From Baekduia alba (GTDB lineage Bacteria > Actinomycetota > Thermoleophilia > Solirubrobacterales > Solirubrobacteraceae), in assembly GCF_028416635.1 (NCBI RefSeq), contig NZ_CP114013.1, positions 1,488,001 through 1,552,000 on the forward strand: a stretch of DNA of 64,000 nt, read 5' to 3'. The notes beneath the pieces are model-generated. The model worked only from the letters and a program-made list of their open reading frames with translations, did no database searches and was not told where the DNA came from. Positions 1 to 64,000 of this stretch are shown here, in pieces. Made by a program: the position numbers and the translations under genes. Position 1 is the stretch's first letter, and each line of letters begins with the position of its first letter.

Positions 1-183
1 CGCAGCCGCCGCCTACGCGCGGACGTCGGCGTGCGGACCAGGGCCGGCCCGGTCCCCGACATCGCGATCCTCGTCGACGACGTCCACACCACCGGCGCGA
101 CGCTGCACGCCTGTGCCGCGGCCCTGCGGGAGGCTGGGGCGGAGCACGTCGCGGCCGTCACCTATGCCCGCACGCTGACCTGA
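1..183 (+). CDS. ComF-family phosphoribosyltransferase, C-terminal part
   Basis: The reading frame is open from the window edge and ends at TGA 181-183, so only the last 60 residues are present. They contain the type I phosphoribosyltransferase PRPP-binding loop ILVDDVHTTGATL, followed by an alanine-rich helix and the strand HVAAVTYARTL. In ComF/GntX-like proteins this segment binds the pyrophosphate and ribose of PRPP. Lying just before hpf and secA fits the comF-hpf-secA order known from many Gram-positive bacteria. The substrate cannot be told from this fragment; other PRTases carry the same loop, so ComF rests mainly on neighbourhood. Confidence 0.75.
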   Translation, partial: RSRRLRADVGVRTRAGPVPDIAILVDDVHTTGATLHACAAALREAGAEHVAAVTYARTLT

Positions 184-229
184 AGACCGCCGAGAAGTTG
201 TGCAATGCCCCAAAGTTCGTCGACAGGCG

Positions 230-258
230 TTGCCGGCGTCCCATCCCCGGGGTACCGT
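230..258 (+). promoter_or_regulatory. Putative hpf promoter
   Basis: A TTGCCG hexamer (230-235), a 17-base spacer and TACCGT (253-258) form a good primary-sigma-type promoter. It ends 37 bases before the hpf start codon, which has an AGGAGG Shine-Dalgarno at 285-290. hpf may thus be transcribed separately from the upstream PRTase gene. Confidence 0.45.
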
Positions 259-295
259 TGCGAAGACCTAGTGATCCCAGCCCCAGGAGGGCCGC

Positions 296-679
296 ATGCA
301 GATCGAGGTCAAGGGCCGCCACATGACCGTCTCGGACGAGATCCGGGAGCACGTGGAGAAGCGCTTCGCCAAGGTGGGCAAGCAGGTTTCCGAGCTCGCC
401 ACCCTGGAGGTGGAGCTGAGCCAGGAGCAGAACCCGTCCAACCCGGACGCGTTCGTCGCGGAGGTCACGCTCCGCGTCAAGGGGACCACGCTCCGCGCCT
501 GCGACTCCTCGCGCGACATCGCCCACTCGATCAACCTCTGCGCCGACGAGCTGGCCATCCAGGTCAAGCGCCACCGGGACAAGCGGCGCAAGCGCAGGGA
601 GTCGCGAGCCGCCGCCATGCAGCAGCCCGGCATGACGCCGGACGGCGCGGGCGCCGGAGGCATCTCCGCGGCGATCTAG
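296..679 (+). CDS. hpf: Ribosome hibernation promoting factor, short form
   Basis: This 127-residue protein starts with MQIEVKGRHMTVSDEIREHVEKR, the beta-alpha fold of the HPF/RaiA/YfiA family, and has a basic segment KRHRDKRRKRRESR near residues 92-107. Family members bind the decoding region of the 30S subunit and silence ribosomes in stationary phase. Long actinobacterial HPFs carry a second C-terminal dimerisation domain that makes 100S dimers. Here only a short Gly/Ala-rich tail of about 20 residues follows, so this is a short form and by family logic would not dimerise ribosomes alone. The ATG at 296 has a strong AGGAGG six bases upstream. secA follows 79 bases downstream. Confidence 0.9.
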   Translation: MQIEVKGRHMTVSDEIREHVEKRFAKVGKQVSELATLEVELSQEQNPSNPDAFVAEVTLRVKGTTLRACDSSRDIAHSINLCADELAIQVKRHRDKRRKRRESRAAAMQQPGMTPDGAGAGGISAAI

Positions 680-758
680 CGTCGGCGAGCGCGCGGGGCG
701 GACCGTTTCGGCACGGGTTCGCCCCGACTGCGCAGCCCTCGCCGACTACACTGAGCGC

Positions 759-3629
<2,871 letters not shown>

Positions 3630-3662
3630 CGGCACCTTTGACACGGTGATGGTTACGTCAAT

Positions 3663-4784
3663 GTGTCACGGGGCGTAGTGGCCACGTCGACCTCAGACAC
3701 GCCGATCCCGCAGCGCATCGCGGCCATCCGGGCCAGCTACGACCGCCTGCGCGACTCCACCGACCCGGACGCGCTGGGCGCGAGCGTCGAGCAGCTCGAG
3801 GCCCAGATGCAGGCGCCCGGGTTCTGGGACGACAGCGGCGCGGCCGCGAAGGTGTCGGCCGAGCACGCGCGCACGACGCGCAAGCTGAAGACGTTCACCG
3901 AGCTGTCCTCCGACATCGAGGACCTCGACGGGCTGCTGGAGCTCTCCGCCGAGGACGACGAGCTCGCGGACGAGCTGACCGAGCAGCTCGCGTCGGTCGA
4001 GTCCCGGTTATCCGAGCTCGAGGAGGAGCGGCTCTTCTCGGGTCCGTACGACTCCGGCGACGCGCTGGTCACCGTGAACGCGGGGGCCGGCGGCACCGAC
4101 GCCCAGGACTGGGCCGAGATGGTGCTGCGCATGATGATGCGCTGGGCCGAGTCGCGGAAGTTCAAGGTCGAGCTGCTGGAGGCCAGCGCGGGGGAGGAGG
4201 CCGGCATCAAGTCGGCGACGTTCCGCGCGGAGGGCGAGAACGCCTACGGGCTCTTCAACGCCGAGCAGGGCGTGCACCGGCTGGTCCGGATCTCGCCGTT
4301 CGACGCGCAGTCGCGGCGCCAGACGGCGTTCGCGGGCGTCGAGGTCGCGCCGGTCATCGAGGACACCGGCGACGTCGAGATCGACACCGACGACCTGCAG
4401 GTCGACACGTACCGGGCCTCCGGCGCCGGCGGCCAGCACGTCAACAAGACCGACTCCGCCGTCCGCATCACCCACCGTCCCACGGGCATCGTCGTGCAGT
4501 GCCAGAACGAGCGCTCGCAGTCGGCCAACAAGGAGACGGCGATGAAGATGCTCCGGGCCAAGATCCTGGAGCGCCAGGAGCGCGAGCGCCAGGAGGAGAT
4601 CGCCAAGGAGAAGGGGGAGACGCTCGACGTCAACTTCGGCTCCCAGATCCGCTCCTACGTGCTCCACCCGTACACGATGGTCAAGGACCACCGCACCGAC
4701 CGCGAGATGGGCGACGCCCAACGCGTCCTCGACGGCGACCTCGACGGGTTCGTGCGCGAGTACCTCCTGAAGGCGGCGGGCTAA
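3663..4784 (+). CDS. prfB: Peptide chain release factor 2
   Basis: RF2 recognises UGA and UAA stop codons and triggers peptide release. The frame (373 residues) holds the stop-codon-reading tripeptide SPF (residues 211-213, in RISPFDAQSRRQTAF) and the catalytic GGQ loop SGAGGQHVNKT (GGQ at 256-258). An N-terminal coiled-coil domain precedes them. The gene is uninterrupted: the programmed +1 frameshift used by many bacterial prfB genes is absent, as expected for actinobacteria. The start is uncertain. GTG 3663 gives the longest frame; GTG 3678 is an alternative lying 35 bases after a perfect TTGACA at 3638-3643, which could be a -35 box for a separate promoter. Confidence 0.95.
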   Translation: MSRGVVATSTSDTPIPQRIAAIRASYDRLRDSTDPDALGASVEQLEAQMQAPGFWDDSGAAAKVSAEHARTTRKLKTFTELSSDIEDLDGLLELSAEDDELADELTEQLASVESRLSELEEERLFSGPYDSGDALVTVNAGAGGTDAQDWAEMVLRMMMRWAESRKFKVELLEASAGEEAGIKSATFRAEGENAYGLFNAEQGVHRLVRISPFDAQSRRQTAFAGVEVAPVIEDTGDVEIDTDDLQVDTYRASGAGGQHVNKTDSAVRITHRPTGIVVQCQNERSQSANKETAMKMLRAKILERQERERQEEIAKEKGETLDVNFGSQIRSYVLHPYTMVKDHRTDREMGDAQRVLDGDLDGFVREYLLKAAG

Positions 4785-4832
4785 GCCCGCCAGCGGTCCT
4801 CCGCCGGCCACCCCGCCGATAGCCTGGCGTCG

Positions 4833-6332
4833 ATGAGCGAGGCGAGCACTCCAAAGTCTGGGCCGTCGGAGCAGCCGACGGCGCCCTACCTCGATGCGGT
4901 CGTCGCCTATGGGTTCCGGGGGCCGGGGCGGTTCCATGTCCCCGGGCACAAGGGTGGGCCGGGGGCGGATCCCGGGCTGCGGTATGCGCTCGGCGACCGG
5001 GCGCTCGGGATCGACATCCCGCAGGACATCCACGGGGTCGACCTCGGGGTCAGGCCGACGCCGTACGAGCGCGCCGAAGCGCTGGCGGCCGAGGCCTATG
5101 GCGCGGCGCGGACGTGGTTCCTGACCAACGGCGCGACGCAGGGCAACCACGCGCTGTGCCTCGCGCTCGCGCCGCTGGGCACGCATGTTGTCGCACAACG
5201 CAACTCGCACGCGTCGATCGTCGACGGGCTCGTCCTCAGCGGCGGCCTGCCGTCGTTCGTCGCGCCGGCCTACGACGACGAGCTCGGCATGGCGCACGGC
5301 GTCACGCCCGACGCGCTCGACGAGGCGCTCGCCGACGACCCCGACGCACGCGTCGCGTTCGTGGTCTCTCCCACCTACTACGGCATGGCCGCGGACGTCG
5401 CCGCGCTGGCCGAGGTCGCCCATCGGCGCGACGTCGCGCTCGTCGTCGACCAGTCCTGGGGCCCGCACTTCGGGTTCCACCCCGACCTGCCCGAGTCGGC
5501 GCTGCGGCTCGGCGCCGACGCGGTCCTCACCTCGACGCACAAGATCGTCGGCTCGCTGACGCAGTCGGCGATGCTGCACGTGGCCGACACCCGCCGGATC
5601 GACCCGAGCGCCGTCGGCCGCGCGATCCGACTCGTCCGCTCGACGTCGCCCTCGTCGTTGTTGATGGCCTCGCTCGACGGCGCGCGCCGGCAGCTCGCCG
5701 TCCACGGCGAGGCGCTCCTGCACGAGACGATCGCCGCCGCGAAGGCCACGCGCGAGAAGCTCGCGACGACGCCCGGGATCAAGACCATCGACTACGACTT
5801 CGTCGGCCGCCCCGGCGTGGCCGCCTACGACCCGCTGCGCCTCGTCCTCGACACGCGCGAGACCGGCCGCACGGGCTACGAGGTCGCCGAGGCGCTGCGC
5901 AACGCCTACGACGTCCAGCCCGAGCTCGCGACCGTCGCGACGATCGTGTGCGTCCTCGGCGTCGGCCAGCCCGTCGAGGCCCTGGTGCGCTTCGCGGGCG
6001 ACGTCGACGAGACCGTCAAGCGCATCATCAAGCCCGGCGCGCCGGTCCAGGCGCTCGTCCGCGGCCCCGGTGCGCTCGGCAACACGATGGTCGTCGCGCC
6101 GCGCGACGCCTTCCTGGGCGAGTCCGAGGTGGTCGACCTCGACGCCGCGATCGGCCGGATCTCGTGCGAGTCGATCGCCGGCTACCCGCCAGGCATCCCG
6201 GCGCTGCTGCCCGGCGAGCGGATCACGGCCGAGGCGGCGTCCTACCTGCGCGAGCTCGTCGACTCCGGCGCCCGCCTGCACGGGGCGGCCGACCCGACGA
6301 TGCGGACGATCCACGCGCTGATCGAGCAGTAG
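4833..6332 (+). CDS. PLP-dependent Orn/Lys/Arg decarboxylase family protein
   Basis: The 499-residue protein has the aminotransferase-fold features of the Orn/Lys/Arg decarboxylase group. These are FHVPGHKGG near residue 34, TNGATQGNHAL around residue 94, a conserved VDQSWGPHFGFHP, and the PLP Schiff-base lysine K237 in TSTHKIVGSLTQSAMLH. A C-terminal domain with GYPPGIPALLPGE completes the family pattern. It probably decarboxylates a basic amino acid, giving a polyamine precursor; which one cannot be read from sequence. TAGCCT (4820-4825) sits seven bases before the ATG. The gene stands alone after prfB and is followed by a small stem-loop. Confidence 0.85.
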   Translation: MSEASTPKSGPSEQPTAPYLDAVVAYGFRGPGRFHVPGHKGGPGADPGLRYALGDRALGIDIPQDIHGVDLGVRPTPYERAEALAAEAYGAARTWFLTNGATQGNHALCLALAPLGTHVVAQRNSHASIVDGLVLSGGLPSFVAPAYDDELGMAHGVTPDALDEALADDPDARVAFVVSPTYYGMAADVAALAEVAHRRDVALVVDQSWGPHFGFHPDLPESALRLGADAVLTSTHKIVGSLTQSAMLHVADTRRIDPSAVGRAIRLVRSTSPSSLLMASLDGARRQLAVHGEALLHETIAAAKATREKLATTPGIKTIDYDFVGRPGVAAYDPLRLVLDTRETGRTGYEVAEALRNAYDVQPELATVATIVCVLGVGQPVEALVRFAGDVDETVKRIIKPGAPVQALVRGPGALGNTMVVAPRDAFLGESEVVDLDAAIGRISCESIAGYPPGIPALLPGERITAEAASYLRELVDSGARLHGAADPTMRTIHALIEQ

Positions 6333-6353
6333 CCGTCACAAAACCGCCCGTCG

Positions 6354-6374
6354 ATCACCACTCTGTCTGGTGAT
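6354..6374. terminator. Stem-loop after the decarboxylase gene
   Basis: ATCACCA (6354-6360) and TGGTGAT (6368-6374) form a perfect 7-bp stem with a 7-base loop, beginning 21 bases after the decarboxylase stop. There is no T tract, so termination is only a guess. Confidence 0.35.
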
Positions 6375-6383
6375 GGCGCCCCC

Positions 6384-6789
6384 GAGCCGAGCAACACGTC
6401 GATCACCAGGGTCACGTTCGCGGGCGGGCGCGTCTGCCCGGTGAGCGAGACCGGCTGGGTCGGCGGCCGCGACGCCTGCCCGCTGCCCGGCTTCCGCCCA
6501 CGCCCCGCGCCGAAGGTGACCGCCGCCGACGTCCGGACGCCGGTGCGCGCCCGCGTCGAGCGGCGTGCCGGCCAGCCCGTCGTCGTCGTCCGCTTTCGCG
6601 CACGCGTCGCGGTCACCGACGCGAGCAGCGCCTACAACATCACCCGGCGCCTGCGCGGCGCGCACTCGTGGGGCTCGGGCCCGACGCAGCGCAACATCCG
6701 GCTCGGCGAACCTGACGTGGGCGGCCGGCGGCACAGGCCGCCGGCCCCTCAGGCTGGTGGTCGGGACCTACGCGCTTCGCGTTCCTTGA
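6384..6789 (+). pseudogene. Decayed fragment of a secreted beta-sandwich protein
   Basis: The frame shared with the upstream decarboxylase is open after its stop and reads like real protein: ITRVTFAGGRVCPVSETG, then VVVVRFRARVAVTDASSAYN. Around 6710 the sensible sequence moves to the +1 frame and ends NLTWAAGG...LRLVVGTYALRVP before TGA 6787-6789. No start codon, signal peptide or ribosome site precedes it. The pattern of long beta-strands ending in a short C-terminus resembles the last domain of surface proteins. I interpret it as the 3' remnant of a lost gene carrying one frameshift. The family is not recognised. Confidence 0.45.
6723..6746 (-). terminator. GC-rich hairpin downstream of the baeRF-like gene
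   Basis: GGCCGGCGGC (6723-6732) and GCCGCCGGCC (6737-6746) make a perfect 10-bp stem with a 4-base loop. It lies 44 bases past the stop of the leftward gene ending at 6790 and could end its transcript. It also lies inside the decayed fragment. Confidence 0.4.
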
Positions 6790-7947
6790 CTAGAACCGCA
6801 GGACCGCGGCGATGGAGCCCTTCTGCTCCAGCGCCGACTCCGCGGGCGGGAAGTACCTGACCTGCGCGTCCTGGCCGAGCGCGCGGCCCACCGCCAGCTC
6901 GACGATGTTGTCGACGACCTCGGTCATCGTCCCGTCGGCCGGGCACGGACCGCCGGCGCTCACGCCCATCCAGCCGCACTGCGGGCAGCGCGTGCCCTTG
7001 GCGGTGAAGCCCTCCTCGACCGCCAGCGTGTCGACGCGCCGCTCGTGGACGGTGGGCAGGACGTCCTTCAGCCCCGCGACGGCGCGACCGGTCGCCAGCC
7101 CGCCTTCGAGCTTGGCCAGCAGCTCCTCGTCGCGCTGGGCGCCGAGCTGGTCGAGCACCGGCCTGGCGGCCTTGAGCACGTCGTCGGCGCCGGTGTTCCA
7201 GACATCGGCGTCGAAGCGGCCCTTCAGGCAGCGGCGGACCTCGGAGCCGACAAGCGTCTCGAAGTGGGAGACGACGTCCTTGCGGCCGCCGACCAGGATG
7301 CCGGCGAGATGCACGTCGCGCAGCCGCGTCTGCAGCTCCTTCGCGACGCCGCGCAGGTGGCCGTCGATCTCCTTCTCGACGCTGCGCTCGTAGCGGCGCT
7401 CGGAGCGGCCGTCCTGGTCCTGCTTGTCGGAGTCGATCCGGGCCAGGACGTCGTCCTCGCGGCGCCAGACCTCGACGAGCCCGTCGACGGTGCCGGTCAG
7501 CAGCCGGGCGTGCTTGCGGTCGACGAGCACGAACCACCACAACTCGCCCGTCCCGATCCGCGCCAGCGGCTCGACGCACGGGTGGTCGGCGATCGCGACC
7601 TTGTGGTCGACGGGCCGCGGAAGCTTGAGGACCTCGAAGAGCCCGGCGGGTTGGGACGCGAACACCGCGAGCGCACGGGCGCCTTCGGTGTCGACGCCGT
7701 TGCCCAGGCCGGAGCGCACGCGCTCGAGGTCGGATTGGAGCGCCGTGCGCTCGTCGTGGGTCAGGCCGTCGAGCTCGCGGATCGTCCGCGACGCCTCGTC
7801 GAGGACCGAGCTGATCTCGGTCGCGCGCGCCCGTGGCGTGGCGAACTCGCGCGGGTCCAGGTTGATGAAGACGCTGAGGACCTTGCCCTGCGCGCTGCGT
7901 GTCTCGGCCAGCTCGCGCAGGTGGTCGGTCGTGATGTCGGTCGCCAT
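6790..7947 (-). CDS. baeRF/Vms1-like (eRF1-fold) protein with C-terminal zinc motif
   Basis: The 385-residue protein begins with LSVFINLDPREFATPRARATEI, typical of the bacterial archaeo-eukaryotic release factor (baeRF) superfamily related to eRF1 and Vms1/ANKZF1. A middle domain, WWFVLVDRKHARLLTGT...VEVWRR, follows, then an LVGGRKDVVSHFETLV segment like the eRF1 C-terminal domain. Near the end CPQCGW...GGPCP (about residues 328-343) looks like a small zinc knuckle. Relatives are proposed to act on stalled ribosomes or peptidyl-tRNA; the activity of this subgroup is not known to me. It is monocistronic, downstream of clpE, with a hairpin on each side. Confidence 0.75.
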   Translation of the reverse strand: MATDITTDHLRELAETRSAQGKVLSVFINLDPREFATPRARATEISSVLDEASRTIRELDGLTHDERTALQSDLERVRSGLGNGVDTEGARALAVFASQPAGLFEVLKLPRPVDHKVAIADHPCVEPLARIGTGELWWFVLVDRKHARLLTGTVDGLVEVWRREDDVLARIDSDKQDQDGRSERRYERSVEKEIDGHLRGVAKELQTRLRDVHLAGILVGGRKDVVSHFETLVGSEVRRCLKGRFDADVWNTGADDVLKAARPVLDQLGAQRDEELLAKLEGGLATGRAVAGLKDVLPTVHERRVDTLAVEEGFTAKGTRCPQCGWMGVSAGGPCPADGTMTEVVDNIVELAVGRALGQDAQVRYFPPAESALEQKGSIAAVLRF

Positions 7948-7994
7948 GCTGACCGCCTACCCTCTCACGCGCACAGGGAACCCGCCACGGCAGA

Positions 7995-8025
7995 AGGGCC
8001 GACGTCTGCGGAAAACGCCGGCCCT
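7995..8025 (-). terminator. Terminator-like hairpin after clpE
   Basis: AGGGCCG (7995-8001) pairs with CGGCCCT (8019-8025) around an inner GCG/CGC pair and an A-rich loop. It lies 31 bases downstream of the clpE stop, so it probably separates clpE from the baeRF-like gene. Confidence 0.5.
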
Positions 8026-8055
8026 CCGGTCCTTCCTCTCCTTCAGCTGCGGCGC

Positions 8056-10236
<2,181 letters not shown>

Positions 10237-10263
10237 GTTTCCTGTGATATGGAGTTGTGGAAA

Positions 10264-10284
10264 CTTGAGTGCTTCGGACTGAGA
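10264..10284 (-). promoter_or_regulatory. HAIR-like operator (HspR site) upstream of clpE
   Basis: CTTGAGT (10264-10270), seven bases, then ACTGAGA (10278-10284) matches the HspR-associated inverted repeat CTTGAGT-N7-ACTCAAG: one half is perfect and the other keeps four of seven bases. It begins 28 bases upstream of the clpE ATG, just downstream of a possible -10 TACTAT on the same strand, a position suited to repression. Confidence 0.55.
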
Positions 10285-10311
10285 TAGTAGCGGGCCTGCG
10301 ATGATGCTTCC

Positions 10312-11268
10312 GTGCTGCTCGACACATACCGGCGGACGGGCGCGGATCTGCCTTTCGGCGATCCGCGACGGCCCCACGGGGTGGCGATGGAGGGTTGGTT
10401 CTGGCGGCTGACGTCGGTGGTGACGGGCGACGTCGTCGTGGTGCTGGCGGCGGTCAACCGGGATGCGTCGGGCGCCGCCTGGGGCACCGCCGGCGTGGCC
10501 GCCCATCCCGGCGGGTTCTCGACCGCCGTGGCCCTGCCGCGCGCCGTCGCGGATGCGTCCGGCCGGATCGCGGTCGGCGAGGCGCTGGTCGCCACGCCGA
10601 CCTCGGTCTCCGTCCGGTTGCCGGACGTCGCGCTCGACGTCGCGCTCGACCGGCCGGGGCGCTGGCCGCGCCGGGCGTTCGGCGCCCTGGGCGCGGCGCA
10701 GGCGATCCCGGGGCTGTCGCAGTACTGGCACCCGTGGCTGCTGCGCGCGCGGGTGCGCGGCCACGCGGTGGTCGCGGGCCGCGAGATCGACCTCGACGGC
10801 GCGGTGGCCTACGCCGAGAAGAACTGGTCCAACGGCGGCTTCCCGGAGCGCTGGTGGTGGGGCCAGGCACACGGCTTCGGCGATGACGACGACGCCTGCG
10901 TGGCGTTCGCCGGCGGCCGGGCGGGCGTGGGCGCGCTGCGCGTGACGGCGACGTCGCTGGTGGTCAGCGCGGGCGGCGAGATGGTGCGGCTGGTCCGGCC
11001 GCTGCAACCGCTGCGCGTCGCGGTGGGCGAGGCGGGCTGGCGCCTGTCGGGCCGCACCCCGGGCGGGGTGTCGGTCGAGGTCGAGGGCCACGCCAACGGC
11101 ACGCCGCCGCACCTGCTGCCGGTGCCCGTGCCCGCGGAGCGCCGTCACCGCGAGCAGGCGGCATCCCAGCACTTGGCCGGCGAGCTCCATCTCCGTCTGC
11201 GCCGCCGCGGCCGCACGGTCTTCTCCGGGACGTCGACGCTGGCGGGCCTGGAGCAGGGGCGGACCTGA
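10312..11268 (+). CDS. Tocopherol-cyclase-like protein
   Basis: The 318-residue protein contains YAEKNWSNGGFPERWWW (about residues 164-180), the signature of the tocopherol cyclase family, after an N-terminal MEGWFWRLT segment also typical of it. Plant members close the chromanol ring of vitamin E in plastids. Bacterial homologues outside cyanobacteria mostly have unknown substrates and may act on other lipids or quinones. No signal peptide or membrane helix is obvious. The start is GTG 10312. It diverges from clpE across 75 bases, so the HspR-like site might also touch its promoter. Confidence 0.65.
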   Translation: MLLDTYRRTGADLPFGDPRRPHGVAMEGWFWRLTSVVTGDVVVVLAAVNRDASGAAWGTAGVAAHPGGFSTAVALPRAVADASGRIAVGEALVATPTSVSVRLPDVALDVALDRPGRWPRRAFGALGAAQAIPGLSQYWHPWLLRARVRGHAVVAGREIDLDGAVAYAEKNWSNGGFPERWWWGQAHGFGDDDDACVAFAGGRAGVGALRVTATSLVVSAGGEMVRLVRPLQPLRVAVGEAGWRLSGRTPGGVSVEVEGHANGTPPHLLPVPVPAERRHREQAASQHLAGELHLRLRRRGRTVFSGTSTLAGLEQGRT

Positions 11269-11367
11269 GCGCCGCGCCGCGGTTGACGCGCCTCCACGGT
11301 GGCCGCGGCGCCACCGTCGCTGGCCGCGGCGGCCACGTCGCCGGCGCGATCGCCGCCGTACCAGTCG

Positions 11368-12180
11368 CTACGCCGCGCGCAGGCGCTCGCGCAGCGCGGT
11401 GAGCGCGTCGTCTTCCAGGCCGTGCTCGCGCAGCCAGGCTTCCGGTGAGCCGTGGCGGTCGTCGAGGAGCTCGAGGATCCGGGCCATGGACTCCGGGCGC
11501 GCCGAGTGGTGGTGCGGGTCGTTGGTCTGCATGTCCTGCGCGTAGGTCGGTGAGGCCGCCAGCCGCGCCACGATCGCCTCGATGCGCTCGGAGGTCACCG
11601 CGTAATCGGCCACGATCGCCGCGCGGGACGCGCCGGCGATCTCCAGGGCCAGGGCCACGACCAGCCCTGTCCGGTCCTTGCCCGCCGCGCAGTGCACCAG
11701 CGTCGCCCCGCCGTCGGGCGGCGCGGCGATCGTGCGCAGCGTGGCGACGATCGAGTCCGGGCGACGCGCCATGTAGCCCATGTAGGTCCGCACGGTCGGG
11801 GTCTCGCCGGGCATGTCCACGCCGTGGACGCCGTTCTGCCACGGCACGATCGTCTCGGCCTCGAGGACGTCGGTGCGCTCGCCGGCCTCGGGATACAGCG
11901 ACCGGTGCTCGATCACGATGCCGTCGACCGCGTGCAGCGGACCCGGTCCTTCCAGGCGCACCTCGACGCCGGTGCGCAGGTCGACGACCGCGCGCAGACC
12001 ATGATCATCAACGAGGTGCGCGACGTCGTACGCCGTCAGGTCCTGGAGGTTGTCGGACCGCAGCAGCCGCCCGCCGGCCACGACGCCGTCGCCGTCCCGC
12101 AACGGGATCCCGCCGACGTCGCGGGCGTTGACCGCGCCTTCCAGGTCGATCCAGCGAGGATGGGCGTCGGCGACCGTCAT
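11368..12180 (-). CDS. Tyrosine/dual-specificity protein phosphatase family protein
   Basis: This 270-residue protein has the cysteine phosphatase signature HCAAGKDRTG (CX5R). It also has the N-terminal NARDVGGIPLRDG and LLRSDNLQDLTAYD motifs of the bacterial tyrosine phosphatase/LipA group (Y_phosphatase3). These enzymes use the cysteine to form a phosphocysteine intermediate and act on phosphotyrosine or phosphoinositides. No signal peptide is visible. The ATG at 12180 overlaps the stop of the upstream SRPBCC gene (ATGA), so the two are translationally coupled. About 100 bases between its stop and the preceding gene hold nothing recognisable. Confidence 0.85.
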   Translation of the reverse strand: MTVADAHPRWIDLEGAVNARDVGGIPLRDGDGVVAGGRLLRSDNLQDLTAYDVAHLVDDHGLRAVVDLRTGVEVRLEGPGPLHAVDGIVIEHRSLYPEAGERTDVLEAETIVPWQNGVHGVDMPGETPTVRTYMGYMARRPDSIVATLRTIAAPPDGGATLVHCAAGKDRTGLVVALALEIAGASRAAIVADYAVTSERIEAIVARLAASPTYAQDMQTNDPHHHSARPESMARILELLDDRHGSPEAWLREHGLEDDALTALRERLRAA

Positions 12181-12725
12181 CTCCGTTCCAACGTAGCGGC
12201 CTCCGCGCTCTTGACCGCCCGGCCCAGCGCCTCTCCGCCGATCAGCCGCTCCCACGGCCCGACGACCGCCCAGAGCGCCCGCAGCCGCAGCGCGGCGCCC
12301 CGGTCGACCGGCGCCACGCGCGCCTCGGAGAACAACGTGGACCGTCCGTCCGGACCCGGGACCACCCAGTGCGCGAACACCACCCGCGCCGTTCCCGGCT
12401 GCGCCCACGCCGCGAAGGCGTCCGCGCCGTCGAGCGCCGGGTAGTCGCGCCGCAGCGTCCAGATCCGTCCGACCAGTCCGGACACCGACCAGCCGTCGCC
12501 CTCGTCGAGGACCGTGAACGGCGGCGCGCTGAACAGCTCCGCGAACGTCACGGCGGCCGGCAGGCCCGGGATCCGCCAGCGCACCAGCCGGCCGAGCGGA
12601 CCCGTCGCGTCGACGCGCAGCCCGCGCGCGGCCGCCCACAGCGCGTCCGGAGGCGCGGCGGCCTCGCGCCGATGCGTTGTCCGGATGGCTGGCGCCGGCA
12701 GCCACGTGTCGAGGTCGACCTCCAT
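12177..12725 (-). CDS. SRPBCC/DUF2867-like protein
   Basis: The 182-residue protein has the polyketide-cyclase/START-like pattern: an N-terminal helix PDALWAAARGLRVD, strands with FTVLDEGDGWSVSGLVGRIW, ARVVFAHWVVPG and STLFSEARV, and a long amphipathic C-terminal helix. Such folds bind hydrophobic ligands; the ligand is unknown. I chose ATG 12725 because CAGGAT lies about ten bases upstream; ATG 12734 and GTG 12746 are alternatives. Its start faces nadC across only 23 bases, and its stop overlaps the phosphatase ATG, so the two form an operon. Confidence 0.65.
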   Translation of the reverse strand: MEVDLDTWLPAPAIRTTHRREAAAPPDALWAAARGLRVDATGPLGRLVRWRIPGLPAAVTFAELFSAPPFTVLDEGDGWSVSGLVGRIWTLRRDYPALDGADAFAAWAQPGTARVVFAHWVVPGPDGRSTLFSEARVAPVDRGAALRLRALWAVVGPWERLIGGEALGRAVKSAEAATLERR

Positions 12726-12733
12726 TCGCCGCA

Positions 12734-12739
12734 TATCCT
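12734..12739 (+). promoter_or_regulatory. -10-like element of nadC
   Basis: TATCCT lies nine bases before the nadC ATG in a 23-base gap shared with the divergent gene. No Shine-Dalgarno is present, so a leaderless nadC mRNA is likely. Confidence 0.4.
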
Positions 12740-12748
12740 GGCCCACAG

Positions 12749-13591
12749 ATGCCCCTCGATCCCACTTTCGTCGCCGATGTCGTCGCGCGGGCGCTCGCCG
12801 AGGACGTCGGCGACGGCGACGTGACGACCGCCGCGACCGTGCCCGACGGCGCCCGCGCGACCGCGACCATCACCCAGAAGGCGCCCGGCGTCGTCTTCGG
12901 CCTCGATCTCGCCGAGCAGGCGTTCCGCCAGCAGGACCCCGACGCCGAGATCGAGCGCCTGGCGCCCGAATCCACCTGGCACGAGCCCGGCACCCAGATC
13001 CTCAGGATCACCGGCACCGCCGCGGGCATCGTCACTGCCGAGCGCACCGCGCTGAACTTCCTGCAGCGCCTGTCGGGCGTCGCGACGCTCACCAACCGCT
13101 ACGTCCAGGCCATCGACGGCACCGGCGCCCGGATCCTCGACACGCGCAAGACGACGCCGACGCTGCGGCCGCTCGAGAAGGCCGCGGTCGTCGCCGGCGG
13201 CGGGACGTCGCACCGCTTCGGCCTGTTCGACATGGTGCTCATCAAGGAGAACCACGTCGAGGCGGCCGGCGGGATCGCCAACGCGGTCGGCGCCGCCCAG
13301 CGCCGGTTCCCGGACATCGCCATCGAGGTCGAGGCCGAGACCGCCGACGACGTACGGGAGGCCCTCGCCGCCGGCGCCCCGCGGATCCTGCTCGACAACA
13401 TGACCCCCGACGCGATGCGCGCGATCGCGACCGAGGTCGCCGGCCGCGCCGAGCTGGAGGCCAGCGGGAACATCGACCTGCACACGGTCCGAGCCGCGGC
13501 GGAGACCGGGGTAGACTTCATCTCGGTCGGAGCGCTCACGCACTCCGCACCGGCCCTAGACCTCTCCCTCATATTGGAGCGTCTGCCATGA
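12749..13591 (+). CDS. nadC: Nicotinate-nucleotide pyrophosphorylase (quinolinate PRTase)
   Basis: NadC converts quinolinate and PRPP to nicotinate mononucleotide, releasing CO2, in de novo NAD synthesis. The 280-residue sequence shows EDVGDGDVTT, the substrate-binding ERTALNFLQRLSG(V)AT, RILDTRKTTPTLRPLEK, the GGGTSHRFGLFDMVLIKENH stretch and an ISVGALTHSAPALDLSL end. The length is normal. I take ATG 12749 because residues before it show no family similarity. Its stop overlaps the nadA start (ATGA 13588-13591). No nadB (L-aspartate oxidase) gene is in this window. Confidence 0.97.
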   Translation: MPLDPTFVADVVARALAEDVGDGDVTTAATVPDGARATATITQKAPGVVFGLDLAEQAFRQQDPDAEIERLAPESTWHEPGTQILRITGTAAGIVTAERTALNFLQRLSGVATLTNRYVQAIDGTGARILDTRKTTPTLRPLEKAAVVAGGGTSHRFGLFDMVLIKENHVEAAGGIANAVGAAQRRFPDIAIEVEAETADDVREALAAGAPRILLDNMTPDAMRAIATEVAGRAELEASGNIDLHTVRAAAETGVDFISVGALTHSAPALDLSLILERLP

Positions 13592-14613
13592 ACCTCCCCA
13601 TGGCCCCCAGCCCCACTGTTTCCCAGGCCCTGACGGCCGAAGAAAGTAGCGCGCTGACCGCAGAGGTTCGCGCGCTCGCACGAGAACGCAACGCCGTCAT
13701 CCTGGCCCACAACTACCAGGTGCCCGAGGTGCAGGACGCCGCCGACTACGTCGGTGACTCGCTCGGGCTGAGCCGCAAGGCCGCCGCCGTCGACGCCGAG
13801 GTGATCGCGTTCTGCGGCGTCCACTTCATGGCCGAGACCGCGTCGATCCTCTCGCCCGAGAAGACCGTCCTGATCCCGGACCTCGACGCCGGCTGCTCCC
13901 TGGCCGACTCGATCACGCCCGAGCAGCTCACGGCGTGGCAGGCCAAGCACCCCGGCGCCGTCACCGTCATGTACGTCAACACGACGGCCGAGACCAAGGC
14001 GCTGACCGACTACTGCGTGACGTCGTCGAACGCCGTCAAGGTCGTCCAGCACATCCACGCCGAGCACGGGTCCGACACCGAGATCCTCTTCGGCCCGGAC
14101 ATGTGGCTCGGCGCCTACGTCGCCAAGGAGCTCGGGCTCAACGGCAGCGGTCGCTTCCACGTCTGGGACGGCGAGTGCCACGTGCACGCCGGCATCCGCC
14201 CGGACGACATCACCGCGGTCCGCGCCGCCCACCCGGACGCCGACTTCCTGGTCCACCCGGAGTGCGGTTGCACGACGCAGGTCATGGAGTACGTGGCCGC
14301 GGGCGACATCGCGACCGAGGGCGTGCACATGCTCTCGACCGGCGGGATGCTCGACTACGCCAAGGCCCAGGCGGGCCACGGCGGGCAGGCGATCATGGCG
14401 ACCGAGACCGGCATGCTGCATCAGCTCAGGATGGCCGCGCCCGACGTCGACTTCATCGCCGCCAACGAGCGCGCGTCGTGCAAGTACATGAAGATGATCA
14501 CGCTGCCGAAGCTGCGCGACGCGCTGCGCGACTTGACCGGCGAGGTCAAGGTCGACCCGGCGCTCGCCGAGCGGGCCCGGATCCCGATCGAGCGCATGGT
14601 GGCGATCGGCTAG
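13588..14613 (+). CDS. nadA: Quinolinate synthase
   Basis: NadA condenses iminoaspartate with dihydroxyacetone phosphate to quinolinate using a [4Fe-4S] cluster. The 341-residue protein has the family opening NAVILAHNYQVPEVQDAADY, three likely cluster cysteines (in IAFCGVHFMAET, HPECGCTTQVM and ERASCKYMK), and substrate-binding segments FGPDMWLGAY and MLSTGGMLDY. It overlaps nadC by four bases, so the two are coupled. The iminoaspartate supplier (nadB or aspartate dehydrogenase) must be encoded elsewhere. Confidence 0.97.
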   Translation: MNLPMAPSPTVSQALTAEESSALTAEVRALARERNAVILAHNYQVPEVQDAADYVGDSLGLSRKAAAVDAEVIAFCGVHFMAETASILSPEKTVLIPDLDAGCSLADSITPEQLTAWQAKHPGAVTVMYVNTTAETKALTDYCVTSSNAVKVVQHIHAEHGSDTEILFGPDMWLGAYVAKELGLNGSGRFHVWDGECHVHAGIRPDDITAVRAAHPDADFLVHPECGCTTQVMEYVAAGDIATEGVHMLSTGGMLDYAKAQAGHGGQAIMATETGMLHQLRMAAPDVDFIAANERASCKYMKMITLPKLRDALRDLTGEVKVDPALAERARIPIERMVAIG

Positions 14614-14617
14614 CGCG

Positions 14618-15292
14618 ATGGCGTTCGACGGCTTCGGCCCGGTGGCCTTCCGCTGGTTCGCCGGGCTCGAAGCCGACAACACGAAGGCGTGGTTCCACGC
14701 GCACCGGCCGGAGTACGACGTCGAGGTGCGAGGGCCGCTGACCGCGTTGCTCGAGGAGATGGCGGGCGACGCGCCGGTGTGGATCGCCCGGCCGAACCGC
14801 GACGTGCGGTTCTCGCCCGACAAGTCGCCCTACAAGACGCGCGCCTACGGGACGATCGACGGCCGGCTTTACGCAGAGCTGTCGGGCGACGGCCTGTTCG
14901 CCGGCACAGGGGCCTACGGGATGGACGCCGGTCAGCTGGCGCGCTTCCGGGCGGCGGTCGACGCGGAGAGCAGCGGCACCGCGCTGGAGTCGATCGTCGG
15001 CGCGCTCGACGCCGCCGGGATCGAGACGTGGGGCGAGGCGCTGAAGACCGCGCCGCGCGGCTACGCGCGCGACCATCTCCGCGTCGCGCTCCTGCGCCAC
15101 AAGATGCTGGTCGCCGGCGCGCGGATCCCGCCGGACACCGCGGTCGGCGACGGCCCGAGCCTCGGCCGCGACGCGGCGCTCGACCACCTGCGCGACACCT
15201 GGACGGCCTGTGCGCCGCTGCTGGCCTGGCTCGCCGACCACGTGGGCGCGCCGGACCCGGAGGGTCAGGCGCCGGGACGCCGGCGGCGCTAG
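14618..15292 (+). CDS. DUF2461 (TIGR02453) family protein
   Basis: The 224-residue protein carries the DUF2461 signature: FRWFAGLEADNTKAWFHAHR at residues 11-30, NRDVRFSPDKSPYKTRAYG around 65-83, and a central YAELSGDGLFAGTGAYGM. The function of this widespread bacterial and fungal family is unknown. It begins five bases after nadA and could be cotranscribed with nadCA. The last ten residues are a basic Gly/Arg tail. Confidence 0.8.
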   Translation: MAFDGFGPVAFRWFAGLEADNTKAWFHAHRPEYDVEVRGPLTALLEEMAGDAPVWIARPNRDVRFSPDKSPYKTRAYGTIDGRLYAELSGDGLFAGTGAYGMDAGQLARFRAAVDAESSGTALESIVGALDAAGIETWGEALKTAPRGYARDHLRVALLRHKMLVAGARIPPDTAVGDGPSLGRDAALDHLRDTWTACAPLLAWLADHVGAPDPEGQAPGRRRR

Positions 15293-15303
15293 CAGCGGCG
15301 AGC

Positions 15304-16011
15304 TCAGCAGCCGTCCGGCCCGCAGGCGTCGCCCTCGGCGACGCCGGAGTCGCCCATCATCGCGATGGGCGTGGGCTGGCGCTGCGACCAGCCGTGCTCG
15401 AGGAAGTCGAGCAGGACCTGCGGGTCCTGGGCGCCGCTGGCCCCGAACTTGCGGTCGATCACGAAGCAGGGGACCGCGGAGATGCCGGCGGAGGCCGCGT
15501 CGCGCTCGTCGGCGCGGACCTCCTCGGCGAACCGCTCCGTCAGCAGGACCTCGCGGACGGCGTTCTCGTTCAGGCCGACCTCGACCCCCAGGGCGATCAG
15601 GGTGTCGTGGTCGCTGACCAGCGCGCCCTCGGTGAAGTACGCGTGCATCAGGCGCTCCTTCATCTCCTGCTGCAGCCCGTGCTCGGCGGCGAGGTGGATG
15701 ACGCGGTGGCCGTCGAACGTGCTGCCCGAGCGGATCTGCGACAGCCGCATGTCGATCCCGTCGGCGGAGGCGACCGCGGTCAGCTGCGCGTCCATCGCCT
15801 CGACCTCCTCGACGGTGCGGCCGTACTTCTGCGCGATCAGCTCGACGTGGCTCACGTCGCGCGCCGCGGGGGCGCTCGGGTCGAGCTCGAAGGAGCGGAA
15901 CGTCACGGTGACGTCGTCGCGATGCTCGAACCGCGCCAACGCGGCCTCCATCCGGCGCTTGCCGACATAGCACCACGGGCACGCGATGTCCGACCAGATC
16001 TCGAGCTCCAT
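15304..16011 (-). CDS. DsbA-family (FrnE-like) oxidoreductase
   Basis: The 235-residue protein has a thioredoxin fold with the active site SDIACPWCYVGKRR (CPWC) at residues 10-13. A helical insertion follows, then GISAVPCFVIDRKFGASGAQ with the cis-proline loop. FrnE-like members are cytoplasmic disulfide oxidoreductases/isomerases; no signal peptide is visible. The last residues CGPDGC add a second, terminal Cys pair. The start at ATG 16011 is supported by TAGCCT (16019-16024 on the opposite strand) seven bases upstream and no Shine-Dalgarno. It converges with the DUF2461 gene across 11 bases. Confidence 0.88.
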   Translation of the reverse strand: MELEIWSDIACPWCYVGKRRMEAALARFEHRDDVTVTFRSFELDPSAPAARDVSHVELIAQKYGRTVEEVEAMDAQLTAVASADGIDMRLSQIRSGSTFDGHRVIHLAAEHGLQQEMKERLMHAYFTEGALVSDHDTLIALGVEVGLNENAVREVLLTERFAEEVRADERDAASAGISAVPCFVIDRKFGASGAQDPQVLLDFLEHGWSQRQPTPIAMMGDSGVAEGDACGPDGC

Positions 16012-16021
16012 GGCTTCGAGG

Positions 16022-16224
16022 CTAGCGGCGCAGGAAGGCCACCAGCTTGGACGCGACCTCCCGCCGGCGCCTCCTCCGCGGCGTGGTGGCCGGAGTCGAT
16101 CGTGCCGGCCCGCAGCTCGATGCCGTCGGCGACCCACGGCCGTCACAGCGGGGTCGGCGCGCCGTACAAGTCCCCCATGTCGTCCTGCGCCGACCACAGG
16201 ACGAGCGTCGGGCGCACCGATCGC
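16022..16224 (-). pseudogene. Truncated alpha/beta hydrolase (haloacetate dehalogenase-like) remnant
   Basis: Read leftward, the sequence gives PTLVLWSAQDDMGDLYGAP, an in-frame TGA at 16144-16146, then RPWVADGIELRAGTIDSGHH, and after a frameshift near 16070 VASKLVAFLRR and a stop. This is recognisably the last third of an alpha/beta hydrolase, with the general-acid Asp strand and catalytic GHH region of dehalogenase-like members. The N-terminal two thirds, including the nucleophile, are missing; the fragment abuts the stop of the next gene. It is a gene remnant, not a functional enzyme. Confidence 0.7.
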
Positions 16225-17187
16225 CTAGTTCTCGTCGTCGACCAGCGCGACCGCGTCGAAGCGGACGCTGCCGCCGTCGTCGGCCGACAGCTCGGCCTCG
16301 TGGACCCACGCGCCGGGCGCGAGCACGTCGTCGAAGCACGGGTCGCCCGAGGAGGCGTCGTCGTCCGCGTCGTCGTCGTCGGACGCCGGGTCGTCGCTCG
16401 CGTTGTCGTCGTCGGACGCCGCCCGCACGAACGCCGCGGCCGACGCGGAGGCGTCGTCGTCGGAGGACGAGGCGTCGTCGTCGTCGTCCGACGCGTCCGC
16501 GTCGTCGTCGCCCGGGTCGGCGTCGTCGAACGCGTCGTCGTCGGCGGCGTTGGTGTCGTCGGCCGCGCCGTCGTCGTAGGCCGTCTCGTAGTCGGCGGTC
16601 GCGCTGCACGCGACCGACGACTCGTCGTCCACCGCGCCGGACACGGTCTTGCCGGTCGACGCCAGGCGGATGACGAGGTCGCCGCCGGCGAACGACACGA
16701 CCTGGCCCGCGTTCTCGGCGCCGTCCTTCACGCCGTCGTCGTCGGAGTCCGGGTCGCCCGGGTCGTTGGCCGTGCTCTGCTCGGCGAGGTTGGTCAGGCC
16801 GTCGTGGTCGGCGTCCTCGCGGGCGTCGGCCTGGCCGTCGTGGTCGGTGTCCTTCTTGGACGGGTCGGTCCCCGCGCGCTGCTCGGTGGCGTTGTCGAGC
16901 TTGTCGCCGTCGCGGTCCTCGGAGCCGTCCTTCGCGCCGTCGCGGTCGGTGTCGGCCTTCTTCGGGTTCGTGTGGGCGCGGTACTCGGTGAAGTTCGTGA
17001 GCCCGTCGCGGTCCGGGTCGGCCGTCGCGCTCTTGACGTGGTAGCGCTTCTGGAACGCCTTGGACAGCTTCGGGGAGGCGGACTTCTTGACGGGGGCGGC
17101 GGCGGTGGCGGTCGCGGGCAGCGCGCAGGCGGCGAGAGCGACCGCGCACAGCGCCGAGAGGCGCAAGGGGGCGTGAGCGGCGGGCAT
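16225..17187 (-). CDS. Secreted Asp-rich protein with thrombospondin type 3-like calcium repeats
   Basis: The 320-residue protein has a signal peptide (LSALCAVALAACALPATATAAA). Residues 55-160 form four or five TSP3-like repeats such as DPDRDGLTNFTEYRAHTNP, the aspartate-rich loops that bind calcium. A domain with AGQVVSFAGGDLVIRLASTG follows, then about 90 residues of low-complexity Asp/Ala/Ser encoded by GTCGTC-type repeats (16360-16590), ending FDDVLAPGAWVHEAEL. It is probably an extracellular or wall-attached calcium-binding protein. The repeated codons could expand or contract. No partner gene is evident. Confidence 0.75.
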   Translation of the reverse strand: MPAAHAPLRLSALCAVALAACALPATATAAAPVKKSASPKLSKAFQKRYHVKSATADPDRDGLTNFTEYRAHTNPKKADTDRDGAKDGSEDRDGDKLDNATEQRAGTDPSKKDTDHDGQADAREDADHDGLTNLAEQSTANDPGDPDSDDDGVKDGAENAGQVVSFAGGDLVIRLASTGKTVSGAVDDESSVACSATADYETAYDDGAADDTNAADDDAFDDADPGDDDADASDDDDDASSSDDDASASAAAFVRAASDDDNASDDPASDDDDADDDASSGDPCFDDVLAPGAWVHEAELSADDGGSVRFDAVALVDDEN

Positions 17188-17268
17188 CGTGCCCAGCGAA
17201 TCGGCCGGTCGCGCGCGCCGGTTGACGTTCGACCCCGCCCACTGGCCGACCGTCGCCCGCCGACCTCC

Positions 17269-17649
17269 CTAGTTCTGGGGAATCAGGTCCACGCCGTAGT
17301 CGGACACGGCCCGGACGATCGGCAGCGTGTCGCGCTTGCGGCCGTACTCGCCGGGCGTGTAGCAGTGCACGTCGGCGGCGCCCTGCATCTCGGCGGCGTC
17401 CCACAGGTTGGCCGCCTGGTAGACGCGCTCCAGCCACGGAACACCCGCGAAGTACTCGGAGATCAGGATCACGACGTACTCCTGGCCGCGCTCGCGCTGC
17501 GGCGGCGCGCCTTGGATGTCGAGCACCCGCGCGCCGCCGACGATGACGCGGTCCAGCCGCCAGCGCCCATCGACGCGCTGGACGTAGCGACCCAGCTCAC
17601 GGTCGTTCAGCATCTCCGCCACGGCGGCCACGGTGGTCGACTGTCGCAC
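17269..17649 (-). CDS. Degenerate nucleotidyltransferase-like protein
   Basis: This small protein (126 residues from GTG 17649, or 114 from ATG 17613) ends like MNT-type nucleotidyltransferases: EYVVILISEYFAGVPWLERV...LWD...ADVHCYTPGEYGRK resembles the usual DLLVVSDEFEG...WLERL...DVDVLPYTPEEF. The catalytic GSRARG motif and the paired aspartates are not visible, so activity is unlikely as read. It may be a divergent member or a decaying copy. It lies alone between the Asp-rich protein and the M16 protease genes. Confidence 0.5.
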   Translation of the reverse strand: MRQSTTVAAVAEMLNDRELGRYVQRVDGRWRLDRVIVGGARVLDIQGAPPQRERGQEYVVILISEYFAGVPWLERVYQAANLWDAAEMQGAADVHCYTPGEYGRKRDTLPIVRAVSDYGVDLIPQN

Positions 17650-17697
17650 AACGCGTTCCCACGCGCCACTGCTTCCCGCAAAACGGGGGGAGCGAGG

Positions 17698-18948
17698 TCA
17701 GAACTCGTCCGCGTCGTGCGGCCCCACGCAGGCGACCGCGGCGGCCTCCGGATCGACCTTCTTGGCGATCTCGCGCACCTGGTCGAACGTCACGGCGTCC
17801 AGCGCGTCGATCGCGCGGTCGGGGTCGATGTCCTCGCCGAAGACGATCGCCTGCGAGGCCGCGAAGCGTGCGACCGCGTTGGTGTTCTCGAACGCGAGGA
17901 CGCGGCGGCCGGCGGCGTAGGCTCGGGCGCGCTCGACCTCCTCCTCGGTCGGGCCGTCGGCGTGCAGCTCGGCCACGATCTCGCGCATGCGCTTGTAGGC
18001 CTCGCTCGTCTTGGACGACTCCAGGCCGGCGCCGAGCTGCAGGATCGTGGCGTCGCTGAGCGCGTGGTCGACCGCGTAGACCGAGTAGCAGAGGCCGCGC
18101 TGCTCGCGGATCTCGTCGAACAGGCGCGAGCCCATCGAGCCGCCGAGCAGGGTGGAGTAGATCGTCAGCGCGGCGCGCTGGGCCGGGTCGGTGGCGTCGA
18201 CGTCCGGCTCGTACATGAGGCGCAGGTGCGACTGGTTGGAGTCGCGGCGCTCGACGAGCTTCTCGAGCTGCAGCGACGGCGCGGGCTCGTAGGCGTCGGG
18301 GACGTCGAGCGTCGGGAAGCGGTTGAACAGCTCGGCGACCGCGCCGTTGGCCGGGACGTGGTCGACGTTGCCGACGACGAACGCGCCGCCGCGCTTGCCG
18401 GCCCAGCGGCGCTCGCGGAAGGCGACGATCGCGTCGCGGCTGAACGTGCGCAGGTGCTCCTCGGGGCCGAGCACCGTCCGGCCGAGCGGATGGTCGCCGA
18501 ACGCGGCCTTGTCGATGAGCTCCTCGGCGACCGACGACGGCTGGTCCTTGTAGCGCTGGATCTCCTGGATGACGACGCCGCGCTCGCGGTCGAGCTCGTC
18601 CGCGTTGAGCAGCGGGCGGCCGACGAAGTCGGTGAGCAGGTCGATGGCCTCCAGCGCCGCCTCCGCGCGCACGGTGATGTGGAACGCGACGAGGTCGTGC
18701 GAGGTGTAGGCGTTGAGCGAGCCGCCCATGCGCTCGGCGGTCTCGTTGACCTTCTTGTAGTGGTCGAACTTCTCGCCGCCCTTGAAGACGAGGTGCTCGA
18801 GGAAGTGCGCCATGCCGTTCTCCTCGGGCCGCTCCGTGCGGGCGCCGGCGTCGAACGCGACGAGGATCGTGACCGCGCGCGTGCCGGGCAGGGCGACGCG
18901 ATGCAGCGGCAGGCCGTTGGCGAGGGTCTCGCTGGTGATGGTGGGCAC
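17698..18948 (-). CDS. M16-family zinc metallopeptidase
   Basis: The protein (416 residues) has the inverted zinc motif HFLEH in GMAHFLEHLVFKGGEKFD near residue 60 and the downstream glutamate region of the pitrilysin/processing-peptidase family. The C-terminal half has GLCYSVYAVDHALSDATILQLGAG, the R/Y substrate pocket. Single-domain bacterial M16 peptidases of this size work as dimers on peptides. I chose GTG 18948 (PTITSETLANGLPLHRV) because TAGATT (18956-18961 on the opposite strand) lies seven bases upstream; GTG 18981 would add an unconserved arginine-rich leader. Confidence 0.9.
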   Translation of the reverse strand: MPTITSETLANGLPLHRVALPGTRAVTILVAFDAGARTERPEENGMAHFLEHLVFKGGEKFDHYKKVNETAERMGGSLNAYTSHDLVAFHITVRAEAALEAIDLLTDFVGRPLLNADELDRERGVVIQEIQRYKDQPSSVAEELIDKAAFGDHPLGRTVLGPEEHLRTFSRDAIVAFRERRWAGKRGGAFVVGNVDHVPANGAVAELFNRFPTLDVPDAYEPAPSLQLEKLVERRDSNQSHLRLMYEPDVDATDPAQRAALTIYSTLLGGSMGSRLFDEIREQRGLCYSVYAVDHALSDATILQLGAGLESSKTSEAYKRMREIVAELHADGPTEEEVERARAYAAGRRVLAFENTNAVARFAASQAIVFGEDIDPDRAIDALDAVTFDQVREIAKKVDPEAAAVACVGPHDADEF

Positions 18949-19022
18949 CCAACGCAATCTAGCTTGCACGGCGCCGTGCACCGGGAGGATTACGCGGACT
19001 TCGGGCTAACGTCGGTCAGACC

Positions 19023-19921
<899 letters not shown>

Positions 19922-19925
<4 letters not shown>

Positions 19926-20824
19926 GACCTGCCTTCTTCATCAAGGAGGCGTTCCGCTCCATCTCGCGGAACGCCATCCCGTCCTTCGCCGCGATGGCCT
20001 CGGTGCTGGTGACCGTGCTCGTCCTCGGCGTGTTCATCCCGGTGGTCCAGGCGACGACCGGCGCCGCCAACGAGGTGCGCGGCCGCGTCCTGGTCGACGT
20101 GTACCTCAAGAAGGACGCCAAGCGGGCCGACGTCGACCGCGTCCAGGCGCTGCTGCAGCGCACCGACCACGTCGGCAAGGTGGAGTACGTCAGCAAGGCC
20201 AGGGCGCTCGCGCAGGAGAAGGCGCGCAACCCCGAGGCCTACGAGCTGCTCGGCACCAACCCGCTGCCGGACACGTTCCGCGTCACGCCCGACGAGCCGG
20301 ACAACATCCAGAAGCTGCGCGACGTGCTGGCGCCGGCGGCAGTAGGAGGCCCGCCCACCCGTCGCGCGCCGATCGACGACGCGATCGACCAGGTCAAGAA
20401 CCGCAAGGACGAGACCACCAAGATCCTGACCGCGACGCGCGTCGTGAAGCTCGCGATGGGCGGGCTGGCGGTGCTGCTGGTGATCGCGTCGGTGCTGCTG
20501 ATCTCCAACACGATCCGGCTGTCGCTGTTCTCGCGGCGGCGCGAGGTCGAGGTGATGAAGCTCGTCGGCGCGACCGACTCCTTCATCCGCTGGCCGTTCG
20601 TGATCGAGGGCGTGGTCCTCGGCGCGCTGGGCGGGGTGATCGCGGTCCTGATGCTCGGCATCGGCAAGGTCGCGTTCCTGGACCCGCTCGCGTCAGACTT
20701 CGCGCTGATCGCGGCGCCGCAGACGATCGGCTTCGCGCTGCTGGCGCTGCTGCTGCTGGTGGCGAGCGTCGCGGTGAGCGCCGCGGGGTCCAGCCTGTCG
20801 CTGCGCAAGTTCCTGCGCGTGTAG
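19922..20824 (+). CDS. ftsX: Cell division ABC transporter permease FtsX
   Basis: FtsX is the four-helix membrane partner of FtsE. The 300-residue sequence has an N-terminal helix (SFAAMASVLVTVLVLGVFIPVV), a periplasmic domain of about 130 residues with VDVYLKKDAKRADVDRVQALL, and three C-terminal helices including VKLAMGGLAVLLVIASVLLI and a GATDSFIRWPFVIEG coupling loop. It starts at GTG 19922, overlapping ftsE by four bases (GTGA). The final codons, CGC AAG TTC CTG CGC GTG TAG, are the seed of the tandem array that follows. The original end may have been GTC TGA as in the last repeat. Confidence 0.95.
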
Positions 20825-21144
20825 CAGGCCGTGCGCCCAGGGTTGGGGAACATGCGGCGCAAGTTCCTGCGCGTGTAGCAGGCCGTGCGCCCAGGGTTGG
20901 GGAACATGCGGCGCAAGTTCCTGCGCGTGTAGCAGGCCGTGCGCCCAGGGTTGGGGAACATGCGGCGCAAGTTCCTGCGCGTGTAGCAGGCCGTGCGCCC
21001 AGGGTTGGGGAACATGCGGCGCAAGTTCCTGCGCGTGTAGCAGGCCGTGCGCCCAGGGTTGGGGAACATGCGGCGCAAGTTCCTGCGCGTGTAGCAGGCC
21101 GTGCGCCCAGGGTTGGGGAACATGCGGCGCAAGTTCCTGCGCGT
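20804..21144 (+). repeat. Perfect 54-bp tandem array (about 6.3 copies) derived from the ftsX 3' end
   Basis: Six identical 54-base units (phase 20821, 20875, 20929, 20983, 21037, 21091) follow a 17-base partial copy inside ftsX. Each unit contains ATG CGG CGC AAG TTC CTG CGC and a stop two codons later, an 8-residue mini-frame MRRKFLRV echoing the FtsX end LRKFLRV. Each mini-ATG is preceded by GGGG. Each unit also has a small inverted repeat GCGCA-N6-TGCGC. The last mini-frame (21122-21148) ends GTC TGA instead of GTG TAG. The units are contiguous with no unique spacers. Period 54 keeps every frame in phase. Confidence 0.95.
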
Positions 21145-21177
21145 CTGAACGGCGCCGTTCCGTAGGCTCCGCGGTCT

Positions 21178-22041
21178 ATGGAGCTCGAGCATGAGCATCG
21201 GTTCGTCGTCATCGACGGCGTTCGCCTGCACTACGTCGAGGCCGGCGAGGGACCACTGGTCGTGCTGCTGCACGGCTTTCCCGAGTTCTGGTGGTCCTGG
21301 CGCCACCAGATCCCGGCGCTGGTCGCGGCCGGCTACCGCGTCGTGGCGCCGGATCAGCGCGGCTACGCGCAGTCCGACAAGCCGCGGTCGTGGCGCGACT
21401 ACCGGATCGAGCGGCTGGCCGCCGACGTCGCCGGCCTGATCACGGCGCTGGGCGAGGAGCGCGCGTTCGTCGTCGGCCACGACTGGGGCGCGGCGGTCGC
21501 GTGGATGGTCGCGACGCTGCACCCGGAGCGCGTGGAGCGGCTGGCGATCCTCAACGTGCCGCACCCGGACACGATGCTGAGGACGCTCCAGCGCTCGCCC
21601 AAGCAGCTGCTGCACAGCTGGTACATGTTCTTCTTCCAGATCCCGTGGCTGCCGGAGCACCTGCTGGGCTGGGGCGGACGGCGGGCGCTGGCGTCGACCT
21701 ACAAGGACGCGCGGCCGGGGGCGTTCACGTCCGCGGACATCGGCCGCTACGTCGAGGCGCTGCGCGGGCCCGAGGGCTTCCGCGGACCGATCAACTGGTA
21801 TCGCGCCGCGCTGCGCCAGTCGCCGCGGCGCGCTCGGGCGCTGTACCGGCCGATCCCGGCGCGGGTGCTCGTCATCTGGGGTGAGCAGGACCGGTTCCTG
21901 ACGGCCGCGATGGCCGACTCCGACCCGCGCCTGGTGCCCGACGTCCGGGTCGTGCGGCTGCCCGACGCCAGCCACTGGGTCCAGCACGACGAGCCCGAGC
22001 GCGTCAACGCGCTGCTGACCGAGTTCCTGAGCGCGGCGTAA
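21178..22041 (+). CDS. Alpha/beta hydrolase, epoxide-hydrolase-like
   Basis: The 287-residue enzyme has the oxyanion motif LLHGFPEFWWSWRHQ (HGFPE), the nucleophile elbow VGHDWGAAVAW with aspartate as nucleophile, cap-domain tyrosines in SWYMFFFQIPWLPE and NWYRAALRQ, the acid Asp in VIWGEQDRFL, and a C-terminal catalytic His in DASHWVQHDEP. This combination is typical of soluble epoxide hydrolases and related dehalogenases; the HGFPE motif and two lid tyrosines favour epoxide hydrolase. The natural substrate is unknown. TAGGCT (21163-21168) lies nine bases upstream of the ATG, just after the repeat array. Confidence 0.85.
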   Translation: MELEHEHRFVVIDGVRLHYVEAGEGPLVVLLHGFPEFWWSWRHQIPALVAAGYRVVAPDQRGYAQSDKPRSWRDYRIERLAADVAGLITALGEERAFVVGHDWGAAVAWMVATLHPERVERLAILNVPHPDTMLRTLQRSPKQLLHSWYMFFFQIPWLPEHLLGWGGRRALASTYKDARPGAFTSADIGRYVEALRGPEGFRGPINWYRAALRQSPRRARALYRPIPARVLVIWGEQDRFLTAAMADSDPRLVPDVRVVRLPDASHWVQHDEPERVNALLTEFLSAA

Positions 22042-22076
22042 AGGCACGCCGGCGATCCCTAGCCTGTGGCGCGACC

Positions 22077-23267
22077 ATGATCCGCCGCGCCCTCGCCTCG
22101 CTGGTGCTCTGCCTCATCCTGCTGCTCGCCGGGATCTACCTCGGCGGGCATCCGTCCGGGCTGCCCGGGTTCCTGCGCGACCCGCTGGTCGGGGACAAGG
22201 ACACGCGCGTCGTCAACGAGGCGATCGACCAGGTCCACGACACGTACTACCGCGAGTACGGCAAGGACGAGCTGAGCAACCGCGCGATCTCCGGGATCGT
22301 CGCGTCGCTGAACGACCGCTTCAGCAACTACTTCAGCCCCAAGGACTACACCAAGTTCAAGATGCAGCAGAACGGCGAGTTCGCGGGGATCGGCGTGCAG
22401 GTCACCAGAAGCGGGGCCGGCCTGAAGATCGTCAAGGTGTATGACAACTCCCCGGCCAAGGACGCCAAGCTGGCCGAGGGCGACATCATCGTGTCGGTGG
22501 CGGGCAAGCCGCTGGCGGGCCGCGACCAGGACGCCTCGGTCGCGCTCATCCAGGGGCCGCTCGGGACGACCGTGAAGCTGACCGTGCGCCACGGCGCGAA
22601 GGGCGCGCCGCGCGAGGTCGCGCTCACGCGGTCCAACATCGAGGTGCCGGTCGTCGCGTCGTCGGAGAAGACGGTCGACGGGCGCAAGCTCGGCGTCATC
22701 TCGCTGGCGCAGTTCTCGTCCGGCGCACACGCCGAGGTCGGGGCGGCGCTGCGCAAGCAGATGAAGGACGGCGTCAAGGGCGTCGTCTTCGACCTGCGCA
22801 ACAACCCGGGCGGCCTCGTGACCGAGGCGCAGCTCGTCGCGTCCGAGTTCCTCAAGGACGGCAAGATCGTGACGACCAAGGGGCGCTCGGTGCCGACGCG
22901 GACGCTGAGCGCGACCGGCGACGCGATCGCCCCGAACCTGCCGATGGTCGTGCTCGTCAACCGCGACAGCGCCTCGGCGGCGGAGATCGTGGCGGGCGCG
23001 CTGCAGGACCGCAAGCGCGCCGAGCTCGTCGGGACACGCACGTTCGGCAAGGGCGTCTTCCAGGAGGTCATCGACCTCTCCAACGGCGGCGCGCTCGACA
23101 TCACCGCCGGGCAGTACTTCCTGCCCTCGGGGCGCAACCTGGGTGGCAAGGGCACCAGCACGGGCTCCGGGCTGACGCCGAACGTGCAGGCCGCCGACGA
23201 TCCGAAGACGACCCGCAAGGACGAGGGGCTGGACAAGGCGTTGGACGTCCTCGCGGCGCGGCGATGA
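22077..23267 (+). CDS. S41-family C-terminal processing peptidase
   Basis: The 396-residue protein starts with a membrane anchor or signal segment (ALASLVLCLILLLAGIYLGG), then the S41 N-terminal region with NDRFSNYFSPKDY. A PDZ domain follows (GIGVQVTRSGAGLKIVKVYDNSPAKDAKL). The protease core has FDLRNNPGG, the serine in NRDSASAAEIVAGAL and the lysine in GTRTFGKGVFQ, giving the Ser/Lys dyad of CtpA/Prc proteases. It probably trims exported proteins outside the membrane. Following ftsEX is common in Gram-positives and suggests envelope work. TAGCCT (22060-22065) precedes the ATG by 11 bases. The next gene overlaps by four bases. Confidence 0.93.
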   Translation: MIRRALASLVLCLILLLAGIYLGGHPSGLPGFLRDPLVGDKDTRVVNEAIDQVHDTYYREYGKDELSNRAISGIVASLNDRFSNYFSPKDYTKFKMQQNGEFAGIGVQVTRSGAGLKIVKVYDNSPAKDAKLAEGDIIVSVAGKPLAGRDQDASVALIQGPLGTTVKLTVRHGAKGAPREVALTRSNIEVPVVASSEKTVDGRKLGVISLAQFSSGAHAEVGAALRKQMKDGVKGVVFDLRNNPGGLVTEAQLVASEFLKDGKIVTTKGRSVPTRTLSATGDAIAPNLPMVVLVNRDSASAAEIVAGALQDRKRAELVGTRTFGKGVFQEVIDLSNGGALDITAGQYFLPSGRNLGGKGTSTGSGLTPNVQAADDPKTTRKDEGLDKALDVLAARR

Positions 23268-25069
23268 ACCGGCCGGCGCGGCGCGCGCGAGCGCAGGCCC
23301 AAGGCCGCCGCGAGCAGGCGGAGTCGTTCGTCGTCGGGGTGCTGGCCAAGCACGGGCGGTTCGTGGTGCTCGAGCCGTTCTTCGACACGCGCGGCGTGGG
23401 GCGGCGGTCGCAGTTCGTGGTGGACCCGGGGCGCAACGCCCGCGTCGGGCAGTTGGTGCTCGTGCGCGTGGGCGGCAAGGTGCGGGGCCATCCGAAGGTC
23501 GTCAAGGTCATCGGGCGGCCCGACGTCGCGCGTGACGTGCTCGAGGCGTTGATGCACGAGCGCGGGTTGCGACGGTCGTTCCCGGCGGGTGTGGAGAAGG
23601 CGGCGCGGGACGCGGTGGAGCGCGTGGATGGTGACGCGGTCGCGCGGCGGGACCTGCTGTCGCTGCCGACGTTCACGATCGACCCGACGACGGCGCGGGA
23701 CTTCGACGACGCCATCAGCTGCGAAGTTGTAGGGGATGGGCATTGGCGCGTGTGGGTGCACATCGCGGACGTGAGCGCGTACGTGCGCCCGGGGTCCGCG
23801 GTCGATCGCGAGGCGTACCGGCGCGGGACGTCGGTCTACGTGCCGGGCGCGGTCGAGCCGATGCTGCCGGAGGTCTTGTCCAACGGCGCGTGCTCGCTGG
23901 TGCCGGGGCAGGAGCGGCTGGCGGTGACGGTCGAGCTGGAGGTGCGCGGCGAGGAGGTCATGCGCAGCGCCTTCTACCGGTCGCGGATCCGCAGCGACGA
24001 GCGGCTGGACTACGACCGCGTGGACCGCGTGTTCGCGAGGGAGGAGCCAGCGGACGGTGTGTGGGCGGCGCCGCTGGCGGCCGCGCGGGCGGCGTCGCGC
24101 GCGTTGCGGGAGCGGCGCGACCGGGCGGGCGCGCTGGCCGTGGAGTCGACCGAGCCGGAGTTCGCGTTCTCGCGGGGCGGGCACGTCGAGGCCGCGGTCG
24201 CCTCGGTGCAGACCGAGTCGCACCAGCTGATCGAGCACCTGATGATCGCGGCGAACGAGGCGGTCGCACGGCTGCTGAGCGAGCGCGACGTACCGGCGCT
24301 GTATCGCATCCACGAGCGGCCGGAGCCGGCGAGCGCCGAGCGGCTGCTGGAGCAGCTGGAGTCCTTGGGCGTTCCGACGCCGCCCGCGGGCGGGCGGGAC
24401 GGGTTCATCGCCCCGGGTGACGCGGCGGGCATCATCGCCGAGGCGTCGCGGATGGTGGCCGAGGAGGTGCGGCGGCGCGACGGCCGCGGGCGGCTGGGGC
24501 TGACATCGCTGGTGCTGCGGTCGCTGAAGCAGGCGAAGTACGCGCCGGAGAACAAGGGCCACGCCGGGCTGCACTCGGAGGCCTACACGCACTTCACGTC
24601 GCCGATCCGGCGATACCCGGACCTGGTCATCCATCGCGCGCTGCTGTCGGCCGTGGGCGGCGGGGAGGACGCGCCGCGCGCCTCGACGCTGCCCGAGGCG
24701 GCCGAGTGGACGTCGGGTCGCGAGCGCGACGCGATGCAGATCGAACGCGCCGCCGACGACATCGCCAACGCGTTCCTGCTGGAGCGCCTGCTCTTCGAGG
24801 GAGAGATCCCACGCGAGCACGACGCCGAGGTGGTCGGCTTGGTCGGCGCCGGCGCCTTCATGGCCTTCGGCGACGGTTTCGAAGGCTTCCTCCCGGCCCG
24901 GAAGCTCGAGGGCGACTGGTGGGAGCTCAACGAGGTCGGAACGATCCTGACCGGCGAAGACTCCGGCCGGTCGATCCGCATCGGCGACGAGCTCCGCGTG
25001 CTGATCCGCCGCATCGAGACAGCGCGCGGCCGGGTGGAGCTGGACGTGGCTCCGGCGGGGCGGGCTTAG
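23264..25069 (+). CDS. rnr: Ribonuclease R / RNase II family exoribonuclease
   Basis: The 601-residue protein is a 3'-5' exoribonuclease. The RNB catalytic motif is TIDPTTARDFDDAIS, with the clustered aspartates that bind Mg2+, followed by WVHIADVSAYVRPGSAVD and the conserved YVPGAVEPMLPEVLSNGACSL. Later motifs HTHFTSPIRRYPDL and a C-terminal S1-like domain are present. It is shorter than E. coli RNase R (about 810) and lacks a recognisable N-terminal helix-turn-helix and the long Lys-rich tail. It starts at ATG 23264 inside the S41 stop (ATGA). RNase R works with tmRNA/SmpB, whose genes lie 3-8 kb downstream. Confidence 0.92.
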   Translation: MNRPARRARAQAQGRREQAESFVVGVLAKHGRFVVLEPFFDTRGVGRRSQFVVDPGRNARVGQLVLVRVGGKVRGHPKVVKVIGRPDVARDVLEALMHERGLRRSFPAGVEKAARDAVERVDGDAVARRDLLSLPTFTIDPTTARDFDDAISCEVVGDGHWRVWVHIADVSAYVRPGSAVDREAYRRGTSVYVPGAVEPMLPEVLSNGACSLVPGQERLAVTVELEVRGEEVMRSAFYRSRIRSDERLDYDRVDRVFAREEPADGVWAAPLAAARAASRALRERRDRAGALAVESTEPEFAFSRGGHVEAAVASVQTESHQLIEHLMIAANEAVARLLSERDVPALYRIHERPEPASAERLLEQLESLGVPTPPAGGRDGFIAPGDAAGIIAEASRMVAEEVRRRDGRGRLGLTSLVLRSLKQAKYAPENKGHAGLHSEAYTHFTSPIRRYPDLVIHRALLSAVGGGEDAPRASTLPEAAEWTSGRERDAMQIERAADDIANAFLLERLLFEGEIPREHDAEVVGLVGAGAFMAFGDGFEGFLPARKLEGDWWELNEVGTILTGEDSGRSIRIGDELRVLIRRIETARGRVELDVAPAGRA

Positions 25070-25257
25070 CGGGCGGCCCGCTGTCGCGGCCGGTCCGCCG
25101 CCTCCGTTCGAGTGACGCGTCGCGGTCCGCCGTGGCAGGGCAACTGCTCTCTCCGCGGTCGGCCCTTCCGGCGCCGCCACCCGCCTCGCGCCGGTCGTGA
25201 TTTGTCGGTGGCGGTGCCGCCGCCGCCGATCCTCCGCCTCAACGAGTGACGCGCCCT

Positions 25258-26233
25258 CGTCCGCTAGACGGCTGGCAATCAACCACCAACGACAACATCT
25301 CGTCGACACCGCCAACGCCGTCGGCCGGCGCGCCGGTCGACGGTGCGGCTCTGCCCGGGCGACGGCTCGGGATGCACCCATGGCGCAACGCCTGGCGCGA
25401 GCCTCGTAGCGATTCCGCATCTGGCCGTTGCAGCACCTGACGCCTGCACCTTGAAGGTCTGGCTGCGTGACGCCGCGGGCAACGATGACAACGGCTCGCC
25501 ACGCCGCCTACACGACAGAATCCAGAATCCGACCGCCTGCCCGCACACGACGACAGCCACGGCGACGTTCGACCCCAGCGCCATCCCGGAAGGCGCACAG
25601 ACCTTCCGCGCGCGCACGACCGACTAGGCCGGCAACTCGGCCGCCAGCGCGGATTGGACCGTCGACATCGATCGCACTGCGCCTGGTTCGCCATCGCAGG
25701 TCGAGGGGATTGTCGACACCGCTGGCGTGGCCACAGTCGACTGGTACCCGTCGATCGACCCGGAGCTCGCCGACGGCACCGACGGCTCGGGTACCACGGG
25801 CTACAGCGTTCGCTATCGCGTCGGCTCGGGGAACTGGGAGGGACCGACGCTGACGACGGATCCGTCGTTCCTGGTGCCGGGAGCGACGGTTGGGCAGCAC
25901 GCAACGATCGAGATCACGCCCGGAGACGCCGTTGGCAACATCGGCGCCGCGTACACCTTCTCGATCGCGTTCGTGGCCAGCCAGGATCCGTGTGCCGGGA
26001 GCGCGCCGCTGCCCGAATGCGAGGATCCGACCGACGGTTCGCAGATCGACGCAGAGAGCGATCCTCAGGTCACGCTTGATCCTGGACAGACGCTGGTGCC
26101 CGCGACGAGCTTCCATATCAAGCCGTCATGGGCAGGCTGTCAGGACCACCGATGCTGGACCACGCTCCGCAGCAAGGCGGGCGTCCTGGGCCATCGGTGG
26201 CGCGCGCACGGAGTACCCAGGAGCGAACAGTGA
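25258..26233 (+). pseudogene. Broken gene for a secreted Ig-like/fibronectin-like repeat protein
   Basis: From about 25343 one frame reads ACTLKVWLRDAAGNDDNGS, TATATFDPSAIPEGAQTF and RARTTD, then hits TAG at 25625-25627. It continues in the same frame as AGNSAASADWTVDIDRTAPG, GYSVRYRVGSGNWEGPTLT and GDAVGNIGAAYTFSIAF to TGA 26231-26233. The DAAGN...IDRTAPG pattern is that of bacterial Ig-like/FN3 surface repeats. A probable second shift near 25340 joins an earlier frame (DGWQSTTNDNISSTPPTPS). No start or signal peptide survives. This is a dead surface-protein gene; the 190 bases before it hold nothing recognisable. Confidence 0.6.
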
Positions 26234-26273
26234 CGTGGCCGCCACTTCACCGATCACTTACCATTCAGCCCGC

Positions 26274-26519
26274 ATGCACCTGACCGTCTTCGTCGTCGGC
26301 GTCCTCCTGGCCGGAGCCATCGGCTTCGTGCGTGGCACCGCACCCCTATCCGTGCGGGATGCGCTCGTCCCGGCAGCGGCGCTGGTCGCGTTCGGCGTCG
26401 CGTCGCTCGCGGTGCTGGGCGGTGACCTGGCGGACGCGATCGTGTTCGCGATCGCGCTCGCTTTCGGGGCGTTCCTCGCCGCGCCGATCGGCGCCGCCCT
26501 GCGCAACGCGCGGGCGTAG
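26274..26519 (+). CDS. Small three-helix membrane protein
   Basis: The 81-residue protein is nearly all hydrophobic: helices at about residues 2-20 (LTVFVVGVLLAGAIGFVRG), 29-50 (LVPAAALVAFGVASLAVL) and 54-77 (AIVFAIALAFGAFLAAPIG). I do not recognise the family. ATG 26274 is chosen because TACCAT (26259-26264) lies nine bases upstream, matching the promoter-start spacing of neighbours, and because upstream in-frame codons show no protein-like pattern. It converges with the TetR gene, with one base between the two stops. Confidence 0.6.
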   Translation: MHLTVFVVGVLLAGAIGFVRGTAPLSVRDALVPAAALVAFGVASLAVLGGDLADAIVFAIALAFGAFLAAPIGAALRNARA

Positions 26520-26520
26520 C

Positions 26521-27066
26521 TCAGCCCGCGCCCAGGAACCGCCGCAGCGCGCGGCGTGCCGGCGGCAGGCGACGCCCCGCGTCGAACTCGCGCACCGCGA
26601 TCTCCTGGGTCATCGCCGAGAGGAGCTGGGCGGCCGCGGCCGCGTCGCGCCAGCCCATGGCCTTGAAGCTCGAGGTCGCCATGACCGCGAAGCGCTCCTG
26701 GCGACCGGACATCATGGACGACAACCTGGGGTCGCTGCGGGCTTCCAGGGCCAGAGCCTTGACGGAGCGGCCCGCGAGGCTCACGTCGAGGTAGGCCTCG
26801 GCGCCGGCGATCAGCCGCTCCGCGCCGGCCGGGAGGTCGCCGATCGCCGCGCCGACGGCTGCGTCGACCTTCGCGTGGAAGCGCGCGTGCAGCGCGTCGA
26901 CGAACGCGTCGCGATCCGCGAAGTGCACGTAGAACGTGCCCTTGGCCACGCCGGCCTCGGCGACCACGCGGTTGACGCTCAGGCCGGCCAGCCCCTCACG
27001 CTCGGCGACGGCGATGCCGGCGTTCATCAGCGCCTCGGCGGTGGGGTGGAGATCGGCGGCGGGCAA
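26521..27066 (-). CDS. TetR-family transcriptional regulator
   Basis: The 181-residue repressor has a TetR helix-turn-helix: GLAGLSVNRVVAEAGVAKGTFYVHFADRDAFVDAL near residues 25-60. A variable ligand domain follows. The start is taken as TTG 27066 because TAGGCT (27077-27082, opposite strand) lies ten bases upstream; an ATG at 27099 would put the start inside the operator. It diverges from an alpha/beta hydrolase gene, and the gap contains two perfect palindromes placed on both promoters, so it most likely represses itself and the hydrolase. Confidence 0.88.
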   Translation of the reverse strand: MPAADLHPTAEALMNAGIAVAEREGLAGLSVNRVVAEAGVAKGTFYVHFADRDAFVDALHARFHAKVDAAVGAAIGDLPAGAERLIAGAEAYLDVSLAGRSVKALALEARSDPRLSSMMSGRQERFAVMATSSFKAMGWRDAAAAAQLLSAMTQEIAVREFDAGRRLPPARRALRRFLGAG

Positions 27067-27084
27067 CGGAGGGGCCAGCCTACA

Positions 27085-27098
27085 TGACCGATCGGTCA
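27085..27098. promoter_or_regulatory. TetR operator 1
   Basis: TGACCGATCGGTCA is a perfect 14-bp palindrome three bases upstream of the tetR -10 hexamer. A bound repressor would block the tetR promoter. Confidence 0.7.
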
Positions 27099-27127
27099 TT
27101 GACTGTGACCGACCGGTCGGTCATGTT
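27099..27127 (+). promoter_or_regulatory. Hydrolase promoter with TetR operator 2
   Basis: TTGACT (27099-27104), 17 bases, CATGTT (27122-27127) form a promoter whose spacer is the 18-bp perfect palindrome TGACCGACCGGTCGGTCA (27106-27123). Predicted transcription start is within a base or two of the hydrolase ATG 27135, giving a leaderless mRNA. Confidence 0.65.
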
Positions 27128-27134
27128 AAGACGC

Positions 27135-27962
27135 ATGACCTCCCTTCAGACTCCCTCCGGCCCGATCGCCTACGACGAGCAGGGCGACCCGAGCGGGCTG
27201 CCGATCGTCCTGCTGCCCAGCGGCGCGCACGACCGCCACGACTTCGACGTGCTGCGCGAGCGCCTCCCCGAGCGCTTCCGCACGATCGCGCTGGACTGGC
27301 CGGGACACGGCGAGTCCCTGCTCGGCGACAGCCCGTTCACCGTGACCCGCGCGGCCGACGTGACCGAGGCGCTCGTCGCGCAGCTCGCGCCGCAGGGCGC
27401 CGTCGTGCTCGGCAACTCCGTCGGCGGCTACTCCGCCACGCGCCTCGCGCTGCGCCGCCCCGAGCTCGTCCAGGGCCTCGTCATCGTCGACGGCGGCGGC
27501 TTCGGCACCTACCCGCCGCCGGTCCGCCTGTTCTGCGCGCTGATGGCGCGACCCGGCTTCCTGCGCCGCATCTACCCGCGCTTCGCGAGCCGCTATATGC
27601 ACGCCAAGACCGACGCCGACCGCCGCGCGTTGGCCACCGGCATCGCGACCACCCGCGCCGATCCCGGCCTGCAGGCGGTCGCCGGCCTCTGGGGCAGCTT
27701 CCCGAGCACCGAGCACGACCTCCGCGCCGCCGCGTCCGCGATCAGCGCGCCCACGCTCGTCCTCTGGGGCCGCCGCGACCCCGTGATCCCGGTCAAGGTC
27801 GGCCGCCGGATCGCCGACCTGATCCCCGGCGCGCGGCTGCACGTCTTCGACGCCGGCCACTGCCCGCACACGACCGACCCGGACGGCGTCGCCGCGCAGC
27901 TGATCCCCTTCGCCGACGCGGCGCTCGCCCACCAGCGACGGAGTCCGGCGACCACGCTCTAG
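27135..27962 (+). CDS. Alpha/beta hydrolase, TetR-controlled
   Basis: The 275-residue enzyme has the hydrolase fold: IVLLPSGAHDRHDFDVL in the oxyanion region, the nucleophile elbow VVLGNSVGGYSA (GNSVGG, serine nucleophile), LVLWGRRDPVIPVKVG with the acid Asp, and GHCPHTTDP with the catalytic His. The oxyanion motif lacks the usual HG pair. Substrate unknown; control by a divergent TetR suggests a lipophilic or xenobiotic ester. I start at ATG 27135 after the operators. Its stop codon TAG is part of the TAGACT box of smpB. Confidence 0.8.
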   Translation: MTSLQTPSGPIAYDEQGDPSGLPIVLLPSGAHDRHDFDVLRERLPERFRTIALDWPGHGESLLGDSPFTVTRAADVTEALVAQLAPQGAVVLGNSVGGYSATRLALRRPELVQGLVIVDGGGFGTYPPPVRLFCALMARPGFLRRIYPRFASRYMHAKTDADRRALATGIATTRADPGLQAVAGLWGSFPSTEHDLRAAASAISAPTLVLWGRRDPVIPVKVGRRIADLIPGARLHVFDAGHCPHTTDPDGVAAQLIPFADAALAHQRRSPATTL

Positions 27963-27975
27963 ACTCGAACGCCGC

Positions 27976-28455
27976 ATGGCCAAGGGCAAGAAGCGCAAGG
28001 TGGCGCCTGGTGACGTCGCGAGCAACCGGCTCGCGTCGCACAAGTACGAGTTCCTCGACAAGCTCGAGGCGGGTCTCGTGCTGCAGGGCACCGAGGTCAA
28101 GGCCCTGCGCGAAGGCGGCGCCCAGCTGAAGGACGGGTTCGCGATCATCCGCGAGGGCGAGGTGTGGCTGCACAACGTCCACATCCCGCCCTACGGTCCG
28201 GCCGCGCGCGACAACCACGATCCCGAGCGCCCGCGCAAGCTGCTGCTCAACCGGCGCGAGATCGACCGGATCGCCGGCCGCACGATCGAGCGCGGGCTGA
28301 CGCTCGTGCCGACGCGGATCTACTTCAAGGACTCGCGCGCGAAGGTCGAGATCGCCCTCGCCAAGGGCAAGGACCACTTCGACAAGCGCGAGTCCATCAA
28401 GAAGCGCGACCAGGCGCGTGACGTGCAACGCGAGCTGCGCAACGTCGGCCGTTGA
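27976..28455 (+). CDS. smpB: SsrA-binding protein SmpB
   Basis: SmpB binds tmRNA and places it in stalled ribosomes for trans-translation. The 159-residue protein has SNRLASHKYEFLDKLEAGLVLQGTEVKALREGG, a central oligonucleotide-binding barrel with VWLHNVHIPPY, and the basic C-terminal tail KGKDHFDKRESIKKRDQARD that mimics codon-anticodon pairing. Length and motifs are standard. TAGACT (27960-27965), which contains the upstream gene's stop, lies ten bases before the ATG. tmRNA (ssrA) is about 5 kb downstream. Confidence 0.97.
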   Translation: MAKGKKRKVAPGDVASNRLASHKYEFLDKLEAGLVLQGTEVKALREGGAQLKDGFAIIREGEVWLHNVHIPPYGPAARDNHDPERPRKLLLNRREIDRIAGRTIERGLTLVPTRIYFKDSRAKVEIALAKGKDHFDKRESIKKRDQARDVQRELRNVGR

Positions 28456-29033
28456 CGACGAACGACCGGTTCATGCTCATCCACGATCCGGAGCTCCTGG
28501 CGCAGGGGGAGCGGGTCCTGGGCCCGGAGTTCAGGGCGATGAACGAGCGGGTGCTGCAGGTCACGGAGCTGACCTCACGCCTCAACGTGCTCCCGTTCGA
28601 CGACGAGGCGGGCAAGGCGGCGCTGCTCGAACAGATCCTCGGCGGCCCGCTGCCGCAGCGGGTGACGATCTACCCGCCCTTCTACACCGACCATGGGCTG
28701 CGTCTGGATCTGGCCGAGCGCGTCTTCATCAACCAGGGATGCACGTTCCTGGACTACGCCGGCATCCGGTTGGGCGCCGGCGTGATGGTCGGTCCGAAGG
28801 CCACGTTCATCACGATGGGCCACCCCGTAGACCCCGGCGAGCGCCGGCAGTTCCTCACCGGTGCGCCGATCGACGTGGCCGAGAACGTGTGGATCGGCGC
28901 CGGTGCGACGATCCTGCCCGGCGTCAGCATCGGGCGCTACGCCGTCGTCGCCGCGGGCGCGATCGTGGCCGACGACGTGCCGGCGGCAAGCCTGGTGGCC
29001 GGGCCCAAGGGCACCGTGCGCCGGCGCTGGTAG
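28452..29033 (+). CDS. Sugar O-acetyltransferase (left-handed beta-helix)
   Basis: The 193-residue protein matches the maltose/galactoside acetyltransferase group: N-terminal helices, then hexapeptide repeats from FINQGCTFLDYAGIRLGAG through VWIGAGATILPGVSIGRYAVVAAGAIV, with catalytic His in TMGHPVD. Members form trimers and transfer acetyl from acetyl-CoA to a sugar hydroxyl. TTG 28452 overlaps the smpB stop; ATG 28473 (MLIHDPELL) is an alternative start. Its acceptor is unknown. Confidence 0.85.
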   Translation: MTTNDRFMLIHDPELLAQGERVLGPEFRAMNERVLQVTELTSRLNVLPFDDEAGKAALLEQILGGPLPQRVTIYPPFYTDHGLRLDLAERVFINQGCTFLDYAGIRLGAGVMVGPKATFITMGHPVDPGERRQFLTGAPIDVAENVWIGAGATILPGVSIGRYAVVAAGAIVADDVPAASLVAGPKGTVRRRW

Positions 29034-29036
29034 GGA

Positions 29037-29891
29037 CTACAGCGTGCGCTCCAGATGCGTGGCGTCCATCGCCAGCACCAGCGCCACGATCAGCACGAGG
29101 TAGGTCGCGGCGATCGCGATGCGGTCGCGGCGGGCGATCGAGTAGTAGGCCTTGATCGCCGGGTCGCCGGAGCGGAACTGCTTGAAGCGCCGGTAGGTCT
29201 CCCAGACCGCCAGAATCGCGATCAGGATGATGATGGGGTTGGGCACGGTCAGCACCAGCACGATCATCCCGAACACGCCGAGCAGCCAGACCCACGGCGA
29301 CAGCGCCGCCGCGGCGCGGGCGCCGTCGAGGAAGCCGACCGGCAGCAGGTTGAACAGGTTCAGGAAGAACCCGGTGAACGCCAGCGCGCGCCAGAAGTCC
29401 TCGCCGGTGAACGCATAGACCACGACGCACGCGGCCGCGCCGATCGAGCCCAGGATCGGCCCCGCCAGGCCGACGCGCGCCTCGGCCGCCGCGTTCCCGC
29501 CCAGCGACTTGGCCCAGATCAGCGCGCCGAGGAACGGGATGAAGATCGGCGCGCTGGCGTCCTTGACGCCCTCGCGCCGCAGCTGGATCACGTGCCCGTA
29601 CTCGTGGACGAGCAGCAGCAGCACGAACCCGACGCCGAACTTCCAGCCCCACAGCGACGCGTAGGCGACGATCGACACCACCATCGAGCCGGCCGTGGCC
29701 AGGAACTTCACCTTGGTCAGCGCCAGCAGGACGATCTTGATCTTGCTGAAGAACGCGACGATCGCCGCGAGCGGCGCGGCCAGGCGCCCGAGCAGGCCGG
29801 ACCGGCGCGGCTGCGCGGGCCCGAGCCCGTCCGGGACCTCCGGCGGGTCGGTGGCGGGGCTGCGCGGCGGCAGCCAACGATCGTCGCTCAT
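29037..29891 (-). CDS. Site-2 protease family (M50) intramembrane metallopeptidase
   Basis: The 284-residue membrane protein has the zinc motif HEYGH in LLLLVHEYGHVIQLRREG and a second conserved region NLFNLLPVGFLDGARAA (the usual NxxPxxxLDG) near residue 190. At least five hydrophobic segments surround them. Such proteases cut membrane proteins within the bilayer, often releasing sigma factors, but no anti-sigma gene is adjacent. ATG 29891 is preferred to 29927 because TACACT (29900-29905, opposite strand) is eight bases upstream. It converges with the acetyltransferase gene. Confidence 0.88.
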   Translation of the reverse strand: MSDDRWLPPRSPATDPPEVPDGLGPAQPRRSGLLGRLAAPLAAIVAFFSKIKIVLLALTKVKFLATAGSMVVSIVAYASLWGWKFGVGFVLLLLVHEYGHVIQLRREGVKDASAPIFIPFLGALIWAKSLGGNAAAEARVGLAGPILGSIGAAACVVVYAFTGEDFWRALAFTGFFLNLFNLLPVGFLDGARAAAALSPWVWLLGVFGMIVLVLTVPNPIIILIAILAVWETYRRFKQFRSGDPAIKAYYSIARRDRIAIAATYLVLIVALVLAMDATHLERTL

Positions 29892-29960
29892 CGCCCCCGA
29901 GTGTAGGTCGGGCGGCGCGGCGCGCACGCCACATGCACGGCGCGCCGCCCGACCGCGTCG

Positions 29961-31769
29961 TCAGCCCTCGCCGCGCGCGGCGAGCACTTCCTCGGCCAGC
30001 GCCTCGGCCCGCTCGAGCTGGGCGCGCACCAGGTCCAGCCCGGCGCGCCAGAAGCCCGGGTCGGTGAGGTCCAGGCCGGCGATCGCCGCCAGCTCCTCCG
30101 GCGACTTCGACCCGCCCGCGCTGAGCAGCTCGATGTACTTGTCCACGAACTCCGGGCCCTCGGCGAGGTACTTGCCGTAGACCGACAGCGCCAGCAGCTG
30201 GCCGTAGGCGTAGGCGTACACGTAGCCGGGCGTCCCGATGAAGTGGGGGACGTAGGACCACCACGTCTTGTAGCCGTCGGTGACGTCGACCGCGTCGCCC
30301 AGCAGCTCCTCCTGCGACTGCGCCCACAGCTCGCCGATGCGGTCGATGCTCAGCTCGCCCTCGGTGCGCCGCGCGGTGTGCGCGAGGTCCTCGAAGCGGT
30401 TCATCGCGACCTGGCGGAAGACCGTCGCGATCGAGCCCTCGATGTTCTCGGCCAGCAGCGCCAGCCGGGACTCCGGCGTCTCGGCCGCGTCCAGCAGCCG
30501 GGCGAACACCAGCGTCTCCCCGAACACCGACGCGGTCTCGGCGAGCGTGAGCGGCGTGTGCTGCTCGAAGACGCCGCGGTCGCGCGCCAGGTAGGCGTGC
30601 AGGCCGTGGCCGAGCTCGTGGGCGAGCGTCAACACGTCCCGGCGCTTGGACGTGTAGTTCAACATCACGTACGGGTGTGCCGACGGCACGGTGTAGGCGC
30701 AGAACGCGCCGCCGCGCTTGGCCGGGCGGACCGGCGCGTCGATCCACTCCTCGTCGAAGAAGCGGCGCGCGCCGTCGGCGAGGACGTCGGAGAAGTCGCC
30801 GAAGGACGACAACACGATGTCCTTGGCCTCGTCCCAGTCATACGTCTTCTCCTCCGCGCCGCCGACCGAGGCCATGCGGTCGTAGTCGGCGAGGCGATCG
30901 ATCCCGAGCAGCTTGGCCTTCAGCCGGTACCAGCGGCGCGGGATCTCGTAGGCCTCGCGGACGGCCTCGACCAGCGCCTGGACCGACTCGTCCGACGCCT
31001 CGTTGGAGAGGTTGCGCGACGAGATCCAGGACGGGAAGTCGCGCAGCCGGTCGTCGGTGGCCTTGTCGGCCATGAGCGTGTTGAAGATGTAGCCGCGGAT
31101 GCGCAGCGTCGGCTCCAGCGCGACGGACACGCGCTCGGCGACGTGCGCGCGCAGCTCGCGGTCGGGCGACATCAGGTTCGACAGCGCGACGTCGAGCGGC
31201 ACGGGCTCGTCGGCGCCGTCGAGGTCGACCTTGATCGCGCTCGTGACCTCGCTGAACAGGCGCGACCATGCGTCCCGGCCGGTGACCGACTTCTCGGACA
31301 TCACCTTCTCCTCGGACTCGGTGAGGAGGTGGGGGCGGTAGCGGCGCGCGTTGCGCAGGTGGTGGCGGGCCTTGTCCAGGCCGTCGGCGCCGAGCAGCGC
31401 CTCGGCGCGGTCGTCGTCCAGCGCGGCCCATTCGAGATCGAAGAACAACAACTTGGTCTCGATCGCGGTGCCGCGCTCCTGGACGCGCTGCAGCAGCGCG
31501 CCGTTGGCGGGGTCGGCCGTGTCGACGGCGAAGCGCAGCATCGCGTAGTTGCCGGCCCGGCCGACGAGCTCGCCGAGGTCGGCCAGCTCCCCGACCGCGG
31601 CGACCAATCCCGGCCCGTCGAGGTCGGCCACCTTCCCGGCGTGCTGGTCGGCGAAGGCGGTGGCGCGGCGGTCGGCCTCGTCGAGGAGGCGGTCGGCGCC
31701 GGCGGTGCCTTCACCGTCGACGAGCGGCTCGAGGTCCCAGGCGACGCTCTCAAGTGCGGTCGTGCTCAT
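29961..31769 (-). CDS. pepF: Oligoendopeptidase F, M3 family
   Basis: The 602-residue cytoplasmic zinc metallopeptidase has the active-site helix LAHELGHGLHAYLARD (HExGH) with the third ligand region PLTLAETASVFGETLVF. The N-terminal domain and the terminal GYVYAYAYGQLLALSVYGKY fit PepF. It degrades oligopeptides of about 7-17 residues in family members studied. ATG 31769 is chosen because TATCGT (31777-31782, opposite strand) is seven bases upstream. The 270 bases after its start (to 32040) hold nothing I recognise. Confidence 0.93.
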   Translation of the reverse strand: MSTTALESVAWDLEPLVDGEGTAGADRLLDEADRRATAFADQHAGKVADLDGPGLVAAVGELADLGELVGRAGNYAMLRFAVDTADPANGALLQRVQERGTAIETKLLFFDLEWAALDDDRAEALLGADGLDKARHHLRNARRYRPHLLTESEEKVMSEKSVTGRDAWSRLFSEVTSAIKVDLDGADEPVPLDVALSNLMSPDRELRAHVAERVSVALEPTLRIRGYIFNTLMADKATDDRLRDFPSWISSRNLSNEASDESVQALVEAVREAYEIPRRWYRLKAKLLGIDRLADYDRMASVGGAEEKTYDWDEAKDIVLSSFGDFSDVLADGARRFFDEEWIDAPVRPAKRGGAFCAYTVPSAHPYVMLNYTSKRRDVLTLAHELGHGLHAYLARDRGVFEQHTPLTLAETASVFGETLVFARLLDAAETPESRLALLAENIEGSIATVFRQVAMNRFEDLAHTARRTEGELSIDRIGELWAQSQEELLGDAVDVTDGYKTWWSYVPHFIGTPGYVYAYAYGQLLALSVYGKYLAEGPEFVDKYIELLSAGGSKSPEELAAIAGLDLTDPGFWRAGLDLVRAQLERAEALAEEVLAARGEG

Positions 31770-32039
31770 GCCGTGCACGATATTGCGCGGAAGCTGCGAA
31801 GCCTTGCCGGTTCGGCCATTGACTTTCAGGACCGGGCAGGCGTACTGTCGTTCTCAAGACGCGGGACCGGATCCGCTGACAAGAGCGAGGCCGCCGAGGC
31901 GCAAGGCCACGCCACCAGCCGTTCACCGCCGCCCTCACGGGCGCGAGAGCGAGCAGGTCCTCACGCACGGAACCGGACCCGCGTCTCTATTTAACGGTTC
32001 GCCGCATGCGATCGCGCGCGGGCGGGCACCGCGGCGGGC

Positions 32040-32545
32040 ATGCGCCGCCTCCACTCTGCCGCCCTGACCATGTCGATCGTCGCGCTCGGCGGCGCCGGCG
32101 CGGTGGTCGCGAGCGCCGACGACACCGGCGGCGACCTCGGTGCCCAGACGCCGCGGAGCAGGTCCTGGCCGCCGCCACGGCGCAGATGGCGAAGGTCATG
32201 AGCGTCCACATCGCGGGGACCGAGACCGAGAAGGGCGGCGTGGTGACCAAGCTCAGCGGCGACCTCACCGCTGCCGGCCCGGCCACCCTGAGCATGGCGC
32301 CCAAGCACATCGCGACGTGCCTGGACAGCCAGCTCGGGACGTTGACCAACAAGGGGATCAAGACGGTCGGCGGTCAGCAGGTGGTCGTCCTGGAGGACGC
32401 CGGCGACAAGCCCGGGACCGCGCCGGGCCAGCTCCTGATCGCCGCCGACGGACCGACGCTGCCGGTGCGCGAGATCCAGGCGGCGCCGAAGGGCGCGATC
32501 TCGCTGGAGTCGCTCGCCGGAGGCGGGAACACGACCGACGTGTGA
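32040..32545 (+). pseudogene. Frameshifted secreted protein gene
   Basis: ATG 32040 opens a signal peptide (RRLHSAALTMSIVALGGAGAV) followed by ASADDTGGDLGAQ. The frame then degenerates. From 32147 the sensible protein continues in another frame: DAAEQVLAAATAQMAKVMSV, HIAGTETEKGGVVTKLSGDL, GGQQVVVLEDAGDKPGTAPG and GPTLPVREIQAAPKGAISLE, to TGA 32543-32545. The second half resembles LppX/LprG-like lipid-binding secreted proteins in layout, though I see no lipobox. A single indel near 32146 would restore a protein of about 168 residues, so this is either a recent pseudogene or a sequencing error. Confidence 0.65.
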
Positions 32546-32555
32546 GGCTTGGCGC

Positions 32556-33095
32556 GTGGGGGACGACGACGTCGAGACGGAGCGGCTGCTGCTGCGGCGC
32601 TGGAGGGTCGAGGACCGCGCGACGCTCGCGGCGATCAACGCCGACCCCGAGGTCATGCGCTGGATCGGCTCCGGGCACGTGCTCGGCCGCGGGCTCAGCG
32701 ACGACCTGATCGCGCGCTTCGAGGCCGAGTGGGACGAGCGCGGCTTCGGGCTCTGGGCGGTGGCGTGGAAGGACGACCCGGCGTCGGAGGCGTTGGGGTT
32801 CTGCGGGTTGACGATGCCGTCGTTCCTGCCCGCGGTCCTGCCGGCGGCCGAGGTGGGCTGGCGGCTGGCGCGCGACGTCTGGGGGCGCGGGGTCGCGACG
32901 GAGGCGGCGCGCGCCGCGCTGGCCTTCGGGTTCTCGCGGGAGCGCGCGCTGCGTGAGGTCGTCGCGGTGGTCGCACCCGAGAACGCGCGGTCGCTGCGCG
33001 TGATCGACAAGCTCGGGATGACGCCGCGGCCCGATCGGTACCACGCGGGCGCCCGCCGGCGCGTCCGCGTGTTCGGCGTGCTCGCAGACCGCTAG
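32556..33095 (+). CDS. GNAT N-acetyltransferase, RimJ/RimL type
   Basis: The 179-residue protein begins VETERLLLRRWRVEDRATLAAINADPEVMRWIG, the opening of RimJ/RimL-like acetyltransferases. It has the acetyl-CoA loop VWGRGVATEAARAALAFGF (R/QxxGxA-like) and VVAVVAPENARSLRVIDKLGM in the C-terminal strand. Members acetylate alpha-amines of proteins or small molecules. It starts at GTG 32556, ten bases after the preceding pseudogene's stop, and ends 22 bases before tmRNA. Confidence 0.85.
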   Translation: MGDDDVETERLLLRRWRVEDRATLAAINADPEVMRWIGSGHVLGRGLSDDLIARFEAEWDERGFGLWAVAWKDDPASEALGFCGLTMPSFLPAVLPAAEVGWRLARDVWGRGVATEAARAALAFGFSRERALREVVAVVAPENARSLRVIDKLGMTPRPDRYHAGARRRVRVFGVLADR

Positions 33096-33116
33096 AATGG
33101 GACCTGATTCACCCAG

Positions 33117-33485
33117 GGGGACGACAGGCTTCGACGTGGTCGACCTCGTCTGGGTGGTCGCGAGCCGAGGTCCCGGAGGCCTCGTAAAACACCGGGAAAA
33201 CCATATGTGCGGACTCTCACGAGTACGCCCTCGCTGCTTAGTCTTTAAACAACTAAGCGAGTGAGGTTCCGCCCCCGGCCTGCCGGCCGCCGGGGCTTCG
33301 GAATCAGACATGCCGGCTCACCCGGGGAGGTCCGCTTCCGCCGAACCGGGGACATCTTCAGGGAGCTGGTCCACCGGAACCCCGTCGGCGAGGCGACCGG
33401 AGGACGAGATCAGAGCGCCGACTACGCTCGTAGAAGCCATCCATACGCGATTGCGGACGTGGGTTCAATTCCCACCGTCTCCACC
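33117..33485 (+). ncRNA. ssrA: Transfer-messenger RNA (tmRNA)
   Basis: The tRNA-like acceptor stem pairs GGGGACG (33117-33123) with CGTCTCC (33476-33482), followed by the discriminator A and CC; the final A of CCA is not encoded. The 5' GACAGGCTTCGACG and the 3' T-arm GTGGGTTCAATTCCCAC are diagnostic. The tag frame runs GCG 33209 to TAG 33239-33241 and reads ADSHEYALAA, ending in the ALAA degron seen by Clp proteases. Pseudoknot stems surround it, including ACTAAGCGAG after the stop. tmRNA rescues stalled ribosomes with SmpB. Confidence 0.96.
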
Positions 33486-33500
33486 TCCGCCAGCATCACC

Positions 33501-33522
33501 GGGCCGCCCTTCGGGGCGGCCC
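33501..33522 (+). terminator. Terminator hairpin of ssrA
   Basis: GGGCCGCCC and GGGCGGCCC form a perfect 9-bp stem with a TTCG tetraloop, 16 bases after the tmRNA 3' end. The T tract is poor (GTGTTG). Confidence 0.7.
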
Positions 33523-33604
33523 GAGTGTTGCTGGGGCACCCGCGGCGGCCGCCGAGATCCGACTCGCCCGTGCGTCTCCGGAACGCTCGAGCTCCGACCC
33601 TACG

Positions 33605-33922
33605 GTGCTGCCGCATGAGACTCTTGAGATCAGTCAGCTCACCCGCGTGGGGCAGGTCACCACCGCGTGGGGCGTGCTGTTCGCCGTCGTCCACGCCTAC
33701 TGGGCGGCGGGCGGTGCGACGGGGATGAACGGCGACCCCGCCGTGACCTTGGGCACAGCCCGGTGGCTGGCGATGTGGAGCCTGGACGGGGACGGCGCGA
33801 CCGGCATCGTGATCACGCTGTACTTCCTGCTCGGCGGCCTCCTGTTCTCCACACTCGGATGGCGCAGCACCACGCCCGCGGCGCGCACGGCGATGCGGGC
33901 GGGCGTCCGGCGGCCCGCCTGA
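33605..33922 (+). pseudogene. Probably internally deleted DUF3995-like membrane protein
   Basis: The 105-codon frame from GTG 33605 has VGQVTTAWGVLFAVVHAYWA with AGGATGMNGDP, the first helix and signature of DUF3995-like membrane proteins, and ends with TGIVITLYFLLGGLLFSTLG, like the last helix. The two central helices normally expected are missing: TLGTA runs straight into RWLAMWSLDGDG. A plausible -10 (TACGGT, 33601-33606) followed eight bases later by ATG 33615 is in a different frame. I therefore read it as a deleted, perhaps frameshifted copy, but a short functional protein is possible. Confidence 0.4.
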
Positions 33923-33924
33923 CG

Positions 33925-34524
33925 TCACGCTCGACCCGGCGACTGGCGGCGCCCGCGGCGGCGGCGTGCCGGCCGGAACCGGTCCGGCTGCACGCCGAGC
34001 GTGTTGAGCGTCATCGCGAGCATCTCGTAGTGGCCGGTGAGCATCGGCAGCTCGATCAGCTCGGTCTCGCTCATGCCGGCCGTGCGCAGGGAGGACCAGG
34101 CGTCGTCGGTGAGCGAGCGGGTCGTGTGGAGCTCGTCGACGGCGTGGAGGATCGCGGCCTGGCGCGGGGTCCAGCCGGAGGCGGCGGCGCCCGCGCGGAC
34201 ACGCGCGATGTCGTCGGCGCCAAGCCCGGCACGCCGGCCGATCCGCTCGTGGTGCGACCACTCGTAGGCGCAGTCGCACAGCGTCGCGACGCGGAGGATC
34301 ACGAGCTCGGCGTCCGCGCGCGGCAGGGCCCCGCCGGGCATCAGCCGGCCGGCGAAGCGCAGCCACGGCCGGAACAGCCGGCGATGGCGGCCCAAGGTGG
34401 TGAACAACGCCGGCGGCCCGACGGTCCCGCCGCCAAGGCCGATCGCGCGTGCGATCAGGGCGTTGACCCAGCCGGTCTGCTCGCGCGTGCCGGGGGCGAT
34501 GCGCGGCGGGCGCGGCGCGCTCAT
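33925..34524 (-). CDS. Carboxymuconolactone decarboxylase family protein
   Basis: The 199-residue protein carries the CMD motif ELVILRVATLCDCAYEWSHHERIGRRAG: Glu, a CxC-type cysteine pair and a His, as in AhpD-like alkylhydroperoxidases (usually CxxC). It ends with LPMLTGHYEMLAMTLNTLGVQ. It overlaps the upstream SDR gene by four bases (ATGA 34521-34524), so the two are coupled and perhaps act on one substrate. The exact reaction is unknown. The last 15 residues are arginine-rich. Confidence 0.82.
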   Translation of the reverse strand: MSAPRPPRIAPGTREQTGWVNALIARAIGLGGGTVGPPALFTTLGRHRRLFRPWLRFAGRLMPGGALPRADAELVILRVATLCDCAYEWSHHERIGRRAGLGADDIARVRAGAAASGWTPRQAAILHAVDELHTTRSLTDDAWSSLRTAGMSETELIELPMLTGHYEMLAMTLNTLGVQPDRFRPARRRRGRRQSPGRA

Positions 34525-35393
34525 CGCTCCGCCCGCTCGAGCTCGGCGACGACGCGCGCGTTGACGACCCGCATGGCCACCTCGTACACCGGCGGCGCGA
34601 ACCGCTCCAACCCGTACAACAACCGGATGTCGGCCGACGTGTGCACCAGCTTCCGGTTGCGGACGATGCCGTCGACGATCCGCGCCGCGACGTGCTCGGA
34701 CGACTTCGCGTGGCGCCGGAACCGCTCGGCGAAGCCGCCCGCGCGCAAGGCCTCCATGTCGATGCCGGCGATGTCCACCGTGTCGACCAGGCCCGTGTCG
34801 ACCCCGCCCGGGCAGACCAGCGTGACGCCGATCCGGTGGCGGCGCAGGTCGAAGCGCAGCACCTCCGAGACGCCGCGCAGGCCGAACTTCGCGGCGCTGT
34901 ACGGCGCGTGCCACGGCAGCGCGACGAGCCCGGCGGCCGACGAGACGTTGACGAGCTGGCCGCCGCGCCCCGCGCGCATCATCGCCGGCACGAACGCCTC
35001 GATCACGTGGATCGGGCCCATCAGGTCGACGTCGACGGTCCGGCGCCACTGCGCGTGCGACAGCCGGTCGACCGCGCCCCACGTCGCGATGCCCGCGACG
35101 TTGGCTACCACGTCGACGCTGCCGTGCGCCGCGTGCGTCGTCTCGGCCAGCGCGCCGACCGCGTCGACGTCGGCGATGTCCAGCGCGCGCTGCAGGACGA
35201 CGGCGTCGCCCAGGCCGGCGGCGGCCGCGGCCAGGGCGTCGGCGCGCAGGTCGGTGAGGACGAGCCGGCCGCCGGCGGCCGCGATCGCCTGGGCGGTCGC
35301 GCGCCCGATCCCGCTCGCGGCGCCCGTGACGACGCACAGGCGCCCGTCGAGCGAGGGCACGGGCGGAGCCATCCGACGGACCGAGACACGCAT
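34521..35393 (-). CDS. Short-chain dehydrogenase/reductase
   Basis: The 290-residue SDR has the nucleotide-binding TGAASGIGRAT (residues 24-34), an NVAGIATWGAVD strand, the serine in NVSSAAGLVAL, and the YSAAK catalytic pair. LTDLRAD after the second strand favours NAD(H) over NADP(H). A C-terminal extension with SEHVAARIVDGIVRNRKLV is typical of members near TetR and acyl-CoA genes. The ATG at 35393 has TACGCT (opposite strand of 35400-35405) six bases upstream. It diverges from a TetR gene whose -10 abuts its own. Confidence 0.88.
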   Translation of the reverse strand: MRVSVRRMAPPVPSLDGRLCVVTGAASGIGRATAQAIAAAGGRLVLTDLRADALAAAAAGLGDAVVLQRALDIADVDAVGALAETTHAAHGSVDVVANVAGIATWGAVDRLSHAQWRRTVDVDLMGPIHVIEAFVPAMMRAGRGGQLVNVSSAAGLVALPWHAPYSAAKFGLRGVSEVLRFDLRRHRIGVTLVCPGGVDTGLVDTVDIAGIDMEALRAGGFAERFRRHAKSSEHVAARIVDGIVRNRKLVHTSADIRLLYGLERFAPPVYEVAMRVVNARVVAELERAER

Positions 35394-35399
35394 GTCTCA

Positions 35400-35411
35400 A
35401 GCGTATACAGT
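35400..35411. promoter_or_regulatory. Back-to-back -10 elements of the SDR and TetR genes
   Basis: AGCGTATACAGT contains TACGCT on the minus strand (35400-35405) for the SDR gene and TACAGT on the plus strand (35406-35411) for tetR, directly abutting. The central GTATAC is palindromic and may also be bound by the regulator. The two promoters probably exclude each other. Confidence 0.5.
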
Positions 35412-35422
35412 CATGTTCGCCC

Positions 35423-36067
35423 ATGCGCAGCACCGCGTCCGTCCTCCCTCGCTCCGGCCACGCCTCGCTGCGCGACGAGGTCGCGGCGACCAAGCGCGGG
35501 CGGCTGCTCGTCGGCCTCTGCGACGTCGTCGCCGACAAGGGCTACGCCGCCGCGACGGTCGCCGACGTCCTGAAGGCCTCCGGCCTCTCGCGACGGACGT
35601 TCTACGAGCACTTCGCCGACAAGCAGGCGTGCTTCCTCGCCGCCTACGACCACGGCGCGGGCGCGATGCAGGAGGCGATCGCGGCGGCGGTGGCCCCGGC
35701 GCGCGGCTGGCGCGAGGCGACGGAGGCCGCGGTCACGACCTACCTCGAGCTGCTGACCGCCGAGCCCGGCTTCGCGCGCGCGTTCCTGGTGGAGATCTGG
35801 GTCGCCGGCCCGGACGCGCTGCGCCGCCATCGCACGGTGATCGCGCGGTTCGAGCAGCTCGTGGCGGCGCTGCACGAGCGCGCGATCGCCGAGCAGGACG
35901 GCCGGGCGCGCCTCGCGCCGCTGTCCGCCGTCCAGATCGCCGCCGTCACCGGCGGCATCAGCCGCGTCGCGACGACCGCGATCCTCGAAGGCCGGTCGGC
36001 CGCGCTCCCGGCGCAGGCCGGCGAGCTGGTCGAGTTCGTGGCCGCGGTCATCGCCCGGCCGGCCTGA
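35423..36067 (+). CDS. TetR-family transcriptional regulator
   Basis: The 214-residue protein has the DNA-binding domain GYAAATVADVLKASGLSRRTFYEHFADKQACFLAAYD (about residues 38-74) and a C-terminal ligand domain with LEGRSAALPAQAGELVEFVAAVIA. The pattern FYEHF(A)DKQACFLAAYD is common in actinobacterial TetR proteins near fatty-acid or steroid genes. Divergence from the SDR-CMD operon makes that operon its likely target. Confidence 0.9.
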   Translation: MRSTASVLPRSGHASLRDEVAATKRGRLLVGLCDVVADKGYAAATVADVLKASGLSRRTFYEHFADKQACFLAAYDHGAGAMQEAIAAAVAPARGWREATEAAVTTYLELLTAEPGFARAFLVEIWVAGPDALRRHRTVIARFEQLVAALHERAIAEQDGRARLAPLSAVQIAAVTGGISRVATTAILEGRSAALPAQAGELVEFVAAVIARPA

Positions 36068-36102
36068 ACCACGGCCGGCCGGTCGACGACCTCACCGCGA
36101 AG

Positions 36103-36297
36103 TCAGGCCTGGTGCGGCTCGACGGCCGCCGCGACGGGCGTCGAGGGCTTGGTCACCGGCGCGACGACCTCGGTCGCGCGGTGGCGCGGCGAGATGTCGT
36201 GGATGTAGCCCGCGACGATGCCGCGCTTGACGCGGCGGGGGCGAGCCATCGGCTTCGCGGTGGAGGGGTGGGCGGGGAGTCGGGAGGGAGCGGTCAT
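36103..36297 (-). CDS. Small basic protein under a MarR-type operator
   Basis: The 64-residue protein has a basic centre MARPRRVKRGIVAGYIHDIS and a Pro/Val/Ala-rich end TEVVAPVTKPSTPVAAAV. No membrane segment or known domain is visible. Coding status is supported by a strong AAGGAGG eight bases before ATG 36297 and a well-formed promoter. The promoter overlaps GATTGC-N4-GCAAC, the same motif found twice at the MarR-controlled operon at 40.8 kb. Its function is unknown; it may be a small stress-induced protein. Confidence 0.6.
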   Translation of the reverse strand: MTAPSRLPAHPSTAKPMARPRRVKRGIVAGYIHDISPRHRATEVVAPVTKPSTPVAAAVEPHQA

Positions 36298-36331
36298 GCG
36301 GAGGGCCTCCTTGATTCGATCGACGTCGAAT

Positions 36332-36360
36332 AGTGTAGCACCAACGATTGCACGTGCAAC
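36332..36360 (-). promoter_or_regulatory. Promoter and operator of the 64-codon gene
   Basis: On the minus strand TTGCAC (36354-36359), 16 bases, TACACT (36332-36337) form a strong promoter. The palindrome TTGCACGTGCAA (36348-36359), inside the 15-base motif GATTGCACGTGCAAC (36346-36360), covers the -35 box and part of the spacer, so a bound repressor would block RNA polymerase. Confidence 0.65.
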
Positions 36361-36415
36361 GACCTTGGTCGAGGGAGGAGGTGCGCGCGACCGCCCTCCG
36401 GCGTAGGCTCCCGTC

Positions 36416-36652
36416 ATGGCACTGCTGGAGCCGTTGTGGATCTCGGAAGGCGCGTGGGAGGCGCTGCGCGAGCAGGTCATCGCACCCGAGGCGACCCGCG
36501 CCGAGCAGGACGTCCGCGAGCTGCTGGAGACCTGGGACGCGCCGCAGCGGGAGGCCGACCGCGTCGGCGTCTTCATCGACGCCGAGCACGCGCGGACGCT
36601 CGCGCGGCTGCTCGACTCGCACCCCGCGCTCGCGGCGCAGCTGCTCGGCTGA
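36416..36652 (+). CDS. Small acidic protein of unknown function
   Basis: The 78-residue protein (starting ALLEPLWISEGAWEALREQV) is predicted mostly helical and acidic, with no recognised domain. A coding role is supported by TAGGCT (36404-36409) six bases before ATG 36416, the window's common promoter-start arrangement, and by high GC at third codon positions. It diverges from the 64-codon gene over 118 bases and may share that control region. It converges with the CrtI-like gene. Confidence 0.55.
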   Translation: MALLEPLWISEGAWEALREQVIAPEATRAEQDVRELLETWDAPQREADRVGVFIDAEHARTLARLLDSHPALAAQLLG

Positions 36653-36661
36653 GCGGCCGCC

Positions 36662-38224
36662 TCAGCGGCGGTCGAGGACGGCCATCGCCGCGTTGCGGCC
36701 CGGGACCCCGGACACGCCGCCGCCGCGGCGCGCGCCCGCGCCGCACAGCAGGATGCCCGGCACGTCGGTCTCGACGCCCCAGCGACCGACGTCGTCGTCG
36801 CGCTCGGCGAACGGCCACGCGAGGTCGCGGTGGAAGATGTTGCCGCCGGGCATCCGCAGCTCGTCGTCGAGGTCGCGCGGCGTGCGGACCTCGATGCACG
36901 GCCGGCCGTCGGGGTCGCGCAGGACGACGTCGTCGAGCGGCTCGGCCAGCACGCCGTCGACCGACCGCAGCGTCGCGGCCAGCGCCGCGGCGCGCGCGGC
37001 GTCATGGTCGGCGTCGGAGCCGGCGAACAGCCGCGCCGGCATGTGCAGGCCGAAGAGCGTGAGCGTCTGGACGCCCGCCGCGCGCAGGTCCGGACCCAAG
37101 ATGGTGGGGTCGGTCAGCGAGTGGCAGTAGGTCTCGCACGGCGGCAGCGTCGGGATCCGCCCGGCGGCCGCCTCGTCGTAGGCGCGCTGCAGCTGCGACG
37201 CCGTCTCGTTGACGTGGAACGTCCCCGCGAAGGCCCGCTCGCCGCCGACCGCCGCGTCGCGCAGCCGGGGCAGCCGCGACAGCAGCACGTTGACCTTGAG
37301 CTGCGCGCCCTCGACCGGCGGCCCGCTCGGCGCCCGGCCCAGCAGCCGGTCCAGCTCGGCCGGCGCCGCGTTGACCAGGACGTGCGCGGCGTCGACCACG
37401 TGCTCGGCGCCGTCGCCGTCGCGCCAGGTCACCGAGGGGCCCGACTCGTCGACGCCTACAACTTCCGCGCCGGTGCGCAGCTCCGCGCCCGCCGCTCGCG
37501 CGGCGCCGGCCAGCGCGCCCGAGACGGCGCCCATGCCGCCGACGGGCACGTCCCAGTCGCCCGTTCCGCCGCCGATGACGTGGTACAGGAAGCACCGGTT
37601 CTGGCGCAGGTCGGGGTCGTCGGCGGCCGCGAACGTCCCGATCAGCCCGTCGGTCAGCACGACGCCGGCGACGAGGTCGTCGAACCCCGAACGCGCCAGC
37701 GTCTCGCCCAACGGCGTCTCGAAGCACAGCCGCCACGCGTCGTCGTCGGCCACCAGCGTCCGCAGCCCGGCGCGCGACCGCAGCGGCTCGAGCAGCGTCG
37801 GGAACACGCGCTGCGCGACGCGCGCGGTCTGGGCGTACAGCCGATCCCAGGCGGCGAGGTCGCGCTCGCCGCCGCTGACCCGTGCGAACGACGCGCGCGT
37901 CGCCTCCGGATCCAGCCGATCGACGAGCAGCCCGCGCCGGCCGCCGTCGCGCGGGTCCGGCGTGTAGGACGACACCCGCCGGCGCACGAGCGTCAGGTCC
38001 AGCCCGAGCTCGTCGGCGATCGTCCGCGGCAGCAGGCTGACGAGGTACGAGTAGCGCGACAGGCGCGCGTCGACGCCCGGGAAGGCGACCTCCGAGACGG
38101 CGGCGCCGCCGAGCTCGGCGCGGCGCTCGAGGAGCAGGACGCGCCGGCCGGCACGCGCGAGATAGGCGGCGGCGACGAGCCCGTTGTGGCCGCCGCCGAC
38201 GATGACGGCGTCATAGGAAGCGAT
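36662..38224 (-). CDS. CrtI-like FAD/NAD(P) oxidoreductase with apparent ATC start
   Basis: The 520-residue protein has the Rossmann start SYDAVIVGGGHNGLVAAAYLARAGRRVLLLER, AELGGAAVSEV as in phytoene desaturases and amine-oxidase-like enzymes, and the C-terminal FAD motif GILLCGAGARRGGGVSGVPGRNAAMAVL. Between the upstream in-frame TAG (38258-38260 complement) and SYDAV there is no ATG, GTG or TTG; ATC at 38224-38222 is the best start. The lineage groups with COG1233 (phytoene dehydrogenase-related), whose substrates vary. No other carotenoid genes are present. It diverges from the next gene over 50 bases. Confidence 0.8.
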   Translation of the reverse strand: MASYDAVIVGGGHNGLVAAAYLARAGRRVLLLERRAELGGAAVSEVAFPGVDARLSRYSYLVSLLPRTIADELGLDLTLVRRRVSSYTPDPRDGGRRGLLVDRLDPEATRASFARVSGGERDLAAWDRLYAQTARVAQRVFPTLLEPLRSRAGLRTLVADDDAWRLCFETPLGETLARSGFDDLVAGVVLTDGLIGTFAAADDPDLRQNRCFLYHVIGGGTGDWDVPVGGMGAVSGALAGAARAAGAELRTGAEVVGVDESGPSVTWRDGDGAEHVVDAAHVLVNAAPAELDRLLGRAPSGPPVEGAQLKVNVLLSRLPRLRDAAVGGERAFAGTFHVNETASQLQRAYDEAAAGRIPTLPPCETYCHSLTDPTILGPDLRAAGVQTLTLFGLHMPARLFAGSDADHDAARAAALAATLRSVDGVLAEPLDDVVLRDPDGRPCIEVRTPRDLDDELRMPGGNIFHRDLAWPFAERDDDVGRWGVETDVPGILLCGAGARRGGGVSGVPGRNAAMAVLDRR

Positions 38225-38261
38225 GGCGCGGAGTCTCGCAAAGACGCGCTCTCGCGGGCGC

Positions 38262-38267
38262 TAACTT
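38262..38267 (+). promoter_or_regulatory. -10-like element deciding the GTG start at 38275
   Basis: TAACTT lies seven bases before GTG 38275. It supports this start over TTG 38266, which would overlap the hexamer. Confidence 0.4.
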
Positions 38268-38274
38268 GGAGGTG

Positions 38275-38760
38275 GTGAGCAGCGAGCGTCCCGAGCCCTC
38301 ACCCGTCGAGCGGCGCGTCGCGCGGAGCCTGGACGGCGAGGATCGTCGCGGCCGCGCGATCCCGACCGAGGAGCTGCACCGCGAGCGCACCGTCGAGAAC
38401 TACCTGCGCGGCGCGGTCATGCCGCGCTGGATGGAGCGGCTGCGCGACATCGAGACCGGCACGCGCCGCCACCGCTCCGCGCTGGCCGCCGACTACGCCT
38501 ACCTGCGCGAGCAGTGCGGCGCCGATCGCGAGCGCTTCGCGCGCGAGTGGCACGCGCTCGTCGACCGCCGGTCGTTCGCCGACGTCAACGACCTCGTCCA
38601 GGACCACAACGAGTGGTACCCGGTCGAGCGCCAGCTGCCGATGGACCCGCGCACGGGCGAGTACGTGCTGATCGCCGGCCGCCCGTACACGCGCGAGGAG
38701 CTGACGCCGGCCTGGGCGCTGGCGCAGTTCCCCGCGGACGTCGAGCTCGACGTCGACTAA
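38275..38760 (+). CDS. Conserved-looking hypothetical protein
   Basis: The 161-residue protein is charged and probably cytoplasmic: RRVARSLDGEDRRGRAIPTE, then a helical RTVENYLRGAVMPRWMERLRDIE, and a C-terminal part with VNDLVQDHNEWYPVERQLPMDP and YVLIAGRPYTREELTPAW. I do not recognise the family. The start at GTG 38275 is supported by TAACTT seven bases upstream. Its stop overlaps that of the convergent MarR gene by three bases (38757-38760). Confidence 0.65.
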   Translation: MSSERPEPSPVERRVARSLDGEDRRGRAIPTEELHRERTVENYLRGAVMPRWMERLRDIETGTRRHRSALAADYAYLREQCGADRERFAREWHALVDRRSFADVNDLVQDHNEWYPVERQLPMDPRTGEYVLIAGRPYTREELTPAWALAQFPADVELDVD

Positions 38761-39248
38761 GGCCGATGGGCGTCCCGCGCCGTGGCCGGGACCGCCGCGC
38801 ACGCCTCGGCGGCGCGCGGCGCGAAGCGGGCGAAGACGCGCGCCAGCACGGCCGCCTCGTCCTCGCTGAGGTGCGACAGGAAGCGCTCGCGCACCGCCTC
38901 GGCGTGCGCCGCCTCCGCTGCCGCGACGACCGCCCGGCCGGCGTCGGTCAGCGCCGCCTCGACCGCGCGCGAGTCCGTCTCGCACCGCCGGCGCTGGACC
39001 AGCCCGCGCCGCTCCAGCGCGTCCATGTGGCGCGACACGCGCGACAGGCTCAACCCGGTCTCGCGCGCGAGCACCGACAGCCGCGGCCAGGTCCCGCCGG
39101 CCGCGGACAGGCGCCCCAGGATCTCGAGCGTGGACAGACCGAGCCCGTGCGCGGCGTCGAGCTCGGCGTCGAGCGCGCGGGTCAGCTGCTTGTGGGTCTC
39201 GAGCAGCCCGATCCAGGCGTCGGCCTCGTGTGGGGTCCAGCCGCTCAT
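38757..39248 (-). CDS. MarR-family regulator of the MhqO/MhqD-like operon
   Basis: The 163-residue protein has the winged-helix region LSTLEILGRLSAAGGTWPRLSVLARETGLSLSRVSRHMDALERRGLVQRR (residues 38-87), with RVSRHMDALERRGLV as recognition helix and wing start. It is the last gene of a three-gene operon with a dioxygenase and a carboxylesterase, the same content as Bacillus mhqR targets, which sense quinones and electrophiles. ATG 39248 overlaps the esterase stop by four bases. The likely operator is the TTGC-N4-GCAA palindrome at 40855-40894 and 36346-36360. No obvious sensing cysteine lies near the N-terminus. Confidence 0.85.
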   Translation of the reverse strand: MSGWTPHEADAWIGLLETHKQLTRALDAELDAAHGLGLSTLEILGRLSAAGGTWPRLSVLARETGLSLSRVSRHMDALERRGLVQRRRCETDSRAVEAALTDAGRAVVAAAEAAHAEAVRERFLSHLSEDEAAVLARVFARFAPRAAEACAAVPATARDAHRP

Positions 39249-39901
39249 GCGAGCGTCCGCGCCAGCCAGCTCACCGCCGCCGGCACGTGGTGGGGGTCGA
39301 TGTGGTGTGCCGCGTCGGACTCGTGGTACTCGACGTCGATGCCGCCGGCCTCGAGCAGCGCCCGCGCGTCCTGCGCGAAGTGCACGTCCATGACCGGATC
39401 GCGGCGCCCGTGGGCGACGAACGCGCGCGTCCCGGCCGCGGCGCGGCCCGCGACGTCGGGCGTCCAGCCTTCGACCGTCGGGACGAACCCGGCGAAGGCG
39501 AGGATCCCGGCGGGCGCCGGGCGCGACCCGTCCAGGCCCAAGGCGTAGGACATGACCGAGCCCTGCGAGAAGCCGCCGAGCACCGTCTGCTCCGGCGTCA
39601 GGCCCGTCCGGTCCCACAACAGGTCGTGGAGCTCGCCGAGCATGCGCTGGCTGGCGAAGAACGTGTCCGGGTCCGGGAAGCCGACGCGCGGGACCACGTA
39701 CCAGTGCCTGCCCGGCGACCCGCCGAGCGTCAGCGGCGCGCCCGGCGTCACGACGTGCAGCCGGCGCTCGGGGTCCAGCACGTCGGCGAGCCCGAGCAGG
39801 TCGTGCTCGTCGGCGCCGCGGCCGTGATGGAGGACGAGCAGCCCGGCCGCCTCCGCGGCGGCCGGACGCTCCTGGTAGGTCAACGAGGACTTGGTGGTCA
39901 T
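39245..39901 (-). CDS. Carboxylesterase/phospholipase (MhqD-like)
   Basis: The 218-residue alpha/beta hydrolase has LLVLHHGRGADEHDLLGLADVLDP (oxyanion region), the nucleophile GGFSQGSVMSYALGL (GFSQGS), VAHGRRDPVMDVHFA with the acid Asp, and HHIDPHHVPAAVSWL with the catalytic His. These are typical of the YodD/MhqD predicted phospholipase/carboxylesterase group. With the upstream ring-cleaving dioxygenase and the downstream MarR gene it forms a coupled operon (4-base overlaps on both sides), implying a role in handling quinone-like or aromatic compounds. Confidence 0.85.
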   Translation of the reverse strand: MTTKSSLTYQERPAAAEAAGLLVLHHGRGADEHDLLGLADVLDPERRLHVVTPGAPLTLGGSPGRHWYVVPRVGFPDPDTFFASQRMLGELHDLLWDRTGLTPEQTVLGGFSQGSVMSYALGLDGSRPAPAGILAFAGFVPTVEGWTPDVAGRAAAGTRAFVAHGRRDPVMDVHFAQDARALLEAGGIDVEYHESDAAHHIDPHHVPAAVSWLARTLA

Positions 39902-40824
39902 GCGACGACCTTCGTGCGGGGGTTGACGACCGGCTGCAGCGAGCGCTCGAGCTGCGCGCGCAGGTGCTCGTGCTGCTGGGGGAGGCGGAGCTCCTCGCCG
40001 AGGTGCTCGGTGTCCTCGTCGGTCGCGAAGCCGGGGGACATGGTGGCGATCTCGAACAGCACTCCGCGCGGCTCGCGGAAGTAGATGGCGTTGAAGTAGT
40101 CGCGGTCGATGACCTCGGTCGCGTAGCCGTCGGCGGCGCGGACCCGCTCCTGCCACTTGACGTGGTCGTCGTCCTGCGACGCCCAGGCGATGTGGTGGAC
40201 CGTGCCGGCACCCGGGCGCGGCGACGACGCCGGCGCCTCGTCGTAGGCCCAGTGGAAGTGGCGCTGCTCGCCCTGGACGCGGTACTCGCCGTCACCCTCG
40301 TAGGCGAAGCCGAGGACGTCGGTGAGGACCTTCTCCTCGACGCCGTGGAACATCGAGTAGGCGCGCGCGCCCTCCAGGCCGGTGATCGCGTGCTCAGCCG
40401 GGACCTCGAGGTGGGCGGCCGGCAGCGGCGGGTTGCCGTCGTCGGCGACGACCAGCTCGAGGCCGAGCCCGTCCGGGTCGGCGACGCGCAACGTCCGCTC
40501 GGAGACACGCGTCGGGTTGGCGCCCTTGGCCTTGAGCCGCTGCTCCCAGAAGTCGATCGAGGCCGCCGACGGGACGCCGAGCTGCAGCGTGTGGATCATG
40601 CCGATCCCCGCGCGGCCAGGGGCGGCGCCGGCGAACTCGAACCAGGTGAGGATCGAGCCGGGCGCGCCGCTCTCGTCGCCGAAGTAGAGGTGGTAGGCGC
40701 TCGGATCGTCGAAGTTGACGGTCTTCTTGACGAGGCGCAGCCCGAGGACATCGGCGTAGAACGCGACGTTGGACTGCGCGTCGCCGGTGATCATGGTGAT
40801 GTGGTGGAGCCCTTCGAGTCGCAT
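39898..40824 (-). CDS. VOC-family ring-cleaving dioxygenase (MhqO-like)
   Basis: The 308-residue protein contains two vicinal-oxygen-chelate modules: GLHHITMITGDAQSNVAFYADVLGLRLVKKTVNFDDPSAYHLYFGD at the N-terminus, and GTVHHIAWASQDDDHVKWQERV with YFREPRGVLFEIATMSPGF at the C-terminus. His8/9 of module 1, HHI of module 2 and the final Glu are the expected Fe(II)/Mn ligands. MhqO/MhqA relatives open hydroquinone or catechol rings. ATG 40824 has AAGGTG seven bases upstream. It is the first gene of the MarR-controlled operon. Confidence 0.88.
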   Translation of the reverse strand: MRLEGLHHITMITGDAQSNVAFYADVLGLRLVKKTVNFDDPSAYHLYFGDESGAPGSILTWFEFAGAAPGRAGIGMIHTLQLGVPSAASIDFWEQRLKAKGANPTRVSERTLRVADPDGLGLELVVADDGNPPLPAAHLEVPAEHAITGLEGARAYSMFHGVEEKVLTDVLGFAYEGDGEYRVQGEQRHFHWAYDEAPASSPRPGAGTVHHIAWASQDDDHVKWQERVRAADGYATEVIDRDYFNAIYFREPRGVLFEIATMSPGFATDEDTEHLGEELRLPQQHEHLRAQLERSLQPVVNPRTKVVA

Positions 40825-40852
40825 CGGTGCACACCTTAGGAGTTGGAAGGAA

Positions 40853-42022
40853 GTGATTGCTCCCGCAACTATAGCAGATGATTGCGCCCGCAACAAACGC
40901 CGCGAGCACGCGGCGGTCGCGGTCATGTTCGCCGTCCACGGCGCGGTCAACGGCAGCTTCGCGACGCGCATCCCGTGGATCCGCGAGCGCCTCGGGCTGA
41001 GCGCGGGCGCGCTCGGGCTGGCGCTGCTGATGCCGGCGCTCGGCGCGCTGCTCGCGATGCCGATCACGGGCACGCTGGTCCACCGCTTCGACGGCCGGAC
41101 GGTCACGCGCGTCCTCATCGGGGGCTTCACCCTCGCGCTCGCGCTGCCGGCGCTCGCGCCGACCTTCGGCTGGCTGCTGCTGGCGATGCTCGTCTTCGGC
41201 GCCGTGGCCGGGATGGCCGACATCGCGATGAACACGCAGGGCGTCCTCGTCGAGGAGCGCGCGGGGCGCCCGGTGATGTCCGGGCTGCACGGCGTCTGGA
41301 GCCTGGGCGGGATGGCGGGCTCGGCGATCGGCGTCCTCGCCGCCCACGCCGACGCCGACGCGCGCGTGCACCTCGGCGGGATGGCGCTGGTCCTGCTGGT
41401 GGTGTCGCAGATCGCCGGCCGCGGGCTGCCGCGCGACGAGCGCGCGCCCGACCCGCCGCGCCTGGCCTGGCCGTCGCGCCCGGTGCTGCTCATCGGCCTG
41501 GTCGGCTTCTGCGCGGTCTTCGCCGAGGGCGCGAGCGCCGACTGGTGCGCGGTCTACCTGCGCGACGTCATGGGCACCAGCCCGGCGACCGCCGCCGCGG
41601 CCTACACCGGGTTCGCGTTCGCGATGGCGGCGGGTCGGCTGGTCGGCGACCGCGTGGTCGCGCGCCTGGGCGCGGTGACGAGCGTGCGCGCCGGGAGCGT
41701 CGCCGCCACCGTCGGGGCGTTGTTGGTGGTGATCGCGCGGACACCGCTGCTCGGCATCCCGGGCTTCGCGCTGATCGGCCTCGGGATCGCGATCGTCGTC
41801 CCGCTCGCGTTCGCCGCCGGCGGCCGCGCAGTCCCGCACGCGGGGCAGGGCATCGCGGCGGTCGCGACCATCGCCTACGGCGCCGGCCTCGCGGCGCCGG
41901 GCAGCATCGGCGCGATCGCGCAACTGTCCTCGCTGCCCTCCGCGTTCGTGGTCGTCGCCGTGCTGACCGCGCTCTTCGGGCTCGGCGCCGGCGCGCTTGC
42001 GCGCGCGTCCCCGGAACGCTAG
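40853..42022 (+). CDS. MFS transporter (YbjJ/Fsr-like)
   Basis: This 389-residue carrier has about 12 hydrophobic segments, beginning AVAVMFAVHGAVNGSFATRIPWIRERLGLS and including GMADIAMNTQGVLVEERAGRPVMSGLHGVWSLGGM, the pattern of YbjJ-like major facilitator proteins. The substrate is unknown. The start is uncertain: GTG 40853 follows AGGAG (40840-40844) and gives the cytoplasmic leader expected before helix 1, but it lies across the MarR operators; ATG 40925 would cut into the first helix. If the operators matter for it, this exporter belongs to the same response as the divergent operon. Confidence 0.82.
   Translation: MIAPATIADDCARNKRREHAAVAVMFAVHGAVNGSFATRIPWIRERLGLSAGALGLALLMPALGALLAMPITGTLVHRFDGRTVTRVLIGGFTLALALPALAPTFGWLLLAMLVFGAVAGMADIAMNTQGVLVEERAGRPVMSGLHGVWSLGGMAGSAIGVLAAHADADARVHLGGMALVLLVVSQIAGRGLPRDERAPDPPRLAWPSRPVLLIGLVGFCAVFAEGASADWCAVYLRDVMGTSPATAAAAYTGFAFAMAAGRLVGDRVVARLGAVTSVRAGSVAATVGALLVVIARTPLLGIPGFALIGLGIAIVVPLAFAAGGRAVPHAGQGIAAVATIAYGAGLAAPGSIGAIAQLSSLPSAFVVVAVLTALFGLGAGALARASPER
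40855..40869. promoter_or_regulatory. MarR-type operator A
   Basis: GATTGCTCCCGCAAC, with the core TTGC-N4-GCAA, lies just downstream of the dioxygenase -10 box, over the expected transcription start. Confidence 0.65.
40868..40896 (-). promoter_or_regulatory. Promoter of the MhqO-like operon with operator B
   Basis: On the minus strand TTGTTG (40891-40896), 17 bases, TATAGT (40868-40873). Operator B, GATTGCGCCCGCAAC (40880-40894), fills the spacer and overlaps the -35. Operators A and B start 25 bases apart, so a repressor could block both promoter and start site. Confidence 0.65.
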
Positions 42023-42034
42023 GCCGACGCGGCG

Positions 42035-42065
42035 GGCGGAGTCAGCGTCACGCGCTGACCCCGCC
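42035..42065. terminator. Bidirectional terminator hairpin between convergent genes
   Basis: GGCGG-A-GTCAGCG pairs with CGCTGAC-C-CCGCC around a 5-base loop: 12 base pairs with one A/C mismatch. It sits between the stops of the MFS gene (42022) and the HAD phosphatase (42093), and can serve both strands. Confidence 0.65.
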
Positions 42066-42092
42066 CCGTCGCCGCAGGTCCTACATCTTGCT

Positions 42093-42959
42093 CTAGGGCA
42101 GGAAGTAGAACGGGTTGGGCAGCTTGAACGCGACGTCGGCGTGGCCGCCGGCGAGGTCGCTGTACTGGTCGCCCACCGAGGCGACGATGTGGTAGCCCTG
42201 CTGCTCGATCTGCGTGCGGGCGCCCGTCTTGTACTGGACGGTCGTGCCGGTGAAGCCGGCCGGCTTGAGGAACGCCTGGCCCCAGTCGGCGAAGCCCTCG
42301 CGCTTGAGGTTGTCCTCGGTCGGCGCGCGCTGGGCCTCGGGACGGCCGGTGATGAAGAACGGCGTGATGCCCTTGGACTTGGCCAGGTTGTAGAGGTCGA
42401 GCGACGGCTTGATCGCGACGCCGATCTCGTCGGTCGCCTCGGCCTGGGACTTCGGGCCGTAGACGAACCCGTCGGCGACGATGGCCGAGTAGTTGGACAA
42501 GGCGGTCTCGTCGACGTCGAAGACGATCGCGAGCTTCTTGTTCCACCACTTGCCGCCGTGGTCGCCGCCCTGGCCACCGCCGCCGTTGTGCGACGCTCGT
42601 GCGACGCTGCGGGCCTTGGAGGCGTGCTTGGCCGTGGCGGCCTTCCACTGGTGCCAGTCGTTGGTGATGTACTTGACGGCGAGCGCGTCGACCTGCCCGA
42701 GCTCGGTGTCGTAGACGCCCGAGTCGTGGAAGTTGGTCAGCGCGGCCTTGAGGTCGCCCGCGTTGTAGGACGTCGGCGAGCCGAGGTAGGGCAGGCCGCC
42801 GCCGCCGTCGTTCAGCTCGATCATCGGCGTGGCGCCGATCTTCGTCAGGACCGGCGTGGGCGCCGGGATCTTGGTCGCGTCGTCCTGGGCCGACGCGAGC
42901 GGCGCGCCGGCGACCGCGAGGCCGGCCAGCGCGAGGATGAGAGCAAGAAGGCGTTTCAT
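42093..42959 (-). CDS. Secreted HAD-family acid phosphatase (class B/C-like)
   Basis: The 288-residue protein has a signal peptide (MKRLLALILALAGLAVAGAPLASA). Its HAD nucleophile motif AIVFDVDETALSNYS (DxDET) is characteristic of secreted class B/C acid phosphatases, followed by TPFFITGRPEAQR (motif II) and VASVGDQYSDLAGG (motif IV). An inserted Gly-rich loop NGGGGQGGDHGGKW precedes the motif. It probably releases phosphate from organic phosphates outside the cell. ATG 42971 (four residues more) is an alternative start. It is separated from the MFS gene by a shared terminator. Confidence 0.85.
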   Translation of the reverse strand: MKRLLALILALAGLAVAGAPLASAQDDATKIPAPTPVLTKIGATPMIELNDGGGGLPYLGSPTSYNAGDLKAALTNFHDSGVYDTELGQVDALAVKYITNDWHQWKAATAKHASKARSVARASHNGGGGQGGDHGGKWWNKKLAIVFDVDETALSNYSAIVADGFVYGPKSQAEATDEIGVAIKPSLDLYNLAKSKGITPFFITGRPEAQRAPTEDNLKREGFADWGQAFLKPAGFTGTTVQYKTGARTQIEQQGYHIVASVGDQYSDLAGGHADVAFKLPNPFYFLP

Positions 42960-42977
42960 GATGGCTCTCATGTCCCC

Positions 42978-43067
42978 ATGACGACAGAAGCTCAACCCCG
43001 CCACCGCCACGTCGTCCCCCTCGCCGGCAACGAGCGGCTGGCGCGGCAGCGTTCCCGCCGCGCCTGA
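42978..43067 (+). CDS. Possible 29-codon small ORF
   Basis: ATG 42978 to TGA 43065-43067 encodes TEAQPRHRHVVPLAGNERLA and an arginine-rich end. It lies in the 128-base gap between two leftward genes. There is no promoter or clear ribosome site, and it overlaps the phosphatase leader on the other strand. I list it only because nothing else explains the gap. Confidence 0.15.
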   Translation: MTTEAQPRHRHVVPLAGNERLARQRSRRA

Positions 43068-43087
43068 CCGCTCGTCGCCGGCGCGGC

Positions 43088-44224
43088 CTACTCGACGCCC
43101 GCGGCCTTGCAGGCCGCGGCGTACTTGCTGGTGCAGATCTCCGACGCCTTCAGGAAGTCGTCGGCGATGATCGTGTCCTTGATGTTGTCCTTGGTCACGG
43201 CCGTGGGCGCGAGCAGGACGGACGGGATCTGGCCGGCGTCGTTGTCGGTCTTGGCGTTGACGAGCCCGGACGGCACCGGCTTGCCCTGCGCGAGCGCCAC
43301 GGCGATCTGCGCCGACGTCTCGGCCTGCTTCTTGATCGCGAGGTAGATCGTCATGTACTGCTCGCCGACGAGGATGCGCTGGATGGCGGCGACCTCGGAG
43401 TCCTGGCCGGTCGTCGGCAGGGACTTGGGGTCGATGCCGTTGCCCTTCATCGCGGCGATCGCGCCGGAGGCCATGCCGTCGTTGGCGCTGTAGACGCCGA
43501 CGACGTTGCCCTTGCCCAGCGCGGTGATCGCCTGCTCCATCTCCCGCTGCGCCTTGTCGGGCGACCAGTCCGGCGTGTCGTACTCCTTGCCGATCTTGAC
43601 CTGCGCGGTGTCGAGGACGGAGTGCGCGCCCTTCTTGTAGTCCCCGGCGCTCGGGTCGGTCGGCGAGCCGTTGATCATGACCACCGACTTGCCCTTGCCC
43701 TTCGCGCCGATCTTGTCGACCAGCGTCTGGGCCTGGAGCTTGCCGACCTTCACGTTGTCGAAGGACACGTAGTAGCTGATCGGCGCGCCGGTGATCAGGC
43801 GGTCGTAGGCGATGACCGGGATGCCGGCCGCCTTGGCGCGGTTGACGGTCGCGACCGCGGCCTTGGCGTCGACCGCGTCGAGCACGAGGACCTTGGCGCC
43901 CTTGGTGATCGCCGCCTCGGCCTGCTGCTGCTGGCGGACCGGATCCTGGTTGGCGTTGGCGTAGTCGATCTTGCAGTCCGGGCACAGGGCCTGGACCTTG
44001 GCGACGAAGCTCGGGCGGTCGTGCAGCTCGTAGCGCGTGGTCTTGGTCTCGGGCAGCAGGAGGGCGATCGAGCCGCCCTTGCCGCCGCTGGCGGCGGCGG
44101 TCGACGCGGCGGCGGTGGTGGTGCCGCTGGAGTTGTTGTCGTCGTCGCTGCCGCAGGCGGCCAGGCCCGCCGTGGCGGCCACGCAGAAGAGCGCGGCGAG
44201 CGCGCGCCTCGGGGTCGGGATCAT
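43088..44224 (-). CDS. Sugar ABC transporter substrate-binding lipoprotein
   Basis: The 378-residue protein has a lipoprotein signal ending TAGLAACGSD (lipobox cysteine near residue 25) and a Thr/Ala linker. The periplasmic-binding-protein fold of the xylose/ribose class follows: SIALLLPETKTTRYELHDRP, VLVLDAVDAKAAVATVNRAKAAGIPVIAYDR, VYSANDGMASGAIAAMKG and GQDSEVAAIQRILVGEQYMTIYL, which match XylF-like proteins. GGAGGAG lies a few bases before ATG 44224, which overlaps the ROK kinase stop. No ABC permease or ATPase gene is adjacent, so its partners are elsewhere or lost. Confidence 0.88.
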   Translation of the reverse strand: MIPTPRRALAALFCVAATAGLAACGSDDDNNSSGTTTAAASTAAASGGKGGSIALLLPETKTTRYELHDRPSFVAKVQALCPDCKIDYANANQDPVRQQQQAEAAITKGAKVLVLDAVDAKAAVATVNRAKAAGIPVIAYDRLITGAPISYYVSFDNVKVGKLQAQTLVDKIGAKGKGKSVVMINGSPTDPSAGDYKKGAHSVLDTAQVKIGKEYDTPDWSPDKAQREMEQAITALGKGNVVGVYSANDGMASGAIAAMKGNGIDPKSLPTTGQDSEVAAIQRILVGEQYMTIYLAIKKQAETSAQIAVALAQGKPVPSGLVNAKTDNDAGQIPSVLLAPTAVTKDNIKDTIIADDFLKASEICTSKYAAACKAAGVE

Positions 44225-45213
44225 CGTGCTGCTCCTCCTCGATGGATCAGGGTGGGGGCGGTGGTGGTCGGGACGGTGGTGTGGGCGTCGATGGCGCGCG
44301 CGATCGCTCCGCGCAGCGCGGCGTCGTTGACGAAGCGCGCGGCGACGACCTCGGGCGGGAAGGGCGCGGCCTGGGCGACGCGGCGGCGCAGCGCGCCCAG
44401 GACGAGCGCAGCGCTGTTCATCATGCCGCCGCCGACCGCGATGCGAGCCGGGTCGAGCAGCACGGCGAGGTTCGCGACGTGCACGGCGAGCTCGTCGAGC
44501 GTGTCGGCGACCAGCGCGGCGGCGTCGGGATCGCCGCCGCCGCGTGCGCGCTCCAGGACGTCGGCGGCGGTGAGGGCGCCGGCGCCCAGCAGCGCGCTGC
44601 CGCGCTCGCCCAGCGCGCGCCCGCCCGCGTGCTCCTCCAGCGGCGCGTGCCCGTCGGAGGCGCCGTGCTCGTCGCCGACGCCGCGCAGCGCGTAGCCGAT
44701 CTCGCCGGCCGCGCCGTTGGCGCCGGCCAGCACGCGGCCGCCGACGACGATGCCGGCGCCGAGCCCGGTGCCCACGTTGAGGAACACGCCGGGATCGGCG
44801 TCGCGCAGCGCGCCCCAGCGCGCCTCGGCGAGCGTCGCGGCCTTGACGTCGGTCTCGGTGACGACCTGCCGCGGGTCGAGGTCGAGGCCGTCCTGGATCC
44901 GGGTTGCGAGCGGGAGGTCCTGCCAGCCGGGGACGTTGGGCGCCAGCAGGATGCGGTCGTCGAGGACGATGCCGGGGGAGGCGGCGCCGGCGGCGACCAG
45001 GCGCCCGCCCGTGTCCGACGCGGTGGCGTCGCGCAGCGCGCGGGCCGCGGCCAGCGCGCGCTCGACGGCCTGCTCAGCGCCGCCGGCCGCGTCGGTGTCG
45101 AGGCGCTGGGAGCGCAGGGCGTCGCCGCCGAGCGTGGCGGTCGCGACGTCGAGCTTGGTGCCGCCGAAGTCGATGGCGAGGACGAAGTCCGGAGAGGCGG
45201 AAGGAACCTTCAT
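44221..45213 (-). CDS. ROK-family sugar kinase
   Basis: The 330-residue protein has the ATP-binding VLAIDFGGTKLDVA (DxGGTK) at residues 12-22, PGIVLDDRILLAPNVPGW, the catalytic-base region ETDVKAATLAEARWG, FLNVGTGLGAGIVV and a degenerate zinc-loop region. The usual CxCGxxGCxE zinc motif of ROK kinases is not present, and the catalytic Asp position reads TDVKA rather than NDxNA. It overlaps the binding-protein gene by four bases and is divergent from a ROK regulator, suggesting phosphorylation of an imported sugar. Substrate unknown. Confidence 0.85.
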   Translation of the reverse strand: MKVPSASPDFVLAIDFGGTKLDVATATLGGDALRSQRLDTDAAGGAEQAVERALAAARALRDATASDTGGRLVAAGAASPGIVLDDRILLAPNVPGWQDLPLATRIQDGLDLDPRQVVTETDVKAATLAEARWGALRDADPGVFLNVGTGLGAGIVVGGRVLAGANGAAGEIGYALRGVGDEHGASDGHAPLEEHAGGRALGERGSALLGAGALTAADVLERARGGGDPDAAALVADTLDELAVHVANLAVLLDPARIAVGGGMMNSAALVLGALRRRVAQAAPFPPEVVAARFVNDAALRGAIARAIDAHTTVPTTTAPTLIHRGGAAR

Positions 45214-45227
45214 GAGCTAAGAAAAGA

Positions 45228-45257
45228 AACCTACTTTCCGAATTGCGACCGCGTCAA
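45228..45257 (-). promoter_or_regulatory. Promoter of the ROK kinase/binding-protein operon
   Basis: On the minus strand TTGACG (45252-45257), 18 bases, TAGGTT (45228-45233). Expected start lies about eight bases from ATG 45213. CTTTCCGAA (45234-45242) and TTCGGGAAG (45263-45271) form an imperfect inverted repeat flanking the spacer, a candidate ROK operator. Confidence 0.5.
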
Positions 45258-45305
45258 GGCCTTTCGGGAAGAACGTTGTCGAACGCCGTGTACGCTTTGC
45301 GCCCG

Positions 45306-46517
45306 ATGGCGGCCGACGAGCACTTGCGTCCGGGACGTCCGCGGCTGCTGCGGGCGATCAACGAGCGTGCGGTCCTGGAGCGGCTGCGGGCCGCCGGCCC
45401 CGCGTCGCGCTCCGAGCTCGCCGCGGCGACCGGCGTCTCCAAGCCGACCGTCGGCCAGGCGCTCGGCAACCTCGAGCGCGCCGGGCTGGTCCGGCCGGCC
45501 GGGCAGCGCGTCGGCGAGCGCGGCCGCAGCGCGTTGTTGTATGAGTTGGATCCGACCGCGGCGTACGTCGCCGGCGTGGACGTCGGCCGGTCGTGGATCC
45601 GCGTCGCGGTCGCCGACCTGGGCGGCGAGGTCGTCGGCCGGCGCGACGAGCGCAACCGCGCGCGGTCCGCCGGCGCGCTGGTCGAGCGCGTGCGCGGGCT
45701 GGCCCACGAGGTCGTCGCCGAGGCCGGCGTCGCCTGGGACGCCGTGGTCCACACGGTCGTCGGCTCGCCGGGCGTGCTCGATCCCGAGACCGGCCGGCTG
45801 CGCTATGCGCCCAACCTGCCCGGCTGGGGCCGCGCCGGGCTGGTCGACGAGCTGCGCGACGCGCTCACGCCGTCGCTGGCGATCGACAACGACACCAACC
45901 TGGCCGCGCTGGGCGAGCGCGCCTACGGCCGCGGCCGCGAGGTGGCCGACTTCGTGTACCTGTCGATCGGGACCGGCGTCGGCATGGGCATCGTGGTCGG
46001 CGGCGAGCTGCACCGCGGCGCGCGCGGCGCGGCCGGCGAGGTCGGCTTCCTGCCGCTGGCGGGCGGCGGCCTGGGCGCCGGCGCGCCCGGCGGCTCGCGC
46101 GGCGCGCTGGAGGAGGCCGCGGCGGCGGGCGGCCTGATCCGGACCGGGCGTGAGATGGGCATGACCGGGGCGGTGACCGCCGAGCGGATCTTCAACGCGG
46201 CGCAGGCCGGCGACGCGACCGCGGTGGCGACCGTCGAGCGCGAGGCCGAGCGGCTCGCCGTCGTGGTGGCCGCGGTCGCGGCGATCGTCGACCCCGAGGT
46301 CGTCATCCTCGGCGGCGGCATCGGCGCCAACGCCGACCTGCTGCTCCCGCGCCTGGAGCACGCCGTCGCGGAGCTGACGCCGCTGCGCCCGCCGGTCGTC
46401 CTCTCGACGCTCGGCGCCGACGCGATCGTGCTCGGCGCCATCGCGACCGCGCTCGACGCCGCCCGCGACCTCGTCTTCACCGAGCGCGCGGGCGACGGGC
46501 GGATGGTCGCGCCGTAG
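45306..46517 (+). CDS. ROK-family transcriptional regulator (NagC/XylR type)
   Basis: The 403-residue protein joins an N-terminal winged helix (RLRAAGPASRSELAAATGVSKPTVGQALGNLERAGLVRP, residues 26-64) to a ROK sugar-binding domain with YVAGVDVGRSWIRVAVADLGG, AIDNDTNLAALGERAYGRG and FVYLSIGTGVGMGIVVGGELHRGARGAAGE. The zinc cysteine cluster of ROK proteins is replaced by GLGAGAPGGSRG, so metal binding is probably lost. TACGCT lies nine bases before the ATG. It probably represses the divergent kinase/binding-protein operon until a sugar binds. Confidence 0.9.
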   Translation: MAADEHLRPGRPRLLRAINERAVLERLRAAGPASRSELAAATGVSKPTVGQALGNLERAGLVRPAGQRVGERGRSALLYELDPTAAYVAGVDVGRSWIRVAVADLGGEVVGRRDERNRARSAGALVERVRGLAHEVVAEAGVAWDAVVHTVVGSPGVLDPETGRLRYAPNLPGWGRAGLVDELRDALTPSLAIDNDTNLAALGERAYGRGREVADFVYLSIGTGVGMGIVVGGELHRGARGAAGEVGFLPLAGGGLGAGAPGGSRGALEEAAAAGGLIRTGREMGMTGAVTAERIFNAAQAGDATAVATVEREAERLAVVVAAVAAIVDPEVVILGGGIGANADLLLPRLEHAVAELTPLRPPVVLSTLGADAIVLGAIATALDAARDLVFTERAGDGRMVAP

Positions 46518-46526
46518 GCTGGAGGG

Positions 46527-47527
<1,001 letters not shown>

Positions 47528-47528
<1 letters not shown>

Positions 47529-47956
47529 TGCCCGGCCCCATCGACATCCGCCCGCCGTTCACCGCCCAGACCGCGGCGGCCAAGGTCCAGGCCGCCGAGA
47601 ACGCGTGGAACACGCGCGACCCCGACCGCGTCGCGCTGGCCTACACCGAGGACTCGGAGTGGCGCAACCGCGACACCTTCCTCCAGGGCCGCGCCGCGAT
47701 CCGGGCGTTCCTGAAGGCCAAGTGGGAGCGCGAGCGCGACTACCGGCTGCGCAAGACGCTGTGGGCGTTCACCGACGACCGCATCGCCGTGCGCTTCGAG
47801 TACGAGAGCCGCGACGCCGACGGGCAGTGGTGGCGCTCCTACGGCAACGAGATGTGGGAGTTCGCGCCCGACGGCCTGATGGCGCGCCGCTTCGCGTCGA
47901 TCAACGATGCGCCGATCGACGCGTCCGAGCTGCGCGTCACGCCTGGGCAGGGGTAG
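47528..47956 (+). CDS. DUF1348 nuclear-transport-factor-2-fold protein
   Basis: The 142-residue protein has the DUF1348 (NTF2-like) pattern: [66 protein letters not shown] and [21 protein letters not shown]. Its role is unknown; NTF2-like folds often bind small molecules. Its ATG overlaps the stop of the reductase by one base (TGATG), so the two are coupled. Its 3' end overlaps the convergent efflux gene by 20 bases. Confidence 0.85.
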
Positions 47957-49922
47957 GCGCCGCCGGCGCGTCGCCGTGCGGCGGCTGCGCGAGCTCCTCG
48001 GCGAGCCGCCGGACGAGCGGGTCCAGCTCCGGGTTCTCGTCGGGCTCCCAGTCGTCGATCAGGCTGCGCAGGCAGTCGGTGCGCGCGGCCACGAGCTGGT
48101 CGCGCGTCGCGACGCCGGTCGCCGTCAACCCGCCGTGCTCGGCCGCGTGGCCGAGCGCCAGCAGCTCGGCGTGGGCCTCGTCGAAGCGCTCCGGGTTGAC
48201 CATCGGCAGCGTGCGCAGGCGGGTGATGTCGGCCGGGGCGTCGGCGGCGCCGCCGCGCAGCAGCAGCCACGCGGCGCTCGGCGTCAGGTCGACGCCGGCG
48301 CGCGCCGTCGCCGTCTCGATGAAGGCGAGCGTGCGCTCGCGGCCGACCAGGCGGGTCAGCCCGCGCGTGATCTCGCGCAGCGAGTCGGTGTCGACGGGCG
48401 CGCCGAACGCCTCGCCGATGCCCGCCGAGGACTCGACGGTCTGGCGCAGCGGCTTCTCCTGGATGAACCAGGCGAGCAGGAACGCGACGACCATCACGCA
48501 CGTCGCGACCACGAAGACCGAGTGCAGGGCGTCGGTGAACGACGCGATGTAGGCGTCGTGCAGCCGCGCGGGCAGCCGCTCGATCTGCGCCGGGTTCACG
48601 CCGCCCTCGGTGCCCTTCGAAGCGCCGGTCGGGATCTTGTCGCGCAACTCCGACGTCAGCCGGCCGGAGAAGATCGCGCCGAGCACCGCGGTGCCCAGCG
48701 AGCCACCGATCGAGCGGAACAGCGTCGCGCCGGACGTCGCGACGCCGAGCTGGTCGTAGGACACGGCGTTCTGGGTCGCCAGCACGAGCACCTGCATGAC
48801 CATGCCGAGGCCGAGCCCGAGGACCAGCATGTGCAGCGCGGCGACGCCGCTGGCGGTGCTCTCGTCCAAGGACGACAACATCCACAGCCCCAGCGCGGCG
48901 ACCGCGGTCCCGGCGATCGGGAAGAGCTTGTAGCGGCCGGTGCGCGTGATGATCTGGCCCGAGACGATCGAGGACACCAACAACCCGCCCATGACCGGGA
49001 TCAGCTGGAGGCCGGAGGCGGTGGGCGACAGGCCGCGCACCACCTGCTGGAACAGCGGCAGGTAGGTCAGCGCGCCGAACAGCGCGAAGCCGACGACGAG
49101 CCCGACCGCGCTGCACACCACGAACACGCGGTTGCGGAACAGCGCCGGCGGCAGGATCGGCTCTGTCGCGCGCTGCTCGACCTTGCCGAGCGCGACGAGC
49201 GCCAGCAGCCCGACGATCCCCATCCCGACGATCTGCGGCGAGCCCCACCCGTAGGTGTTGCCGCCGAGCGTCGTCGCGAGGATGATCGCGCTCAGCCCGA
49301 TCGCGAGCAGCACCGTCCCGGCGTAGTCGATCTGGTGCTTGCGCCGCTCCGTGACGCTCGGCAGCGTCCGCGCGAGCACGAAGAACGCCGCGATGCCGAT
49401 CGGCAGGTTCACGTAGAAGATCGACCGCCACGAGATGCTCGTGGTCAGGAAGCCGCCGATCAGCGGGCCCGCGACCGACGACACGCCGAAGACCGCGCCG
49501 AACAGCCCGGAGTACTTGCCGCGCTGCGCCGGCGCGACGACGTCGCCGATCGCCGCCTGCGCGCTGACCATGAGCCCGCCGCCGCCGAGGCCCTGGATCG
49601 CGCGGAAGGCGATCAGCTCGGTCATCCCCTGCGCCAGCCCGCACAGCGCCGAGCCGATCAGGAACACCACGAGCGCGGCCTGGAGCACGACCTTGCGGCC
49701 GTACAAGTCCCCCAACTTGCCGTAGAGCGGGGTCACGACGGTGACCGCGAGCAGGTACGCGGTCACGACCCAGGAGAGGTGCTCCAGCCCGCCGAGGTCG
49801 CCGACGATCGTCGGCAGCGCGGTGGACACGATCGTCTGGTCCAGCGACGCCAGCAGCATCACGAGCATCAGCCCGCCCATCACGACGGCGATGCGTGGGC
49901 GCTGCTCGGCCGTGGCGGGCAT
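47937..49922 (-). CDS. DHA2-family MFS efflux pump with C-terminal cytoplasmic domain
   Basis: The 661-residue exporter has 14 predicted helices, starting [31 protein letters not shown] (motif D1), motif [11 protein letters not shown] and motif [16 protein letters not shown], as in EmrB/QacA drug pumps. After the last helix (about residue 490) about 170 soluble residues follow. [34 protein letters not shown] there looks like a degenerate winged helix found in some actinobacterial DHA2 proteins. It diverges from a TetR gene with two palindromes between them, so it is probably a TetR-repressed multidrug exporter. Confidence 0.9.
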
Positions 49923-49983
49923 GGACCGCTTGTACCCGCGCCCGCGCCGCAGGGCAATCGCCCCCGAGGGTGAACCCGTCCGC

Positions 49984-50019
49984 GTACCTTGCGGGTATCG
50001 TCGCGTACCTCTAAGGTAC
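49984..50019. promoter_or_regulatory. Two TetR operators between efflux pump and regulator
   Basis: GTACCTCTAAGGTAC (50005-50019) is a perfect 6-3-6 inverted repeat. GTACCTTGCGGGTAT (49984-49998) is an imperfect copy starting 21 bases, two helical turns, upstream. The regulator promoter is TTGCGG (49989-49994), 17 bases, TAAGGT (50012-50017), so both sites overlap promoter boxes. Confidence 0.65.
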
Positions 50020-50025
50020 GGAGCT

Positions 50026-50733
50026 GTGGCGGACCTGTCCCTCGTCGCATCCCATCCCGAGGTCGGGCACCAGCTCGACGCGCGCGGATCGCAGCGCGCG
50101 CGCCTCGTGGAGGGGATGATCCAAGCAGTGGCCGAGAAGGGCTACGCGGCGGCCACGGTCGCCGACGCGGTCCGGGCCGCGCGGGTGTCGCGCGGCACGT
50201 TCTACGCGCAGTTCGCCTCAAAGGAGGAGTGCTTCCTCGAGGCATACAAGTACGGCATCGACGTCATGGTCGAGCGCATTCGGACCGCGATCCGCGCCGC
50301 CGCGACCGACGACTGGGTCGCGCGCCTGCGCACCGGCATCCGCGCCTACCTGGAGACGCTGGCCGGCGAGCCGCGCTTCGCCCGCACCCACCTGTTCGAG
50401 GTCCACATGGCCGGCCCGCGTGCGGGCGCCGCGCGCGACGCCGCGCTGCGCGCCTTCGCGGACCGCTACCGCAGCTCGTTCCGCGCCGCCCTGCGCGAGC
50501 GCCCGGAGCTGCGCATGCCGACCGACGACGCGCTCTTCATCCTCTCGGCCGGCGTCGACCAGCTCATCTGCGCGCGCGTGCGCGCCGGCGAGCTGGCCGC
50601 GCTGCCCGACCTCACCGACGAGCTCACGCTCACCGCCGTCGCGTTCCTGGAAGGCGCGGCACAAGTGCCGTTTCCCGCTTCGCGGGGGTTAGCCGCGGCC
50701 ATCGACCCCACGACCCCCGAAGGAGGCTCCTGA
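50026..50733 (+). CDS. TetR-family transcriptional regulator
   Basis: The 235-residue protein has the DNA-binding domain GYAAATVADAVRAARVSRGTFYAQFASKEECFLEAYK (about residues 39-75). Its C-terminal domain has RLRTGIRAYLETLAGEPRFARTHLFEV. GTG 50026 has TAAGGT eight bases upstream and no Shine-Dalgarno. Placed between the divergent efflux pump and two acyl-CoA dehydrogenase genes only four bases downstream, it may control both. An AGGAGG near its end serves the next gene. Confidence 0.9.
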   Translation: MADLSLVASHPEVGHQLDARGSQRARLVEGMIQAVAEKGYAAATVADAVRAARVSRGTFYAQFASKEECFLEAYKYGIDVMVERIRTAIRAAATDDWVARLRTGIRAYLETLAGEPRFARTHLFEVHMAGPRAGAARDAALRAFADRYRSSFRAALRERPELRMPTDDALFILSAGVDQLICARVRAGELAALPDLTDELTLTAVAFLEGAAQVPFPASRGLAAAIDPTTPEGGS

Positions 50734-50737
50734 CCCC

Positions 50738-51892
50738 ATGGACCTGACCTTCTCCGACGCCGAGGCGCAGTTCCGCGACGAGCTGCGCGCCTGGTTCGAG
50801 AACAACGACCCGGGCCCGATGCCCGAGGGCGAGGACGCCAGCTACGCATGGCGCCGCGACTGGCAGCGCCGCCTCGCCGACGACCGCTACGCCGCCGTGC
50901 ACTGGCCCGAGCAGTACGGCGGGCGCGGCGCGACGATCACGCAGTCGGCGATCTTCTTCGAGGAGCTGGGCCGTGCCCGGCGCCCGCTGCCGGCCAACGT
51001 CCTCGGCATCCTGCTCGCCGGCCCGACGATCATGACCTTCGGCACCGACGAGCAGAAGGACCGCTACCTCGCGCCGATCCTCACCGCCGAGGAGATCTGG
51101 TGTCAGGGCTTCTCCGAGCCCGACGCAGGCTCCGACCTCGCGGCGCTCAAGACGCGCGCGGTACGCGATCCCGCCCACCCCGACGAGTGGGTCGTCACCG
51201 GCCAGAAGGTCTGGACCTCCGGCGCGCAGCACTCCAAGTGGTGCATGTTGGTCGCGCGCACGGACTTCGACGCGCCGAAGCACAAGGGGTTGACCTACTT
51301 CCTGATGGACATGGAGCAGCCCGGCGTCCAGGTGCGCCCGCTGGTCCAGATCACGGGCGAGCCCGAGTTCAACGAGCTCTTCATCGAGGGCGCGCGGATC
51401 CCGGACGAGAACGTGCTCGGCGGCGTCGGCAACGGCTGGAAGGTCGCGCTGACCACGCTCATGAACGAGCGCTCCGGCCTGGCGTTCTTCCTGCAGGTGC
51501 GGCTGCGCCAGCTGCTCGACGAGCTGATCGAGGAGGCCGCCGAGCGCGGCCTGCTCGACGATCCGGTCGTCGCCGACAAGCTCGGGTACCTGCACATGAA
51601 GGCCGAGATCCTGCGCCTGACCGCCTACCGCGGGCTGACGACGATCGAGAAGTACGGGACGCCGGGCCCCGAGGGATCGCTGACCAAGTGGATGTGGTCG
51701 GAGACCAACCAGGAGCTCGCGCAGTTCGCGGCCGACCTGATCGGCCCGGACGCGCTGACCAACGGCAACCGCTGGGCCTACGAGCTGCTGCGCTCGCGCG
51801 GCAACACGATCGAGGGCGGCACGACCGAGATCCTCAAGAACATCGTCGCGGAGCGCGTGCTCGGGCTGCCGCGGCTGAAGGGAGCGGCATGA
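50738..51892 (+). CDS. Acyl-CoA dehydrogenase, FadE-like subunit 1
   Basis: The 384-residue flavoenzyme has the N-terminal helical domain (MDLTFSDAEAQFRDELRAWF), the FAD-binding strand WCQGFSEPDAGSDLAALKTRA and QKVWTSGAQHSKWCMLVART, and the C-terminal ELLRSRGNTIEGGTTEILKNIVAERVLGLPR, where GGTTEI binds FAD. It oxidises an acyl-CoA at C2-C3. AGGAGG lies 11 bases before the ATG. With a second, shorter homologue 85 bases downstream it resembles the paired, heteromeric acyl-CoA dehydrogenases of actinobacterial steroid or branched-lipid catabolism. Confidence 0.9.
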   Translation: MDLTFSDAEAQFRDELRAWFENNDPGPMPEGEDASYAWRRDWQRRLADDRYAAVHWPEQYGGRGATITQSAIFFEELGRARRPLPANVLGILLAGPTIMTFGTDEQKDRYLAPILTAEEIWCQGFSEPDAGSDLAALKTRAVRDPAHPDEWVVTGQKVWTSGAQHSKWCMLVARTDFDAPKHKGLTYFLMDMEQPGVQVRPLVQITGEPEFNELFIEGARIPDENVLGGVGNGWKVALTTLMNERSGLAFFLQVRLRQLLDELIEEAAERGLLDDPVVADKLGYLHMKAEILRLTAYRGLTTIEKYGTPGPEGSLTKWMWSETNQELAQFAADLIGPDALTNGNRWAYELLRSRGNTIEGGTTEILKNIVAERVLGLPRLKGAA

Positions 51893-51981
51893 TCGACAGC
51901 GGAGACAAGACGCGTTGCGAACGAGCCGCCAGGCGAGTTCGCGGGACCGACGCCGAGCCTCTGGGCGAGGTGTCGGCATGA
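51889..51981 (+). CDS. 30-codon linking ORF with internal hairpin
   Basis: ATG 51889 overlaps the upstream stop and TGA 51979-51981 overlaps the downstream ATG, so both junctions are ATGA. The 30-residue product (start MIDSGDKTRCERAARRVRG) matches nothing I know, and its codon use is less GC-biased than its neighbours. It contains GCGAAC (51917-51922) and GTTCGC (51937-51942) closing a hairpin with an inner GCC/GGC stem separated by paired GA steps. It may be a translational bridge or a palindromic element inserted between the two genes. Confidence 0.35.
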   Translation: MIDSGDKTRCERAARRVRGTDAEPLGEVSA

Positions 51982-53000
51982 ACTTCGACTTCTCCGAGGA
52001 CCAGCACGAGATCAAGCGCACCGCGCGCGACCTGCTGGCGTCGCGGTCGTCCTTCGCCAAGGTGCGCGAGGCGGCCGAGTCCCACACCTACGACCCGGCG
52101 CTGTGGAGCGAGCTGGTCGAGCTGGGCTGGCCGGGCATCGCGATCGCCGAGGAGCACGGCGGCCAGGGCCTGGGCGCCGTCGAGCTCGCGATCCTGTGCG
52201 AGGAGCTGGGCTACGCCCTGGCGGCCTCGCCGTTCCTGAGCACGGTGCTCGCCGCCGAGGCGATCGGCGCGGGAGGGTCCGTGGAGCAGCAGCGGCAGTG
52301 GCTCCCGGGCCTGGCGTCCGGCGAGATCACCGGCGCGCTGGGCGCGGTCGGCGGCCTGGTCGGCGACGCGGCCGAGGCCGCGGTCATCGTCCTGATCGGC
52401 GACGACGGGGTGGCGCGCGTGGTCGCGCGGGCGGACGCCGACGTGACCGAGGTCGACGCGATCGACCCGACGCGCCGCGCGGCGCGGGTATACGCCCCAC
52501 CCACCCACGGCGAGGCGCTGGGCGGCGACGACCCGCAGGCCGGCATCGACCGCGCGACGATCGCGGTGGCCGCCGAGCTGGTCGGCGTCTCGCAGCGCGC
52601 GCTGGAGATGACGCTCGCCTACGTCAAGGACCGCAAGCAGTTCGACACGCCGGTCGGCGCCTACCAGGCCGTCTCGCACAAGTGCGCGCAGATGCTCAAG
52701 GACACCGAGGGCGCGCGCTCGGCGACGTACTACGGGGCGTGGGCGGCCGATGCCGGCGCCGACGGGCCGGGCCTGCCCGAGCCGGCGTCGCTGGCCAAGG
52801 CCGCGGCGTCGGACGGCGCGCGCGACACGGCCGCCAACGCCATCCAGGCGCACGGCGGCATCGGCTTCACGTGGGAGGCCGACGTGCACTGGCTGTACAA
52901 GCGCGCGCAGGTCGACGCGGCGCTGCTGGGCACCTCCGGCGTGCATCGCAAGCGGCTCGCGGCGCTGGTGAGCGCGCGGCTGGCCCCGGCGGTCGCCTAA
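51978..53000 (+). CDS. Acyl-CoA dehydrogenase, FadE-like subunit 2
   Basis: The 340-residue protein is a shorter acyl-CoA dehydrogenase homologue: [20 protein letters not shown], a central [32 protein letters not shown], and C-terminal [23 protein letters not shown] with [24 protein letters not shown]. The FAD strand region ([16 protein letters not shown]) is poorly conserved compared with subunit 1, as in the second subunit of heteromeric FadE pairs. Coupling through the 30-codon ORF supports equal expression of both subunits. About 180 bases then separate it from infA. Confidence 0.88.
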
Positions 53001-53052
53001 CGGACGCTGGTCCGACTGGCCAGGAGATGGTGGGATCCCGCGTCCGGGCGGG

Positions 53053-53058
53053 TACAAT
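53053..53058 (+). promoter_or_regulatory. -10 box of infA
   Basis: TACAAT is a near-consensus -10, about 120 bases before the infA ATG. I see no good -35 in front of it, so the leader would be long. The leader shows no known riboswitch. Confidence 0.4.
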
Positions 53059-53181
53059 GTCCTTGGGCGCCCGTGCGGTCGCGTGGGTCCCACCCCTCTT
53101 CGCGCGATGGTCCGGTTGCGTGCGCCGCACGCTTCGACGCTCTTTCGCGCACCCCGAACCCGAACGCATGAAGGAGGCCGC

Positions 53182-53403
53182 ATGGCCGTAGAGGACAAGG
53201 TCGCTCTCGAGGGCGAAGTCGTGGAGTCACTGCCCAACCTGCTGTTCCGCATCCAGCTCGACATGGATGACCACGAGGTCCTCGCGCACCTCGCCGGCAA
53301 GATGCGCCGCAACCGCATCCGCGTCCTGCCGGGCGATCGCGTGCGCGTCGAGGTCTCCCCGTACGACCTCACCCGCGGGCGCATCGTGTACCGCATGAAG
53401 TAG
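53182..53403 (+). CDS. infA: Translation initiation factor IF-1
   Basis: The 73-residue protein is the S1-fold factor that binds the 30S A site during initiation: [64 protein letters not shown]. All core motifs are present; the N-terminus ([11 protein letters not shown]) differs slightly from the usual MAKED. AAGGAGG lies four bases before the ATG. It is a single gene with its own promoter and terminator, not inside the ribosomal-protein cluster where infA often lies, so it could be a second copy. Confidence 0.93.
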
Positions 53404-53411
53404 CCGCCGAG

Positions 53412-53430
53412 AACCGCCCAGAGGGCGGTT
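53412..53430 (+). terminator. Intrinsic terminator of infA
   Basis: AACCGCCC and GGGCGGTT form an 8-bp stem with loop AGA, followed by TTC, starting eight bases after the infA stop. Confidence 0.75.
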
Positions 53431-53447
53431 TCGGTGCGCGGCGCGCT

Positions 53448-54113
53448 CTATCGCGCGCCGCCGAGTGACGCCACCAGCTCCGGCGTCACCTCCCTGATCC
53501 CGTCGACCACGACCGCGGCCAAGGCCAGCGCGTCGGGGGCCGGCGGGAACGCGTGGTTGGGCGTCGCGATCACGACCATGCCCGCCGCGTGCGCCGCGCG
53601 CAGCCCGTTCGAGGAGTCCTCGACCGCCGCGCAGGCGCTCGGGTCGACCCCGATCCGGCGCGCCGCCTCCCGGTAGACGTCGGGCTGCGGCTTGCCGCGC
53701 TCGACCTCCTCGGAGGACACCGTCGCGCCGAAGCGCTCCGACAGGCCCGCGGCGTCCAGGACCGCGTCGATCACCTCGCGGTTCGCCGACGACGCGAGCG
53801 CGAGCAGGTAGGAGTGCGCCAGCGCGTTGACGGCGCGGACCGCACCGGGCAGCAGCGGCAGCTCGTGGTCGATCTCGACCACGACGCCGGCGGCGACGGA
53901 GGACGAGATGTGCGACGGATCGCCCTGAGCGCCGAGCTCGTCGTGGAGGTAGTGCGACCACTCGGCCGACGACATGCCCTGCATCGCACCGGTCGCGGCG
54001 TCGTTCCAGGTGCCGCCGTGCGCGCTCACGTAGGCGCGCCGCTCACGGTCCCAGACGCCCTCGGTGTCCACGATGACGCCGTCGAGGTCCAGCACTATGG
54101 CCGAAATGGTCAT
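53448..54113 (-). CDS. HAD-superfamily hydrolase, beta-phosphoglucomutase-like
   Basis: The 221-residue protein has motif I VLDLDGVIVDTEGVW (DxDGVxxDTE), motif II LLALASSANREVIDAVL, motif III lysine in ERGKPQPDVYREAARRIGVDP and motif IV AVEDSSNGLRAAHAAGM. The helical cap between motif I and II places it with beta-phosphoglucomutase and phosphatase members. The substrate is probably a sugar phosphate but is not determined. TACCGT (54122-54127, opposite strand) lies eight bases before the ATG and overlaps the -10 of the divergent oxidase gene. Confidence 0.88.
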   Translation of the reverse strand: MTISAIVLDLDGVIVDTEGVWDRERRAYVSAHGGTWNDAATGAMQGMSSAEWSHYLHDELGAQGDPSHISSSVAAGVVVEIDHELPLLPGAVRAVNALAHSYLLALASSANREVIDAVLDAAGLSERFGATVSSEEVERGKPQPDVYREAARRIGVDPSACAAVEDSSNGLRAAHAAGMVVIATPNHAFPPAPDALALAAVVVDGIREVTPELVASLGGAR

Positions 54114-54121
54114 GGCGTCCG

Positions 54122-54131
54122 ACGGTACCTT
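54122..54131. promoter_or_regulatory. Overlapping divergent -10 elements of HAD and FAD genes
   Basis: ACGGTACCTT holds TACCGT on the minus strand (54122-54127) and TACCTT on the plus strand (54126-54131), sharing TA and the palindrome GGTACC. Both start codons lie eight bases away. Confidence 0.5.
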
Positions 54132-54139
54132 GGCGGGCG

Positions 54140-55528
54140 ATGCAGCGATCTGCCCAGGGGTACTGGCTCGCCGATGCAGGCCCGGTCGTCGCCCGGCCGG
54201 TGCTGGCTGAGCGCGTGAGCGCCGACGTCGTCGTGATCGGAGGTGGCTACCTCGGGATGTGGACGGCGTGGCACCTGCGGGCGGCGGGCGCGACGGTCGC
54301 GCTGCTGGAGGCCGACGAGTGCGGCCACGGGCCGAGCGGGCGCAACGGCGGGTTCCTGAACGGGATGTGGGAGCGCGTCGGGGAGCTGGAGGAGCTGTTC
54401 GGGCGCGAGGCCGCGCTGGCGGTCGCGCGCGCGGCGGCGGAGTCCATCGACCTCATCGACGCGTGGTGCGCGGCGCAGGGCGTCGACGCGCACCTCGTGC
54501 GCGCGCCGATGTTGGAGGTGTCGGCCGCGCCGGGCCAGGACGGCGTCTGGGGCGACGCGGTCGCGGCGGCGCGCGCGATGGGTCGCGGCGACGAGCTGGT
54601 GGAGGTCGACGCCGCGGGCGCGCGAGCCGTGTGCGACTCGCCGCTGTTCCGCGGCGGCGTGCTGTGGCAGGGCGCCGCGACGGTGCACCCGGCGCGGCTG
54701 GCGCTGGGCCTGCGCGGCGCGCTGATCGCCGCGGGCGTGGAGGTCTACGAGCACTCGCGCGTGGTGGGCGTCGAGGACGGCGCCGACGGCGTGGTCGTCC
54801 GCGTGGACGGCGGGGGAGCGGTGCGCGCCGGGGCCGGCGTCCTGGCGATCAACCACGCGAGCGCCGGCGTCAAGCCGCTGCGCGGCGCGCTGAGCGTGGC
54901 GTCGTCGCACGTGGTCGCGACCGAGCCGGTGCCCGACCAGCTGGAGGCGCTGGGCTGGACCGGCGGCGAGGGGATCGGCGACTGCCGGACCATGTTGCAC
55001 TACTTCCGCACGACCCGGGACGGGCGCGTCGTGTTCGGCTGGGGCGGCGGGCGGATGGGGTTCGGCGCCCGTCGCCGCGCCGCGCTGGACGTCGACCCCG
55101 GCGTCCAGGACGCGACCGCGCGCGACCTGTACGACATGCTCCCGCTGCTGCGCGGCGCCCGGATCGAGCACGCGTGGGGCGGGCCGATCGACGTCTCGCC
55201 GGTGCACCTGCCGTGGTTCGGGACGCTCAAGTCCTTGTCCTACGGCTTCGGCTTCACCGGCAACGGCGTGGGCCCGACGGAGCTGGGCGGGCGGATCCTG
55301 GCCGACCTCGCGCGCGGCGCGTCCTCGGAGCTGACGGCGCTGCCGATCGTCGGCGGGCTGCCGCCGCGGAGCTTCCCGCCGGAGCCGGCGCGCTTCGCGG
55401 GCGGGTCGCTGATCCGGGCGGCGCTCGTGCGGCGAGACGATGCGGAGGGGCGGGGCGAGCGGGTCGATCCGGTGACGGGGTTCGTGGCGGGGCTGCCGCG
55501 GAGGTTGGGGCTGCATCTGCCGCGGTGA
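54140..55528 (+). CDS. FAD-dependent oxidoreductase, DAO family
   Basis: The 462-residue protein has the dinucleotide fold DVVVIGGGYLGMWTAWHLRAAGATVALLE (residues 29-57) and GHGPSGRNGGFLNGMW, the pattern of D-amino-acid/glycine/sarcosine oxidase-like proteins and of YurR-like enzymes. The C-terminal FGFTGNGVGPTELGGRILADL completes the FAD site. It oxidises an amine or amino acid; the substrate is unknown. TACCTT lies eight bases before the ATG, with no Shine-Dalgarno. It is followed by a 490-base gap filled by an inverted-repeat element. Confidence 0.88.
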   Translation: MQRSAQGYWLADAGPVVARPVLAERVSADVVVIGGGYLGMWTAWHLRAAGATVALLEADECGHGPSGRNGGFLNGMWERVGELEELFGREAALAVARAAAESIDLIDAWCAAQGVDAHLVRAPMLEVSAAPGQDGVWGDAVAAARAMGRGDELVEVDAAGARAVCDSPLFRGGVLWQGAATVHPARLALGLRGALIAAGVEVYEHSRVVGVEDGADGVVVRVDGGGAVRAGAGVLAINHASAGVKPLRGALSVASSHVVATEPVPDQLEALGWTGGEGIGDCRTMLHYFRTTRDGRVVFGWGGGRMGFGARRRAALDVDPGVQDATARDLYDMLPLLRGARIEHAWGGPIDVSPVHLPWFGTLKSLSYGFGFTGNGVGPTELGGRILADLARGASSELTALPIVGGLPPRSFPPEPARFAGGSLIRAALVRRDDAEGRGERVDPVTGFVAGLPRRLGLHLPR

Positions 55529-55545
55529 GAACGTTTGCGGTGCGG

Positions 55546-56001
55546 GCGTTGGTTGGTCTTCAGTGCGGCGCGCTTGGGGTGCTGCGGCGCGTGGTTCGTC
55601 CCTCATCAAGGGCGTGCGAGTGTGGTGGCGGCGCCACCCTGGCTGGTGTGGCTCGTCCTCGCGGCAGCGCCGGGGGCGGAGTTCGGGGCCGAATCTCCGG
55701 GTCAAGCGCCATCGATCGCGTGAAGTCCGCGTGTATCGCGGACTTGACGCGATCGAGCGCGGTTCGGGGCCGAATCGCCGCCCTCCGGAGATCCGGGTCG
55801 CTTGAACGTCATAGAGACGTTGGAAGTGACCCAGACCGCCAGCGGGCTGCCCTTTCGGCCCCGAACCGCCCGCCCTGGAGCACGACCACGACGAGCCACA
55901 CCAGCCAGGGTGGCGCCGCCCCAACGCCTTCACGCCCTTGATGAGGAACGCACCACGCTCCGCAGCACCACCAACGCCCCGCACTGGTGACCAGCCAACG
56001 C
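55546..56001. repeat. Composite inverted-repeat element filling the intergenic gap
   Basis: The 149-bp left arm (55546-55694) and 148-bp right arm (55854-56001) are diverged inverted copies. Both contain GGCGGCGCCACCCTGGCTGG followed by TGTGGCTCGTC, both contain CTCATCAAGGGCGTG, and both end near TTCGGGGCCGAA in the same orientation relative to the centre. Between them are two more palindromes: a 20-bp stem with one mismatch and loop TGTAT (55712-55756), and GGGTC...GACCC (55795-55832). A third TTCGGGGCCGAAT lies at 55762-55774. No transposase is present. Translations of both arms look alike only because the DNA does. It may be a non-autonomous mobile element or a structured RNA. Confidence 0.85.
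55712..55756. repeat. Long hairpin inside the composite element
   Basis: TCGATCGCGTGAAGTCCGCG (55712-55731) and its complement (55737-55756) pair with one mismatch across a 5-base loop. It is the most stable local structure in the gap. Confidence 0.85.
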
Positions 56002-56017
56002 GCCACACACGCCCCGC

Positions 56018-56461
56018 TCACCCCACCCGCCACGACATCAACAAGTGCGGCCCGATCCCCTCCAACTCGAACTCGTCCCCCTCGACCGCGAACCCCTCGC
56101 GCTCGTAGAACCCCCGAACCGGCGATCGCGCGTTGCACCACACCCGAACCCCGCCCGCCGCTCGCGCCCGGCCCAGGCACGCCGACAGCAGCGCGGCGCC
56201 CGCGCCGACGCCGCGCCCGCCCTCCGGGTCCGTCGCCATCCCGCGGATCCGCCAGTCCCCGACCGCCGGCGCCCGCGGATGCGGCTCGGGCGTGATCGAG
56301 GCGATGCCGATGACCCGGCCGCCGTCGTCGTAGGCCGCGAAGTGCGCCGCGCCCGGCGCGTCGTCGCCGTCGTAGACCTGGTCGGCCATCGTCTGGTGCG
56401 GGCGCAGCACCTTCTGGCGCAGCGGCCGGACGACCTCCGCCGCGACGCGCTCGACCCTCAC
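56018..56461 (-). CDS. GNAT-family N-acetyltransferase
   Basis: The 147-residue protein has the GNAT core: AAHFAAYDDGGRVIGIASITPEP, WRIRGMATDPEGGRGVGAGAALLSACLGRARAAG (acetyl-CoA loop RGVGAG) and VRVWCNARSPVRGFYEREGFAVEGDEFELEGIGPH, typical of ElaA/YjcF-like acetyltransferases. The substrate is unknown. GTG 56461 lies one base after the stop of the EAL protein gene, so the two form an operon. Its end lies 16 bases from the inverted-repeat element. Confidence 0.87.
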   Translation of the reverse strand: MRVERVAAEVVRPLRQKVLRPHQTMADQVYDGDDAPGAAHFAAYDDGGRVIGIASITPEPHPRAPAVGDWRIRGMATDPEGGRGVGAGAALLSACLGRARAAGGVRVWCNARSPVRGFYEREGFAVEGDEFELEGIGPHLLMSWRVG

Positions 56462-56462
56462 G

Positions 56463-57683
56463 TCAGGCGGGCTCGGCCATCGTCAGGCCGCCCCCGCCCG
56501 ACAGCACCGACACGAACGGCACCGCGCGCGAGCGGACGTGGGCGACCGCCTCGCGGCTCCACGGGCGGGCGCGGCGGCGGTAGCAGGCGACCAGCCCGAG
56601 GACGAGCCCGCCGTCCTCGACCGGGACGAGCAGGACGCCCTGGTAGCCGGCGGCGGCCAGCGCCCGGCGCTCGATGCCGTCGGCGTCGACGTCGGTGCGC
56701 AGCACCTGGCCCGCCTCGCCGGTCGCCAGCGCGTGGGCCCGGACCGGGACGTCGCCGAGCGCGACGCGCGCGCCCGGGTCCTGGTCGGGGACGCGGACGG
56801 CGACGAGCTCGCCCGCGCGGCGGTCCAGCCGCCAGAGGTCGACGCGGTCCGCGCTGGCCGCGGCGCCGATCAGCGTCGCCAGCCGCTCCGGGACCGAGCC
56901 GCCCAGCGACGTGGTCAGGTCGCGCGGCGCCTGCTCGAGCGCGCGCAGGCCGCCGCGCAGCGTCGAGGCCACCGGCGCGGCCGCGACCGACACGGGCGGC
57001 GCGAACGTCGGCGTCGGGCGGCCGAGCAGGTAGCCCTGGGCGTAGGCGACGTCGAGCTCGGCGATCGCGCGCAGGTCGTCCGGGCACTCGATGCCCTCGG
57101 CGCACACCGCGCCGCCGGTCTGGGTCGCGAACGAGGCGAAGGACGCGACCAGCGCGGCGCGGGCCGGGTCGGTCGCGACACCGCAGACCAGGGAGCGGTC
57201 GAGCTTGACGATGTCCGGGCGCACGCGCATCAGCTGCTGCAGGCCGGCGTACCCGGCGCCGGCGTCGTCGAGCGCGATCCGCGCGCCCGCGTCCAGCAGC
57301 CGCGCGAGCGCGCGGTCGAGATCGTCGCCGTAGCCCCACAGCTCGTCCTCGGTGATCTCGACCACGACGCCGTCGAGATCGGCCGGCAGCGCGTCCCAGA
57401 GGACGGGCGAGCGCAGCGTCGAGACCGACAGGTTCACCGTGAGGACCGTCCAGCGCGGCCGGTCGGGCTGCGCGAGCGCGCGCGTGACCGCCAGCGCCTC
57501 GAGCTCCGGGCCGAAGCCGGCGGCGTGCGCCGCGTGGAAGACGTCGGGGATCGGGACGCCCGGCAGCCCCGGGAAGCGCGCCAGCGCCTCATGCGCGATG
57601 ACGCGGCCGGTCGCGAGCATCACGATCGGCTGGAAGTGCATCTCCAGCGCACCCGGCGCCGTCAGCACGGCACGGGTCAGCAA
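56463..57683 (-). CDS. EAL-domain cyclic-di-GMP phosphodiesterase with C-terminal GAF-like domain
   Basis: The 406-residue protein has an EAL domain: MHFQPIVMLATGRVIAHEALAR, VNLSVSTL, VVEITEDE, ALDDAGAGYAGL, IVKLDRSLV, CAEGIECPDDL and AYAQGYLLGRP. The Mg2+- and catalysis-related Glu, Asn, Glu, Asp-Asp, Lys, Glu and Gln residues are all present although the loop 6 motif reads DDAGAG instead of DDFGTG, so it is probably an active phosphodiesterase. A GAF-like sensor domain (about 255-395) follows. TTG 57683 is chosen because GGAGGAGG lies four bases upstream. No GGDEF domain is present. Confidence 0.85.
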   Translation of the reverse strand: MLTRAVLTAPGALEMHFQPIVMLATGRVIAHEALARFPGLPGVPIPDVFHAAHAAGFGPELEALAVTRALAQPDRPRWTVLTVNLSVSTLRSPVLWDALPADLDGVVVEITEDELWGYGDDLDRALARLLDAGARIALDDAGAGYAGLQQLMRVRPDIVKLDRSLVCGVATDPARAALVASFASFATQTGGAVCAEGIECPDDLRAIAELDVAYAQGYLLGRPTPTFAPPVSVAAAPVASTLRGGLRALEQAPRDLTTSLGGSVPERLATLIGAAASADRVDLWRLDRRAGELVAVRVPDQDPGARVALGDVPVRAHALATGEAGQVLRTDVDADGIERRALAAAGYQGVLLVPVEDGGLVLGLVACYRRRARPWSREAVAHVRSRAVPFVSVLSGGGGLTMAEPA

Positions 57684-57766
57684 CGGTCCTCCTCCACGAA
57701 CCGGTAGTTCGGCGCGCTTCGAAGTGGTCCTGCCAGCTGGCAGGCTCCAGTACGCTGGCGCGCGAG

Positions 57767-59287
57767 ATGTCACGGACGACGCCGCTGGGTCCCGCTGTCC
57801 TCGTCGCCCTCGTCCTCGCGCTCGCCGCCCCGGAGGCGCACGCGCGCTGGCTCGTCGCCGCGCAGCCGTCCGCCGTCAGCGACCGGATCGCGAGCGAGCA
57901 CGGCGCGCGACCGCTGCGCCTGCGCGGCGTGTACTCGGTCGCGACGCCAGGCGCCCGCGGCCTGGCGCGCGCGTTCGCCCGCGCCGGCGTCCTGCGCTAC
58001 GCCGAGCGTGACGCGGCGCTCGCGCCGGCCTCCACCTACGAGGCGGCCGGCAGCGACCAGACCTACACGCGCGGCACCGTGATCGCCGCCGGCCTCGTCC
58101 CGCCCGCGGCCTTCGCGCCGATCGGCCTCGTCGACGACGTCGTCGACCGGTCGGTGACCGACGTCGGCCAGGCCAAGGTCATCGCGTCGAGCCCGACCAA
58201 GGCGCTGGACGCCGCGGGCCAGCCGATCACCGCGCACGGCACCGAGGTCGCGTCGGTCGCCGCGGCGCGGGCCGACGGCCAGGGCGTGATCGGCATCGCG
58301 CCGGGCGCGCCGCTGCTGTCCTACGGCTACGACGAGCGCAGCGACCCGACGTGCGAGGAGGTCGTCGACGGCGTCCTCGACCTCGCCGGCGCCGGGGCCA
58401 AGGTCATCAACCTGAGCCTGGAGACCGAGGACGACTGCCACACGCTGCAGCTCGCGATCGGCTCCGCCTTCGGCGACGGCGCGCTGATCGTCGCCTCGGC
58501 CGGCAACGAGGGCGAGCGGGGCAGCCCGACCACCTACCCGGCCGCCTACCCGCACGTGCTCACGGTCGGCGCGCTCGACGTCGGCCTCGCGCCGGCGTCG
58601 TTCTCGAACGCCGGCGCCGGCGTCGACGTCGTCGCGCCCGGCGAGAGCGTGCCGGTCGCGCTGCCGGCGGCGCTGGACGGCGACGGCACCGCCGACGGCC
58701 TGACGCGCGCGACCGGGACGAGCTTCGCCGCGCCGATCGTCTCCGGTGTCGCCGCGTGGCTGATCGCCGCGCGGCCGAAGCTCACGGCCGGCCAGTACGG
58801 CGACCTGCTGCGCGCGACCGCCCAGGACGAGGGCGCCGCCGGCTGGGACGCGCGCTCCGGCTTCGGGCTGGTCGACCTCGCCGCCGCGCTGAAGGCCCCG
58901 TTGCCCGCCGCCGACCGCGCCGAGCCCAACGACGGCGTCGACATGGTCGACGGCAGCGTCTTCACCAAGCCCGACCCCTACCGGTCAGGGACGGTCACGG
59001 CCACGATCGCCCCCGTCGAGGACCCCGCCGACGTCTACCGCATCCGCGTCAAGGCGCGCGGCCGGGCGACCGCGCGCCTGTCCGGCGGCGACGGCGCCAA
59101 CGTGTACGCCTACCCGGGCAAGGTGAAGTCCTTGGCCGCCCGGCCGCTGGCGCGGTCGCGCACGCAGGTCACGGTCCGCAACGCCACCGGCACGCCGGCG
59201 ACGTTCTACGTCGCGGTCCGCGCACCCGCCGGCGCGGCGCGCGCGTCGGCCAGCAGCGCCTACACCTTGAAGATCGCGCGCCGCTAG
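57767..59287 (+). CDS. Secreted S8-family serine peptidase (subtilase)
   Basis: The 506-residue protein has a signal peptide (AVLVALVLALAAPEAHA) and a short prodomain. The catalytic triad is a divergent Asp region IGLVDDVVDRSV, His in TAHGTEVASVAAARADG, and Ser in RATGTSFAAPIVSGVAAWLIA, with the oxyanion Asn in VASAGNEGERGS. A C-terminal beta-domain of about 130 residues (TVTATIAPVEDPADVYRIRV) resembles bacterial pre-peptidase C-terminal domains. It probably digests extracellular protein. TACGCT (57751-57756) lies ten bases before the ATG. It converges with rpiA, overlapping by four bases. Confidence 0.92.
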   Translation: MSRTTPLGPAVLVALVLALAAPEAHARWLVAAQPSAVSDRIASEHGARPLRLRGVYSVATPGARGLARAFARAGVLRYAERDAALAPASTYEAAGSDQTYTRGTVIAAGLVPPAAFAPIGLVDDVVDRSVTDVGQAKVIASSPTKALDAAGQPITAHGTEVASVAAARADGQGVIGIAPGAPLLSYGYDERSDPTCEEVVDGVLDLAGAGAKVINLSLETEDDCHTLQLAIGSAFGDGALIVASAGNEGERGSPTTYPAAYPHVLTVGALDVGLAPASFSNAGAGVDVVAPGESVPVALPAALDGDGTADGLTRATGTSFAAPIVSGVAAWLIAARPKLTAGQYGDLLRATAQDEGAAGWDARSGFGLVDLAAALKAPLPAADRAEPNDGVDMVDGSVFTKPDPYRSGTVTATIAPVEDPADVYRIRVKARGRATARLSGGDGANVYAYPGKVKSLAARPLARSRTQVTVRNATGTPATFYVAVRAPAGAARASASSAYTLKIARR

Positions 59288-59937
59288 ACGGTGCGGCGCC
59301 GCACGCCGTCCGGGCCGGCCACGACGACCTCGGCGGTCAGCGCGGGCGGGAAGAGCCCGTGGTCGACGAGGCCCGGCACGGAGGACAGGAACGCGGCCAG
59401 CGCCGCCGGGTCGTCGATCGGACCCGTGTAGTCGGCGATCACGTTGCCGTCCGGTGACGGCGCCATGCCCGGCCGCACCGTCGCGGGGGCGACGGCGACC
59501 AGCGTCGCCGCGAGGCCGAAGGCCAGGAGCTCCAGCGGCACCGGCGCGGTCAGCGCGTCCACCACCTTGGTCGCGTCGGCGATCACGACGAAGCGATCGG
59601 CCGCGGCCGCGACGACCTTCTCGCGCACGTGCGCGCCGCCGCCGCCCTTGACGATCCAGCCGTCGGGCGCGATCTGGTCGGCGCCGTCGATGGCGAGGTC
59701 GAGGCGGTCCAGCGTGTCGAACGGCTCGACGGCGAGGCCGAGAGCCGCGGCCTGCTCGGCGGTCGCGACCGACGTCGCCACGCAGCGCAGGCGCGTCAGC
59801 CCGCGCGCCGCGATCGCCGGCAGCAGGTGCGCGACCGTCGACCCGGTGCCGAGGCCCACGCGCATCCCGTCCTCGACCTCCTCCGCGGCGGCGACCGCCG
59901 CCGCGCGCTTGAAGGCCTCCAGCTCGCCGACGCTCAT
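59284..59937 (-). CDS. rpiA: Ribose-5-phosphate isomerase A
   Basis: RpiA interconverts ribose-5-phosphate and ribulose-5-phosphate in the pentose phosphate pathway. The 217-residue protein has VGLGTGSTVAHLL (phosphate loop), LAIDGADQIAPDGWIVKGGGGAHVREK with the catalytic Asp, Glu and Lys region, and VIADATKVV. Length and motifs are standard. Its ATG overlaps the glucokinase stop by four bases, linking hexose phosphorylation with pentose phosphate flow. Confidence 0.95.
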   Translation of the reverse strand: MSVGELEAFKRAAAVAAAEEVEDGMRVGLGTGSTVAHLLPAIAARGLTRLRCVATSVATAEQAAALGLAVEPFDTLDRLDLAIDGADQIAPDGWIVKGGGGAHVREKVVAAAADRFVVIADATKVVDALTAPVPLELLAFGLAATLVAVAPATVRPGMAPSPDGNVIADYTGPIDDPAALAAFLSSVPGLVDHGLFPPALTAEVVVAGPDGVRRRTV

Positions 59938-60896
59938 GCCACCAGCAAAGCAGCCCCGAGCGCGCCGCCGAGGTCCCCGAGCTCCGCGACGCGGATCACC
60001 GGCGGGTCGTCGTCGTGGAAGAGGTGGGGCATCATCGCGTCGGAGATCCGGCGCGCGTAGGGCTCGCCGAAGCGCACGCCCAGGCCGCCGCCGATGATGA
60101 TGGCCTCGGGGTCGAGCACGTTGCAGGCCGACGCGACGCCGGTCCCGATGGCGTCGATCGCGTCGTCGATGAGCTTCTCGGCCAGCTCGTCGCCGCGCTC
60201 GATCGCGCGCTCCCAGATCCCGGAGGTCAGGCGGTCGCGCCCCTTCTCCTCCATGATCTTGAACAGCACGGTCTTGGCGCCGTCGTCGACCGCCTCCCGT
60301 GCGCGCGCCTCCATCGCGCGGCGCCCGGCGTAGGCCTCGACGCATCCGTGCCGGCCGCACGGGCACGGCAACCCGTGATGGCGGACCGGGATGTGGCCGA
60401 TCTCGCCCGCGGTCCCGCGCCCGCTCCACTGGCGCCCGTCGAGGACGATGCCACCGCCGACGCCCGTGCCCCAGAAGACGCCCAGCAGCGACGAGAACTC
60501 GCGCGCGGCGCCCAGGTGGAACTCGGCGTCGGTCGCGACCGACACGTCGTTGCCGAGCCGGACGACCGCGCCGAACCGGTCGCCCAGCTCGTGCGCCAGC
60601 GGATAGGGGTCGCGCCAGCCCGGGAGGTTCCCGGCGCGGGCCAGCGTGCCGGCGTCGTCGTCGATCCCGCCGGGTGCGCCGACCCCGATGCCCTCCAGCG
60701 TGTCGGGCGCGACCCCGGCGGCCTCGGCCGCCTCCTCCAGCGCCTCGACCATCGCCGCGACGACGTCGGGTGGACCGCCCTTCTGCGGCGTCGGGCGGCG
60801 GGCCTGGCCCAGCACCTGGTTGTTGGAATCGGCGACGATCGCCTGGATCTTCGTGCCACCCAGGTCGATGCCGCCGCGAAGCGCGTCCTCTGCCAT
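59934..60896 (-). CDS. ROK-family glucokinase
   Basis: The 320-residue kinase has the ATP motif GGIDLGGTKIQAIVAD, the catalytic-base region VRLGNDVSVATDAEFHLGA, FWGTGVGGGIVLDGRQW, and the full ROK zinc site HHGLPCPCGRHGCVEAYAG. GIGVGAPGGIDDDAGT adds the sugar loop. It probably phosphorylates glucose with ATP. It is followed by rpiA in the same operon. The mRNA just before ATG 60896 contains a perfect 10-bp stem-loop that would hide the ribosome site. Confidence 0.9.
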   Translation of the reverse strand: MAEDALRGGIDLGGTKIQAIVADSNNQVLGQARRPTPQKGGPPDVVAAMVEALEEAAEAAGVAPDTLEGIGVGAPGGIDDDAGTLARAGNLPGWRDPYPLAHELGDRFGAVVRLGNDVSVATDAEFHLGAAREFSSLLGVFWGTGVGGGIVLDGRQWSGRGTAGEIGHIPVRHHGLPCPCGRHGCVEAYAGRRAMEARAREAVDDGAKTVLFKIMEEKGRDRLTSGIWERAIERGDELAEKLIDDAIDAIGTGVASACNVLDPEAIIIGGGLGVRFGEPYARRISDAMMPHLFHDDDPPVIRVAELGDLGGALGAALLVA

Positions 60897-60927
60897 GCCG
60901 GGAGCCTTCCCCTTTCGGGCTCCCGGC
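60897..60927 (-). promoter_or_regulatory. Stem-loop abutting the glucokinase start codon
   Basis: GCCGGGAGCC (60897-60906) and GGCTCCCGGC (60918-60927) form a perfect 10-bp stem ending directly at the ATG; the loop in the mRNA is CGAAAGGGGAA. The purine-rich stretch that could act as Shine-Dalgarno is in the loop and stem, so folding may limit translation. A DNA operator is the alternative. Confidence 0.5.
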
Positions 60928-60987
60928 GCAACGTCACCGGCCGCCGGGCACCCTCGCGGGCCGCGCGCAGCGGCCGCCGCGCTCGTC

Positions 60988-61080
60988 CTACCAGCGGGTA
61001 GACGAGGATCGTGTAGTGCGGAAGACGGCGAGCGTCACGCCGTCGGTGTCGTGCGCGACGGTGACCGCGGGGATGGCCAT
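60988..61080 (-). CDS. Possible 30-codon ORF or gene remnant
   Basis: ATG 61080, preceded by AGGGAG, begins 12 bases after the stop of the membrane glycosyltransferase gene and encodes AIPAVTVAHDTDGVTLAVF before a low-quality end and TAG. A +1 shift near residue 21 gives YTILVYPLV, which looks more protein-like. It may be the 5' stub of a lost gene in this operon. Confidence 0.25.
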   Translation of the reverse strand: MAIPAVTVAHDTDGVTLAVFRTTRSSSTRW

Positions 61081-61091
61081 CGGCTCCCTGC

Positions 61092-62753
61092 TCAGACGGG
61101 AGCGAACCCCGCGGGCGCCGGCACGGTCTCCTCGTCTTCGACGCGGACCGGGGCGGGCGCGCCGAGCGGGCCGAGCAGGGCGACCATGGCCGGCGGCGCG
61201 AGCCACAGGAGGTACAGCGGGGCCCAGTGGTTGGCCTGCAGTTGGAGCGCGGCGAGGACCGCGGTGAGCAGGCCCGCGACGCGGCGCGGGTCGCGCGCGA
61301 CGTCGCGGTCCAGCGCGACGAGCGCGGCGCCGCCGAGCGCGACGGCGAGCGTCAGCGCCTGGGCGATCGGCTGCCAGCCCTGGAGGCCGAGCGTCGTCCA
61401 GAGCGACATCATCGAGCGGCGCGAGAGCTGGAACGTCATCGCGTGGACCATGTCGAACGGGCCGTGGACGCCGCCGCAGGCGACGAGCGCGGCGACGGTC
61501 GCGACGCCCACCGCGGCACACGCGGCGATCGCGCGCAGCAGCGCCGCGCCGCGCAGGCGCGCGAGCCACAGCGGCAGTAGGACCAGCGGCGCGATCTTCG
61601 CCACGCCGGCCCCGGCCAGCAGCGCGCTGGAGGCCGCGGGGCGCGCCCACCAGGCCAGCGTCCAGATCAGCGCCGCGGCGATCAGGCCGTCGTTCGTGCC
61701 GCTCGAGGTCGACATCAGCGCGGCCGGGAAGGCGAGCAAGGCGATGATCGCCGGCCAGCGCGAGCCGGTGACGCGCCCGCCGCCCATCGCCCGCGCGATC
61801 CCGGCGGCGCAGGCGAGCATCCCGAGCGCCGCGACGAGCAGCGAGCCGACCGCGTCGTCCCAGTCGGAGGCCACCGGCCAGAGCGCGGCGAACGGGGTGT
61901 AGATGAGGTAGATGGGCAACCCGTAGGTGTCGCCGTGCACGACGTCGCCGGGCATGTGGCCGTAGGGCAGGACGCCGTGGCTCAGCAGCGTCGCGCCCTC
62001 CATGTTGGCCGTCGCGACGTCGACCATGCCGGTCGAGGTCGCGGTGACGAGAACGGTCGCGAGCAGCAGCGCGCCGGCGATCTGGACCGGCAGCGCGGGC
62101 GTGCGCCAGCGGGCGGCGAGCCGCTGGAGGAGCACGGGGGCGTCGGCGTCCTCGGCGTCGCCGGTTCCACGCACGGCGGTGACGACGCCGCGCGCCAACA
62201 CGTACAGCAGCAGCACCGCGCCCGCGGCCTCGCCGCCGACGAGCCAGGCGCGGTCGATCAGGACCGTCGGGACCAGGAAGGCGGCGAGCACCAGCACGTC
62301 GAGCGTGCGCCAGCGCAGCAGCGGGCCGCGCAGGGTCGCGAGCAGGAAGAGCACCAACAACGCGCCGAGGACGGCGGCGTCATGGGCCAGCGGCGCGCCG
62401 TAGCCCGCGCGCTGGTGCGGGTAGGTGGCCGGGTGGAAGGTCGTGCCGTCGGTCTTGATCGCGGTCGTCGCGATCCCGCGGCCGTGGCGGAACCACGTCA
62501 CGGTGACGGTCTCGTCGTCGATGTACAGGACCTTGGCGTCGGTCGCGGTCTTCACGGTCGCCGCCAGCGTCGGGTCGCGCTCGCCGATCGCGATCGCCTT
62601 GGCGGCGGCGATCGGCAGCGGCGGGTCGCTCTTGGCGGTCAGGAAGCCGGCGGCGGCGACGCCGGCGAAGACCACGACCGCGACGAGCAGCGCGCAGGCA
62701 CGCGCGGAGAGGCCAGCGGCGATAGGTGGCCTACGGGAGGAGGGGCCCACCAC
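61092..62753 (-). CDS. Multi-spanning membrane protein, GT87/DUF2029-like
   Basis: The 553-residue protein has at least ten hydrophobic segments (for example LLVAVVVFAGVAAAGFLTA, LGALLVLFLLATLRGPLL and VQIAGALLLATVLVTATS). Segments such as GHMPGDVVHGDTYGLPIYLIYTPFAALWP and WPAIIALLAFPAALMSTSSGTNDGL resemble polyprenol-phosphate-dependent mannosyltransferases (GT87/DUF2029). An extracytoplasmic stretch with VKTATDAKVLYIDDETVTVTW follows the first helix. I infer a role in cell-envelope glycan assembly. The start is uncertain: GTG 62753 or a nearby in-frame codon. Confidence 0.7.
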   Translation of the reverse strand: MVGPSSRRPPIAAGLSARACALLVAVVVFAGVAAAGFLTAKSDPPLPIAAAKAIAIGERDPTLAATVKTATDAKVLYIDDETVTVTWFRHGRGIATTAIKTDGTTFHPATYPHQRAGYGAPLAHDAAVLGALLVLFLLATLRGPLLRWRTLDVLVLAAFLVPTVLIDRAWLVGGEAAGAVLLLYVLARGVVTAVRGTGDAEDADAPVLLQRLAARWRTPALPVQIAGALLLATVLVTATSTGMVDVATANMEGATLLSHGVLPYGHMPGDVVHGDTYGLPIYLIYTPFAALWPVASDWDDAVGSLLVAALGMLACAAGIARAMGGGRVTGSRWPAIIALLAFPAALMSTSSGTNDGLIAAALIWTLAWWARPAASSALLAGAGVAKIAPLVLLPLWLARLRGAALLRAIAACAAVGVATVAALVACGGVHGPFDMVHAMTFQLSRRSMMSLWTTLGLQGWQPIAQALTLAVALGGAALVALDRDVARDPRRVAGLLTAVLAALQLQANHWAPLYLLWLAPPAMVALLGPLGAPAPVRVEDEETVPAPAGFAPV

Positions 62754-62833
62754 CGGGGACGTCGGCCTCTTGCGCGCGCGGTGCAGAGGCCCGGTCCGCC
62801 CCTGGACGGATGTTCGGGCAGACTCCCGCGCCG

Positions 62834-63580
62834 ATGAACGCCGCCGATGGAGCGCTGCTGGCCGCCGCGGGCGTCGTGACGGGCGCGATCAACGCCGTGG
62901 CGGGCGGGGGATCGCTGATCTCGTTCCCGGCCATGCTCGCGACCGGGCTGTCGCCGCTGTCGGCCAACGTCAGCAACCTGATCGCGACGCTGCCGGGCTA
63001 CGTGAGCGCGGCGGCGACGTCGCGCGAGGAGCTCGCGGGCCAGCGCGCGCGGGTCCGGGCGCTGGCGGCGGCGGGCGCGGTCGGCGCGGCGGTCGGGACG
63101 ACGCTGCTGCTGGTCGGGCCGGCGGACACGTTCGCGGTGCTGGCGCCGTGGCTGATCCTGCTGGCGTGCGCGCTGCTGGCGATCCAGCCGTTCGTCTCCC
63201 GCTGGGTCTCGCGCTCGGCGCACCACACGGCGCCGACGCGGCTCGTCGTGTCGGTCGGCATCGCATCGATCTACGGCGGCTACTTCGGCGCCGGCCTCGG
63301 GATCATCCTGCTCGCGGCCCTCGGCCTGACCCTCGACGAGCCACTGCAGAAGCTCAACGCGATCAAGCAGGTGCTGTCGCTGACGGTCGCGATCGTGTCG
63401 GCCGTCGGCGTCGCGCTCTTCGGGCCGGTGTCGTGGCTGTCGGTGCTGGTCGTCGGCGCCGGGACGCTGGTCGGCGGGCGCCTTGGCGTCGGCGTCGCGC
63501 GGCGGCTGCCGGAGAGGGTGCTGCGCGGCGCGGTGATCGGGTTGGGCGTGACGGTGGCGGTGGTGCTGCTGGTGCGCTGA
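62834..63580 (+). CDS. TauE/SafE-family membrane exporter
   Basis: The 248-residue protein has about eight hydrophobic helices and the two TauE/SafE repeats: GVVTGAINAVAGGGSLISFPAMLATGLSPLSANVSNLIATLPGYV and IASIYGGYFGAGLGIILLAALGLTLDEPLQKLNAIKQVLSL. These proteins are thought to move sulfur-containing anions such as sulfite or sulfoacetate. No sulfur gene is adjacent. ATG 62834 lacks a clear Shine-Dalgarno. It shares a terminator hairpin with the next, convergent gene. Confidence 0.9.
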   Translation: MNAADGALLAAAGVVTGAINAVAGGGSLISFPAMLATGLSPLSANVSNLIATLPGYVSAAATSREELAGQRARVRALAAAGAVGAAVGTTLLLVGPADTFAVLAPWLILLACALLAIQPFVSRWVSRSAHHTAPTRLVVSVGIASIYGGYFGAGLGIILLAALGLTLDEPLQKLNAIKQVLSLTVAIVSAVGVALFGPVSWLSVLVVGAGTLVGGRLGVGVARRLPERVLRGAVIGLGVTVAVVLLVR

Positions 63581-63597
63581 GCGCCAACCCGCTCAGC
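63576..63597. terminator. Shared terminator hairpin of two convergent genes
   Basis: GCTGAGCG (63576-63583) and CGCTCAGC (63590-63597) form a perfect 8-bp stem with loop CCAACC. It overlaps the stop codons of both the TauE/SafE gene and the leftward gene. Confidence 0.5.
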
Positions 63598-64000
63598 AGC
63601 GCGACCCGCGCGACACCACGGACCGCCGCAGCCACCCGCGGACGCCGGCATCGGTCACCACCCGCACCCACATGCCCGACTTGTCATGGGTCTTGATGAC
63701 GACCGGCTGGTTGCGGAACACCGTCCCGACGACGAAGCGCGACGGCGTCTCGAAGAGGTACGCGCGGTCCGCGCACACGCGATGCACGCGCTTCTCGGCC
63801 GCGAAGGCCGGCGCCGCGAGCAGGGAGCCGGTCGCGTCCGGGCGCTTGCACAGCGTCCCGACCGTGATCGGCGCGGAGCGGTGCAGGCGCTTGGGCTCGA
63901 AGACGATGTGCGCGGTCGTGGACGTGCCGAGCAGCGTCCCGGCCGAGTAGCCGTAGCCGACCCGTGCCGCGGTGCCGCCGTCGGCGGCCGGCGTGAGTCC
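63593..64000 (-). CDS. SH3-like domain protein, C-terminal part
   Basis: The frame is open to the window edge, so only the last 135 codons are present. The terminal 65 residues (VCADRAYLFETPSRFVVGTVFRNQPVVIKTHDKSGMWVRVVTDAGVRGWLRRSVV) match a bacterial SH3-like fold, with the usual hydrophobic strands, GxxV turn and WxRV core. Such domains bind peptidoglycan or proteins in exported proteins. The upstream part GYGYSAGTLLGTSTTAHIVFE continues the protein, including LCKRP with possible disulfide cysteines. The rest lies outside the window. Confidence 0.7.
   Translation of the reverse strand, partial: GLTPAADGGTAARVGYGYSAGTLLGTSTTAHIVFEPKRLHRSAPITVGTLCKRPDATGSLLAAPAFAAEKRVHRVCADRAYLFETPSRFVVGTVFRNQPVVIKTHDKSGMWVRVVTDAGVRGWLRRSVVSRGSRC

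What the first reader, a model, noticed from the sequence alone, without database searches (positions are those of the whole stretch)
55546..56001. Composite inverted-repeat element with two inner hairpins and no transposase
Two 148-149 bp arms in inverted orientation, still clearly alike, enclose a 20-bp hairpin with a 5-base loop and a second imperfect palindrome. TTCGGGGCCGAA occurs three times. The element fills a gap between two genes. The conserved blocks are patchy, as in a structured RNA or old non-autonomous mobile element. I know no named family with this layout.
Basis: seen in the sequence. Interest (0 to 1): 0.72.

Follow-up and report, generated by a model that had tools for sequence, protein, structure and literature searches.

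The report
Scattered repeats tied to nuclease genes
The odd inverted repeat is one of about twenty related copies scattered in this bacterium's chromosome, mostly between genes that run towards each other, and its inner hairpin is the same palindrome that brackets a gene for a homing-endonuclease-like protein in the same genome, which suggests a kind of mobile repeat not described in the papers searched.

Summary
Window 55544-56003 holds two inward-facing ~150-nt units around two palindromes, between convergent genes. It is one of at least 22 places in the host chromosome; 17 of 21 judged lie between convergent genes (15 by automatic gene calls alone), against 14 of 88 other junctions. At one junction the composite is present in the host, absent in three congeners whose stop codons overlap or lie 1 or 8 bp apart, and replaced by a different composite in a fourth.

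The inner palindrome is the key. It matches palindromes flanking AbiEi_4-DUF559 genes of the same genome: 27 of 32 composites found without using the palindrome match an own-genome gene end strongly, none a foreign one. Many such genes carry like palindromes at both ends, and in two further species that palindrome is dispersed. The protein is predicted as an AbiEi part fused to a Vsr/I-Bth0305I-type nuclease domain. The host's one Y1 transposase gene is not linked to it.

Best reading: a non-autonomous element of a REP-like system whose partner is this nuclease. The association is shown; mobilisation is inferred.

The parts
55544..55695 (+). Left unit (type A), ~150 nt, reads inward from the stop codon of the FAD oxidoreductase gene
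55852..56003 (-). Right unit (type B), ~150 nt, reads inward from the stop codon of the GNAT gene
55704..55764 (.). Palindrome P1 (core GATCGCGTGAAGTCCGCG/5 nt/CGCGGACTTGACGCGATC); closely similar palindromes flank the AbiEi_4-DUF559 gene at G000:C1 ~790.7-791.7 kb (L072)
55790..55837 (.). Palindrome P2 (imperfect). Not found in the other G000 stretches fetched; relatives in G004 (88 and 81% identity) and in a G003 composite (77%)
55682..55693 (+). TTCGGGGCCGAA motif closing unit A
55763..55774 (+). TTCGGGGCCGAA motif, extra copy in the core
55854..55865 (-). TTCGGGGCCGAA motif closing unit B
54140..55528 (+). Left flanking gene, FAD-dependent oxidoreductase (DAO)
56018..56461 (-). Right flanking gene, GNAT acetyltransferase, convergent

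Best explanation
The element is one copy of a dispersed, non-autonomous repeat family of the form unit A - palindrome(s) - unit B that has spread into stop-to-stop junctions, mostly of convergent genes. Its palindrome is the cognate sequence of an AbiEi_4-DUF559 gene elsewhere in the same genome; that gene carries the palindrome at both ends. SHOWN: dispersal, preference for convergent junctions, presence/absence between species at one junction, palindromes matching nuclease genes of the same genome but not those of other species, like palindromes at both ends of many such genes, dispersed copies in two further genomes, predicted AbiEi plus EDxHD/Vsr-type fold. INFERRED: the AbiEi winged-helix part binds the palindrome, the nuclease part cuts or nicks it, and repair or strand transfer copies the palindrome with its surroundings to new places, so that gene and repeats form a REPtron-like pair; copies survive best where no promoter or reading frame is hit, hence the convergent junctions.
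For: Copies. Context: 17 of 21 convergent (judged by hand from GC-frame gene calls, 15 by the automatic calls alone; both neighbours Pfam-supported in 9) against 14 of 88. Empty sites: UDPGP-CtaG junction empty in G004 (stops overlap), G006 (1 bp), G001 (8 bp), filled in G000. Link to the gene: exact P1 core 17 times in G000, 0 in five congeners, reversed-pattern control 0 in G000; the only two exact hits outside composites both flank one DUF559 gene. Composites found by their units, not by P, match an own-genome DUF559 gene end at score 21-38 in 27 of 32; foreign ends never exceed 17 in 39. General: long palindromes at 5' ends 12/79 and 3' ends 7/78 of relatives against 1/235 other gene ends; 5' and 3' ends of one gene alike in 9/77 against 0/77 random cross pairs at score >=16, 12 of 18 in the genus. 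Dispersal: 19 places in Conexibacter arvalis, 13 in G005, two of each flanking the gene. Protein: AbiEi_4 in 55 of 60, DUF559 in 54 of 60; I-Bth0305I Z 13.5, AbiEi Z 12.7; invariant E212, D239, E250, H257, D266.
Against: No binding, cutting or movement was observed. Most relatives (67 of 79 5' ends, 71 of 78 3' ends) lack a palindrome of score 14 or more. Five of 32 composites do not match a same-genome DUF559 end strongly (L061, L064, L069, L085, L086). In G006 the five composites printed carry a second palindrome for which no gene was found, and window P2 has no gene either. No target-site duplication. No unit was found near the DUF559 genes in the own-genome unit search, so who moves the units is open. 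In the genus, cross matches of 16 or more also occur between ends of different DUF559 genes (6 of 18 genes, best of 17 partners). P could be an autoregulatory operator that was merely captured. The middle of the model (64-202) also matches MenT-type nucleotidyltransferases (Z about 10).
Confidence: 0.6

Rival explanations
1. A classical MITE: the ~150-nt units are terminal inverted repeats moved by an unrelated transposase, and the palindromes are passengers that inserted into it.
For: Long inverted units; an A/B polarity in the full copies (read by eye); dispersed copies and empty sites. In C. arvalis the palindromes seem to stand without units (by eye), so the two modules can be separate.
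Against: No target-site duplication in 13 copies tested; no gene with such ends was seen in the stretches read; the one Y1 transposase gene of G000 has no unit in its 5.3-kb stretch and no palindrome of score 12 or more within 900 bp. Units diverge between species while the palindromes follow the own-genome nuclease gene.
Confidence: 0.2
2. A host-maintained bidirectional terminator or 3'-UTR element for convergent genes.
For: Placement between convergent genes, strong hairpins, units read from a stop codon inward in the convergent copies.
Against: The same junction is empty in three congeners with at most 8 bp between stops; little covariation within units; no reason for the palindrome to follow a nuclease gene.
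Confidence: 0.1
3. Dispersed operators or chromosome sites: the AbiEi part binds the palindromes to regulate or organise DNA (as BIMEs bind gyrase, recalled), and nuclease activity is lost or irrelevant.
For: AbiEi-like fold; a palindrome over the start codon fits autoregulation (6 of 23 5' palindromes have an in-frame start codon within 1.5 nt of the loop centre).
Against: Invariant catalytic-type residues; palindromes at the 3' end too, like the 5' one; many dispersed copies lie at 3' ends, where operators are not expected.
Confidence: 0.15

Closest known systems
REP/REPIN repeats with RAYT (TnpA-REP) tyrosine transposases, 'REPtrons'
   Same: Dispersed intergenic palindromes; a cognate gene flanked by the same palindrome; composite arrangements (PMC3733652, passages; PMC8266576, abstract).
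   Different: Partner gene is AbiEi_4-DUF559, not an HUH tyrosine transposase; no GTAG tag in 30 palindromes; here set within ~150-nt units.
TIRYT genes and TIRtrons; CGTC-tagged REPs that 'apparently lack a dedicated transposase' (PMC3733652)
   Same: Transposase genes flanked by palindromic or inverted repeats; orphan palindromes in some species (passages).
   Different: Y1 genes in G004 and G005 stand near GGGGTCAGACCCC-type or similar palindromes, unlike P; CGTC stands at 7 of 30 P copies.
EDxHD homing endonucleases (I-Bth0305I) and Vsr
   Same: Predicted fold of residues 205-304 (Z 13.5 and 11), sequence match to 3r3p (E 9e-4), conserved acidic and His residues (their reading as EDxHD is mine).
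   Different: Fused to AbiEi; no intron or intein seen; like palindromes at both gene ends and scattered in the genome.
AbiEi antitoxins (type IV toxin-antitoxin)
   Same: Residues 9-200, 6y8q Z 12.7; Pfam AbiEi_4; PADLOC AbiEi models.
   Different: A nuclease domain is attached at the C-terminus.
ERIC, BIME, MIRU, Correia/NEMIS and other short intergenic repeats (recalled)
   Same: Hairpin-forming, intergenic, some near stop codons.
   Different: Composite with paired units and a core matched to an own-genome nuclease gene; no sequence comparison was made.

Membership tests
REP/RAYT (REPtron) | Dispersed extragenic palindromes in many copies | tested here: met
   22 places in G000, 19 in C. 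arvalis, 13 in G005; fewer than the >100 per genome quoted for REPs (abstract)
REP/RAYT (REPtron) | GTAG tag at one end of the palindrome | tested here: not met
   0 of 30 palindromes
REP/RAYT (REPtron) | Cognate Y1/HUH transposase flanked by the repeat | tested here: not met
   No Y1_Tnp match in C. arvalis or G001; the G000 Y1 gene has no unit in its 5.3-kb stretch and no palindrome of score >=12 within 900 bp; the flanked gene is AbiEi_4-DUF559
MITE | Terminal inverted repeats | tested here: met
   148-nt arms, same layout in other copies
MITE | Target-site duplication | tested here: not met
   13 copies; shared flank words no longer than in shuffles except L058 and L066 (8 nt; 4 and 2 of 100 shuffles), and those words do not abut the ends
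MITE | Autonomous partner with the same ends and a transposase | tested here: inconclusive
   No unit-bounded gene seen in the stretches read; the genome could not be scanned as a file
EDxHD homing endonuclease (the protein) | EDxHD/Vsr-like catalytic fold and residues | tested here: met
   the fold is predicted, the motif reading is mine
EDxHD homing endonuclease (the protein) | Cleaves a specific site and drives its own gene into it | not testable with these tools
   needs biochemistry
Structured RNA family | Match to an Rfam family | tested here: not met
   only the tmRNA in the window at gathering score
Structured RNA family | Covariation of base pairs | tested here: inconclusive
   1 of 25 predicted pairs with a two-sided change in 31 closely related units; the palindromes of C. 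arvalis do show two-sided changes at 3 of 20 pairs, which a DNA palindrome would too

The most novel reading that the evidence does not exclude
A transposase-free way of spreading repeats: homing-endonuclease-type AbiEi-EDxHD genes bracketed by their own recognition palindrome copy that palindrome, bare or wrapped in larger composite elements, into stop-to-stop junctions of the genome, forming gene-specific repeat families in Thermoleophilia that parallel REPtrons but arose independently.
Probability: 0.45. Interest if true: 0.9.

Novelty: new variant of a known kind. Interest (0 to 1): 0.8.

Why it matters
REP-like palindromes are frequent bacterial repeats, and the survey read here in passages sorts most of them into two large superfamilies, one of which 'apparently lacks a dedicated transposase' (PMC3733652). 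A second, unrelated enzyme family tied to its own palindromes would show that repeat-plus-enzyme pairs arose more than once, would give DUF559/AbiEi_4 genes, today filed as unknown or as antitoxins, a testable substrate, and supplies a ready pair (one gene, one palindrome) from a deposited strain, Conexibacter arvalis DSM 23288, for binding and cleavage assays.

Tried and rejected
Structured RNA: Rfam gave only the tmRNA and covariation was nearly absent in the units. Coding: small ORFs cross the element, but single-base indels between copies speak against a conserved frame. Target-site duplication: none. RAYT partner: rejected for P. TTCGGSSCCGAA pairs 5-40 nt apart as a separate repeat: no match in six genomes. 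Shared places between G000 and congener composites: no shared junction among 125 G000 flank proteins searched against 18 congener stretches; one sulfatase gene lies near a composite in both G000 (L065) and G006 (L077), but on opposite sides. A first pairing count for C. arvalis palindromes used a wrong register and is discarded for the corrected one. A Foldseek/VIA list cannot exclude other folds. Of the syntenic UDPGP-CtaG junctions I read out those of G000, G001, G004, G005 and G006; those of L238, L240 and L242 were fetched and not judged. The G001 FAD-GNAT junction lacks the composite but holds about 175 bp of other sequence, so it is not a clean empty site. Of 23 DUF559 genes listed, 21 were fetched, 20 scored and 18 (L099 left out of both; L108 and L110, cut by the stretch, left out).

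Papers: PMC3733652, PMC12907096 and PMC3943268 seen as passages, PMC8266576 as abstract and outline; all others as search listings. That no paper describes palindromes at DUF559/AbiEi genes rests on the searches and 96 of an open-access library without bioRxiv.

Full report
What is there. The window element (55544-56003) consists of two inward-facing units of about 150 nt, each starting about 15 nt from the stop codon of a flanking gene and ending in TTCGGGGCCGAA, around a core with two palindromes. The flanking genes, a DAO-type oxidoreductase and a GNAT enzyme, converge.

It is a family. BLAST of the element against its own 5.86-Mb genome gave 72 matches (40 of 158 candidates scored); a profile of 31 units gave 37 unit matches at E <= 0.01 (150 of 14,847 candidates scored). 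Together I count 22 places (a hairpin-only place at 790.7 kb and a weak 47-bp match at 2.59 Mb left out). An nhmmer profile found 35 units in the window plus 20 loci. Read by eye, full copies pair one unit of type A with one of type B, so the composite has a polarity. The same layout with diverged sequence occurs in congeners G006, G003 and G004.

Where it sits. Of 21 places judged (window, L051-L069, L071; L070 left out as unclear), 17 lie between convergent genes and 4 do not or are unclear (L057, L059, L065, L071). By the automatic calls alone it is 15; for L056 and L064 I took a 115-aa ORF of good codon composition as the left gene. Pfam supports both neighbours in 9 of the 17. In the same loci 14 of 88 other junctions are convergent by the automatic calls, gaps over 600 bp dropped (binomial p 8e-11 for 17 of 21, which treats copies as independent). 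Convergent junctions without the element are mostly tiny: 10 of 14 have 44 bp or less between stops. The fit is not always tight: L052, L060 and L069 leave 200-320 bp on one side. Places are clustered: 9 of 22 in 250 kb, 0 of 5000 random placements.

It inserts. At the UDPGP-CtaG junction G000 has a composite (L058). In G004 the two stop codons overlap, in G006 they are 1 bp apart, in G001 8 bp, with both neighbours conserved. In G005 the same junction holds a different composite: other inverted flanks (63% over 414 columns) around a palindrome of its DUF559 gene L106 and one that by eye resembles that of L101. No target-site duplication was found (13 copies). No junction is shared between the G000 and the congener composites fetched, though one sulfatase gene lies near a composite in both G000 and G006.

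The palindrome leads to a gene. The exact P1 core occurs 17 times in G000 and never in five congeners. Outside composites its only exact occurrences flank one gene, L072:3042-3998, encoding AbiEi_4 plus DUF559. That gene was first met through P1, so I looked for all PF04480 genes independently; the search lists 23 in six genomes, L072 among them. L091 in G000, L095 in G006 and L108 in G004 carry palindromes matching the cores of composites in those genomes. Scored over 39 composite cores against the ends of 20 of the 23 genes, the best match was 14 or more and from the same genome in 35. Seven G005 cores were found with P itself and are circular; of the 32 others, 27 match an own-genome end at 21 or more (8 of them L072, 8 L091, 10 L095, 1 L108), while no core of the 39 matches a foreign end above 17. 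L061 (17 own, 16 foreign), L064, L069, L085 and L086 do not count as matches. The second palindrome of the window (P2) has relatives in G004 and in a G003 composite, and none in the other G000 stretches fetched.

The gene-palindrome pairing reaches beyond the genus. Of 258 related places in named genomes the best 80 were fetched, 63 of them titled Conexibacter, Patulibacter, Solirubrobacter- or Thermoleophil-; several share a genome. Palindromes of score >= 14 stand at 12 of 79 start ends and 7 of 78 stop ends, against 1 of 235 other gene ends. The two ends of one gene resemble each other at score >= 16 in 9 of 77 genes and in 0 of 77 random cross pairs. In the genus 12 of 18 genes have such like ends; in two of these 12 (L091, L109) an end of another, probably paralogous, gene matches still better, and 6 of 18 genes have some cross match of 16 or more when all partners are tried. 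Six of 23 start-end palindromes have an in-frame start codon within 1.5 nt of the loop centre. In C. arvalis the palindrome of L183 occurs at 19 places, 17 away from the gene; in G005 that of L106 at 13 places, 11 away. In C. arvalis they look bare by eye: of nine read away from the gene, five lie between convergent genes, three between codirectional ones, one inside an ORF call; of seven read in G005, three are convergent. Pairing is kept in 196 of 220 cells over 11 C. arvalis copies, with two-sided changes at 3 of 20 positions.

The protein. Sixty relatives align with invariant E212, D239, E250, H257, D266. The predicted structure (mean pLDDT 93) matches AbiEi antitoxin 6y8q over residues 9-200 (Z 12.7, rmsd 4.0, 183 aligned) and the I-Bth0305I catalytic domain over 209-304 (Z 13.5, rmsd 2.0, 91 aligned), with Vsr at Z 11; the middle part (64-202) also matches MenT-type nucleotidyltransferases at Z about 10. 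Sequence profiles agree. A homing-endonuclease review describes I-Bth0305I as dimerising on a target of nearly 60 bp (PMC3943268, passage), about the length of P; that likeness is suggestive only.

Mechanism. Shown: dispersal, site preference, presence/absence at one junction, own-genome pairing of repeat and gene, predicted DNA-binding and nuclease folds. Inferred: the protein binds and cuts its palindrome and thereby spreads it. Why units of 150 nt travel with the palindrome in one genus and apparently not in C. arvalis is unknown, and whether the units are moved by the same enzyme is open.

Comparison. It works most like a REPtron, but fails two defining features: no GTAG tag (0 of 30) and no linked Y1 transposase. 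It fails the target-site duplication of a MITE. I therefore do not file it under either. I rate it a new variant of a known kind, the kind being dispersed palindromes with a cognate DNA enzyme; if the nuclease is shown to spread the palindromes it would be a separate class.

Noticed in passing
G000:C1 1.295-1.544 Mb (the window lies at 1.488-1.552 Mb): Nine of 22 composites lie within 250 kb; 0 of 5000 random placements reach this. Local hopping or a regional preference is possible.
   Followed up: partly
L075-L079 cores (G006): The five composites printed carry two palindromes; one matches DUF559 gene L095, the other (GTGCATTTGGG type) has no gene found.
   Followed up: partly
L058:2956-3018: A 21-bp direct repeat (copies at 2956 and 2998) around and after the UDPGP stop codon beside the composite; possibly a footprint of an earlier event.
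   Followed up: no
L256:2901-3002, L257:2936-2980, L258:1784-1835: GGGGTC(T/A)GACCCC-containing palindromes beside Y1 transposase genes in G005 and G004, which recalls the GGGGWSAS motif reported for TIRYT genes (PMC3733652).
   Followed up: no
L120 and L127, 3' ends of DUF559 genes: Two genomes share a similar stop-end palindrome (GTCGAGC...CCGGAACC around an ACACCTGAT loop), unlike the usual gene-specific ones.
   Followed up: no
window 33117-33485 (+): tmRNA gene, the only Rfam match in the window at gathering score.
   Followed up: no
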